From the NCBI GenBank assembly GCA_902515205.1, contig CABXTU010000006.1, positions 1 to 47,197 of the forward strand: DNA of 47,197 bases, read 5' to 3'. This DNA is from an uncultured Pelagibacteraceae bacterium (GTDB lineage Bacteria > Pseudomonadota > Alphaproteobacteria > Pelagibacterales > Pelagibacteraceae). The notes beneath the pieces were generated by a model. The model was given only the letters and a program-made list of their open reading frames with translations. It did not search any database and was not told the origin of the DNA. A program made the translations under genes and the position numbers. Position 1 is the first letter of the stretch. Every line of letters starts with the position of its first letter. Below are positions 1 through 47,197 of the stretch, one piece after another.

Positions 1-2
1 CT

Positions 3-101
3 TTGGCAGGCTTTAAAGTACCAAAACAAGTTGTTTTCTGCGAATTACCAAAAACATCAACAGGAAAAATTCAAAAATTTGAATTGAGAAAAAAATTTTA
101 G
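3..101 (+). CDS. Acyl-CoA ligase (AMP-forming), C-terminal end only
   Basis: Only the last 32 codons are in the window, ending in TAG at 99-101; the gene continues to the left. The readable tail contains PKTSTGKIQKFELR. This is the A10 motif of the ANL adenylate-forming superfamily, in which the lysine of TGKIQK is the catalytic lysine of the adenylation half-reaction. The product is therefore an acyl-CoA synthetase. It lies directly upstream of dmdA on the same strand, so the best guess is the methylmercaptopropionate-CoA ligase DmdB, which acts on the DmdA product. That specific role is inferred from position only; another fatty-acid or short-chain acyl-CoA ligase is possible. Confidence 0.75.
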   Translation: MAGFKVPKQVVFCELPKTSTGKIQKFELRKKF

Positions 102-148
102 GTAATTAATTGATATTTGACATACTCATTAATTATTGATGTGGATAT

Positions 149-193
149 ATGTTTATGATTGAAAAAGCATTTGAAATGAGAGAAAAGATCTAA
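149..193 (+). other. Possible 14-codon Met-rich leader ORF before dmdA
   Basis: In the 103-base gap before dmdA a short frame runs ATG to TAA ([14 protein letters not shown]). It ends 11 bases before the dmdA start, and three of its 14 residues are Met. There is no convincing Shine-Dalgarno sequence in front of it. A TTGACA hexamer lies at 117-122, but no well-spaced -10 follows. It may be a chance frame in AT-rich DNA, or a leader peptide. Only the frame itself is seen. Confidence 0.2.
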
Positions 194-204
194 AATTTAA
201 AAAA

Positions 205-1314
205 ATGAAAAATTTTCCGATTTCAAAATCTAGAAGATTGAGAAGCACTCCTTATACAGATAGGATAGAGTCTCAAGGTGTAAGTAGTTACACTATTTAC
301 AATCACATGTTGCTTCCAGCAACATTTAAATCTTTAGAGGCTGATTATTTACATTTAAAGAAATTTGTCCAAGTATGGGATGTTGCAGCAGAAAGACAAG
401 TTGAAATTTCAGGTAAAGACTCCGCTGAATTAGTTCAGTTAATGACATGTCGGGATTTATCTAAATCCAAAGTTGGAAAATGTTATTATGCTCCATTAAT
501 AGACCATGATGGTTTGCTTGTTAATGACCCGATTATTAACAAATTAGCTGAGGATAAATGGTGGCTTTCTATAGCAGACTCAGATGTAATTTTTTTTGCA
601 AAAGGATTAGCTGCTGGAAAAAAATTTGAAGTAGAAATTAATGAACCAAATGTAAATATTTTAGCTATCCAAGGACCTCTTGCTGATGACTTAATGGCAA
701 AATTATTTGGTGAGGAAATAAGAAAACTTAAATTTTTTAATTTTAATTATTTTGAGTTTAAAGAAAAAAAATATTTTATTGCTAGATCTGGTTGGTCAAA
801 ACAAGGAGGTTTTGAGGTTTATGTTGAAGATAACTCTGCTGGACAAGATTTATATGATTATCTATTTGAAGCTGGTAAAGAATTTAACGTTAGACCAGGC
901 TGTCCAAATCTTATTGAGAGAATAGAAGGAGCTTTACTATCTTATGGAAATGATTTTGATAATAGGGATAATCCTTTAGAAGCTAATTTTGATAGATTTA
1001 TGAATTTAGACTCTGAGGTAAATTTTTTAGGAAAAGAAAAGTTAAGAAAGATAAGAGAGATTGGAATAAATAGAAAATTAATGGGAGTTCAAATTGATCA
1101 TGATACTATTGATATGTACTGTGAAAAGACACTTCTTGATGATGAGAATAAGATTGTGGGTCACGTTAGATCAGCAGCTTACTCTCCAACTTTTAAAAAA
1201 GTTATAGGTATTGCAATGATAAATAAACCTTATTGGGATTTAAAAACTCAATTTAAGATAGATATTAATGAAAAAATATTTGTAGGAACAGTTTGCGATT
1301 TACCCTTCATTTAG
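205..1314 (+). CDS. dmdA: Dimethylsulfoniopropionate (DMSP) demethylase DmdA
   Basis: DmdA is a GcvT-like, tetrahydrofolate-dependent enzyme of the cytosol. It moves a methyl group from DMSP to THF, giving methylmercaptopropionate and 5-methyl-THF, the first step of the demethylation route. At 369 residues it matches the length I recall for the SAR11 enzyme, and its opening ([20 protein letters not shown]) and close (VCDLPFI) match that enzyme from memory. Also visible are [16 protein letters not shown] near 58-73, [10 protein letters not shown] near 80-89, [16 protein letters not shown] and the [18 protein letters not shown] block, all typical of the aminomethyltransferase fold. The start is preceded by an A-rich stretch without a clear SD. 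It sits 20 bases before asd and could be cotranscribed with asd-sdhCDAB. A generic GcvT protein is much less likely given the specific N-terminus. Confidence 0.95.
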
Positions 1315-1334
1315 TATAAAAATAATAAGTAATC

Positions 1335-2342
1335 ATGAATATAGCAATTGTAGGAGCAACAGGAAATGTTGGTAGAAAAACTTTAGAAGTTCTAGAAAAA
1401 AAAGAAATAAAAATCGATAATCTTTATCTAGTTGCTTCATCAAAAAGTGCAGGTATAAAAATCAAATTTAGGGGCGAAGAATATGAAGTAGTTGATTTAG
1501 AAGATTTTGATTTCTCTAAAGCTAAAATTATTTTTTTTGCAGCTGGTAGAGAAATTTCTGAGAAATTTGCTCAAAAAGCTTCTAAAAACTCTTTAGTTAT
1601 AGATAATTCCAGTTTTTTTAGGATGGATCCAGAAGTTCCCTTAATAGTTCCACAGGTAAATTCAAAGGATTTAAAAAATATAAAGAAAAATATTATTGCA
1701 AATCCTAACTGCTCTACTGCACAATTAGTTATTGCTCTTAAACCTTTACATGATTTATTTGTTATCAAAAGAATAGTTGTTTCTACTTATCAATCAGTCT
1801 CTGGAGGTGGCAAAGCTCCTATGGACGAATTGATCGAACAAACCAAACAGTTGTTAGATGGCAATAAAGTAAAATCTAAAAACTTTACAAAACAAATAGC
1901 TTTTAATGCCATTCCTCACATAGATATATTTTCAGATGACGGTTACACAAAAGAGGAACTTAAAATGACAAATGAAACGAAAAAAATTCTTGATGACAGG
2001 ATAGATTTAACAGCAACTTGCGTCAGATTACCAATCTCTGTATCTCACTCGGAGTCTGTAAATATTCAATTCGAGAGATCTTTTTCTGTTGAAAAAGTAA
2101 GGAACGCTCTAGACAACTTTGATGGATGTAAGGTTATAGATGAAAGAGCCGATGGTGGATATATAACTCCTGTCGACGCAGAGGGTAAAAATGAAACGTT
2201 TATTTCAAGGATCAGAGAAGATAAAACAATTAAAAATGGATTAAATTTATGGATTGTTTCTGACAACCTTTTAAGAGGAGCGGCTTTGAATGCAGTAGAG
2301 ATTGCTGAAAATTTAATTAAAAATAATTTTTATGGAAAATAA
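1335..2342 (+). CDS. asd: Aspartate-semialdehyde dehydrogenase
   Basis: The enzyme reduces 4-aspartyl phosphate to aspartate 4-semialdehyde with NADPH. This is the branch point to lysine/diaminopimelate and to homoserine, hence Met and Thr. The 335 residues carry an N-terminal NADP-binding GATGNVGR (residues 7-14) and the active-site motif NPNCSTAQ, with catalytic Cys126. SVSGGGK follows in the catalytic domain, and RLPISVSHSES near the middle of the protein supplies the conserved Arg/His region. Length and motifs are normal. The gene overlaps sdhC by 11 bases, so the two are probably translationally coupled. Its product also feeds MetX, whose gene is elsewhere in this window. Confidence 0.95.
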   Translation: MNIAIVGATGNVGRKTLEVLEKKEIKIDNLYLVASSKSAGIKIKFRGEEYEVVDLEDFDFSKAKIIFFAAGREISEKFAQKASKNSLVIDNSSFFRMDPEVPLIVPQVNSKDLKNIKKNIIANPNCSTAQLVIALKPLHDLFVIKRIVVSTYQSVSGGGKAPMDELIEQTKQLLDGNKVKSKNFTKQIAFNAIPHIDIFSDDGYTKEELKMTNETKKILDDRIDLTATCVRLPISVSHSESVNIQFERSFSVEKVRNALDNFDGCKVIDERADGGYITPVDAEGKNETFISRIREDKTIKNGLNLWIVSDNLLRGAALNAVEIAENLIKNNFYGK

Positions 2343-2715
2343 AGAACCTTTATCACCACATATTCAGATTTATAGATGGCATGTGTCTTCTTTAGTTTCT
2401 ATCTCCCATAGAATAACTGGGATAATAAATATAATAGCAATTACATTAATATGTATTTGGGTGTCATTACTTTTATTTGGTGAAAGTAAATACGAGAATA
2501 TAAATTTTTTTTTAAGCTCATATTTTGGTAAGTTTATTATTTTAGGTCTTACCTGGTCATTTATATTTCAAATCTTAAGTGAAATAAGACATCTCATTAT
2601 GGACCTTGGATATGGTTTTGAAATTCGAACAACTAAAATTACAGGATTAGTCGTAATATTTGGATCAATAATTTTAACTATTATCTTTTATTTTATAGGA
2701 AAAAATTTTATTTAA
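2332..2715 (+). CDS. sdhC: Succinate dehydrogenase cytochrome b556 subunit (SdhC), atypical heme site
   Basis: This is one of two membrane anchors of complex II, which passes electrons from succinate to ubiquinone. The 127 residues hold three membrane segments (about 27-48, 61-86, 101-122). The N-terminal SPHIQIYRW and SISHRITG motifs are typical; Ser and Arg in the latter match the quinone-site Ser27 and Arg31 of E. coli SdhC. The second segment reads FQILSEIRHLIMDLG, where family members have (Y/H)HxxxGIRHxxxDxG. The position of the axial heme-b histidine (seven residues before the conserved RH) is therefore Gln80, codon CAA at 2569-2571. It overlaps asd by 11 bases and is followed directly by sdhD. 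Identity is certain from context; the heme status is inferred. Confidence 0.93.
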   Translation: MENKEPLSPHIQIYRWHVSSLVSISHRITGIINIIAITLICIWVSLLLFGESKYENINFFLSSYFGKFIILGLTWSFIFQILSEIRHLIMDLGYGFEIRTTKITGLVVIFGSIILTIIFYFIGKNFI

Positions 2716-3039
2716 ATGATCATCGCAACTAAAAAATGGATTTTTTTAAAAGTTAGTGGAGCATTTCTAGTCCCTCTAATGCTATGGTTTACATTAAATT
2801 TAATTGCTATTTATGATCAAGGCTACTTAGAAGTTTTAAATTTTTTTACAAACTCATCATCGAAATTTTTATTTACTCTTTTTATAATAGATGCTTATTT
2901 TTTCTCAGCATTAAGCATTAGTGAGGTTTTTGAGGATTATATACAAAATGAGCAAATCAAAAGTGTCGCAAACAAGCTTTTATATGTTTCTGCTGTGGCA
3001 ATTCCAGTAATTACAATTATATTAATATCTAGATTATGA
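2716..3039 (+). CDS. sdhD: Succinate dehydrogenase membrane anchor subunit SdhD, no histidines
   Basis: This is the second hydrophobic anchor of complex II, 107 residues with three membrane segments (about 8-33, 51-72, 84-105). The conserved EDYI motif (Asp74-Tyr75) corresponds to Asp82-Tyr83 of E. coli SdhD, where the tyrosine contacts quinone. Eleven residues before that Asp the family has the axial heme-b histidine (H71 in E. coli). Here it is Phe63 (TTC at 2902-2904), and the usual Gly four residues further on is Ser67. The whole protein contains no histidine. It starts immediately after the sdhC stop and overlaps sdhA as ATGA. Sequence divergence is high, so assignment leans on position, topology and EDYI. 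Confidence 0.9.
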
Positions 3040-4811
3040 GTTCTTATAAAATAATAGATCACGAATATGATGTTGTCGTATTGGGTGCAGGTGGCTCGGG
3101 GTTAAGAGCTGCTGTTGGCTTAAGTGAGGCTGGATTAAAAACAGCATGTATTTCGAAAGTATTCCCAACAAGAAGTCATACTTCAGCTGCTCAAGGTGGT
3201 ATTTCAGCTTCTCTTGGCAACATGGGGGAGGATGATTGGCGTTGGCATATGTATGATACTGTGAAGGGAGCAGATTGGTTAGGTGATCAAGATAGTATAG
3301 AATACCTTTGCAAAGAGGCACCGAAAGCAGTTATAGAATTAGAAAAATATGGTGTTCCTTTTAGCAGAACAGAGGATGGAAAAATTTATCAAAGACCATT
3401 TGGTGGAATGACAAAAAACTATGGTAACGGAATAGTTCAAAGAACTTGTGCAGCTGCTGATAGAACAGGACATGCAATTTTACACACTTTATATGGACAA
3501 GCTTTAAAACATAAAACGGAATTTTTCATAGAATATTTTGCACTAGATTTACTAATGAAAGATGGGGAGTGCAAAGGTTTAATAGCATGGAATTTGAATG
3601 ATGGAACTATTCACAGATTTAGAGCTCACAGTGTAATTATTGCAACTGGTGGTTATGGTAAAGTTTATTACTCTGCAACTTCAGCACATACTTGTACAGG
3701 AGATGGTAATGCAATGGTTTTAAGAGCTGGATTACCATTGCAAGATATGGAGTTTGTTCAGTTTCATCCAACAGGTATTTATGGTCATGGCACACTTATA
3801 ACCGAAGGTGCAAGAGGTGAAGGTGGATATCTCACAAATTCTAAAGGTGAAAGATTTATGGAAAGATACGCGCCTAATGCAAAAGATTTAGCTTCAAGAG
3901 ATGTTGTAAGTAGATCTATGTCTATAGAGATTAACGAAGGAAGAGGTGTTGGTAAAGATCAGGACCATGTTCACTTAAACTTAAGTCATCTTGATAAAGA
4001 AATTATAGAAAGTAGACTTCCAGGTATAACTGATGCAGCAAGATTATTTGCTAATGTGGATGTTACTAAAGAACCAATTCCAGTAGTGCCAACTGTCCAC
4101 TATAATATGGGTGGAATTCCAACAAATTACAAAGGTGAAGTTTTAACTGTTAACGGTTCAGAAAAAACTGTTCCTGGATTGATGGCGATTGGTGAGGCCG
4201 CATGTGTTTCTGTTCATGGAGCTAACAGACTAGGTTCAAATTCTTTAATTGATCTTGTAGTTTTTGGTAGAGCAGCAGCAAAAAGAGCAGCTGAAATAAT
4301 TACACCAGGAACTCCTCATGAAGAAATCGGAGAGTCAGAGACACAAAAGTGTCTCGATAGATTTGACAAGATTAGAAACGCAGACGGGGATATAGGTACC
4401 GCAGAATTACGACTATCAATGCAAAAAACAATGCAATCAAAATGTGCAGTTTTTAGAACAGAAAAAACACTCAAAGAAGGAGTAGAAGAAATAAGAAAAA
4501 CTTATGATGGTTTAGCCTCTATGTCAGTTAAAGACAAGTCGTTGATATTTAATACTGATTTAGTTGAAAGTTTGGAATTTGATAATTTGATTAGACAAGC
4601 TGTAGTCACAGTAGACTCTGCCTATCATAGAAAAGAAAGTAGAGGAGCTCATGCTAGGGAGGACTTCCCAAAAAGAGATGATAAAAAATTTATGCAACAC
4701 ACACTAGCATTTTGTGATGGTAAAGAAACAAAGATAAGTTATAGAGAAGTTCATAAATCAACACTAACCAATGAAGTACAGTATTTCCCTCCTCAAGAGA
4801 GAGTTTATTAA
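3036..4811 (+). CDS. sdhA: Succinate dehydrogenase flavoprotein subunit SdhA
   Basis: This is the catalytic subunit of complex II. It oxidises succinate to fumarate with covalently bound FAD on the cytoplasmic face of the membrane. The 591 residues show the FAD dinucleotide-binding GAGGSG near 17-22 and SHTSAAQGG with His48, the covalent FAD attachment residue. The substrate region [21 protein letters not shown] and the capping-domain Arg in ASRDVVSR follow. Late in the protein come [11 protein letters not shown] and [10 protein letters not shown], the usual FAD-domain motifs, then [11 protein letters not shown]. Length is normal. It overlaps sdhD by 4 bases and sdhB by 1 (TAATG), in the order sdhCDAB usual for proteobacteria. 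Confidence 0.98.
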
Positions 4812-5590
4812 TGGTACAAATAAGTTTACCTGAAAACTCAAAAGTAAAAAAAGGCAAATATTTTAAAGACAAGACTGGTTCAAAGAATTTAAGAAAAGTG
4901 AATATATACAGGTGGGATCCTTCAACTGGAGAAAATCCTAGAATTGATACTTATGAAGTTGATATGGATAATTGTCCTTCAAAAGTTTTAGACATATTAA
5001 ACAAAATTAAAAATGAATTAGATCCCACAATAGCTTATCGAAGATCATGTGCACATGGAGTTTGTGGTTCTTGTGCAATGAATATGGGTGGAAAAAATGG
5101 TTTAGCTTGTACTACTCCTCACTCTGATATTGAAGGTGATATTGATATTTATCCATTACCGCATCTCAAAGTAAAAAGAGATTTAATAGGAGATTTAGAT
5201 GGACTTTATAAACAATATCAATCAATAGAACCTTGGTTAAAATCAAACTCTAAATCCGAAACCACTGAAATTATTCAATCAAAAGATGACAGAAAGAAGT
5301 TAGATGGCGCTTATGAGTGTATCATGTGTGCATGTTGTTCGACATCTTGTCCAAGTTACTGGTGGAATGGTGATAAATATTTAGGTCCAGCTGTCCTTTT
5401 ACAAGCTTATAGATGGATTGTAGATAGTAGGGATGAAGAAAGAGAAGCTAGATTAAAAAAAGTTGCGGATGAATTAAAACTTTACAGATGTCATACTATT
5501 TTGAACTGCACAAGCGCATGCCCAAAAGGTTTAAATCCTGCAAAAGCAATAGCAGAAATTAAAAAGATGTTAGCAACTGCTAGTCTTTAA
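4811..5590 (+). CDS. sdhB: Succinate dehydrogenase iron-sulfur subunit SdhB
   Basis: SdhB carries electrons from FAD in SdhA through [2Fe-2S], [4Fe-4S] and [3Fe-4S] clusters to quinone. The 259 residues contain the plant-type ferredoxin cysteines C80, C85, C88 and C100. The second ferredoxin domain has [13 protein letters not shown] (C170, C173, C176, C180) and later [15 protein letters not shown]. The quinone-pocket residues of E. coli SdhB (P160, W164, H207) are conserved here as P181, W185 and H228. The start overlaps the sdhA stop (TAATG). The 3' end overlaps the convergent iclR-type gene by 11 bases, leaving no room for a separate terminator. Confidence 0.98.
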
Positions 5591-6341
5591 ATAATACTTT
5601 TTTTAGATTATTTGCAGAAGATATCATAGTTGGCAAAATTTTTTTTAAATCATTAATATCTTTTCTACTTTTCGCGGTATGTGTTGACAAACAAAAACAT
5701 AACTCTTTATTTGAATTAAATATTGGTATCGAGAGCCCAACCATTCCATTAAACCATTCTTCATCATCAAAGGCATAACCTTGATTTTTAATTTTTTTTA
5801 GTTCTTTTTTAAATAGCGAAATATCAGTGATTGTGTTTTTAGCTGTTTTAGGAGTTTTGATATTTTTAAATATTTGAATTACATTTTTTTCTTCTATTGA
5901 TGATAAATATAATTTCCCTGATGCGGATGCATGTAATGGAAGATGGTCTCCTGCCTCTAAGTTTAATTGCATTGGCCAATGAAATTCTATTCTGTCAAAA
6001 TAAACAAGTTTAGTACCTATCGGTATTGATAAACTAATTGTTTCCTCAATATCATTAGTTAGTTTTCTTAAGTATGATCTTCTTAAAGTAAAATTTGGTT
6101 CATAGGGTAGGCTTTTTAAAATTAAATTTCTTATTTTTGGTCCAGGAAGATATTTTTTCGAACTACTTGCTACTAAATATTTTTCCTCACATAGGGTTTC
6201 AATATGTCTATAAATTGTAGGCAAAGGTATTTTTAACTTATGAGAAATTTTTTTTGCAGTAAAGTTATCAGGATCAACTATGATTTCCTCAAGTATATTT
6301 AATATTCTTCTTGGAGATGTTCTACTATTTGTGTCTGTCAT
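5580..6341 (-). CDS. IclR-family transcriptional regulator
   Basis: The 253-residue protein has an N-terminal winged helix-turn-helix. [10 protein letters not shown] is followed by [24 protein letters not shown] within the first 55 residues, which is the IclR signature arrangement. A C-terminal effector-binding domain follows, with [15 protein letters not shown] and [20 protein letters not shown], both typical of the IclR ligand domain. IclR proteins usually bind small organic acids or aromatic intermediates and control an adjacent catabolic operon. It lies 22 bases downstream of the semialdehyde dehydrogenase gene on the same strand, so it probably controls its own operon and the divergent dehydrogenase/TRAP operon. 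Effector identity cannot be read from sequence. The end overlaps sdhB by 11 bases, convergently. Confidence 0.93.
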
Positions 6342-6363
6342 CTAAATTTAAATCTTTAAAAAT

Positions 6364-7857
6364 TTAAGATAAAACTGGAATAGTAAATTCAGGTCCTGCA
6401 TTGTCTTCTACCCAAGTCACAGTCGCGGTTTTGAGTTTAGTGTAAAACCTAACACCTTCTGGTCCGTGCATTGAATGATCTCCAAATAAGGATCGTTTCC
6501 ATCCACCAAAACTATGATAAGCAACGGGCACGGGGATAGGTACATTAACTCCTATCATACCAATTTTTGCATTTTCAGTGAAATGTTTAGCAATATTTCC
6601 ACTTTTAGTAAAGACAGCTGCTCCGTTCCCAAGCTCATGGTCATTAACTAAGTTTAGTGCTTCTTCATAAGTATCAGTGGTCATCATACTTAATACCGGG
6701 CCAAAGATTTCTTCTTTGTAAATTTTCATATCTGGTTTGACATCATCAAATATTGTTGGGCCAACAAAGTAACCATTTTCGTAACCTTGTTTTTTAAAAT
6801 TCCTACCATCCGATAATAATTTAGCTCCTTCTTTTTCTCCAGTATCAATGTATCCTAAAACTTTCTCAAAATGAGCTTTGTTATTTAGAGGACCAAAATC
6901 ACTTTTCTCATCAGTATATGGTCCTACATTTAATTTTGCAGTTTCTTCTAACAATTTTGTTTTTATTTTCTCTTTAGTTTGTTTTCCTACACAAACAGCA
7001 ACCGAAATTGCCATACACCTTTCCCCTGCTGAACCAAAAGCAGATCCTATAATTGCGTCTGTAGTTTTATTTACATCAGCATCAGGCATAATAACCATAT
7101 GATTTTTTGCTCCGCCTAGAGCTTGCACTCTTTTATTGTTTTTTGTACCTGTGTGATAAACATACTCAGCTATTGGCGTTGAACCAACAAAACTAATTGC
7201 TTGAACTGTTTTATTTTCAAGCAAAGTATCTACTGCCTCTTTATCACCATTAACAACATTTAAAACACCTGGAGGAAAACCTGCTTCAATCGCTAATTCT
7301 GCTAATCTGATTGGACAGCTTGGATCTTTTTCAGATGGTTTTAACACAAATGTATTTCCACAAGCTATAGCAACGGGATACATCCACATTGGAACCATCG
7401 CAGGAAAATTAAATGGTGTTATCCCAGCACAAACTCCAAGAGGTTGTCTCAATGTATGTGAGTCGACATTTGTTCCAACACTTGTTGAATGATCCCCTTT
7501 TAAAGAATCTGTAATTCCTGTTGCATATTCAACTACTTCTATTCCTCTTTGAACTGAACCTTTGGCGTCAGCAATTGTTTTCCCATGTTGTTCAGAGACT
7601 AGATTTGCAAGTTGTTCCATATTATTTATGAGAAGGTCTTTATATTTTGATAAAATTCTTGATCTATTTATTGGTGTAGTTTTTGACCATTTTAAAAAAG
7701 CCTCTGAGGAATTTTTAATGGCCATTTCAACTATAACCTTACTAGCTAATTCAACTTCAGCAATTTGTTCACCAATAGCTGGATTGAATATTGGTCCTTT
7801 TCTAGATTTATCATTCGAATAAATCTTACCATTAATAAAGTGACTAACTGTTTTCAT
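6364..7857 (-). CDS. mmsA: Methylmalonate-semialdehyde dehydrogenase, CoA-acylating (MmsA/DddC-like)
   Basis: MmsA-type aldehyde dehydrogenases convert (methyl)malonate semialdehyde, NAD+ and CoA into propionyl-CoA or acetyl-CoA with loss of CO2. The 497 residues show the ALDH fold: TPFNFPAMVPMWM near 147-159, cofactor-binding FVGSTPIA near 223-230 and catalytic Cys281 in GSAGERCMA. The usual ELGGK motif with the general-base Glu is replaced by LGGAKNH (247-253), which is characteristic of the CoA-acylating MMSDH subfamily. The partner genes are an IclR regulator downstream and a divergent iron alcohol dehydrogenase. The combination resembles the dddB-dddC pairs that process 3-hydroxypropionate from DMSP/acrylate. 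Alternatives are valine, thymine or beta-alanine catabolism. Confidence 0.93.
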   Translation of the reverse strand: MKTVSHFINGKIYSNDKSRKGPIFNPAIGEQIAEVELASKVIVEMAIKNSSEAFLKWSKTTPINRSRILSKYKDLLINNMEQLANLVSEQHGKTIADAKGSVQRGIEVVEYATGITDSLKGDHSTSVGTNVDSHTLRQPLGVCAGITPFNFPAMVPMWMYPVAIACGNTFVLKPSEKDPSCPIRLAELAIEAGFPPGVLNVVNGDKEAVDTLLENKTVQAISFVGSTPIAEYVYHTGTKNNKRVQALGGAKNHMVIMPDADVNKTTDAIIGSAFGSAGERCMAISVAVCVGKQTKEKIKTKLLEETAKLNVGPYTDEKSDFGPLNNKAHFEKVLGYIDTGEKEGAKLLSDGRNFKKQGYENGYFVGPTIFDDVKPDMKIYKEEIFGPVLSMMTTDTYEEALNLVNDHELGNGAAVFTKSGNIAKHFTENAKIGMIGVNVPIPVPVAYHSFGGWKRSLFGDHSMHGPEGVRFYTKLKTATVTWVEDNAGPEFTIPVLS

Positions 7858-7879
7858 TAAAATTAATTTTTATAAATTA

Positions 7880-7912
7880 AATATAACACGTTTTTTTTGA
7901 TTGCAACATGTT
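7880..7912. promoter_or_regulatory. Candidate operator: paired AACAYGTT repeats over the mmsA promoter
   Basis: Two near-identical palindromic octamers, AACACGTT (7885-7892) and AACATGTT (7905-7912), lie 20 bases apart centre to centre, i.e. about two helical turns on the same face. On the minus strand they overlap a possible mmsA promoter (TTGCAA at 7906-7901, then a 15-base spacer and TATATT at 7885-7880). This would suit a regulator such as the neighbouring IclR protein. The repeats are seen; function is inference and could be coincidence in AT-rich DNA. Confidence 0.35.
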
Positions 7913-7955
7913 TCCTTAAATGAGAAAAATATTATCAATTAAGGGTTTTATGGTG

Positions 7956-7985
7956 TTGACTCCTAAATTTACTTAAGCTTAGATT
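7956..7985 (+). promoter_or_regulatory. Candidate sigma-70-type promoter for the alcohol dehydrogenase/TRAP operon
   Basis: TTGACT at 7956-7961 is followed after 18 bases by TAGATT at 7980-7985, about 25 bases before the TTG start at 8010. The -35 is good and the -10 is moderate (4 of 6). It lies between the candidate operator repeats and the gene. There is no other promoter-like pair in the 152-base divergent gap. Confidence 0.4.
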
Positions 7986-8009
7986 AGATTAATTTAAAGA
8001 GGAGATGGC

Positions 8010-9191
8010 TTGATAAAAAGAGACAATGTCCGAATATGCGTACCAAGATATATGCAGATTGGTAAGGGTAGTTTGAATCAACTTCCAGAAATTATAAAAA
8101 CTTTAAATTCAGTGAAATCTTTTCTGATTGTTACGGACAAACATATGGTTGAATTTGGTTATGTAAAAAAGCTTCAAAATATTTTAACTAAAGCAGGATT
8201 AAAATCTAATGTTTTTGATGATACTGTCCCTGATCCAACTGATAAGGTAGTTTTAAATGGTATTAATCATTTAGAAAAATTTAAAAGTGAGGCTGTAATA
8301 GGTTTTGGAGGCGGTAGTCCAATTGATACTGCTAAAGCTATTGCTGTAATGGCTAAGTATAGTAAGAATGTACAAGATTACAAACCACCTTCAACGTTTG
8401 ATAAACAAGGTTTACCAATTATTGCTATACCCACAACAGCCGGAACTGGCTCAGAAGTAACTCATCACGCAGTAATCATAGACTCAAAAAATAATGAAAA
8501 AATTTCGTGTAGAGGTGAAGGTTTCGTTCCAACCTGTGCAATCGTCGATTATGATTTAACTTTATCAAAACCAAGAAGACTAACAATCGATAGTGCCATC
8601 GATACTTTAACTCACGGGATTGAGGCTTATATTAGTAAAAAGGCTACATTATTTTCAGATAGAATGGCTTTAGATACAATAAGACTTGTAACACAAAATA
8701 TTTATGCTGTTGATAAAGATCCTAAAGATTTAAAAGCAAGAGAGGGATTAATGTTAGCTGCAACTCTAGGAGGTCTAGCATTTTCAAATGCATCAATATG
8801 TTTAGTTCACGGGATGAGTAGACCTTTAGGGAGTAACTTCAAGGTTCCGCATGGATTAAGTAATGCAATGTTATTACCTACTATAACTGAGTTTTCAATT
8901 GATTATGCCAAAAGCAGATATGCTGATTGTAGTAAAGCTGGAAATTTTGCTCAGCTAAATGACGACGACGATACTGCTTGTGAAAAGTTGGTTAAAGGTC
9001 TTTATAAAATGAATAAAGATTTTGATGTACCATCAATGAGAAAGTTCGGTATTGATGAAAAAAATTTTGAGGAAAAGCTTAAAAATATGGCTACTGATGC
9101 AGAAGTTTCAGGAGCGCCTAACCTCAATCCAAGAGTGCCTACTGTAAATGAAATGGTTGATCTTTACGGTAAAGCATGGAGAGCGTTCTAA
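8010..9191 (+). CDS. Iron-containing alcohol dehydrogenase (group III; DddB-like)
   Basis: This 393-residue protein is a group III Fe-dependent, NAD-linked alcohol dehydrogenase. GFGGGSPIDTAKA (98-110) binds the NAD pyrophosphate, and PTTAGTGSEVT lies at 141-151. The four metal ligands match the FucO pattern: Asp198, His202, His267 and His281. The start is TTG with a strong SD (GAGGAG) five bases upstream; the nearby ATG at 8005 is out of frame and stops at once. The protein oxidises a primary or secondary hydroxyl compound or does the reverse. Placed divergently from mmsA and before a TRAP transporter, it could convert 3-hydroxypropionate or a similar hydroxy acid to its semialdehyde. The exact substrate is not determinable. 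Confidence 0.92.
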   Translation: MIKRDNVRICVPRYMQIGKGSLNQLPEIIKTLNSVKSFLIVTDKHMVEFGYVKKLQNILTKAGLKSNVFDDTVPDPTDKVVLNGINHLEKFKSEAVIGFGGGSPIDTAKAIAVMAKYSKNVQDYKPPSTFDKQGLPIIAIPTTAGTGSEVTHHAVIIDSKNNEKISCRGEGFVPTCAIVDYDLTLSKPRRLTIDSAIDTLTHGIEAYISKKATLFSDRMALDTIRLVTQNIYAVDKDPKDLKAREGLMLAATLGGLAFSNASICLVHGMSRPLGSNFKVPHGLSNAMLLPTITEFSIDYAKSRYADCSKAGNFAQLNDDDDTACEKLVKGLYKMNKDFDVPSMRKFGIDEKNFEEKLKNMATDAEVSGAPNLNPRVPTVNEMVDLYGKAWRAF

Positions 9192-9193
9192 AA

Positions 9194-9229
9194 TGAGTTG
9201 GGGATGTTCTTTAAATTTAAAACAACTCA
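9194..9229 (+). promoter_or_regulatory. Stem-loop just before the dctP ribosome binding site
   Basis: TGAGTTG (9194-9200) pairs perfectly with CAACTCA (9223-9229) around a 22-base AT-rich loop containing TTTAAATTTAAA. The SD GAGAGGGG (9235-9242) follows, then the ATG at 9246. It may protect or punctuate the dctP message. No U-tract follows, so it is not a classic terminator. Confidence 0.35.
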
Positions 9230-9245
9230 AAATAGAGAGGGGAAA

Positions 9246-10310
9246 ATGAAAAAACTGATAAAAACATCTGTTAGTTTCTTTGCAGTGTTTGCTTTAATGG
9301 TAACTTTTTCATTACAGCAAGTTACTGCAGCGGAAAAAATTAGATGGAAAGTACAATCTACTTTTAATACTGGTTGGCCTGCATTAGGAGATCCTGTTGC
9401 ACGTTTATCAGACACATTAGATAGAGCGACTGATGGTAGAATTAAATTAAAGGTTTATGAACCTGGAAAAATTCTTCCACCATTAGAAATCTCACCTTCA
9501 ATAAGTAAAGGTGACTTGCCAGCAGCTTATAATTATATGGCATATGACCAAGGAAGAATACCAGCAGCAGTATTATTTGCAGCTGTACCATTTGGAATGG
9601 AGCCATGGGAATATGCAGCTTGGTGGTTTGAAGGGGAAGGCGCTAAATTAGCTAATGAAATATACAACAAACAAAATATTCAAGTTTTGTTATGTAGTAC
9701 AATTGGGCCTGAAACAGCTGGTTGGTATAGAAACCCTATAACTAGCCTTGCAGATCTTAAAGGTTTAAAAATTCGTTTCTCAGGTTTAGGAGGAATGGTT
9801 TTAAATGAAATAGGAGCTTCAGCTACTTTAATGGCTGGTGGAGAAATTTTTGCAGCACTAGAAAAAGGAACTCTAGATGCTACTGAATATTCAATGCCTG
9901 CTATTGATGAGGTTTTAGGTTTTCATAAAATCACTAAGTTCAATCTGTTCCCAGGTTGGCACCAAGTATCAACTTCAACTCATTTCATGATCAATTTAGA
10001 TTTATGGAAAAAAATGGGTGCAGCTGACCAAGCATTATTCGAAATGGCTTGTACAGCGGCGGCTATGAGAGCAATTACTACTGGTGAATTTTTACAAGGA
10101 AAACAAATTGGATCTTTTCCTTCTAAAGGTGTAACAGCAGCTAGATTGCCTGATAGTGTATTGAGAGAGCTACAAAAAGTTAGTGCTAGAGTAATGAAAG
10201 AAGAATCTGCTAAAGATGCTGACTTTGCCAAAGTATGGGCTTCTCAACAAGCATTCATGAAGGAGTATGATGTTTGGCAAAAATGGGGATATTTACCTCG
10301 AAACTTTTAG
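9246..10310 (+). CDS. dctP: TRAP transporter solute-binding protein (DctP family, TakP-like)
   Basis: This is the periplasmic substrate receptor of a tripartite TRAP importer. With the start at 9246 (strong SD GAGAGGGG) the protein has 354 residues and a clean Sec signal peptide (MKKLIKTSVSFFAVFALM to about VTA, residues 1-28). A longer frame from 9198 would bury this signal and is unlikely. The mature part has LKGLKIRFSG (171-180) with Arg177, the family arginine that salt-bridges a substrate carboxylate, and ALEKGTLDATEY (204-215). VPFGM, AGWYR and FPGWHQ resemble the 2-oxoacid-binding TakP subgroup, so an organic acid (keto or hydroxy acid) is a reasonable ligand guess. A strong stem-loop terminator follows, which would give the receptor more message than the membrane subunits. 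Confidence 0.94.
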   Translation: MKKLIKTSVSFFAVFALMVTFSLQQVTAAEKIRWKVQSTFNTGWPALGDPVARLSDTLDRATDGRIKLKVYEPGKILPPLEISPSISKGDLPAAYNYMAYDQGRIPAAVLFAAVPFGMEPWEYAAWWFEGEGAKLANEIYNKQNIQVLLCSTIGPETAGWYRNPITSLADLKGLKIRFSGLGGMVLNEIGASATLMAGGEIFAALEKGTLDATEYSMPAIDEVLGFHKITKFNLFPGWHQVSTSTHFMINLDLWKKMGAADQALFEMACTAAAMRAITTGEFLQGKQIGSFPSKGVTAARLPDSVLRELQKVSARVMKEESAKDADFAKVWASQQAFMKEYDVWQKWGYLPRNF

Positions 10311-10343
10311 TATTTAATACTTAAAAAGTTGATTATAATAATG

Positions 10344-10376
10344 AAAGCGGCCGGTTTCACCGGCTGCTTTTATTTT
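10344..10376 (+). terminator. Strong stem-loop with U-tract between dctP and dctQ (partial terminator)
   Basis: A 12-bp stem (arms 10344-10355 and 10359-10370, one G-T wobble) closes a three-base TTC loop and is followed by TATTTTT. The core GGCCGGT/ACCGGCT is by far the most GC-rich element in the neighbourhood. It lies 33 bases after the dctP stop and 14 bases before the dctQ start. It fits a leaky Rho-independent terminator or 3' mRNA stabiliser, as is common after binding-protein genes. Confidence 0.85.
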
Positions 10377-10389
10377 TAAAGAAAAAATT

Positions 10390-10959
10390 ATGTCTAAAGA
10401 ATTTACATCTGTAAAAAGTTCTCTTGATAAAAAACTACAGCTTAGACACACATCTATCACAAAGAAAATTGATAATTTTGTCTTACAGATAGGAGAAATT
10501 TTTAATTGGTTCTGGGTAATATTAATTGCAGTTATCATTCTAAATGTAGTCTTAAGATATGTTTTTAGAAATGGAATGATTGAGCTGGAGGAATTGCAAT
10601 GGCATCTTTATTGTATAGGTTGGTTAATTGGTTTATCTTCAACATATATAGTGGACTCTCATGTTAGGGTTGATGTTTTAAGCGAGAGATTAAGTTATAG
10701 AAAAAAACTATGGTTTGAATTATTTGGTATTTTGATTTTATTTTTACCATTCGTAATACTCGTTCTTTATTATGCAGTCCCTTTCTTTGAATTATCATGG
10801 GCTTCAAGTGAAAGATCTACATCAGCCAATGGGTTGCCAGCTAGATGGTTTGTAAAAGGTTTTTTAGTAATCAGTTTTTTTTTACTCTTAATTTCTGGTT
10901 TCTCAAGGATTGTAAGAATAATAGAAACACTGCGATTTGGATTAGAGGATAAAAAATGA
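10390..10959 (+). CDS. dctQ: TRAP transporter small permease subunit DctQ
   Basis: This is the small integral membrane subunit of the TRAP importer, 189 residues. About 35 polar N-terminal residues are followed by four hydrophobic segments (about 42-62, 73-95, 113-137, 154-177). Typical DctQ features are the NVVLRYVFRNGMIELEELQW stretch after the first segment, then the DSHVRVD motif. It begins 14 bases after the stem-loop terminator and overlaps dctM by 4 bases (ATGA), so Q and M are coupled. Start chosen at the ATG at 10390; no strong SD is visible. Confidence 0.93.
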   Translation: MSKEFTSVKSSLDKKLQLRHTSITKKIDNFVLQIGEIFNWFWVILIAVIILNVVLRYVFRNGMIELEELQWHLYCIGWLIGLSSTYIVDSHVRVDVLSERLSYRKKLWFELFGILILFLPFVILVLYYAVPFFELSWASSERSTSANGLPARWFVKGFLVISFFLLLISGFSRIVRIIETLRFGLEDKK

Positions 10960-12323
10960 TTTCATTAGTTACAGAATATTTTTTAGCAATCGCTCTCTTT
11001 TTTAGTTTTATAACATTAATATTTTACGGATTTCCTGTAGCGTGGACCATGGGTGGTTTAGGAGTTTTGTTTATATTTATCTCAATGCTTTCTGATAATT
11101 TATTTGACACTTTTTATGGTGTTGATTTTGGATTTGCATCCATGGTTGTTTATAGACTTTATGGAGTCATGGCAAACTGGGTTTTAGTTGCGCTTCCAAT
11201 GTTTATTTTTATGGGAATAATGATGGACAAATCTGGTATAGCAGAGGATCTAATGACTGATCTGTCTAAATTGTTTGGTAAAACAAGAGGTGGACTTGCA
11301 ATCTCAATTGTATTTATCGGAGTTTTGCTTGCTGCTTCCACAGGAATTATTGGTGCAGCAGTAGTACTTCTAACAATTTTAGGTGTGCCATTAATGTTAA
11401 AGAATAAGTACAATCCAAATTTAGCTTGTGGAGTTGTTTGTGCAACTGGGACTTTAGGAATTCTTATACCTCCAAGTATTATGCTCGTAATTATGGGGGA
11501 TCAAGTAAGAATTTCAGTTGGAGATTTATTTATGGGGGCTGTATTCCCAGGTTTATTACTTGGGTTATTATACACAATTTTTATCGTTGTTTATGCTTAC
11601 ATGAATCCTAAAGCTGCACCACTTCCAAAAGATGCTGAACCAGTAGATTTAAAAATAGTTTTAAGAGTTTTAAAATCTATCATACCACCAGCTTTATTAA
11701 TTTTTGCTGTTTTAGGAAGTATATTCATGGGAATTGCTACTCCAACTGAAGCATCTGGAGTAGGAGCTTTAGGCGCATCTTTATTGGCTATAGTTAGAGG
11801 AAGATTGTCATTTTCAGATTTAAAAATTGTGATTAGAAAAACAACCCATACTACAGCTTATATTTTTGCACTTTTTGTTGGCGCAACAATGTTTGCATTA
11901 ATTTTAAGAGGTTTGGGGGGAGATGAATTAATAGAGGGAGCGCTCAAGGCATTACCTTTTGGAACAAGTGGAGTTGTAATAGTTGTTTTGTTTGTGGCAT
12001 TTCTATTAGGTTTCTTTTTAGATTGGATTGAAATTACATTAATCATTTTACCTTTCTTGGCACCAGTAATGATGGATCTTGGGGTTGATATGGTTTGGTT
12101 TATTGTAATGTTTGCAGTGGTTTTACAGACTTCATTTATAACCCCACCTGTAGGATTTGCTTTATTTTATATGAAAGGTGTAGCTCCTCAAGGAATTTCT
12201 ATAACAAATATATATAAAGGAATAATTCCATTTGTTATCCTTCAAGTAATAGCAGTAGCTATAGTGTTTAATTTTCCTGAAATAGTCACTTGGTTACCAA
12301 AAGTTGCATACGGACCAAATTAA
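10956..12323 (+). CDS. dctM: TRAP transporter large permease subunit DctM
   Basis: This is the translocation subunit, a sodium-coupled permease of the DctM family in the ion-transporter superfamily. The 455 residues give about twelve hydrophobic segments. Family motifs include FPVAWTMGGLG near the start, NWVLVALPMFIFMG, the GILIPPSIMLVIMGD loop, GIATPTEASGVGALGA, and SFITPPVGFALFYMKG near the end. Length is normal. It is coupled to dctQ upstream, and the channel homologue begins only 5 bases after its stop, with no terminator between them. Confidence 0.95.
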   Translation: MISLVTEYFLAIALFFSFITLIFYGFPVAWTMGGLGVLFIFISMLSDNLFDTFYGVDFGFASMVVYRLYGVMANWVLVALPMFIFMGIMMDKSGIAEDLMTDLSKLFGKTRGGLAISIVFIGVLLAASTGIIGAAVVLLTILGVPLMLKNKYNPNLACGVVCATGTLGILIPPSIMLVIMGDQVRISVGDLFMGAVFPGLLLGLLYTIFIVVYAYMNPKAAPLPKDAEPVDLKIVLRVLKSIIPPALLIFAVLGSIFMGIATPTEASGVGALGASLLAIVRGRLSFSDLKIVIRKTTHTTAYIFALFVGATMFALILRGLGGDELIEGALKALPFGTSGVVIVVLFVAFLLGFFLDWIEITLIILPFLAPVMMDLGVDMVWFIVMFAVVLQTSFITPPVGFALFYMKGVAPQGISITNIYKGIIPFVILQVIAVAIVFNFPEIVTWLPKVAYGPN

Positions 12324-12328
12324 GTTTT

Positions 12329-13582
12329 ATGAAAAAAAAAATTATTATTTTATTTTTTTTAATATTATTAGTTTCTATTTCAAAAACTTTTTCAATTGAA
12401 GTAACCTCTCTCGAAGCAGAAAAAAGATTAGAGTTTAGTGAATTTTTTCCAAAAAAGATTTGTAATAAAATTTACGAAGAAAGTTTCTTTGGAAAAGAAA
12501 ATAAATTATCTGAAGAGGTAGAATTGAAAGCTTATTTTAATTTAAAAAGATTAAATGTTGATGAAGCTAATTCGAATTTGTTGCTATATTTTGATCAGAG
12601 ATCGTATAATTATAAAGATCCTAAACTTGGTATAATAATCTTTAACAACATATCAGATGACTTTTCTGATGAAGTGGCATCTCTTAACAAAAAAATAAAA
12701 GATGCTGGAACTCAAAAAATAGTAGTTTGTGAATACGATCTTGAAAAATCTCTATCAGAAGGAAAATTTTTTGATTTTAAAATAATATTTGATAATGCAA
12801 CAAAAGTTGAGACGAATGTGCCTCCTAAAATATTAATTTATTTTGATGGTACGATTGAATATCTCTACTTTAATGAAAAAGTTGAATATAACGCGTCAAA
12901 GTTTAATTATAAAAAATATCCATTCGACGTACAAAATTTTAAAATCTCTGTATCATCTCAAATTTCTGAAAACTTATCATTTAGAATGTCGGATAAGTTC
13001 AAGTTACTAAATGCTGATATAAAAAAATTAGAATTTTCAAATATATCATCTCCTGGTTGGACAATAAAACAATATAACACTTACCCTGTCTTAGATTATT
13101 TGGGTTATGTGTATTCAGATTATGCAAAACCATCGGTTAAATCTGAAATTACTATACATAGAAATTCAATCATTTTTGTATTTAAATTTATTATGCCAAT
13201 TGTAATGATAATAATGCTTACTTATTTCACAATATTTTTACCATTTGAATTTGATAGAACATCAGTTTGTATTACTTTAGTTTTAGCCCTTGTTGCATTC
13301 AATTTAGTTGCTGCATCATCAAAAATTCCAGATATGCCTTACTTGAATATATTTGATTGGTTTATTTTTACTGCATATGTGAATGCTATTTCAGTTTTAA
13401 CTTTAACATTTATAGAAGCCATTTATATTGGTCACTTCATGGGGTATGGTCGAGATATTTTTAAAGTACCATTGGATAAAAAAACTGGGCTTATAAAATT
13501 TAGAAAAATATCATGGATCATCTTATTAATGATATTAATTGTTTCAGCTTCAGCTGGATATTGGGTAATATTTTTAGGTTAA
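12329..13582 (+). CDS. Pentameric ligand-gated ion channel homologue (Cys-loop/pro-loop receptor type)
   Basis: I read this 417-residue protein as a bacterial relative of GLIC and ELIC. It has a signal peptide (1-22), a periplasmic domain (about 23-280) and four membrane segments. YPFD at 197-200 is the invariant pro-loop motif (compare YPFD in GLIC). M1 (281-304) carries Pro290 as in these channels. M2 (about 309-330) contains AFNLVAAS, then the M2-M3 linker KIPDMPY, very like NLPKTPY in ELIC. M3 is 342-366 and M4 is 394-415. Acidic Glu307/Asp309 at the inner end of M2 suggest cation selectivity. The ligand domain is about 60 residues longer than in GLIC, with extra sequence near 101-145. 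Cys45 and Cys134 are not the Cys-loop pair. The start at 12329 gives a proper signal peptide; an earlier in-frame start at 12290 would overlap dctM. Ligand unknown. Confidence 0.85.
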   Translation: MKKKIIILFFLILLVSISKTFSIEVTSLEAEKRLEFSEFFPKKICNKIYEESFFGKENKLSEEVELKAYFNLKRLNVDEANSNLLLYFDQRSYNYKDPKLGIIIFNNISDDFSDEVASLNKKIKDAGTQKIVVCEYDLEKSLSEGKFFDFKIIFDNATKVETNVPPKILIYFDGTIEYLYFNEKVEYNASKFNYKKYPFDVQNFKISVSSQISENLSFRMSDKFKLLNADIKKLEFSNISSPGWTIKQYNTYPVLDYLGYVYSDYAKPSVKSEITIHRNSIIFVFKFIMPIVMIIMLTYFTIFLPFEFDRTSVCITLVLALVAFNLVAASSKIPDMPYLNIFDWFIFTAYVNAISVLTLTFIEAIYIGHFMGYGRDIFKVPLDKKTGLIKFRKISWIILLMILIVSASAGYWVIFLG

Positions 13583-13588
13583 ATTAAG

Positions 13589-14029
13589 ATGAGAAAAATT
13601 ATATCTATTTTTTTTGTTGGTGTCTTATTATTGACTGAAAATATTTATGCGAATTTTAATTTTACTCTGAAAGAATACCTGGATAAAAATGATTTAGAAG
13701 ATGGTACAACCCAAATTTATTTATTAAAAAGATGTAGTGCAGTTTACGCATATGCCTCAGGTGTTATTTTAAAATCGGATGCTGTGACTTCAAAGAGTTT
13801 CATAGAAATTTCAAATAATTTAATATTTAAAGCTGTTGAATTAAAGGTTATTGATGAAAAAAAAAAATTAGAAGATGCTCAAGAGGAGGCAGAACAAAGC
13901 CGAAAAGAGCTATTCAATATTTACATAACTGATGGCAAAAAGAATTGGGAAAAAAACAAATCTCATTTTAAAGGTTCGTATATATCTGATGATATGGCTA
14001 TCTGCTCAAAGTTGACTGAAGATAATTAA
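13589..14029 (+). CDS. Small exported protein of unknown function
   Basis: I do not recognise this 146-residue protein. It has a convincing signal peptide (MRKIISIFFVGVLLLTENIYA, about 21 residues). A short mature region follows with two cysteines (in RCSAVYAYASG near residue 49 and in AICSKL near 140) that could form one disulfide. A charged, probably helical Lys/Glu-rich stretch lies in the middle (about 88-110). It begins 6 bases after the channel gene and is surely cotranscribed with it, so a periplasmic partner of the channel is possible but unproven. It lies 60 bases before mdh. Confidence 0.75.
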   Translation: MRKIISIFFVGVLLLTENIYANFNFTLKEYLDKNDLEDGTTQIYLLKRCSAVYAYASGVILKSDAVTSKSFIEISNNLIFKAVELKVIDEKKKLEDAQEEAEQSRKELFNIYITDGKKNWEKNKSHFKGSYISDDMAICSKLTEDN

Positions 14030-14089
14030 TATAAAAATTTAAATTTATATTGAATAATTATTAGTTATCAATAAAAGATAATTTCAAAT

Positions 14090-15055
14090 ATGACTAAAAA
14101 AATTTCTTTAATTGGAGCAGGTCAAATAGGAGGAACTTTAGCACATTTAATTGGAACAAAAGAACTAGTAGATGAAGTAGTATTATTTGACGTTGCAAGT
14201 GGAATTGCAAAAGGAAAAGCCTTAGATATAGCTCAGTCTTCATCAGTTGACGGTTTTAATGTAAAATTTTTTGGAACTGACGATTATAAAGATATTAAAG
14301 ACTCAGATGTAATTATTATTACAGCAGGAGTGCCAAGAAAACCAGGCATGAGCAGAGACGATCTACTAGGTATAAATTTAAAAATTATAAAACAAGTAGC
14401 TAACGGAATAAAAGAAAATTCTCCTAATGCATTTATAATATGTATTACCAATCCACTAGACGTTATGGTCATGGCTCTTCAAAAATTCTCTGGTCTTCCC
14501 GCTAATAAAATTGTTGGTATGGCAGGAATTTTGGATAGTTCACGATTTAAATTATTTTTATCATTAGAACTAAATGTCCCTGTAAAAGAAATTGATGCAA
14601 TGGTAATGGGAGGTCATGGAGATACAATGGTTCCAATGCCAAGATTTACAAAAGTTTCTGGAAAACCTTTGCTAGATTTAGTTAAAGAAGGAAAAATTAC
14701 CAAAGAAAGATTAGAAGAAATAAATCAAAGGACTAGGGATGGTGGTGCAGAAATTGTTAAGTATTTAGAAAAAGGTTCAGCATTTTATGCTCCGGCGGCT
14801 TCTGGAGTTCAAATGGCGGAGGCATATTTGAATAATGAAAAAAAATTACTACCATGTGCTGTGCAATTAAATGGCGAATATGGTGTTAAAAATGTTTATG
14901 CTGGAGTGCCAGTAATTGTGGGTAAAGACGGAGTTGAAAAAATAGAGCAGATTGATCTAGATGAGAAAGAAAAAAAAGAATTTATGCACTCTATAGACGC
15001 AGTAAAAGCTCTTTGGGAAGCGGCATCTAAAATAGACCCTGATCTTTTAAAATAA
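14090..15055 (+). CDS. mdh: Malate dehydrogenase
   Basis: The enzyme oxidises malate to oxaloacetate with NAD+ in the TCA cycle. The 321 residues are of the LDH-like MDH type found in alphaproteobacteria. GAGQIGG near 9-15 binds [15 protein letters not shown] holds the substrate arginines Arg83 and Arg89, and Arg83 in the PRKPGMSR loop is diagnostic for malate rather than lactate. NPLDVM and Arg152 follow, and GGHGD contains catalytic His176. Only two bases separate it from sucC, starting the mdh-sucCDAB-lpd run. Confidence 0.97.
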
Positions 15056-15057
15056 TA

Positions 15058-16218
15058 ATGAATATCCACGAGCATCAAGCCAAACAAATATTAAAAAAAT
15101 TTGGAGCAGTTGTGCCCGAGGGAGTTTTTGCTTTAACTGTCGATGACTTACTAGAAAAGGTAAAATCATTAAAAACAGACAAATATGTCTTAAAAGCCCA
15201 AATTCATGCTGGAGGCAGAGGTAAAGCAGGTGGAGTTAAAGTTTTAAATACTATTGAAGAACTAGCAACCGCTGCAAAGGAATTATTAGGTAAAACATTA
15301 ATAACACATCAAACAGGTCCAGAAGGACGAGAAGTTAAAAGATTATATGTGGAAGAATCCTCTAATATTAATAAAGAATTTTATTTATCATGTTTAGTTG
15401 ATAGAGCTAGTTCTAAAATTGCATTCATATCTAGCAACCAAGGTGGAATAAATATCGAAGAAGTAGCAAGTAGCTCTCCAGAAAAAATTATAACAACAAA
15501 AGTTGAAATGAATAATGAAATTTCAGATAAAGATTGTGATGAAATAATTAAAATCTTTGATTTAACTGATAATGCCAAAAAACAAGCCATATCTTTAATT
15601 AAATCAATTTTTAAAATGTTTATTAGCACAGATGCAAATATGGTTGAAGTGAATCCTTTAATATTAACTAAAGAAGAAAAAATTGTATGTTTAGATGCAA
15701 AAGTAAATTTCGACTCTAATGCATTATTTAGACATCCTGAAATATTAGAACTAAGAGATCTTAACGAAGAAGATCCAACAGAGATAGAAGCTAGCAAACA
15801 CGATCTTTCTTATATCAAATTAGATGGCAGCATTGGATGTATGGTAAATGGTGCTGGCTTGGCTATGGCTACAATGGATATTATCAAGTTATATGGAGAA
15901 GAGCCCGCAAACTTCTTAGACGTTGGAGGGGGAGCATCAAAAGAAAAAGTTGCAGCTGCGCTCAAAATAATTCTCTCAGATAAAAATGTTAGAGGAATTT
16001 TAATTAATATTTTTGGAGGGATAATGAGATGCGATGTTCTTGCTCAAGGAGTAGTCGACGCTGCAAAAGAAATTAAATTTGAGGTGCCATTAATAGTCAG
16101 ATTAGCTGGAACTAATTTTGAGGAAGGAAAAAAAATACTTGATAATTCTGGTTTAAAATTAATATCAGCTGAAAATTTAGATGATGCTGCAAAAAAGATA
16201 GTTGAGGCTATTAAATAG
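15058..16218 (+). CDS. sucC: Succinyl-CoA ligase, beta subunit
   Basis: The beta subunit pairs with SucD to interconvert succinyl-CoA plus ADP (or GDP) and succinate plus ATP. The 386 residues start with the typical MNIHEHQAKQILKKFG. An ATP-grasp domain follows (VLKAQIHAGGRGKAGGVK near 43-60), then the C-terminal flavodoxin-like half with NFLDVGGGAS and NIFGGIMRCD. Length is normal. The sucC stop and the sucD ATG are adjacent, so stoichiometric expression by coupling is likely. Confidence 0.98.
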   Translation: MNIHEHQAKQILKKFGAVVPEGVFALTVDDLLEKVKSLKTDKYVLKAQIHAGGRGKAGGVKVLNTIEELATAAKELLGKTLITHQTGPEGREVKRLYVEESSNINKEFYLSCLVDRASSKIAFISSNQGGINIEEVASSSPEKIITTKVEMNNEISDKDCDEIIKIFDLTDNAKKQAISLIKSIFKMFISTDANMVEVNPLILTKEEKIVCLDAKVNFDSNALFRHPEILELRDLNEEDPTEIEASKHDLSYIKLDGSIGCMVNGAGLAMATMDIIKLYGEEPANFLDVGGGASKEKVAAALKIILSDKNVRGILINIFGGIMRCDVLAQGVVDAAKEIKFEVPLIVRLAGTNFEEGKKILDNSGLKLISAENLDDAAKKIVEAIK

Positions 16219-17094
16219 ATGTCCGTATTAGTTAACAAAAATACAAAAGTAATTTGTCAGGGTTTTACAGGTTCTCATGGAACCTTTCATTCTGAACAAG
16301 CCATTATGTATGGCACCAATTTAGTTGGTGGAGTTACACCAAAAAAAGGTGGTCAAAAACATTTAGACAGACCAGTATTTAACACAGTTTTGGAAGCAAA
16401 AAATAATCTTGGAGCTGATGCGACGATGATCTATGTGCCTGCAAAATTCGCTGCTGAAGCAATTATTGAAGCAATAGATGCATCCTTAAGTCTTATAGTT
16501 TGTATAACAGAAGGAATTCCTGTTTTAGATATGTTAAAAGTTAAAAAGAAACTAAAAGGATCAAAAAGTAGATTGATAGGACCTAACTGTCCAGGCATAA
16601 TAACTCCAGGGGAGTGTAAAATTGGAATAATGCCAGGAAATATTCATAAAAGAGGATCTGTTGGGATAGTTTCTAGATCAGGAACGTTAACATATGAGGC
16701 AGTAGCACAAACTACAGAAAATGGTTTAGGTCAATCAACATGTATTGGTATTGGTGGAGACCCAATTAATGGAACAAACTTTATAGATTGTTTAGATTTG
16801 TTTTTAAATGATAACGAAACGCAATCTATTTTAATGATCGGAGAAATTGGAGGTACAGCTGAGGAGGAAGCTTCTGAATTTGTAAAAAACCATAAAATAA
16901 AAAAACCAATTGTTGGATTTATAGCAGGAATAACTGCCCCTCCTGGGCGTAGAATGGGACATGCAGGCGCAATTATTTCTGGTGGAAAAGGTGGAGCCGA
17001 AGATAAAATTAAAAAAATGGAAGAGTCTGGAATTACTATTGCTAAATCTCCCTCTATAATTGGAAAAACTTTACTAAATAAACTGTCTAATTGA
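16219..17094 (+). CDS. sucD: Succinyl-CoA ligase, alpha subunit
   Basis: The alpha subunit carries the CoA-binding Rossmann domain and the phosphorylated histidine. In these 291 residues [16 protein letters not shown] lies near 13-28, [12 protein letters not shown] near 121-132, and [19 protein letters not shown] contains the phospho-acceptor His248. Length is standard. A 34-base gap without a terminator separates it from sucA. Confidence 0.98.
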
Positions 17095-17128
17095 AAAATT
17101 TTTAACTAAGTCTATATTAAACTAAATA

Positions 17129-20002
17129 ATGCCATCAATTAAAAATCTAGAATTTGAAAAAACAGCATTTTTAAGTAAAGCAAATAGTGCTTTCATAGAA
17201 GAAATGTACGGCAAGTTTATTGCTAATGATCCAAATTTACCTGAAAGTTGGAAAAATTATTTTCAAGAAATTGGAGAAGAATTAGATGTTATTGTAAAAG
17301 AGTTAAACGGTCCATCATGGAGTCCTTCCCAAAAAATTTCTTTACAAAAAAACCAAAAAAAGATTACTCAAATTGATAAATCAAGTGATGAAGAAATCAC
17401 AAATTCAAATGCAAATTCAATTAAGGCAGTGGCTATGATTAGGTCTTATAGACAAAGAGGACATCTTATTGCAAAATTAGATCCTTTAGAAATGCTTAAA
17501 GCAGATTATCTTGAAGAACTTCATCCAGAGTCTTATGGATTTAGCAAAGACGATTATTCAAAAAAAATTTTTCTAGATGGAGTAATTAATAAACAATATT
17601 CAAACATAAAAGAAATTCTTAAATTTTTAAGGGATAAATATTGTGGCTCTATTGGGTATGAGTATATGCATATTGCTAACCCTACAGAGAGAAAATGGTT
17701 TAGGGATAGGGTCGAAAAAGCAGATGATTTTAAGTTTACTCAGAATGGAAAAAAAGCAATTCTTAATAAATTAATACAAGCTGAAGGTTTTGAAAAATTC
17801 TTACATACAAAATATGTTGGTACAAAAAGATTTGGTCTTGATGGTGGTGAGAGTTTAATCCCTGCCCTTGAACAAATAATTAAAATTGGAGGTCAATCAA
17901 AAATTAAAGAAGTAAAAATTGGAATGTCACATAGAGGTAGATTGAATGTATTGGCTAATGTTCTGCAAAAATCATATAAAAGGATATTTAATGAATTTGC
18001 GGGAGAGATAAATTCTGATACAGAAGATGATACTGGAGATGTTAAATATCATCTAGGTGCTTCGTCTAATAGAGATTTTGATGGAAATTTAGTTCATGTT
18101 AGTTTGACAGATAATCCGTCTCATTTGGAGGCTGTAAATCCAGTTGTTCTTGGTCAAACAAGAGCGAAACAATTTTTTCATAAAGATAAGGAAAGAAAAA
18201 AAGTAATTCCAATATTAATTCATGGTGACGCAGCTTTTGCAGGACAAGGAGTTGTAGCAGAATGCTTTGCTATGTCAGGCTTACCTGGCCATAATACAGG
18301 GGGTACAATTCATATAATTATAAATAATCAAATAGGTTTTACAACAAGCCCGAGATTTGCTAGATCTTCTCCTTATCCTTCAGACGTAGCAAAAATGGTC
18401 GAAGCACCCATTATTCATGTAAATGGTGATGACCCAGAGGCAGTAGTTTATGCTGCTAGAATAGCTACCGATTTTAGATTAAGATTTAACAGAGACGTAG
18501 TAATAGATTTAATTTGTTACAGAAGATTTGGTCACAATGAAGGAGATGAGCCATCTTTTACTCAACCCCTTATGTATAAGAAAATACGCTCTCATCCATC
18601 TTCAATAAAAGTTTATGGTCAAAAGCTTGTTAGTGAAGGCTCTATATCAAATGACTTTTTAAACAGTGAAATTAAAAAATTTAAAAATTTATTAGATGAT
18701 CAATTCAAAAATGCTAAGAATTATAAGCCAAAAATAGAATGGTTTGAAGGTACTTGGTCTCAATACAAACCAGAAAAAGGTAAAGATAAAAGAGGTGTAA
18801 CTGGTTATGACACTAAAAAATTAAAGGAAATTTCTAATAGAATTAATTCGATACCTAATGAAATGAATATTCATAAAACTATCTCAAAAATTTTAGATAA
18901 TAGGAAGCTGTCTGTTTCTAACGAAAAAAAAATTGATTGGTCAACTGCAGAATCTCTTGCCTTTGGTTCATTGTTAGAGGAAGGATATCCAGTTAGGTTG
19001 GTGGGTCAAGATACTGGCAGGGGAACATTTAGCCAAAGACACTCAGTCTTAAGAAATCAATTAGATAATTCGAGATATGTACCTCTGAACAATATATCAA
19101 CTAACCAAAAAAATTTTGAGGTGGTAGATAGTTTTTTGTCAGAGCTAGCTGTTTTAGGTTTTGAATATGGTTATAGTTTAGTAGAACCAAATACTCTAAC
19201 ATTATGGGAAGCACAGTTTGGTGATTTTGCAAATGGTGCTCAGGTTGTTATTGATCAATTTATTGCATCAGGCGAAAGAAAATGGTCTAGAGCTTCAGGG
19301 TTGGTTATGTTATTGCCTCATGGATATGAAGGTCAAGGTCCAGAGCATTCATCGGCTAGATTAGAAAGATTTTTACAATTATGTTCAAATGACAATATGC
19401 AAGTAATGAATTGTACTTCACCATCGAACTATTTTCATGCACTGAGAAGACAGATGCACAGAGATTTTAGAAAACCTTTGATAATAATGACCCCAAAATC
19501 TTTATTACGTCATAAGTTTTGTGTGTCAGATTTGGAGGATTTTAGTAAAGAAAATTCGTTTCATAGAGTTTTATGGGATCACGCTATAGATCCTAAAACA
19601 AAGGGATTTATAAAATTAAAGAAATCAATTGAAATAAAAAAAGTAATTTTGTGTTCAGGCAAAATATATTTTGATTTACTTGAAGCCAGAGAAAAATTAA
19701 AAAGAGATGATGTTGTTTTTTATAGAATAGAGCAACTTTATCCTTTCCCCGCTAAGGCTCTTGTAAAAGAACTTAAACCTTATGCTAAAACTGCCCAGTT
19801 TTACTGGTGTCAGGAAGAACCAAAAAATATGGGAGCTTGGTTTTCTGTTAGAGATTATATCCAATGGACATTAGATAATATTAAGGCTAATAATAATCAA
19901 ATTTCTTATATTGGAAGAAGTCCAGATGCATCACCTGCAACAGGATATATGAAAAGACATATCTCTCAACAGCAAGAAATTATTAAAAATGTTTTTAAGT
20001 AA
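17129..20002 (+). CDS. sucA: 2-Oxoglutarate dehydrogenase E1 component
   Basis: SucA is the thiamine-diphosphate enzyme that decarboxylates 2-oxoglutarate and passes the succinyl group to SucB. The 957 residues open with an N-terminal segment ending in LPESWKNYFQ, which in the family docks the partner subunits. GMSHRGRLNVLANVL follows, then GDAAFAGQGVVAE through INNQIGFTT, which is the ThDP/Mg site. The C-terminal transketolase-like half has LPHGYEGQGPEHSSARLERFLQ. Length is normal for the family. It precedes sucB by 6 bases. Confidence 0.98.
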   Translation: MPSIKNLEFEKTAFLSKANSAFIEEMYGKFIANDPNLPESWKNYFQEIGEELDVIVKELNGPSWSPSQKISLQKNQKKITQIDKSSDEEITNSNANSIKAVAMIRSYRQRGHLIAKLDPLEMLKADYLEELHPESYGFSKDDYSKKIFLDGVINKQYSNIKEILKFLRDKYCGSIGYEYMHIANPTERKWFRDRVEKADDFKFTQNGKKAILNKLIQAEGFEKFLHTKYVGTKRFGLDGGESLIPALEQIIKIGGQSKIKEVKIGMSHRGRLNVLANVLQKSYKRIFNEFAGEINSDTEDDTGDVKYHLGASSNRDFDGNLVHVSLTDNPSHLEAVNPVVLGQTRAKQFFHKDKERKKVIPILIHGDAAFAGQGVVAECFAMSGLPGHNTGGTIHIIINNQIGFTTSPRFARSSPYPSDVAKMVEAPIIHVNGDDPEAVVYAARIATDFRLRFNRDVVIDLICYRRFGHNEGDEPSFTQPLMYKKIRSHPSSIKVYGQKLVSEGSISNDFLNSEIKKFKNLLDDQFKNAKNYKPKIEWFEGTWSQYKPEKGKDKRGVTGYDTKKLKEISNRINSIPNEMNIHKTISKILDNRKLSVSNEKKIDWSTAESLAFGSLLEEGYPVRLVGQDTGRGTFSQRHSVLRNQLDNSRYVPLNNISTNQKNFEVVDSFLSELAVLGFEYGYSLVEPNTLTLWEAQFGDFANGAQVVIDQFIASGERKWSRASGLVMLLPHGYEGQGPEHSSARLERFLQLCSNDNMQVMNCTSPSNYFHALRRQMHRDFRKPLIIMTPKSLLRHKFCVSDLEDFSKENSFHRVLWDHAIDPKTKGFIKLKKSIEIKKVILCSGKIYFDLLEAREKLKRDDVVFYRIEQLYPFPAKALVKELKPYAKTAQFYWCQEEPKNMGAWFSVRDYIQWTLDNIKANNNQISYIGRSPDASPATGYMKRHISQQQEIIKNVFK

Positions 20003-20008
20003 ATTATA

Positions 20009-21331
20009 ATGAGTGAGAAAATTTTGGTTCCAGTCCTTGGCGAAAGTATTACAGAGGCAACTGTTTCAAAGTGGTTAAAAAATGAAGGTGATACAGTTGA
20101 TGCTGATGAACCGGTAGTAGAATTGGAAACTGATAAAGTTAATTTGGAGGTCCCTTCTCCAATATCAGGTGTATTAACTAATATAAACTCAAAAGATGGG
20201 TCAGTTGTTGAAGTTGGATCTTTATTGGGATCAGTATCAGAAAATGAAACCAATCCAGAAAAAGAGACTGAGATAGAAAAAACTGAACCAAAGATTAAAG
20301 AGAATAATGTAATTAAATTAGAACCACAAAATGAAAAAAAGGAACTAGAAATTTTTGATGAAAAAATTAGTGAAGATGAAATTGAAGATAAAACCGAGAA
20401 AAGACCAATAGATAAACCACTTGTTCTCACAGAGGAAATTGAGGAGGAAAAATTAACAAAAGAGACTGAAACTGGTCAATCTTTATCTCCGGCTGTTAGA
20501 AAAATTGTTAATGAAAACAATATTGATATTAAATCTGTTAAAGGATCTGGAAAAGATGGAAGAGTTTTAAAAGGTGATCTAATAAATTTAATGGGCGTTA
20601 ATCCTCCTCCTTCAGAGAGAAAAGTTAAATTTGGTCAAGAAGAAAGAATTAAGATGACCAGATTAAGACAAACTATTGCTAAGAGACTAAAACAAGCACA
20701 AGAAAATGCGGCGTTATTAACTACATTTAATGAAGTTGATATGACAAGTATTATGGATATGAGAAAAGACAATCAGGAAGATTTTAAAAGTCGATATGGA
20801 GTAAAATTAGGACTAATGTCATTTTTTGTTAAAGCCTGCGTTGTAGCTTTAAAAAATTTTCCTGTAGTAAATGCAGAAATAGAGGGTGATGAAATAATTT
20901 ATAAAAATTACTATAACATAAGTTTTGCTGTAGGCACTGATAAGGGATTAGTTGTTCCAGTGCTAAAAAATGCAGATGAATTATCTTTTTCAGATATAGA
21001 GAAAAATATTATAGAAATTTCTGAAAAAGCAAGAAATGGTAAACTTACAATTGAGGATCTCCAAGGTGGGACTTTCACCATAAGTAATGGGGGTGTTTAC
21101 GGCTCAATGTTATCAACTCCAATACTAAATTTACCGCAGTCAGGTGTTTTGGGGATGCATAATATGGTTGAAAGACCAGTGGTAATAAATAACGAAATTA
21201 AAATTAGACCAATTATGTATTTAGCATTATCTTATGATCACAGAATTATTGATGGAAAAGAATCTGTCTCTTTTTTAAAAATGATAAAAGAAAATTTAGA
21301 GGACCCTAGAAGATTATTTTTAGATATTTAA
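20009..21331 (+). CDS. sucB: 2-Oxoglutarate dehydrogenase E2 (dihydrolipoyl succinyltransferase)
   Basis: SucB is the core of the complex and moves succinyl groups from lipoate to CoA. The 440 residues hold one lipoyl domain (1-75, lipoyl Lys43 in [10 protein letters not shown]), then a long acidic Glu/Lys linker (about 78-150). A peripheral subunit-binding domain lies near 155-190 ([20 protein letters not shown]), followed by the catalytic domain with [11 protein letters not shown] (His411, Asp415). The TFNEVDMT motif supports a succinyltransferase rather than an acetyltransferase. The stop is directly followed by lpd. Confidence 0.97.
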
Positions 21332-22732
21332 ATGTTAGATAAATTTCAAGCAATTGTAATAGGTGGTGGTCCAGGAGGGTATGTTTGTGCAATAAGGCTT
21401 GCGCAATTAGGACTTAAAACTGCGTGTATAGAATCGAGAGGATCGTTAGGAGGGACATGTTTAAATGTTGGCTGTATTCCTTCCAAAAGTTTATTAAATC
21501 TTTCAGATGAGTTTCATAAGGTTCAGCATTTATCAAATAAAGGTATCGAAATTGGAGAAGTGAAACTTAATTTAGCAAAAATGATGCAAAGCAAAGATAA
21601 AGCTGTTACAGTTTTAACTAAGGGAGTAGAGTTTTTACTAAAAAAAAATAAGGTAACTTATTTTAAAGGTATAGGAAGTTTCAAATCCAAAAATGAAATA
21701 TCTATAAAAGATGAGAAAGACAATGAAACTCTAATCTTTGGTGATAAAATAGTAATTGCTACAGGTTCTGTACCAGTCTCATTACCAGGTATTGAATTTG
21801 ATGAAAAAACAATTGTTTCTTCAACTGGAGTTTTAAAATTGGACCAAGTTCCAAAAAAAATGGTCGTAGTAGGTGGTGGCTATATTGGACTAGAAATGGG
21901 ATCTGTCTGGTCAAGATTAGGCACCGAAGTAGAGGTAGTAGAATTTTTAGATCACATCACACCAGGTATGGATAAAGAGATTTCAAGTGAATTTATGAAG
22001 GTTTTAAAAAAACAAGGAATAAAATTTTATATGCAGCACAAGGTCGAAAAAATAAAAAAAGATAAGTCAGAGGCTATTGTTTCAACAAAAGATATGAATG
22101 GAACCTCAAAAGATTTTAAAACTGATGTTGTATTAATTTCTGTTGGTAGAAAACCAAATACAAAAGGATTAGATCTTGAAAAAGTTGGAGTTGAATTAGA
22201 TGATAAAAAAAGAGTGAAAACTAATAAGAGTTTTCAAACTAATTTAGATAATGTTTATGCCATTGGAGATGTAATAACTGGACCTATGCTCGCACATAAA
22301 GCAGAGGATGAAGGGGTTGCTGTTGCAGAAATTATTGCAGGTCAATCAGGCCATGTTAACTATGATACTATACCTGGAGTTATTTATACCAGTCCAGAGG
22401 TTGCTTGTATTGGTAAAACTGAAGAGCAATTAAAAGAAAAAAATATTAAATATAAAATAGGTAAGTTCTCATTTATGGCGAATTCAAGAGCAAAAGCAAT
22501 TGATGATGTAGAAGGTTTTGTAAAAATTTTAGCAGATGAAAAAACTGATAAAGTACTAGGAGCACATCTTATAGGACCACATGCAGGTGAATTAATTGCT
22601 GAAATAGGAATTGCAATGGAATTTGGTGCTAGTTCTGAGGATATTGCTAGAACCTGCCATGCTCACCCTACTTTCTCAGAAGCGGTAAAAGAGGCAGCAT
22701 TATCTGTAGATAAAAGAGCAATACACTCTTAA
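21332..22732 (+). CDS. lpd: Dihydrolipoamide dehydrogenase (E3)
   Basis: This FAD enzyme reoxidises dihydrolipoamide with NAD+. The 466 residues contain GGGPGGYVCA near 11-20 for FAD. The redox disulfide Cys43/Cys48 is in GGTCLNVGCIPSK, and a second dinucleotide motif VVGGGYIGLEMG binds NAD. AIGDVITGPMLAHKAEDEG is also present, and HAHPTFSEA near the C-terminus holds the catalytic His. It directly follows sucB, so it serves the oxoglutarate complex and may be shared with pyruvate dehydrogenase or glycine cleavage. Confidence 0.98.
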   Translation: MLDKFQAIVIGGGPGGYVCAIRLAQLGLKTACIESRGSLGGTCLNVGCIPSKSLLNLSDEFHKVQHLSNKGIEIGEVKLNLAKMMQSKDKAVTVLTKGVEFLLKKNKVTYFKGIGSFKSKNEISIKDEKDNETLIFGDKIVIATGSVPVSLPGIEFDEKTIVSSTGVLKLDQVPKKMVVVGGGYIGLEMGSVWSRLGTEVEVVEFLDHITPGMDKEISSEFMKVLKKQGIKFYMQHKVEKIKKDKSEAIVSTKDMNGTSKDFKTDVVLISVGRKPNTKGLDLEKVGVELDDKKRVKTNKSFQTNLDNVYAIGDVITGPMLAHKAEDEGVAVAEIIAGQSGHVNYDTIPGVIYTSPEVACIGKTEEQLKEKNIKYKIGKFSFMANSRAKAIDDVEGFVKILADEKTDKVLGAHLIGPHAGELIAEIGIAMEFGASSEDIARTCHAHPTFSEAVKEAALSVDKRAIHS

Positions 22733-22754
22733 TATATTTTCATATTATCTAAGT

Positions 22755-24710
22755 ATGAAGTTTCCGATTCTTTTACCAAATATATTTAATTATCCATTCA
22801 CTTATGAAAGTGAGCTTAAATTAAAAGTAGGAGAATTTGTTGAAGTCCCATTTGGTAAATCAAAAATAGTAGGAGTAGTCTGGGATGAATTTGAAAAAAA
22901 AAAAGATAAAAGTTTTAAGATTAAAAAGATAATAAAAAAAATTAATATCCCACAATTGAAAAAAAGCACTTTAGATTTTTTAAATTGGTTTTCTAAATAC
23001 AATATTGTTCCAAAAGGTATGGCTTTAAAACTCATATTATTGAGTGGCAAACCTGTTGAAAAAATAGATGAAAGTTTATTCTTAAATTTTACATCTAAAA
23101 AGAAAGAAAATTTTTTAGAATTAACAAAAGAGCAAAAAAAATGTTTGAGCCAAATTAATGACTCAAATAATAAATTTAATGTTCATGTTTTGCAAGGCAC
23201 TACAGGATCAGGAAAAACTATCGTTTATTTTGAGGCACTTAAAAAAATTTTAGAAAAAGGATTTCAAGGATTAATTATGTTACCTGAAATTGGATTAACA
23301 AGTGAATTTGAAAAAAAATTCATCGAATTTTTTGGTTTTAATCCTGCAATATGGCATTCTAGTATTACAAAAAAAAAAAGGGAAATCGTTTGGAGTGGAG
23401 TTGTAGCTGGAAAAATAAAAGTTGTAATAGGTGCAAGATCCTCATTATTTTTACCTTTTAAAAAATTAGGGTTAATAATAGTGGATGAAGAACACGATCA
23501 ATCTTACAAACAAGATGAGGGAGTGATTTACAATGCAAGAGATATGGCAATTTCAAGAGCATCATTTGAAAATATTCCAATAAATTTGATTACCTCTGTG
23601 CCATCAATAGAAACTTATGAAAATATAAAAAAAAAGAAATATAAGATTTCAAAATTAGAAAAGCGTTATCAAAACGCGTCATTCCCAAACTATGAAATAA
23701 TTAATTTAAATAATGTTAAATTAGAGAAACAATCATGGATCTCTAAAGAAATTATAGAAAAAGTTAATTCTCATCTTAAAAAAAAAAATCAAGTACTTTT
23801 TTTTTTAAATAGGAGAGGATTTTCACCAAACGTTTTATGTAAAAAATGTTTTAATAGTTATTCATGTCCTAACTGTGCAATAAATTTGGTTTATCATAAA
23901 AGAAAAGATAGTTTATTATGTCATTATTGCGGCTTTAAATCTTCTTTAAAGAGAAACTGTCTCAAAGAAGGTGATTGTAATTTTATATTTAGTGGACCAG
24001 GAGTTGAAAGAATTTATGAGGAAGTCAAAAAGAATTTTCCCTCAAAAAAAGTTGAGATTTTTTCAAGCGATACAATGAACAGAAAGAGTTCAAAAGAAAA
24101 ATTAGAAAAAATAGTTAAAAATGAAATACATATTTTAATTGGAACACAATTGATTTCAAAAGGTTTTCATTTTCCAAGTCTAAATTGTATAGTTGTCATA
24201 GATATTGATTTATCTTCTAATGGTCACGATTTGAGGAGTGCAGAAAAAAATTTACAATTGTATCATCAGTTATCTGGAAGAGCAGGACGTACTGGTCAGC
24301 CTTCAACAGTTTATTTTCAAACCTATAATACAAACACAAAAATGATTTCAGATATCACAAATAGTAATCCTGATATTTTTTTAGAAAAAGAAGTAGAAAT
24401 TAGAAAGGAAAATAACCTTCCTCCTTTTCAAAGATTTATTTCTTTAATTTTAACTGGTGATGATGAAATTAAATTAGAGAAAGAGGCATTGAAATTTAAA
24501 ATATTTATTCAACATAAGGTATTAGGTGAAATTTTAGGACCAGTAAGTGCACCAATATTTAGACTTAAAAAAAAATATAGAGTGAGATTATTAGTGAGAG
24601 GCTCTAAAACACTTAAATTACAAAACTCAATAGCAATATTAATAGCAAATTACAAATTCTCAGGTGGAATAAAACTTTCAGTTGATGTTGATCCAATTAA
24701 CTTCAATTAA
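22755..24710 (+). CDS. priA: Primosomal protein N' (replication restart helicase PriA)
   Basis: PriA reloads the replisome at stalled forks. The 651 residues are shorter than the roughly 730 of E. coli PriA but contain all main parts. The N-terminal DNA-binding region is followed by Walker A LQGTTGSGKT (146-155) and the DEEH Walker B (VDEEHDQSYKQDEG). The zinc-binding insertion has CKKC, CPNC and CHYC pairs followed by two further Cys, and the C-terminal helicase motif is LSGRAGRTGQPS. The shortening looks like general compaction. Position immediately before the F1 ATP synthase genes is common in alphaproteobacteria. It begins 22 bases after lpd with no visible terminator. Confidence 0.95.
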   Translation: MKFPILLPNIFNYPFTYESELKLKVGEFVEVPFGKSKIVGVVWDEFEKKKDKSFKIKKIIKKINIPQLKKSTLDFLNWFSKYNIVPKGMALKLILLSGKPVEKIDESLFLNFTSKKKENFLELTKEQKKCLSQINDSNNKFNVHVLQGTTGSGKTIVYFEALKKILEKGFQGLIMLPEIGLTSEFEKKFIEFFGFNPAIWHSSITKKKREIVWSGVVAGKIKVVIGARSSLFLPFKKLGLIIVDEEHDQSYKQDEGVIYNARDMAISRASFENIPINLITSVPSIETYENIKKKKYKISKLEKRYQNASFPNYEIINLNNVKLEKQSWISKEIIEKVNSHLKKKNQVLFFLNRRGFSPNVLCKKCFNSYSCPNCAINLVYHKRKDSLLCHYCGFKSSLKRNCLKEGDCNFIFSGPGVERIYEEVKKNFPSKKVEIFSSDTMNRKSSKEKLEKIVKNEIHILIGTQLISKGFHFPSLNCIVVIDIDLSSNGHDLRSAEKNLQLYHQLSGRAGRTGQPSTVYFQTYNTNTKMISDITNSNPDIFLEKEVEIRKENNLPPFQRFISLILTGDDEIKLEKEALKFKIFIQHKVLGEILGPVSAPIFRLKKKYRVRLLVRGSKTLKLQNSIAILIANYKFSGGIKLSVDVDPINFN

Positions 24711-24756
24711 ACTGGAAAAAAAGTCATTTTTAATAGATGTGCCACTTGAAGACTAT

Positions 24757-24785
24757 TTGTTCATATGTTAATTAAACCCTAAATT
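24757..24785 (+). promoter_or_regulatory. Weak candidate promoter for the atpHAGDC operon
   Basis: TTGTTC (24757-24762), a 17-base spacer and TAAATT (24780-24785) lie in the 110-base gap between priA and the preferred atpH start at 24821. Match quality is only moderate on both hexamers, but this is the largest gap in the region and the operon must be strongly expressed. If correct, the transcript would begin near 24792, leaving the upstream TTG at 24788 outside it. Confidence 0.3.
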
Positions 24786-24820
24786 TATTGTTAATCATCA
24801 ACTTTTTAAAAGGTAATCAA

Positions 24821-25378
24821 TTGAGTAAAAATAAAGAATTTTCAAGCACATCATCAAGTAGATACTCTTTAGCTTTATTTGAGCTTGGGGAGGAATTAAA
24901 TTTGCTTAAAAATATAGAAGAAAATTCTTTATTATTCTTAGATTTAATTTCACATAGCGATGACTTTAAAAATTCTATTAAAGATCCAACCTTGAATCAA
25001 AGAGATTTAACAAATGTTATTAGTAAGTTGTCTGATATTTACAATTTTGAATCATTATTTATAAATTTTATTAATTTTTTAATATTTAAAAGAAGATTTT
25101 TTTATGTAGAAAAAATATTAAAAAACTTCAACGAAATTTGTTCAGAAAAAAGAGGAGAGATTAAAGCAGCGATAAACTCTGCTAAAAAATTATCTACAGA
25201 TGAAATTAAGAAGATTACAGAAGAATTATCTAATACTTTTAAATCAAAAATTAAATTAGATTATAATTACGATAAAAGTTTAATTGGAGGATTGGTCGTG
25301 CAAGTTGGTAGTACAATGATTGATACTTCCATAAAAAGTAAGTTACAGCAAATTGAAAACAGAATGATTGGAGCGTAA
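24821..25378 (+). CDS. atpH: ATP synthase F1 delta subunit
   Basis: The delta subunit links the F1 head to the peripheral stalk. With TTG at 24821 as start the product is 185 residues. An AAAAGG sequence lies seven bases before this TTG, and the N-terminus then reads [22 protein letters not shown], matching the usual S.RYA.ALFEL pattern of the family. The upstream in-frame TTG at 24788 adds 11 residues without an SD and is less likely. The C-terminal [28 protein letters not shown] is the OSCP/delta signature. It ends one base before the atpA ATG. Confidence 0.95.
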
Positions 25379-25379
25379 A

Positions 25380-26915
25380 ATGGAAATAAATCCTTCAGAA
25401 GTAACAAAGATTTTAAAAGAGCAAATAAAAAATTTTGGTGAAAAAGCAGAGGTTTCAGAGGTTGGACAAGTTTTGTCTGTAGGTGATGGTATAGCAAGAA
25501 TTTATGGTTTGGATAATGTTCAGGCTGGGGAGATGGTAGAATTTTCTGATGGTTCAAAAGGTATGGCTTTAAACTTGGAAAGTGAAAATGTAGGAGTTGT
25601 AATTTTTGGTGATGATAGAAATATTAAAGAAGGCGATGTTGTAAAAAGAACAGGTAGCATTGTAGATACACCTGTAGGAAAAGAATTATTAGGAAGAGTA
25701 GTTGATGGTTTGGGTAACCCAATTGATGGAAAAGGAGTTTTAGACAAAGGAATTAAAAAAAGTAGGGTTGAGGTAAAAGCCCCAGGAATTATTCCAAGGC
25801 AATCGGTAAGTGAGCCAATGCAAACAGGCTTAAAATCGATTGATAGTTTAGTGCCTGTTGGCAGAGGGCAAAGAGAGCTGATTATTGGTGACAGGCAAAC
25901 TGGTAAGACTGCAGTAGCCATTGATGCAATAATTAATCAAAAAAAAATTAACGAGACTGATGATGAAAAACAAAAACTTTATTGTATTTATGTTGCAGTA
26001 GGACAGAAGAGATCAACAGTAAGACAAATTCAAAAAACCTTAGAGGAAGCTGGAGCAATGGAGTACACAACAATTGTTGCTGCTACAGCATCTGATTCTG
26101 CTCCTCTTCAATTTTTAGCTCCATATACAGGATGTGCAATGGGTGAATTCTTTAGAGATAATGGAATGCATGCACTAATTATTTACGATGATTTATCAAA
26201 ACAGGCCGTAGCTTACAGACAGATGTCACTTTTGCTCAGAAGACCTCCAGGAAGAGAAGCTTATCCAGGAGACGTATTTTACTTACATAGCAGACTGCTT
26301 GAAAGAGCTGCTAAATTAAGTGACGAGCACGGAGGGGGATCTTTAACAGCATTACCAATTATTGAAACTCAGGGTGGGGATGTGTCTGCTTTCATTCCTA
26401 CCAATGTAATCTCAATTACTGATGGTCAAATATTTTTAGAAACAGAACTTTTTAACCAAGGCATAAGACCAGCAATTAATGTTGGTTTATCCGTTTCAAG
26501 AGTTGGGTCTTCTGCACAAACTAAAGCAATGAAAAAGGTTTCAGGCTCAATGAAATTGGAGTTAGCTCAATACAGGGAAATGGCTGCTTTTGCTCAATTT
26601 GGTTCTGATTTAGATGCATCAACGCAGCAACTTTTGAATAGAGGATCAAAATTAACTGAACTCCTTAAACAAAAACAATATTCACCTATGACAGTAGCCG
26701 AGCAAGTTGTTTCAGTCTTTTGTGGAGTGAAAGGTTATTTGGATGATATTGATTTGAAAGATATTGCTGAGTTTGAAAATAAAATCATTGAACAATGCAA
26801 ATCTGATAAACCAGAGATAATCGAGTCAATTCAAAGCTCAGGTAAACTAGAAGAGGATAAAGAAAAGTTACTTGTTGAAATAATTTCTAAATTAAAGGAA
26901 AATTTTAAATCTTAG
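25380..26915 (+). CDS. atpA: ATP synthase F1 alpha subunit
   Basis: This is the regulatory nucleotide-binding subunit of the F1 hexamer, 511 residues from ATG at 25380 (SD GGAG six bases upstream, inside the end of atpH). Walker A GDRQTGKT is at 170-177. [22 protein letters not shown] and the alpha-subunit arginine finger region [10 protein letters not shown] follow. Length is standard. A start four codons earlier (25368, TTG) would overlap atpH and lacks support. Confidence 0.98.
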
Positions 26916-26921
26916 TTAATT

Positions 26922-29217
<2,296 letters not shown>

Positions 29218-29218
<1 letters not shown>

Positions 29219-29610
29219 TGAGTGAAGAATTTAAAATTGAAATAATTGATCCAGAAAAATTATTTTTTTCAAAGGAGGGCATTACCGAGGCTGTAGTGCC
29301 TGCTTATGAAGGAGAGATGGGAATACTAAAGGATCATATCTCTATAATTTCCTTTTTAAAACCTGGAATAATTACGATTTATGCCGAATCTTTAGAGGAA
29401 AAATTTTATGTAGAGGATGGAATAGTTGAATTCAAAGATAATAATTTGTCCATTTTAACAAGCTCTATTTTTAATTTAAAAGATGCAAAAAAAGACAAAT
29501 TACAAGACTTACTTAATTTGGCTGAAGAGGAAGCAAATAACACAGAAATAAATGATCAATCAAAATATTTAATTAATCAAAAGATTGAAGTTTTAAAATC
29601 ACTTAATTAA
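29218..29610 (+). CDS. atpC: ATP synthase F1 epsilon subunit
   Basis: The epsilon subunit attaches to the central stalk and can inhibit ATP hydrolysis. The 130 residues show the N-terminal beta-sandwich (EIIDPEKLFFSKEG, VPAYEGEMGILKDHISIISFLKPG) and a short helical C-terminal part. It closes atpHAGDC. The F0 genes are not in the window, consistent with the split F1/F0 operons of alphaproteobacteria. The last bases overlap the convergent rppH gene by 8 bases. Confidence 0.96.
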
Positions 29611-30079
29611 TAATTTTTTTAACTTTTTTTTTAAGTTCCTTGTAAACGTGAAGTTTAAAATCAACTACCACTTCAGTAATCATATCTAAATCTATCCATT
29701 TCCATTGGAAAAATTCGGGTTTATTTGTTTTTATATTTATTTCGTTATCATTCCCTAAATATCGCATCAAAAACCACTTTTGTTTTTGGCCTTTATATTT
29801 ACCTTTCCACACAATGCCCAATAAGCGGTCAGGAAGTTCATAGATTATAGTGCCGTCTAATTCTTCAATAAGCGTAACATTTTTAATGCTTGTTTCCTCT
29901 TCTAACTCTCTATATGCAGCTGACAAAGGATCTTCATCATCATCTATTCCGCCCTGAGGCATCTGCCAAAAATTTTTAGGATTATCAATTCTTTTTGCTA
30001 CAAAAACTTTATTTTCTTTATTTAAAACTATAATACCCACACCATTTCTAAGAGGGAGATTCTTGTACTTCTCTTTCAT
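29603..30079 (-). CDS. rppH: RNA pyrophosphohydrolase RppH (Nudix)
   Basis: RppH removes pyrophosphate from the 5' end of mRNA and so triggers decay. The 158 residues start PLRNGVGIIVLN after a short N-terminus and contain the Nudix box GGIDDDEDPLSAAYRELEEET (about 43-63) with the metal-binding REXXEE. FWQMPQGGID is the RppH-type lead-in to the box. The start is one base after the ctp stop. Assignment as RppH rather than a diadenosine polyphosphatase is by the WQMPQGG signature and length. Confidence 0.92.
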   Translation of the reverse strand: MKEKYKNLPLRNGVGIIVLNKENKVFVAKRIDNPKNFWQMPQGGIDDDEDPLSAAYRELEEETSIKNVTLIEELDGTIIYELPDRLLGIVWKGKYKGQKQKWFLMRYLGNDNEINIKTNKPEFFQWKWIDLDMITEVVVDFKLHVYKELKKKVKKIIN

Positions 30080-30080
30080 C

Positions 30081-31217
30081 TCAACCGTTAAGTAATTTAA
30101 TTGCGTAATTTAATTGATTATCAGTTTCAGTTTTTATCCTAAAGTCTTCCGAATCTTCACTCACTTCAATATCTGGGGATACTCCAATTTCAGAAATAGA
30201 TTTCCCTGATGGCAAGTAATATTTAGCAACTGTTAATCTTATGGCACCATCATTTTTTAAAGGTATGATTGATTGTACTGAGCCTTTTCCATAACTGTTC
30301 TCACCCAATAATATTGCTCTTTTGTGATCTTTTAGTGCACCAGCAACAATCTCAGATGCTGAAGCTGAACCATAATTAATTAGAACCAGCAAAGCCTTTC
30401 CATTTGTTAAGTCACCTTTTTTAGCAAACCATTTTCTATTTTCAGAAGCCTTTCTACTTTTTGTAGATACTATTTCACCATTATCTAAAAAAAAATCCGA
30501 AATAGTTATAGCTTGTGAAAGCAAACCACCAGGATTATTTCTTAGATCTAATATATAAGATTTAATATTATTATTTTTTTCAAAATTTTTTATTTCTTTT
30601 TTAATTTGCTTACCACTATTTTCATTGAAAGAGGTTAATCTTAAGTATCCAATATTCTTTTTTAAAATATCAGTCTTGACTGATCTAACTTGAATAATTT
30701 CCCTTAAAATATTAAACGTGATAGCTTTTTTTTCTCCAATTCTTCTTATAGTAAGTTCAATTCCTGAACCAACAGGACCTCTCATTAAATCTACCGCTTC
30801 GCTCAAAGATTTTCCTTGAACTTGAATATTATTAATTTTCACAATGTAATCCCCCGCTTTTATACCAGCTCTTGAAGCGGGCGTATCATCAATTGGAGAA
30901 ATTACTTTTACAACTCCAGACTCCATTCCCACCTCGATACCAAGACCACCAAATTCTCCACTAGTTTCAGTCTGCATTTCATTAAATATTTCTGGCGACA
31001 TATAAGCAGAATATGGATCTAAAGATTGCAAAAGGCCATTTATTGCAGAGTCCATACTTTCGGATTGATTTATCTCATCTACATATTCTTTATTTATTTT
31101 TTCAAGAACTTCACCGAATAAATCGATTTTTTTATAAATATTATTTTCTGAGGAATAAACGCCTTTGGTAAAAGTAAGGCAAAATAAAAAGAATATTCCT
31201 TGAATAATTTTAATCAT
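30081..31217 (-). CDS. ctpA: Carboxy-terminal processing protease (S41 family)
   Basis: This is a secreted or periplasmic serine protease that trims C-termini of envelope proteins or cuts peptidoglycan hydrolases. The 378 residues begin with a signal peptide (about 1-22). A PDZ domain follows (about 87-160: GGLGIEVG, SRAGIKAGDYIVKINN). The S41 catalytic domain has LRNNPGGLL, then the Ser/Lys dyad Ser286 (GSASASE) and Lys311 (SYGKGSVQ), spaced 25 residues apart as in E. coli Tsp. Compared with typical CtpA (over 430 residues) the C-terminus is short. It overlaps rsfS by 4 bases. Confidence 0.94.
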   Translation of the reverse strand: MIKIIQGIFFLFCLTFTKGVYSSENNIYKKIDLFGEVLEKINKEYVDEINQSESMDSAINGLLQSLDPYSAYMSPEIFNEMQTETSGEFGGLGIEVGMESGVVKVISPIDDTPASRAGIKAGDYIVKINNIQVQGKSLSEAVDLMRGPVGSGIELTIRRIGEKKAITFNILREIIQVRSVKTDILKKNIGYLRLTSFNENSGKQIKKEIKNFEKNNNIKSYILDLRNNPGGLLSQAITISDFFLDNGEIVSTKSRKASENRKWFAKKGDLTNGKALLVLINYGSASASEIVAGALKDHKRAILLGENSYGKGSVQSIIPLKNDGAIRLTVAKYYLPSGKSISEIGVSPDIEVSEDSEDFRIKTETDNQLNYAIKLLNG

Positions 31218-31564
31218 ATTATTATTTTTTCTTTTGGTATTAATTCAGACCACATTTTTTCTAGCTCATAAAACTTTCTTTTTTCAGGATGAAAGATATG
31301 AACTATTAAATCAATACCATCTACCAATTTCCATTCGTTACTATCTTTACCCTCTATTTTAGTTTCCATTATGCCATTATCTTTAAGCTTTTCTACCACT
31401 TGCTCAGATAATGATTGAATATGTCTTGAAGATGTTCCGCTAGCAATAATCATATAATCAGCCATAGAGCTTTTATCCTTCAGGTCGATGGTGACTATGT
31501 CTTGTGCTTTGTTTAAATCTAAGGTTTTAATAACAACTTGTTTTAAATCTGAAATTTTATCCAT
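31214..31564 (-). CDS. rsfS: Ribosome silencing factor RsfS
   Basis: RsfS binds ribosomal protein L14 and blocks subunit joining in starvation. The 116 residues carry the family pattern: ADYMIIASGTSSRHIQSLSEQVVEKLK in the middle, then GKDSNEWKLVDGIDLIVHIFHPEKRKFYELEKMW towards the end. It follows nadD by 17 bases, the usual pairing in alphaproteobacteria. Often rlmH comes next, but here the S41 protease follows directly. Confidence 0.95.
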   Translation of the reverse strand: MDKISDLKQVVIKTLDLNKAQDIVTIDLKDKSSMADYMIIASGTSSRHIQSLSEQVVEKLKDNGIMETKIEGKDSNEWKLVDGIDLIVHIFHPEKRKFYELEKMWSELIPKEKIII

Positions 31565-31581
31565 TAATTATTTTAAGACTA

Positions 31582-32103
31582 TCAAATTTTTCTTAATTGA
31601 GAAGAAGAAATATTGACCTTATTAAATTCTATAAACTTCAAATTCTTCTTATTAAGGCTTTTAAACGTTGTTGAATTTAGAGATTTTTTTTTATATCCAT
31701 GCCTATCAAAAACAATAATTTTACATTTTTGTGAGATATTTTTCCATTTATGCCATTTATGAAAATTAACTAGATTATCTGCTCCCATTAAAAAATAGAT
31801 TTCACTTTTTTTCTTTTTAAAAAAGTAGTTAATCAAATTAATTGTTCTATTTGATTTAATAGTATCCTCATAAAAACCTACTTTTATATATTTTTTATTT
31901 CCAATAATTTTTTTACAGTTTTTTATTCTTGTAGTTAAATCTGTATTACTTTTTCTTTTAAAAGGATTTTTTTTTGTAATTGCCCAAATTACTTCTTTTA
32001 ACATAAACATTTTTGCAGCTTCTTTAGATATTGTTAAATGACCTTTATGAGCAGGATCAAAAGTTCCACCCAGGATACCAATTTTATTTTTTTTTAATCT
32101 CAA
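31582..32103 (-). CDS. nadD: Nicotinate-nucleotide adenylyltransferase NadD, short C-terminus
   Basis: NadD joins nicotinate mononucleotide and ATP to form deamido-NAD. The 173 residues begin with the nucleotidyltransferase signature GILGGTFDPAHKGH (HxGH-type) and contain FLMGADNLVNFHKW, the family substrate loop. They end with SSSQLRKI, the ISSTxIR motif. Typical NadD proteins run some 20 or more residues past this motif, so the C-terminal helix is largely lost. The start is TTG at 32103, two bases after the proA stop region, with AGGAAA as SD inside the end of proA. Confidence 0.92.
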   Translation of the reverse strand: MRLKKNKIGILGGTFDPAHKGHLTISKEAAKMFMLKEVIWAITKKNPFKRKSNTDLTTRIKNCKKIIGNKKYIKVGFYEDTIKSNRTINLINYFFKKKKSEIYFLMGADNLVNFHKWHKWKNISQKCKIIVFDRHGYKKKSLNSTTFKSLNKKNLKFIEFNKVNISSSQLRKI

Positions 32104-32104
32104 A

Positions 32105-33355
32105 TTATTTCCTTATTTTTCCTTTACTAGTTATTTGATACTTATAGGAAACTAGCTGATTTAAGCCAACTGGTCCGCGTGGTGGAAGAGTATTTGTTGA
32201 AATTCCAACTTCTCCACCAAAACCAAATTCACCTCCATCTGCAAACTGAGTAGATGTATTGTGCATCACAATTGAACTTTTTGTGTCTTTTAAAAATTTC
32301 TTGGCAGATTTTTTATTTTCAGTGATTATAGAGTCAGTATGCATAGTTCCATATTTATTAATATGGGCTATTGCTTCATTTAAATTATTGACTGATTTTA
32401 CTGAAACAACTGAAGATAAATATTCTTTAGACCAATCTTTATTAGAGGCTTTTTTTACATTACCTCCATATAACTTCATTATTTTACTGTCTCCAATAAT
32501 TTTACATCCGTTCTGCTCTAAACTTTTTAAAATTGAATTACCAATTTTTTTTATTATATGTTTATGTAATAATATTGTTTCTGTTGCCCCGCAAATTGAA
32601 GTATTCCTTAATTTTGCATTGTAAACAACATTTTGAGCTATTTTAGGACTTGCATCTTTATCTACATAAGAATGACAGACCCCTTCTAAATGACCAATGG
32701 TTGGGACTGATGACAAATCTTGAACTTTTTTTACTAGACTCTTTCCTCCTCTTGGAATAACTACATCAATGAATCTAGTCATTTTAGTCAAAAGGAAATC
32801 AACTACACTTCTTTTTTTGATGTTAATAAATTGAACAAAATTTTCATCAACTTTATTTTTTTTTAAAGATTTTCTAAAAAGTTTTGAAAGAATGAGATTT
32901 GAATAGAATGCCTCTGAACCACCTTTTAAGATTACTGGATTTCCTGATTTAAAACACAATGAAGCAGCATCAGATGTAACATTTGGTCTACTCTCATAAA
33001 TTATCCCAATGACCCCTATTGGAATTGATACTTTAGAGATATTTAAACCATTTGGTCTTTTCCATTTTTCTAAAACAATATTTGTTGGATCTTTTAGTTT
33101 TATTATTTTTTTAATTGAATTAATAATATCTGAAATCTTTTTATCATCTAATGTTAGTCTTTTAATTAAATTATCTTTAATTTTTTTTCTTAACGCATTG
33201 TTAATATCTTTTTTATTCTCATCTAAAATTAACTTTTTATTTTTTTTAATTAATTGGTAATAATCTTTTAAAATCTTGTCTTTTTTCTTTGAATTTATCT
33301 GATTAAAAAAAGCTTTTTTTGATTTTTTACCAATATTAATCAATAAATTTTTCAT
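32105..33355 (-). CDS. proA: Gamma-glutamyl phosphate reductase
   Basis: ProA reduces glutamyl 5-phosphate to glutamate semialdehyde with NADPH in proline synthesis. The 416 residues are ALDH-like. PIGVIGIIYESRPNVTSDAA lies near 112-131, LKGGSEA near 143-149, PRGGKSLV near 201-208, and catalytic Cys255 is in NTSICGATET. ADGGEFGFGGEVGISTN closes the protein. It overlaps proB by 1 base (TAATG). Confidence 0.97.
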   Translation of the reverse strand: MKNLLINIGKKSKKAFFNQINSKKKDKILKDYYQLIKKNKKLILDENKKDINNALRKKIKDNLIKRLTLDDKKISDIINSIKKIIKLKDPTNIVLEKWKRPNGLNISKVSIPIGVIGIIYESRPNVTSDAASLCFKSGNPVILKGGSEAFYSNLILSKLFRKSLKKNKVDENFVQFINIKKRSVVDFLLTKMTRFIDVVIPRGGKSLVKKVQDLSSVPTIGHLEGVCHSYVDKDASPKIAQNVVYNAKLRNTSICGATETILLHKHIIKKIGNSILKSLEQNGCKIIGDSKIMKLYGGNVKKASNKDWSKEYLSSVVSVKSVNNLNEAIAHINKYGTMHTDSIITENKKSAKKFLKDTKSSIVMHNTSTQFADGGEFGFGGEVGISTNTLPPRGPVGLNQLVSYKYQITSKGKIRK

Positions 33356-34461
33356 TAAATTTCTACCATATCATCTTTGTGAACAACTTCAGATTTTGAA
33401 ACATATCCAAGAATTTTTTGTATTTCATTTGAGTGAAAACCTTTAATTTTTTCAATTTCTTCAGAGGAAAAAGAACTTAATCCTCGAGCAAAATCTCTTT
33501 TTTTAGTATCTATAATTTTAATATGATCCCCCTTACTAAATTTCCCTGAAACTTTTTTAATACCGGCTGCTAGTAAACTTTTTCCATTAATAAGTGCCTT
33601 CTTAGCGCCTTCATCAATTATTAATTCCCCTTTTGGTGAAACTGAACTAATAATCCATTTTTTTCTAGCATGAAGCTTTGATATTTTAGAAATGAACATT
33701 GTACAATTATTTTTTTTTTCAATTCGACTTATTGGATTTAAATAAAGTCCATTTGCTATAATCATATTACAGCCTGATAAATTACAGATTTTAGCTGCTT
33801 CAATTTTTGTATTCATACCACCACTTCCTAATTCTGTCATACCTTTGATATTAATATTTCCTATATCATTACTTAAATTATCAACTTTCTTAATTAATTT
33901 AGCATCTTTAAATATTTTTGGATTTTTTGTGTAAAGTCCATCAACATCAGATAGTAAAATTAAGGTATCAGCGTTAGTTATTTGTGCCACCCTAGATGCC
34001 AACCTGTCGTTATCTCCATACTTTATTTCTGAAGTAGCAATAGTATCGTTTTCATTTACTATTGGTATATAATCGAGTTGAAACAAATTTTCAAAAGTTC
34101 TCTTTGCATTTATAGATCTTCTCCTTTCTTCGGTGTCATCTAAAGTTAATAAAATTTGAGAAATATTTAATTTATATTTAGAGAATGTTTTTGTGAATAA
34201 ATTCATTAGCTCTATTTGACCTATAGATGCTATTGCTTGACTTTTATCAAGCTTCAGTCGTGATTTAATAAAATTCATTTTTTTACAACCTAAAGCTATC
34301 GCTCCAGAACTGACTATGATTATTTTTTTATTTTTCGATTTTAATTTTTTAATATCTTTTGCAAAATTAGAAAACCATTTATTTCTAATCTTTTTATTTG
34401 AATCAACTAATAAAGATGAACCAATCTTGATAACAATTATCTTTGAATTTTTAAGATGCAT
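33355..34461 (-). CDS. proB: Glutamate 5-kinase
   Basis: ProB phosphorylates glutamate in the first step of proline synthesis. The 368 residues comprise an N-terminal amino-acid-kinase domain (VIKIGSSLLVD, VSSGAIALG, NENDTIA, YGDNDRLAS, LLSDVDGLYT). A C-terminal PUA domain (about 275-368) follows, as in the two-domain bacterial enzyme. It overlaps obgE by 11 bases and proA by 1, so the three are coupled. Confidence 0.97.
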   Translation of the reverse strand: MHLKNSKIIVIKIGSSLLVDSNKKIRNKWFSNFAKDIKKLKSKNKKIIIVSSGAIALGCKKMNFIKSRLKLDKSQAIASIGQIELMNLFTKTFSKYKLNISQILLTLDDTEERRRSINAKRTFENLFQLDYIPIVNENDTIATSEIKYGDNDRLASRVAQITNADTLILLSDVDGLYTKNPKIFKDAKLIKKVDNLSNDIGNINIKGMTELGSGGMNTKIEAAKICNLSGCNMIIANGLYLNPISRIEKKNNCTMFISKISKLHARKKWIISSVSPKGELIIDEGAKKALINGKSLLAAGIKKVSGKFSKGDHIKIIDTKKRDFARGLSSFSSEEIEKIKGFHSNEIQKILGYVSKSEVVHKDDMVEI

Positions 34462-35434
34462 AAGATATTAGTTTAGCTTTAATTTGAGAAACAGATCTTT
34501 TTTCTAATGTTGACAATGTAATAATCTCAGATTTTGTATTTTTCGAGAATTCTTTAATTATTATTTTCACTTCATTATCATCAATTAAATCAACCTTATT
34601 CAAAACCACCAGTTCCTTTTTTTTTGACAGTTTGGCACTATATTTTTTTAATTCATTTTTTATTTGTTTATAACTTTTTTTTAAATCATTATTAGTTACA
34701 TCGATCATATGCAAAAGAGACTTACATCTCTCTATATGTTTCAAAAATTGTATTCCAAGTCCTGTTCCCTTGTGTGCTCCCTCTACTAAACCAGGAATAT
34801 CAGCTATGGTAATTTCTTTATCATCATAACTTGCTACGCCTAGATTTGGATTTAAAGTTGTGAACTGATAATTGGCAATTTTAGGATTAGCGTTTGTTAT
34901 CGCTGCCAATAAACTTGATTTGCCAGCATTTGGTAGGCCGATAATACCAATGTCAGCAATTGATTTCAACTGAAGCCATATTATAAATTCTTCACCAAGG
35001 GTTCCTTTTGTAAATTTTCTTGGTGCTCTATTTGTTGAACTTTTAAATCTTGTATTTCCTAAACCACCTTTGCCACCAGATGCGGCAATAAACTTTTCAC
35101 CAATTTTTGTAAAATCATAAATTAAAGTTTTATTATCCTCTTCAAAAACCTGTGTGCCTAGCGGTACTTTTAATATTAAATCTTCCCCACTTTTTCCTGT
35201 ACGATTTTGTCCTGACCCATTTTCTCCTCTTTTTGCTTTATGATGCTGCTGGTATCTATAATCTATCAAAGTATTGAGGTTGTGTTCGGATTTTAATATT
35301 ACTGAACCACCATTACCTCCATCACCTCCGTCTGGTCCACCATATTCTATAAATTTCTCTCTTCTAAAACTTGGTGAGCCGTCTCCACCATTACCAGCTT
35401 TAATATAGATTTTTACTTGATCTAAGAATTTCAT
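34451..35434 (-). CDS. obgE: GTPase Obg/CgtA
   Basis: Obg is a ribosome-associated GTPase that acts in 50S assembly and stress control. The 327 residues hold the glycine-rich Obg domain (about 1-158: KAGNGGDGSPSFRREK, GPDGGDGGNGG). A G domain follows: G1 GLPNAGKSS (166-174), G3 DIPGLVEGAHKGTGLG, G4 NKVD. The variable OCT C-terminal domain seen in some species is absent. It follows rpmA as in most bacteria. Confidence 0.97.
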   Translation of the reverse strand: MKFLDQVKIYIKAGNGGDGSPSFRREKFIEYGGPDGGDGGNGGSVILKSEHNLNTLIDYRYQQHHKAKRGENGSGQNRTGKSGEDLILKVPLGTQVFEEDNKTLIYDFTKIGEKFIAASGGKGGLGNTRFKSSTNRAPRKFTKGTLGEEFIIWLQLKSIADIGIIGLPNAGKSSLLAAITNANPKIANYQFTTLNPNLGVASYDDKEITIADIPGLVEGAHKGTGLGIQFLKHIERCKSLLHMIDVTNNDLKKSYKQIKNELKKYSAKLSKKKELVVLNKVDLIDDNEVKIIIKEFSKNTKSEIITLSTLEKRSVSQIKAKLISYAS

Positions 35435-35462
35435 AATACAACGCTAATTTAAAGTTGTACTA

Positions 35463-35717
35463 TTAATTGGGTTTTACTGAAACAAAAGTTCTATCTGATT
35501 TAGTTTTTTTAAAAACTACTTTACCTTTTATTACTGAAAAAATAGAGTGATCTTTACCCATTCCTACATTTTCTCCAGGGAATATTTTGGTGCCTCTTTG
35601 TCTCACAATTATATTTCCAGGTATAACTGCTTCACCACCATATTTTTTCACACCTAATCTACGGCCAGCACTATCTCGTCCGTTTCTAGATGATCCACCT
35701 GCTTTTTTTGTTGCCAT
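35463..35717 (-). CDS. rpmA: Ribosomal protein bL27
   Basis: bL27 reaches the peptidyl-transferase centre of the 50S subunit. The 84 residues start [20 protein letters not shown], the classic N-terminus, followed by [22 protein letters not shown]. It lies 13 bases after rplU. No N-terminal cleavage extension of the Firmicutes type is present. Confidence 0.98.
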
Positions 35718-35730
35718 AACTTATACCTAA

Positions 35731-36129
35731 TTATTTTTTTACTTCTTTTTTAGTCTCATCTTTTTTTGAAAGCTTAGAAATTTTTTCTGCTTCAGACAAT
35801 ACTTTTCCATCTTTTGAAAAAATCTTATTAATTCTTATCATAGAATATTCCTGTCTATGTCCATTTTTTCTTCTTGAGTTTTGTCTTCTTCTTTTCTTAA
35901 AAATTAAAACAGTTCTATTTTTACTATTTTTAATTAAATCAGCTTCAACTTTTGCACCTTGAACAATTGGAGATCCAACTTCAATTATCTTATTATCCCC
36001 ATAAGCTATAATTTCATTAAATTCTATTTTAGTATCAGCTTTAGAATCTGGTAGTTTTTCAATTTTAAGAATTTCTCCAGATTTAACTTTATATTGTTTA
36101 CCACCTGTTTGTATTACTGCGAATGACAT
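35731..36129 (-). CDS. rplU: Ribosomal protein bL21
   Basis: bL21 binds 23S rRNA next to L20. The 132 residues have AVIQTGGKQYKVKSGE at the start and KKRRRQNSRRKNGHRQEY in the RNA-binding loop. After residue 115 comes a Lys/Glu-rich tail (SKKDETKKEVKK), a common extension in alphaproteobacteria. A good promoter lies just upstream, making this the head gene of rplU-rpmA-obgE and perhaps onward. Confidence 0.97.
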   Translation of the reverse strand: MSFAVIQTGGKQYKVKSGEILKIEKLPDSKADTKIEFNEIIAYGDNKIIEVGSPIVQGAKVEADLIKNSKNRTVLIFKKRRRQNSRRKNGHRQEYSMIRINKIFSKDGKVLSEAEKISKLSKKDETKKEVKK

Positions 36130-36153
36130 AATTTAATGTAAATTTGTTATCGC

Positions 36154-36181
36154 AATATAGTCTCAGCTAATTCATAGTCAA
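36154..36181 (-). promoter_or_regulatory. Promoter for rplU-rpmA-obgE
   Basis: On the minus strand TTGACT (36181-36176) is followed after 16 bases by TATATT (36159-36154). Transcription would begin near 36147, about 18 bases before the rplU ATG. The pair lies in the 62-base gap after gloB, the only gap upstream of rplU. Confidence 0.6.
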
Positions 36182-36191
36182 GTGATATAAC

Positions 36192-36911
36192 TTAAAAATT
36201 ATCCTTTAAATCTCTTAATATTGAAAAACTTTCTAGACTTTTAGCTTTAAGAAATATATTACACTCTAATTCATCATTTAACTGAGTTGGCACAGTAGTT
36301 AAATTATTACTAAGTTTTTTTTTAATTATTTTTATTTTTTCTTTTAATTTTGAATTAGTACTGTCATAAGCTAAACAAAAATTTGAATTTTGAAGTGTAT
36401 ATTCATGTCCACAGTAAATTTCTGTATCGAGTGGAAGCTCTTTAAATTTATTCAAAGATGCAAACATTTGTTCATGTGTCCCCTCTAAAACTTTACCACA
36501 CCCCAAAGAAAAAAGAGTGTCGCCTGTAAAAATTTTATTATCTTTATAAAAGTGAAAAGCAATGTGTCCAGTTGTATGGCCGGGCGTATGATAAATCTTT
36601 GCTTCAAAATTATCTTTTTTCCAAATTTCGTTATCACTGACAAAAATATCAATTTCTGGAATACGATGTCTATCATCTTTAAATCCAATTACTTCTGATC
36701 TATATCTTTTTTTTAATTCACTATTACCACCCACATGATCATAATGGTGATGAGTATTTAAAATATATTTTAATTTAATGTTATTATTTTCAATAAAATT
36801 TATGATTGGTTTTGAATCTCCAGGATCAATAATACATGCATTTAGGCTTGCTTCATCAATTAATATATAACTGTAATTGTCTTGAAGGCATTTTATAATT
36901 TCGACTCTCAT
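36192..36911 (-). CDS. gloB: Hydroxyacylglutathione hydrolase (glyoxalase II)
   Basis: GloB hydrolyses S-lactoylglutathione to lactate and glutathione in methylglyoxal detoxification. The 239 residues are a metallo-beta-lactamase fold: metal site THHHYDHVGG (53-62), HTPGHTTGHIAFH, FTGDTLFSLGCGK and GHEYT. CLQDNYSYI near the start and the C-terminal substrate domain support the glyoxalase II assignment over a generic lactamase-like protein. It follows metW by one base. Confidence 0.93.
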   Translation of the reverse strand: MRVEIIKCLQDNYSYILIDEASLNACIIDPGDSKPIINFIENNNIKLKYILNTHHHYDHVGGNSELKKRYRSEVIGFKDDRHRIPEIDIFVSDNEIWKKDNFEAKIYHTPGHTTGHIAFHFYKDNKIFTGDTLFSLGCGKVLEGTHEQMFASLNKFKELPLDTEIYCGHEYTLQNSNFCLAYDSTNSKLKEKIKIIKKKLSNNLTTVPTQLNDELECNIFLKAKSLESFSILRDLKDNF

Positions 36912-36912
36912 G

Positions 36913-37512
36913 TTAATTTTCTATTAAAAATATTCCAAGTTCTGAAAATAGATTTTTAAAAAAAAGATTATCACTATTTATATTTGATACATCCTTATTA
37001 TTTAGTCCCAATGATTTAAAAATCTTAAAATTCATTGCTTTTGAAAAATTAAAAAAATCTTTAATAGTACACATATGAAGATTTGGTGTGTTATACCAGG
37101 CATTAGGCAACGTTTTTGTAACAGGCATGGTCCCTTTAGTTAATAAATTTAGTCTCACTCTCCAATGGCCAAAATTTGGAATAGTAACAATTGCTTTTCT
37201 TCCTACTCTTAAAAGTTCTTTGATAACAATTTCAGGATTAATAAATGCTTGCAGAGTTCTACCAAGAATTACATAATCAAAAGAATTATTAGGAAATTGT
37301 TTTAAATCAAATTCTGCGTTACCCTCAATAACAGTTAAACCTTTAGAAATACAAATTTGAACTTTTTCTTTTGAAATATCAATACCTCTAATATCCACAT
37401 ATTGATTTTTTTTAAGTAATTCCATTAATGTTCCGTCATCACATCCTACATCTAATACTCTGGTACTCTGATCTACCAAACTTGCAATAATTTTATATTC
37501 TGGTTTCATCAA
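36913..37512 (-). CDS. metW: Methionine biosynthesis protein MetW
   Basis: MetW is a class I methyltransferase-like protein that pairs with MetX in many proteobacteria and is thought to support its acyltransferase activity. The 199 residues include VLDVGCDDGTLMELL near residues 18-32 (SAM motif I), EGNAEFDL, DYVILGRTLQA and TIPNFGHWRVRL. NAWYNTPNLHMCTIKDF is characteristic for MetW. It follows metX by 2 bases, in the usual metX-metW order. Confidence 0.94.
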   Translation of the reverse strand: MMKPEYKIIASLVDQSTRVLDVGCDDGTLMELLKKNQYVDIRGIDISKEKVQICISKGLTVIEGNAEFDLKQFPNNSFDYVILGRTLQAFINPEIVIKELLRVGRKAIVTIPNFGHWRVRLNLLTKGTMPVTKTLPNAWYNTPNLHMCTIKDFFNFSKAMNFKIFKSLGLNNKDVSNINSDNLFFKNLFSELGIFLIEN

Positions 37513-37514
37513 AA

Positions 37515-38630
37515 TTATTCTATATACGATTTATCTAAAAAATTTTTTAGTGCCTTCAAAAAATCTGGAACATCTAATAAAAAAGAATCATGACCTTTAT
37601 CAGACTCTATTTCGACAAAACCTACATCTGCACCAATAGCATTCAAAGCAATAACAATATCTTTATTTTCTTGGGTTGGATATAACCAATCAGAGGTAAA
37701 AGATATTATAAAAAATTTAGCTTTTGTATTTTTAAACGCATCAGATAAATTACCATTATATTGTTTAACTAAGTCAAAGTAATCCATTGCTCTAGTTATA
37801 TAAAGATAACTATTTGCGTCAAATCTATCTACGAAGACCGAACCTTGGTATCTTAAATAACTTTCTATTTGAAAATCAGCATCGAAACCAAATTTAAGGT
37901 GATCTCTTTCTTGTAAGTTTCTTCCAAATTTTTCTTGGAGGCCTTTTTTAGATAAATAGGTAATATGAGCTGCCATTCTAGCTACCGCTAATCCCTTATC
38001 TGGAACAGTGTTATTAGAAGAATATTTTCCTTCTAACCAATTGTGGTCTGCAGTGATAGCTTGCCTTCCAAGCTCATTGAAGGCAATATTTTGAGCAGAG
38101 TGGCTTGATGTACAAGCTATAGGAACTGCTGTTTTTGTTCTTTCTGGAAAATTACTTACAAATTGCAAGACTTGCATTCCTCCCATTGATCCTCCTACTA
38201 CAGAAAAAAGTTTTTTGATTCCAAAATAATCTAGTAAATTTTGTTGGGCATTAACAATATCATTTATAGTTATTACTGGAAAATCAGTAGCATATTTTTT
38301 CTTAGTTTCCGGATTGATATGACTAGGACCAAAAGAACCCATACATCCCCCAATAACATTTACGCACATAACAAAATATTTATTTGTATCAATAGATTTA
38401 TTTGGGCCCACAGCGTAAGACCACCAACCCTCTTTTTTGGTTATAGGATTTAAGCCAGTGATAAATTGATCACCAGTTAAAGCATGACATACTAAAATTG
38501 CATTATCTTTATTTTTATTAAGGGAACCGTAAGTCTCATAAGCCAATGGGAAATTATTAATAGTTTGACCACAATCTAGTTTTAATGGTTTTTTTACAAT
38601 AAGCGTTTTTATGTTTTCATCAATATTCAT
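37515..38630 (-). CDS. metX: Homoserine O-acyltransferase MetX
   Basis: MetX activates homoserine for methionine synthesis. The 371 residues are an alpha/beta-hydrolase: nucleophile Ser148 in GGSMGGMQ, Asp314 in FTSDWLYP and His347 in KGHDSF form the triad. CHALTGDQ near 48-55 and GSFGPSHINPETKKKY near 98-113 are family motifs. Acetyl versus succinyl specificity cannot be settled by eye; MetX proteins paired with MetW include both. The start follows a SAM-II riboswitch by about 38 bases, so expression should fall when SAM is high. No SD is obvious before the ATG. Confidence 0.95.
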   Translation of the reverse strand: MNIDENIKTLIVKKPLKLDCGQTINNFPLAYETYGSLNKNKDNAILVCHALTGDQFITGLNPITKKEGWWSYAVGPNKSIDTNKYFVMCVNVIGGCMGSFGPSHINPETKKKYATDFPVITINDIVNAQQNLLDYFGIKKLFSVVGGSMGGMQVLQFVSNFPERTKTAVPIACTSSHSAQNIAFNELGRQAITADHNWLEGKYSSNNTVPDKGLAVARMAAHITYLSKKGLQEKFGRNLQERDHLKFGFDADFQIESYLRYQGSVFVDRFDANSYLYITRAMDYFDLVKQYNGNLSDAFKNTKAKFFIISFTSDWLYPTQENKDIVIALNAIGADVGFVEIESDKGHDSFLLDVPDFLKALKNFLDKSYIE

Positions 38631-38668
38631 AACAAAAGCTAAAATTATGAATTGAGAGAAAAAAAAAC

Positions 38669-38718
38669 TTTTTTAGCGGTTTTTTTATAGCGCTCGCAAT
38701 TCAGTTAAATCAGCGCAT
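38669..38718 (-). promoter_or_regulatory. SAM-II riboswitch (metA motif) controlling metX
   Basis: On the minus strand the sequence has GCGCTGATTTAAC, then ATTGCGAGCGC, then TATAAAAAAACCGCTAAAAAAG. These blocks match, in order and spacing, the known SAM-II aptamer (GCGCUGAUUUAAC, AUUGCAAGCGC, GCUAAAAA). GCGCT and AGCGC form P1; the A-rich 3' segment would form the pseudoknot. SAM-II is known upstream of metA/metX in alphaproteobacteria, which fits the gene. An uninterrupted run of nine U (38667-38659) follows one base after the aptamer. Confidence 0.92.
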
Positions 38719-38722
38719 AAAT

Positions 38723-38751
38723 TTTGTACTAGAAGTTATTTAGTATGTCAA
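38723..38751 (-). promoter_or_regulatory. Promoter for metX with riboswitch at the transcript 5' end
   Basis: On the minus strand TTGACA (38751-38746), a 17-base spacer and TACAAA (38728-38723) form a good sigma-70-type pair. The expected start near 38716 is the first base of the SAM-II P1 stem, so the leader RNA begins almost exactly with the aptamer. Confidence 0.6.
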
Positions 38752-38823
38752 TTCTAAAAAATATTTTTACTAATTCAGTATGAAAAATTGTTATTTTATT
38801 TATAAAGAGCTTAAATTTAAGAC

Positions 38824-39909
38824 ATGACAAATATGAAATTTAAAAGATTCAATATAGAAGCTTATAGGCCAGGCAAATCAAGCATTAGAAGATTAAAGAA
38901 AATAGTAAAACTTTCTGCAAATGAGTCAGCACTTGGAGTAAGTGCTAGAGTTAAAAAGATAATGTCCAAAAAGGATTTAAATTTTTATAGATATCCTGAT
39001 GGTAAATCAAAAGAGTTGCGAAATCAGATTTCTAAAAAATTTCGATGTGATAAAGAAAAAATTATTTGTGGAGCAGGCTCTGATGAAGTTATTCAAATGC
39101 TATGTCAGCTTTTTTTAAAACCAAAAGATGAGGTAATTGTTCCACAATTTAGTTTTTTGATGTATAGAATATACGCAAAGATAGTAGGTGCAAATGTTAT
39201 TTTTGCTAAAGAAAAAAAGTACAAAGTATCTGTTTCAGAAATTGTAAAAAAAGTCACAAAAAAAACTAAAATAGTTTTTATTGCAAATCCAAATAATCCG
39301 ACAGGTACCTATTTAACAAAATTTGAGTTAATTGAATTAAGAAAAAAATTAAAAAAAAATATTTTACTAGTAGTAGACGATGCTTACGCAGAATATATGA
39401 AAAATAGAGACTATAAGTCTGGTTTGGATTTATTTATAAATAAAGATAATGTTTTTATATTAAGAACATTTTCAAAAATTTATGGATTATCGTCATTGCG
39501 TGTGGGTTGGGGATATGGATCAAAAAGAATTATTAATGCTTTAAATATTATTAAACCCCCATTTAATGTAAATGATGTTGCACAAAAAGCAGCCATAGAG
39601 TCTCTCAAGGATAATAAATTTATATTACGATCAATTAAACACAATATTCATTATGCAACAAAATTGAAAAATTTCTTAAATAATTATGATATTAGTTCAA
39701 ACAAAGTTTCTGCTAATTTCTTATTACTGGATTTTAAAAAATGTAAATTTAGAGCCAAATATTTTCATGAAAAATTAAAAATGAAAGGAATTATATTAAG
39801 ATCTACTGAAGATAATTATAAAATAAAAAATATGTTGCGATTAACTATTGGGTCCAAAAATGAAAATTTGGAATTTATGAATGCAACAGAAAGTATATTT
39901 AAAAAATGA
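38824..39909 (+). CDS. hisC: Histidinol-phosphate/aromatic aminotransferase (HisC family)
   Basis: This is a class I/II PLP aminotransferase of 361 residues. NPNNPTGTYL lies near 155-164, VDDAYAEY near 184-191, and RTFSKIYGLSSLRVGWG contains the PLP lysine Lys218. SANES near 31-35 and YRYPDG near 55-60 are HisC-type. It overlaps the prephenate dehydrogenase gene by 4 bases, so it likely serves tyrosine/phenylalanine synthesis as well as, or instead of, histidine. An in-frame second ATG at 38833 is an alternative start; no SD distinguishes them. Confidence 0.88.
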   Translation: MTNMKFKRFNIEAYRPGKSSIRRLKKIVKLSANESALGVSARVKKIMSKKDLNFYRYPDGKSKELRNQISKKFRCDKEKIICGAGSDEVIQMLCQLFLKPKDEVIVPQFSFLMYRIYAKIVGANVIFAKEKKYKVSVSEIVKKVTKKTKIVFIANPNNPTGTYLTKFELIELRKKLKKNILLVVDDAYAEYMKNRDYKSGLDLFINKDNVFILRTFSKIYGLSSLRVGWGYGSKRIINALNIIKPPFNVNDVAQKAAIESLKDNKFILRSIKHNIHYATKLKNFLNNYDISSNKVSANFLLLDFKKCKFRAKYFHEKLKMKGIILRSTEDNYKIKNMLRLTIGSKNENLEFMNATESIFKK

Positions 39910-40802
39910 AAAACGTATTTATTATTGGCTGTGGATTACTAGGCTCATCTTTAGTGAGAAGAATTTCAAAAAAAAAAATAGCAAAAAAAATATTTATTTT
40001 TGAAAAATCAAAATCAAATATTACTAAAATTAAGAAACTGAGGTTACCTGGAATAATTGTAAAATCATTAGAAGATGGGGTGGTTAATTCAGATATGATT
40101 ATCTTTTGTACACCGATGAGCGAGTATAAAAAAATTATTTTAAAAATTAATAGCTTCATTTTGCCAAACACTTTAATTTCTGATATTGGATCTTCAAAAA
40201 TTGAGTCTTCTAAAATCATTAAAAAATTTTTAAAAAAAGGTGTTCATTGGACAAGAAGCCATCCAATAACAGGATCAGAAGTAAGTGGCCCAGAGTATGG
40301 TAAAGATAATATGTTTGTAGGAAAGTGGTGCATCTTAATTAAAGATAAAAAAACTAATTCAAGACATTTAAAATTTCTTAATTCTTTTTGGAAAAAGATG
40401 GGTTCCAAAACTGTGATAATGAGTCCTGAAAAACATGATAAGATTTTTTCTATTACAAGCCATTTACCACATTTGATTGCTTACAACCTTGTTAAATCGG
40501 CTCAAGATTTTGAGAAAGTATCAAAATTTAATCTTATAAAATATAGTGCAGGCGGTCTGAGAGATTTTTCAAGAATAGCTGCTTCAAATGAAATAATGTG
40601 GAGGGACATATTTTTTGACAATAAAGTTCATATTACAAAAGCTATAGATTTATTTATTAAAAACTTAAAGTCTTTCAAAGTAGATATTAACAAAAAAAAT
40701 AATAAATCAATTCTAAAAAAACTGATTCAGACTAAAAAAGTGAGAACCAAGATTATTAAGCTTAAACAGGATATTGATAAGCCAGATTTTGGGAGAGATT
40801 AA
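39906..40802 (+). CDS. tyrA: Prephenate/arogenate dehydrogenase (TyrA family)
   Basis: TyrA oxidatively decarboxylates prephenate or arogenate in tyrosine synthesis. The 298 residues have the Rossmann motif IIGCGLLGSSLVRR (6-19), the IFCTPMSEY strand and DIGSSK. RSHPITGSEVSGPEYG contains His119, the conserved hydride-transfer-site histidine. FSITSHLPHLIAYNLV and SAGGLRDFSRIAASNEIMWRDI are typical TyrA helices. No ACT domain is present. It is coupled to the aminotransferase (ATGA overlap) and ends convergently, overlapping the next gene by 4 bases. Confidence 0.93.
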   Translation: MKNVFIIGCGLLGSSLVRRISKKKIAKKIFIFEKSKSNITKIKKLRLPGIIVKSLEDGVVNSDMIIFCTPMSEYKKIILKINSFILPNTLISDIGSSKIESSKIIKKFLKKGVHWTRSHPITGSEVSGPEYGKDNMFVGKWCILIKDKKTNSRHLKFLNSFWKKMGSKTVIMSPEKHDKIFSITSHLPHLIAYNLVKSAQDFEKVSKFNLIKYSAGGLRDFSRIAASNEIMWRDIFFDNKVHITKAIDLFIKNLKSFKVDINKKNNKSILKKLIQTKKVRTKIIKLKQDIDKPDFGRD

Positions 40803-41551
40803 TAATTTTTGATATTAGTTATTTTTTTAATTTTTAATTCTGCAGTTTTTTGAATTATTCTAATTGTTAAATTAGTTGGCATGATTAATACCTTTTTTTT
40901 TGGTCCATAGGCATGAATAAATTTTGATTTATTTAAACACATACCTACGTGACCTTTCCAGAAAATGATGTCTCCTTTCGAAAAACTATTATTCATCTTT
41001 TTTTTACAAAACTTAGATTGGTCTTTTGTGTCCCTAGGAAAAAAGATTCTATTATAATAAAAGTAAATTTGTATTAATGCTGAACAGTCAATACCCTCAG
41101 AAGTCTTCCCACCCCAAAGATATTTACTTCCTAAAAATAGTTTAAGGATTTTTATGAAGTTATTTTCATAATGATTAATTTTTTTTGTATCTCGTAACTT
41201 AATCCATTTATTTTTTTCAAATTCAATAAAGTTCTTATTTTTTTTTTTCAACGAAACACCGGAGGCAAAATAAAGAAAATTATTTGTAGGTAAAATTTTT
41301 TTATGTATCTTTTTAAAAATCTTTGATTTTAATTTGTAAATTTTGTGTGTGGGTTTAAAATTTTTTTTAAATTCACTTTTTTTTATAAAACCAACATAAT
41401 TATCAAAATTTGTTTTTATTCGAATCCATTTTTTTTTTCTAGATAAAATTTTAAATTTTTCACCGTATAAAATTTGAGAACTTATTTCAGAATCTGATGA
41501 AGGTTTTGAATAAATATTTCCTACTGGATGATTAAAGAAATTATTTTTCAC
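40799..41551 (-). CDS. NlpC/P60 peptidase with SH3 domains, no signal peptide
   Basis: The 250 residues comprise two N-terminal SH3-like units (about 5-62 and 70-120) and a C-terminal NlpC/P60 domain. Catalytic Cys156 is in GIDCSALIQ, His201 in GHVGMCL, and a third polar residue His213 in FIHAYG. YLWGGKTSEG precedes the Cys as usual. The layout resembles gamma-D-glutamyl-diamino-acid endopeptidases of the YkfC/DPP-VI type. It has no signal peptide or membrane segment, so it should be cytosolic. It overlaps the AmpG-like permease by 11 bases, suggesting a muropeptide recycling pair. Confidence 0.9.
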   Translation of the reverse strand: MKNNFFNHPVGNIYSKPSSDSEISSQILYGEKFKILSRKKKWIRIKTNFDNYVGFIKKSEFKKNFKPTHKIYKLKSKIFKKIHKKILPTNNFLYFASGVSLKKKNKNFIEFEKNKWIKLRDTKKINHYENNFIKILKLFLGSKYLWGGKTSEGIDCSALIQIYFYYNRIFFPRDTKDQSKFCKKKMNNSFSKGDIIFWKGHVGMCLNKSKFIHAYGPKKKVLIMPTNLTIRIIQKTAELKIKKITNIKNY

Positions 41552-42917
41552 TTAATTTTAACTTATTTCTCATTATCCAAAGAATTACAAGGGATGGAAT
41601 AACCATAATTGCAGTTAAAATAAAAAAAGTACCCCAATCTCCATTAAGCCAATCTACAAGAGCCCCAGAAGATGATGCTAAAATAGTTCTCCCAGCCGTT
41701 CCAATGGATGCAAGGAGTGCATATTGAGTTGCTGTATAAGCTCTATCAACTAACAATGAAATAAAAGCTACAAATGCAACAGTTGCAAATGCTGCAGCAA
41801 TATCATCAAAAATTACCGCTACAGCAAATAATAATTCTGATTTATCACTCCACGCTAGTAAGCTAAATAATAAATTAGTACTAGCCATAATAATACCAGC
41901 TAAAAATATCGCTTTTAAAACCCCAGATCTTATCACGAACAAACCACCTAAAAGAGTGAATATAACTGTTGTAATCCAACCCAAAGTTTTTGAATAAATA
42001 GCGATATCAGATTTGCTAAAGCCTATTTCTTTATAAAAGATAATTGACATTCTTCCAAGAAAGGCTTCACCAACTTTAAATAAGAAGACAAATCCTAATA
42101 TTCCAATAGCAATTGAAAAACCATTTTTTTTAAAAAAACTAGTTATTGGTCCACTGATAGTTCCACCAATCCACGAAATAAATTGAGTGAATCTATTTTT
42201 ACTTTTTAAAGTATTTAAAATTAATTCATCATTTTCTTTTTGTTTATTATACCTTTCAGAATTTTCTGTCTCTGTCACAAACATTAAACCAATGTTCATT
42301 AATATTACTATGATGCCTAAGATTAAAAAGGTTAATTGCCAATAATTTTCAAAACCTTTTGTTTCTAAAATTTCTGCAGAAAAAAGAGATAAAATACCAC
42401 CTAATTTATACCCTGACCACCAACCAACAACAGCCATGGCCGCTCCTGCTGCCATCGATCTTCCCTCATTTTCTCCAATTTGCTCAATTCTTAAAGCATC
42501 AACAGTTATGTCTTGAGTTGCAGATGCAATAGCTATTATTAGACCAACTGTAATTACTAAAGTTAAATTTTCAGTCGGGTTAATGAAACTCCACACGATT
42601 AGAGAGAGTAGAATTATTAATTGCATCAATACAATCCAACCTCTTCTGTGACCAATTTTTTTTGTCAAAATGGGAATTTGTATTCTATCAATTAAAGGTG
42701 CCCATAAATAATTGAACGCATATACTCCGAAAATTAATCCAGCCCAACCTATTGTTGATCTGCTCAACCCATCTTCTTTTAACCACAAGCTAAGACTACT
42801 ACCAATTAAAACCCAAGGAAAACCTGAAATAGCACCTAGTAATAAAATTTTTAACATCCGATTATCAAAATAAACTGAAAATGTTTCTGAAAACGATTGT
42901 TTTTTTATCTTTATCAA
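41541..42917 (-). CDS. ampG: AmpG-like MFS permease (muropeptide import)
   Basis: AmpG proteins import GlcNAc-anhydroMurNAc peptides from the periplasm. The 458 residues have about twelve to fourteen membrane segments. AmpG family motifs include GFPWVLIGSSLSLWLKEDG near 36-54, YLWAPLIDR near 70-78, HRRGWIVLMQL near 90-100 and ASATQDITVDALR. A longer cytoplasmic loop with RYNKQKENDELI lies mid-protein. Coupling with a cytosolic peptidoglycan peptidase gene supports the function. Other MFS substrates cannot be excluded. Confidence 0.83.
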   Translation of the reverse strand: MIKIKKQSFSETFSVYFDNRMLKILLLGAISGFPWVLIGSSLSLWLKEDGLSRSTIGWAGLIFGVYAFNYLWAPLIDRIQIPILTKKIGHRRGWIVLMQLIILLSLIVWSFINPTENLTLVITVGLIIAIASATQDITVDALRIEQIGENEGRSMAAGAAMAVVGWWSGYKLGGILSLFSAEILETKGFENYWQLTFLILGIIVILMNIGLMFVTETENSERYNKQKENDELILNTLKSKNRFTQFISWIGGTISGPITSFFKKNGFSIAIGILGFVFLFKVGEAFLGRMSIIFYKEIGFSKSDIAIYSKTLGWITTVIFTLLGGLFVIRSGVLKAIFLAGIIMASTNLLFSLLAWSDKSELLFAVAVIFDDIAAAFATVAFVAFISLLVDRAYTATQYALLASIGTAGRTILASSSGALVDWLNGDWGTFFILTAIMVIPSLVILWIMRNKLKLSEK

Positions 42918-42918
42918 T

Positions 42919-44358
42919 TTAATTTCTCCAAAAAGAAGGTAAAAACAACACTAATATTGCAAAGAGTTCTAGTCTACCCAAAATCATACCTATTGACAAG
43001 ATCCATTTAGACATATCTGGTAGTGATGAAAAATTTCCATTGGGTCCGATTATAGATCCTAAACCAGGACCAACATTAGAGATAGAAGTTGCTGCACCAG
43101 ATATAGAAGTAATTAGATCAAGCCCTGTTAATGATAATAATGCAGCTATAATTAAAAAAATAACTAAATACAAATAAATAAATGAAATAATTGAAGCAAT
43201 AAATTTATTATCAACAGGATTCTTATTATATTTTAAAACAAAAATGCCCTTAGGATAAATAATTTTTCTAAGTTGATTTAATATAAATGAATATAAAATT
43301 TGTATTCTGAATATTTTTACACCACATGTTGTTGAACCCGCACATCCTCCTATAAACATTAATCCCAAGAATAATACTATAGGAAATCCTCCCCAATTAT
43401 CAAATTGAGCATTCACATAACCTGTACCAGTTAAAATAGAGATAACATTAAAAAAAATAGATCTTACGCTTAATTGAGATGTATCATTTATGATAAGATA
43501 TATCGTAAGAATTACAATACTAAAAAAAATAATTTTTATGAATGATTTTATTTGAGTGTCAGAAAAAAAAATTTTTTTGTCTCCACTTAAAAATTTTATA
43601 TATGATATAAATGGAATGCTACCAAGAACTATAAAAACCATTGCAGAAATTTCTATTGAAAAACTGTCAAAAAAACCAATAGACTCATTATAATTTGAAA
43701 AACCTCCAGTTGCAATTGTTGTCATCGAATGGGTAAGACTATCAAAAAAATTCATTCCTAGAATTTTATATGAAATAGCACAAAGGGCAGTAAGGCCTGA
43801 ATAAATAATGATTAATCTCAAAGCAATTTCTTTAGATTTAGGTAATATCTTTTCAGAAGAATCAGTATTTGAAATTTTAAATAATTGCATTCCACCTACG
43901 TTCATTATTGGCATTAAAGTAATTGCCATTACAATTATACCAATACCTCCTAACCATTGGAGTATAGCTCTCCAAAACAAGATTCCTTTAGGCATGGTTT
44001 CTAAATTTGAGATAATTGTAGATCCGGTAGTTGTTATTCCCGACATACTTTCAAAAAAAGCATTAGTAAAAGAAAATTCTGCATTAGAAAAAATGAAAGG
44101 TAGAGATCCAAAAATTGCAATACTTAACCAAGATAACGCAGTTAACAAAAAGGCTTGTTGAAGATTAAGTTTCTTGTTGTGATCTATATTGGATAAAAAA
44201 AATAATGTTCCAAATATTATTGTAACAATTGACGCCCCAAAAAATGATGAGTCAATTTCACCATAAAAAAATTGCACGGTTACTGGAATCAACATAAAAA
44301 TTCCAAGAATTATTTGAAGAATTCCTAGAGTAAAAAAAACAGTTTTGTAATTAGACAT
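42919..44358 (-). CDS. trkH: Trk-type potassium uptake protein TrkH
   Basis: TrkH is the membrane subunit of a K+ uptake system. The 479 residues have about ten to twelve hydrophobic segments with four pore loops holding the selectivity-filter motifs: GITTTGS, ATGGFSNYN, LTGTGYVN and SNVGPGLG. GGCAGSTTCGVKIFR follows the third, and SIGMILGRLELF is the terminal motif. TrkA, its regulatory NAD-binding partner, is not in the window. It is followed by the AmpG-like gene after one base. Confidence 0.95.
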   Translation of the reverse strand: MSNYKTVFFTLGILQIILGIFMLIPVTVQFFYGEIDSSFFGASIVTIIFGTLFFLSNIDHNKKLNLQQAFLLTALSWLSIAIFGSLPFIFSNAEFSFTNAFFESMSGITTTGSTIISNLETMPKGILFWRAILQWLGGIGIIVMAITLMPIMNVGGMQLFKISNTDSSEKILPKSKEIALRLIIIYSGLTALCAISYKILGMNFFDSLTHSMTTIATGGFSNYNESIGFFDSFSIEISAMVFIVLGSIPFISYIKFLSGDKKIFFSDTQIKSFIKIIFFSIVILTIYLIINDTSQLSVRSIFFNVISILTGTGYVNAQFDNWGGFPIVLFLGLMFIGGCAGSTTCGVKIFRIQILYSFILNQLRKIIYPKGIFVLKYNKNPVDNKFIASIISFIYLYLVIFLIIAALLSLTGLDLITSISGAATSISNVGPGLGSIIGPNGNFSSLPDMSKWILSIGMILGRLELFAILVLFLPSFWRN

Positions 44359-44446
44359 TTTAAAGGAACATTATTTTATGGAAAATAAATTTCAACTCTA
44401 TAAGAATTAGCTAAATCATTAATTTGAGATTTTATTAGAATTATTC

Positions 44447-46009
44447 ATGATCAAAAAAGAAAATTTAGATAAAACTAGTGCATGGCCATTTGTTGAAGCA
44501 AAAAAATTGCTTCGAGAAAGAAAATCATTTATTGAGAAAAAAGGAAAAATAACACTTCAAACAGGATACGGTCCAAGTGGTCTCCCACATATTGGAACTT
44601 TTGGAGAAGTAGCTAGAACGTCTATGATGGTTAATGCTTTGAATCAATTAACAGACTTTCCTACTGAAATAATTACATTTTCAGATGACCTAGATGGATT
44701 AAGAAAGGTTCCTGATAATATCCCACAAAAAAAATTATTAGAAAAAAACTTATATAAACCCCTTACTCAAGTTCCTGATCCTTTTGGAAAATTTAAAAGT
44801 TTTGGAGAGCACAACAATGAGATGCTTAAAAATTTTTTAGATAGTTTTAATTTTAAGTACATTTTTAAAAGTTCAACGTTTCTTTATAAATCAGGTTTTT
44901 TCAATTCAACACTCCAAACTATTTTAGAAAATTACGAAGGCATTATGAATATAATATTACCAACTTTAGGAAAAGAAAGACAAAAAACTTATAGCCCATT
45001 TTTACCAATCTGTCCTAATACAGGTAATGTGTTGGAAATTCCTGTAAAAAAAATAGATCAAAAGAATTCTAAAATCATTTTTGATAACCGTGGTACTGAA
45101 TTAGAAATAAGTATTTTTGATGGAAATTGTAAATTACAATGGAAAGTAGATTGGGCAATGAGGTGGTACGCGCTAGACGTTGATTTTGAAATGTATGGTA
45201 AAGATTTAATTGAAAGTGCAATATTATCCACTAAAATTATTAAGTTATTAGGAAAGTTAAATCCTTCCGGATTTGCTTATGAATTATTTTTAGATGAGAA
45301 GGGTGAAAAAATTTCAAAATCAAAAGGTAACGGTATCACAATAGATCAGTGGCTTGAATATGCTTCTCCTGAAAGTTTATCTTTGTATATGTATCAAAAT
45401 CCAAAAAGGGCTAAAAAACTTTATAAAGAAATAGTTCCAAAAGCTGTAGATGAATACTTAGATTTTATTGAAAAAGCGAAGACACAAAATGAGTTACAAT
45501 TACTAATGAATCCTGTTTGGCATGTTCATAACAGTAAAGTACCAAAAGAAAACTTAATTATGTCTTTCTCTATGTTGCTTAATCTTGTAGAAACGAGTAA
45601 CGCTGATAATAAAGAACTCCTTTGGAAATTTGTAAAAAAATATAAAACAAATATTTTAGAGAAAGACTACCCAATATTTAATAAACTGGTTGGGTATGCA
45701 ATTAAATATTTTAATGATGTTATAAAATTAAAAAAAAAATATAAAAAACCTAATAATAATGAGAAATTAGTATTAGCAGCTTTGGTGAGGACTTTAGATA
45801 AATGTAATGATCAAATGTCCCCAGAAGATATTCAAACGTTAATCTACTCTACAGGAAAAGAAAATGGTTATTCAGATAACCTTAGAGATTGGTTTAAATT
45901 GATTTATGAAGTTGTATTTGGGGATGAAAATGGACCTCGAATGGGCTTTTTTATAAGTTTTTTTGGTGTTAAAGAAACAAAAGATCTTATATTAAATAAA
46001 ATTAAATAA
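44447..46009 (+). CDS. lysS: Lysyl-tRNA synthetase, class I
   Basis: This is a class I LysRS, an architecture unrelated to the common class II enzyme and frequent in archaea and alphaproteobacteria. The 520 residues show the Rossmann HIGH box GPSGLPHIGTFGE (HIGT at 48-51). KISKS (288-292) is the KMSKS variant. FSDDLDGLRKVP near 83-94 and WAMRWYALDVDFEMYGKD are specific to this family. An 88-base divergent gap separates it from trkH. Its stop overlaps the pyrD start (TAATG). Confidence 0.97.
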   Translation: MIKKENLDKTSAWPFVEAKKLLRERKSFIEKKGKITLQTGYGPSGLPHIGTFGEVARTSMMVNALNQLTDFPTEIITFSDDLDGLRKVPDNIPQKKLLEKNLYKPLTQVPDPFGKFKSFGEHNNEMLKNFLDSFNFKYIFKSSTFLYKSGFFNSTLQTILENYEGIMNIILPTLGKERQKTYSPFLPICPNTGNVLEIPVKKIDQKNSKIIFDNRGTELEISIFDGNCKLQWKVDWAMRWYALDVDFEMYGKDLIESAILSTKIIKLLGKLNPSGFAYELFLDEKGEKISKSKGNGITIDQWLEYASPESLSLYMYQNPKRAKKLYKEIVPKAVDEYLDFIEKAKTQNELQLLMNPVWHVHNSKVPKENLIMSFSMLLNLVETSNADNKELLWKFVKKYKTNILEKDYPIFNKLVGYAIKYFNDVIKLKKKYKKPNNNEKLVLAALVRTLDKCNDQMSPEDIQTLIYSTGKENGYSDNLRDWFKLIYEVVFGDENGPRMGFFISFFGVKETKDLILNKIK

Positions 46010-47052
46010 TGTTTTCAAATTTAAGATCTTTAATTTTTAAATTAGATCCTGAGACCGCCCATAATTTGGCAATAAAATCATTAAAATTTAACTTAATTCC
46101 TAATGTTTTAGAAAAAGATAGAAATAATCCATTATTTAAATCAAAATTATTTAATATTGATTTAGAAAATCCGATTGGTATGGCAGCAGGTTTCGATAAA
46201 AATGCTGAAGTTTATAATTCGTTATTTAAATTAGGATTTGGTTTTGTTGAAGTTGGCACTATCACACCCTTTAGACAATATGGAAATCCTAAACCCAGAG
46301 TATTTAGATTAGTTGAAGATGAAGCTTTAATAAATAGACTTGGATTTAATAATCTTGGATCTAAAAATGTTTTGGATAGAATTAAATCTAACAAACAAAT
46401 TGGTTTACTTGGAATTAATATAGGACCCAACAAAGACTCAGTCAATAGATTGAAGGATTATTTGGATTGTTTTAAAACTTTTCAGGATGTTGCTGACTAC
46501 ATTACAATAAATATTTCATCACCGAATACTGAAGATCTAAGAAGTTTTCATGATCAAACAAAATTAAATGAATTATTAAATACCATCAATAAGGAGAAAC
46601 AAAATCTAGGTTCAAAAATTCCAATAGCAGTAAAAGTTTCGCCAGATATAAACAATCGAGAAATAAAAAAAATTACAGAAGTGCTTTTGAGTAATAGTAT
46701 TGAATTTGTAATCGTTTCTAATTCATCAGACTCGACTAGAGATAGTTTGAACAATATCCAGAAGTATCAAAAAGGTGGTTTATCAGGGAAACCAATTGAA
46801 GCAAAATCAACAAAATTGATAAATGAATTTTATAAAATTCTCGATGGAAGAATTAAGATAATTGGATGTGGAGGAGTAGACTCAGGAAAAAGTGCTTATG
46901 AAAAATTTTTAGCTGGTGCTAATTATGTTCAACTTTATACAGGAATGGTCTTTAAAGGACCGAATATAGTTAATATGATTAAAAAAGAGCTTAAAGAATT
47001 ACTAATTAAAGATGGTGTTAAAAATTTCACAGAAATTATAGGAAATAAATAG
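46009..47052 (+). CDS. pyrD: Dihydroorotate dehydrogenase, quinone-dependent (class 2)
   Basis: PyrD oxidises dihydroorotate to orotate in pyrimidine synthesis and passes electrons to the quinone pool. The 347 residues start with a class 2 N-terminal helix region (LRSLIFKLDPETAHNLAIKSLK). The FMN domain has NPIGMAAGFDKNAEV, EVGTITPFRQYGNPKPRVFRL, the catalytic Ser in NISSPNT (170-171), and AVKVSPD. IIGCGGVDSGKSAYEKFLAGANYVQLYTG binds the phosphate near the end. It is coupled to lysS. Confidence 0.97.
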   Translation: MFSNLRSLIFKLDPETAHNLAIKSLKFNLIPNVLEKDRNNPLFKSKLFNIDLENPIGMAAGFDKNAEVYNSLFKLGFGFVEVGTITPFRQYGNPKPRVFRLVEDEALINRLGFNNLGSKNVLDRIKSNKQIGLLGINIGPNKDSVNRLKDYLDCFKTFQDVADYITINISSPNTEDLRSFHDQTKLNELLNTINKEKQNLGSKIPIAVKVSPDINNREIKKITEVLLSNSIEFVIVSNSSDSTRDSLNNIQKYQKGGLSGKPIEAKSTKLINEFYKILDGRIKIIGCGGVDSGKSAYEKFLAGANYVQLYTGMVFKGPNIVNMIKKELKELLIKDGVKNFTEIIGNK

Positions 47053-47071
47053 TTTACTAAATCTTATAAAC

Positions 47072-47100
47072 TTGACGAGGTCAGGATCTAACCTTATATA
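47072..47100 (+). promoter_or_regulatory. Promoter for rpmB
   Basis: TTGACG (47072-47077), a 17-base spacer and TATATA (47095-47100) form a strong promoter pair 13 bases before the rpmB ATG, giving a very short 5' UTR starting near 47107. The spacer contains an imperfect palindrome, AGGT ... ACCT around GATC. Confidence 0.7.
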
Positions 47101-47112
47101 GACGATATTATT

Positions 47113-47197
47113 ATGTCGAAAAAATGTGAACTTACTGGAAAAAATCCAATGAAAGGTCATAATGTTAGTCATGCTAACAATAAGACAAAAAGAAGAT
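47113..47197 (+). CDS. rpmB: Ribosomal protein bL28, N-terminal part (runs off the window)
   Basis: The first 28 codons read [20 protein letters not shown] followed by ANNKTKRR, the typical bL28 N-terminus, with one cysteine at residue 5. The gene continues beyond the right edge. bL28 is a 50S component near the exit-site tRNA. A strong promoter lies just upstream, so it is transcribed independently of pyrD. Confidence 0.95.

Follow-up and report, generated by a model that had tools for sequence, protein, structure and literature searches.

Why does a streamlined SAR11 genome carry a relative of the receptor channels of nerve cells, and how did that gene acquire its present form? The gene lies in a window of 47,197 nucleotides, the whole stretch of DNA analysed here, from an uncultured Pelagibacteraceae bacterium (NCBI GenBank assembly GCA_902515205.1, contig CABXTU010000006.1, positions 1 to 47,197 of the forward strand). 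The genome belongs to SAR11 (Pelagibacterales), a group of bacteria abundant in the ocean, as a first-pass annotation of the DNA had supposed, and falls in the same genus-level group as Candidatus Pelagibacter ubique HTCC9565. That annotation had also called the gene a pentameric ligand-gated ion channel (pLGIC) homologue, and the evidence agrees. The open reading frame at 12329-13582 on the + strand is unbroken and encodes 417 amino acids from an ATG start. The profile search that had been proposed as a check gave significant E-values to the channel families (NCBIfam LIC 2.8e-11 and LGIC_1 3.7e-8; Pfam Neur_chan_memb 0.0012), though the bit scores fall below the curated cut-offs for PF02932, TIGR00860, and NF033918. 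Superfamily membership is therefore based instead on the predicted fold and on phmmer matches to PDB sequences, namely ELIC (5e-10), sTeLIC (8e-10), GLIC (1.4e-7), and DeCLIC (7e-7).

The AlphaFold2 model, built on a 31-row alignment, has a mean pLDDT of 77.8 and a pTM of 0.67, with residues 18-37 unreliable. A beta-rich periplasmic domain is followed by helices at residues 280-303, 310-330, 341-370, and 382-416. Searched with Foldseek, the model matched GABA-A chains at 7e-19, with sTeLIC and DeCLIC also listed, while VIA-align returned GABA-A subunits in its top rows (Z 23.4, 3.2 Å over 319 residues). Both the beta-sandwich ligand domain and the four-helix membrane domain by which a pLGIC is recognised, and on which the earlier call had been staked, are thus present over residues 39-415, and the gene is confirmed as a genuine bacterial relative of the nerve-cell receptor channels. 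Its features, with coordinates in the window, are as follows.

12329..13582, + strand: pLGIC subunit of type A (defined below), 417 aa, coordinates including the stop codon
12329..12394, + strand: signal peptide, residues 1-22 (predicted helix 2-18 with the conserved mature start next to it; putative cleavage site)
12395..13162, + strand: periplasmic sensor domain, residues 23-278
12461..12463, + strand: Cys45, conserved in 25/25 full-length type A rows
12620..12706, + strand: two helices predicted by AlphaFold2, residues 98-126
12728..12730, + strand: Cys134, conserved in 25/25 full-length type A rows
12917..12928, + strand: Pro-loop YPFD (residues 197-200), without flanking Cys-loop cysteines
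13166..13576, + strand: pore domain, with M1 280-303, M2 310-330, M3 341-370, and M4 382-416 (AlphaFold2)
13247..13258, + strand: cytoplasmic pore mouth, E307 (-3′), D309 (-1′), and R310 (0′)

The residues on which the channel reading rests are strongly conserved. YPFD at 197-200 and a proline in M1 had both been picked out from the single sequence; the Pro-loop proline P198 is present in all 25 rows having the position, and the M1 proline, P290, in 26/26. Invariant where present are YPFD, Y262, Y265, K267, R278, N279, P290, R310, P334, and Y338, the loop C residues Tyr262, Tyr265, and Lys267 being found in all 26 rows. Exactly two periplasmic cysteines (45 and 134) occur in each of the 25 full-length type A rows, which were selected as intact copies, and they would form a disulfide. 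The metazoan-type Cys-loop, in which two cysteines close the beta6-beta7 loop, is absent since C45 and C134 do not flank YPFD. The model places periplasmic helices at 42-51, 98-109, and 113-126, with a Cys-bearing strand after the last. The helices at 98-126 form the core of a stretch at residues 101-145 that had been described as missing from GLIC; the extra length is real, at ~54 mature residues N-terminal of the aligned part (residue 168 aligns with GLIC chain residue 92 by phmmer), but its edges are slightly different.

The acids E307 and D309 at the pore mouth, with prime numbering after GLIC, make it somewhat probable that the window channel is cation-selective, and the ligand-gated cation entry proposed earlier is a plausible hypothesis. 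At -3′ to -1′, 7 of the 26 type A rows lack any acid, so cation selectivity is not a trait of the entire subfamily. Cation-selective pLGICs have a GE[K/R]-like acid at -1′, ahead of the 0′ base; at that position the window and one further row have D, and the rest have G (11), Y (10), H (2), or S (1).

The channel had been described as closely paralleling GLIC and ELIC. Homology stands, over window residues 168-359 for the proton-gated GLIC of Gloeobacter and over residues 123-359 for the amine-gated ELIC of Dickeya, with which the window protein also shares a Pro-loop without cysteines and four membrane helices. The parallel is a loose one, however, the best structural matches having only 12-17% identity. 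N-terminal of where the two align, the window protein is ~50 residues longer than ELIC (its residue 123 pairs with ELIC chain residues 48-50), and it has two extra helices and the Cys45/Cys134 pair. The loop-B residues Glu131 and Phe133 serve amine binding in ELIC (PMC3119659). In the gapless part of the phmmer alignment, a comparison of sequence only, their counterparts in the window protein are Ser209 and Gln211, which makes an amine pocket like that of ELIC unlikely; among 25 rows, position 209 is S in 16, Y in 7, and T in 2, and position 211 is K in 14, Q in 3, G in 3, R in 3, and E in 2. DeCLIC of Desulfofustis (Foldseek 1.1e-17) is another bacterial pLGIC whose periplasmic side is enlarged. 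In DeCLIC the addition is an N-terminal domain, whereas in type A the extra helices lie within or beside the ligand domain. In this respect, SAR11 channels of a second kind, the long type B with a PDZ-like N-terminal domain, are nearer to DeCLIC than type A is.

Type A is defined here as a pLGIC subfamily, so far seen in Pelagibacterales only, that has the Cys45/Cys134 pair, the loop C residues Y262, Y265, and K267, and a long periplasmic part, all of which are found in the window protein. A scan of genome contigs with two short peptide patterns returned 23 type A loci, all 23 from Pelagibacterales and one of them from the isolate HTCC9565. A single-protein query gave matches at E <= 0.001 in 24 of 297 family genomes. 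A type A profile matched in 46 of 397 genomes sampled from the order and in 39 of 399 from the genus; of 289 sampled from the class it matched in 3, the window's own among them. These samples overlap with one another and with the family sample, and many of their genomes are incomplete. The majority of the matches are longer or more distant channels, and in the class sample the two besides the window were weak (7.5e-15 and 8.4e-12). Type A proper (E <= 1e-90) was found in 13/397 Pelagibacterales genomes, one further genome of that sample (G455) holding a broken copy, and in 11/399 genus genomes. Broken copies or remnants in genomes G455 and G772 indicate that the gene can be lost. The window's own genome has one pLGIC match. 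The earlier argument from streamlining is not borne out to the extent that the gene is no core gene but an accessory one, present in 13 of 397 genomes, missing from the same site in five others, and reduced to remnants elsewhere. A phage origin was considered and rejected, as 25 stretches of viral contigs match a peptide pattern and none encodes a relative by single-protein query, a search that distant relatives would escape.

Other short channels were met in these surveys. L112:2826-4103 is the second type A gene of genome G372; its pore is 23-33% like those of the other type A channels, and its sensor 48-57% like those of the full-length ones. L126:3327-4598 (genome G337), L036, and L037 represent another short pLGIC type of ~420 aa (family f2); channels of this type score 8.4e-30 to 9.7e-33 against the type A profile, and ahead of that of L126 lies an ORF of 392 aa containing a signal-like stretch.

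In the window, the channel is tightly packed on the same strand between two genes.

10956..12323, + strand: DctM, the upstream neighbour, ending 5 bp before the channel
13589..14029, + strand: o146, a secreted-looking 146-aa ORF starting 6 bp after the channel

Such packing would suit an operon. Five genomes, however, have a dctM-o146-mdh junction without the channel, with dctM and o146 a few to some tens of bases apart, so o146 belongs to the site and not to the channel, and its candidacy as an operon partner was rejected. The channel is most likely an insert between dctM and o146, a polarity that we infer. By our own grouping, which clusters the neighbours of the 23 loci, the window, and the later-found L112, type A channels occupy ~12 neighbourhoods with no constant partner: besides dctM/o146, they lie beside NAD kinase, between an Anbu-like gene pair and ybgC, at tsaD/EVE, near grxD and rpsD, after a large repeat protein, and in six single cases. 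This survey rejects a link to TRAP transporters or the TCA cycle as a general rule. We assigned the neighbour names, and within the window those of sdh, mdh, and suc, by recognising the sequences rather than by search. Upstream of the channel, positions 5580-12323, between what are presumably sdhB and mdh, hold an IclR-type regulator, an iron alcohol dehydrogenase, a CoA-acylating methylmalonate-semialdehyde dehydrogenase (1.1e-197), and TRAP DctPQM, a catabolic set inside a TCA gene cluster.

The history of the gene emerges from the locus L053 (AG-325-L02), which shares the window's site and was aligned with it over 13,246 columns. In 250-base bins, the two are 90-99% identical outside the channel, 80% in the bin straddling the channel start, 66%, 68%, and 75% over 12500-13249, and 86% over 13250-13499. 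The divergence begins at about the start codon. The channels of the window and L053 differ by a dS of 0.785 and a dN of 0.214, against 0.045-0.234 and 0.001-0.018 in nine flanking genes. Nor is the divergence even along the protein. The sensor of the window is 82% identical to that of L051 (= L002) and 60% to that of L053, and its pore is 86% identical to that of L053 and 68% to that of L051. Synonymous sites follow the same division: sensor dS is 0.37 to L051 as against 1.26 to L053, and over a set of nine class I channels other than L051 it spans 0.88-1.59; pore dS is 0.37-0.47 to L053 (0.37) and L057-L062, 0.91 to L055, 1.02 to L051, and 1.28 to L052. Because L053 stays near its own group in both halves (sensor dS 0.23-0.53, pore dS 0.10-0.26), it is the window channel that is the recombinant.

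Phylogenies of the two domains conflict accordingly. The sensor (ECD) tree joins the window to L051 (support 100/99) and the pore (TMD) tree, which carries a long-branch warning, joins it to L053 (96/96); AU tests reject the opposite groupings (p 2.2e-4 and 8.8e-6), for clades chosen once the identity matrix of the same data was known. The alignment (A3) holds 24 different type A genes and the trees 23. Duplicate entries of a gene were left out, as was L054 for being near-identical and, from the trees only, the partial L073. L070 is included without its first residues; the trees also lack L093-L095 and L112, which came to light later, and the broken or cut L034, L096, and L107 were set aside. 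Among sites at which the window matches one parent only, a maximum chi-square analysis puts the best switch at codon 289 (chi-square 127; the highest value over 1000 permutations was 20), within the following zone.

13154..13207, + strand: recombination breakpoint zone, codons 276-293, at the pre-M1/M1 border

The window channel is hence very probably a natural recombinant whose sensor half shares its ancestry with L051 and whose pore half shares it with L053 and its group, a judgement made jointly for the wider explanation given below. Such recombination is not visible from one sequence, and the first-pass annotation gave no sign of it. The chimera was met in one genome (83% complete, 42 contigs), and our searches gave no second copy.

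A second natural sensor/pore chimera, L063/L064, has its switch near that of the window and is present in two genome records, AG-908-E18 and AG-914-M14. It shares its upstream sequence and its sensor (79-80% at the nucleotide level) with L070/L071, from which its pore is far removed (49-51%), and no similarity to them was found downstream. At the protein level, its pore is 71-86% identical to twelve class I rows and 28-33% to class III. AU tests gave p of 1.6e-31 and 3.1e-5, and the breakpoint, with a chi-square of 181 where permutation gave at most 24, falls at codons ~257-270. Each of the two switches is placed around Y262-N279, a conserved block that provides sequence homology at the domain border.

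The gene is under purifying selection. In nine near pairs, sensor omega is 0.03-0.34 and pore omega 0.04-0.46, and for the window against its two parental lineages omega is 0.21-0.24. Pore omega exceeds sensor omega in 8 of 11 type A pairs, and neither half has an omega above 1 in any of the 11 at the half-gene level. The pore is more alike than the sensor in 4 of 21 pairs among 7 type A genes, versus 66 of 66 among 12 type B genes. We do not claim that large between-class pore differences reflect pores from unrelated channels, since the higher pore omega allows fast divergence; for the variability of type A pores there are two possible sources, exchanges of pores in the more distant past and a weaker constraint on this half, and recombination is claimed for the two recent chimeras only.

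Could unequal rates or an artefact of assembly or amplification, such as a fast pore or a chimeric contig, mimic this history? The weaker constraint on most type A pores and the single genome behind the window allele lean that way. Synonymous divergence, however, reverses between the halves, each being near the lineage from which the other is far, which a faster pore cannot produce. An artefact, for its part, would have to draw on a donor not yet seen (from its nearest known relative the sensor is separated by a dS of 0.37), keep the frame intact, and change over at the domain border; L063/L064, moreover, stands in two genome records. We regard this explanation as improbable. Slightly less credit goes to a GLIC/ELIC-like channel of the ordinary kind, inherited vertically, linked in function to the TRAP transporter and TCA genes beside it, and serving organic-acid-linked cation entry. 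The close packing with dctM and o146 and the acids near the pore mouth are what such a channel would show; its genomic partners, however, do without it at five junctions and are replaced at the other type A neighbourhoods, and vertical descent is at odds with halves of different ancestry.

That genomes merely gain the gene, let it drift, and lose it again, as a passenger in decay that serves no role under selection, is very unlikely given omega values of 0.03-0.46 and the retention of the Cys45/Cys134 pair (25/25), the Pro-loop, and Tyr262/Tyr265/Lys267 (26/26) among aligned copies chosen as intact, even though its accessory distribution (13/397 at E <= 1e-90) and the broken copies in G455 and G772 are of the kind expected of a passenger. 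Equally unlikely, in our estimation, is that the sensor was exchanged under attack, by a phage using it as entry factor, a bacteriocin, or an inhibitor, and not for ligand specificity. The dip in identity between flanks of ~95% does resemble attacked, exposed loci. Against this, the sensor faces the periplasm, the single-protein query met no relative in viral contigs, loop C and the cysteine pair are invariant, and half-gene omega never rises above 1.

We therefore favour, with considerable confidence, a functional accessory SAR11 pLGIC whose sensor was exchanged by homologous recombination and whose pore and flanks are those of the resident lineage. By homology, five copies of the subunit would assemble into an inner-membrane channel, the periplasmic domain would bind a small molecule, and the pore would then open, letting through ions that E307 and D309 suggest are probably cations. 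The part from the start codon to codon 276-293 would descend from an L051-like donor, the pore domain and both flanks would belong to the lineage resident at the dctM/o146 site, and the exchange may have altered what the channel responds to or conducts. A broader reading is tentative, and we hold it to be a little less probable than its converse: SAR11 populations would possess a combinatorial receptor set. Periplasmic sensors would form one pool and pores another, the latter with at least four sequence classes, some without an acidic mouth, and homologous recombination within the conserved stretch from loop C to M1 would link members of the two anew, so that new ligand/ion pairings would arise naturally, much as laboratory chimeras create them.

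Laboratory-built pLGIC chimeras, among which a GLIC sensor has reportedly been joined to the pore of the glycine receptor, likewise unite the sensor of one channel with another's pore near the same border; the SAR11 joints differ in being natural, in chimeric genes with intact frames. A 2016 study already names Pelagibacter among pLGIC holders, suggests recombination of sensor and pore among paralogues as a path to new receptors, and proposes conflicting domain trees as its sign (PMC4795631). In the open-licence literature, which we searched in part, we found no report of natural sensor/pore recombination in pLGICs. The window thus provides a natural mix-and-match of the kind that has been proposed for the family and built in the laboratory. 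Both SAR11 cases show the domain-tree conflict with strong support, the window also at synonymous sites, and they offer naturally matched sensor/pore pairs for experiments on crosstalk between the two domains, as well as a handle on what bacterial pLGICs are for.

Beyond type A, 13 regions were examined, picked mostly for holding two channel matches. In 7 of them a flavin amine oxidase gene with a twin-arginine-like start stands next to a pair of pLGIC genes or separates the two. These seven, from other Pelagibacteraceae genomes, are L114:1724-6890, L115:3814-9004, L118, L119, L120, L121, and L122; the oxidase of L114 matches PF01593 at 3.5e-42, and the other six were recognised by sequence likeness. 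The adjacency suggests amine channels working together with an amine-removing enzyme; in the open-licence literature, we found no paper linking ELIC to an amine oxidase operon.

Type B channels (L009, L010, L014, L015, L114-L119, and others) have a PDZ-like domain in their N-terminal 170 residues, for which the evidence is weak but consistent. Pfam PDZ matches L014 at 1e-4 (23.1 bits, cut-off 23.2) and L009 at 0.036, and is absent from L015, L018, and L114. A model of the L009 N-terminal domain (pLDDT 73.4) has PDZ domains or PDZ-bearing proteases in its first 22 Foldseek rows (best E 1.9e-3), some of which we take to be PDZ-carrying proteases. A gene for a PrsW-like protease is found in the same cluster as the amine oxidase and pLGIC genes, and PrsW family genes adjoin type B channel genes at L011:356-1021, L009:3021-3620, and L114:1724-2431 (PF13367 at 5.7e-39, 8.1e-34, and 1.1e-33, respectively).
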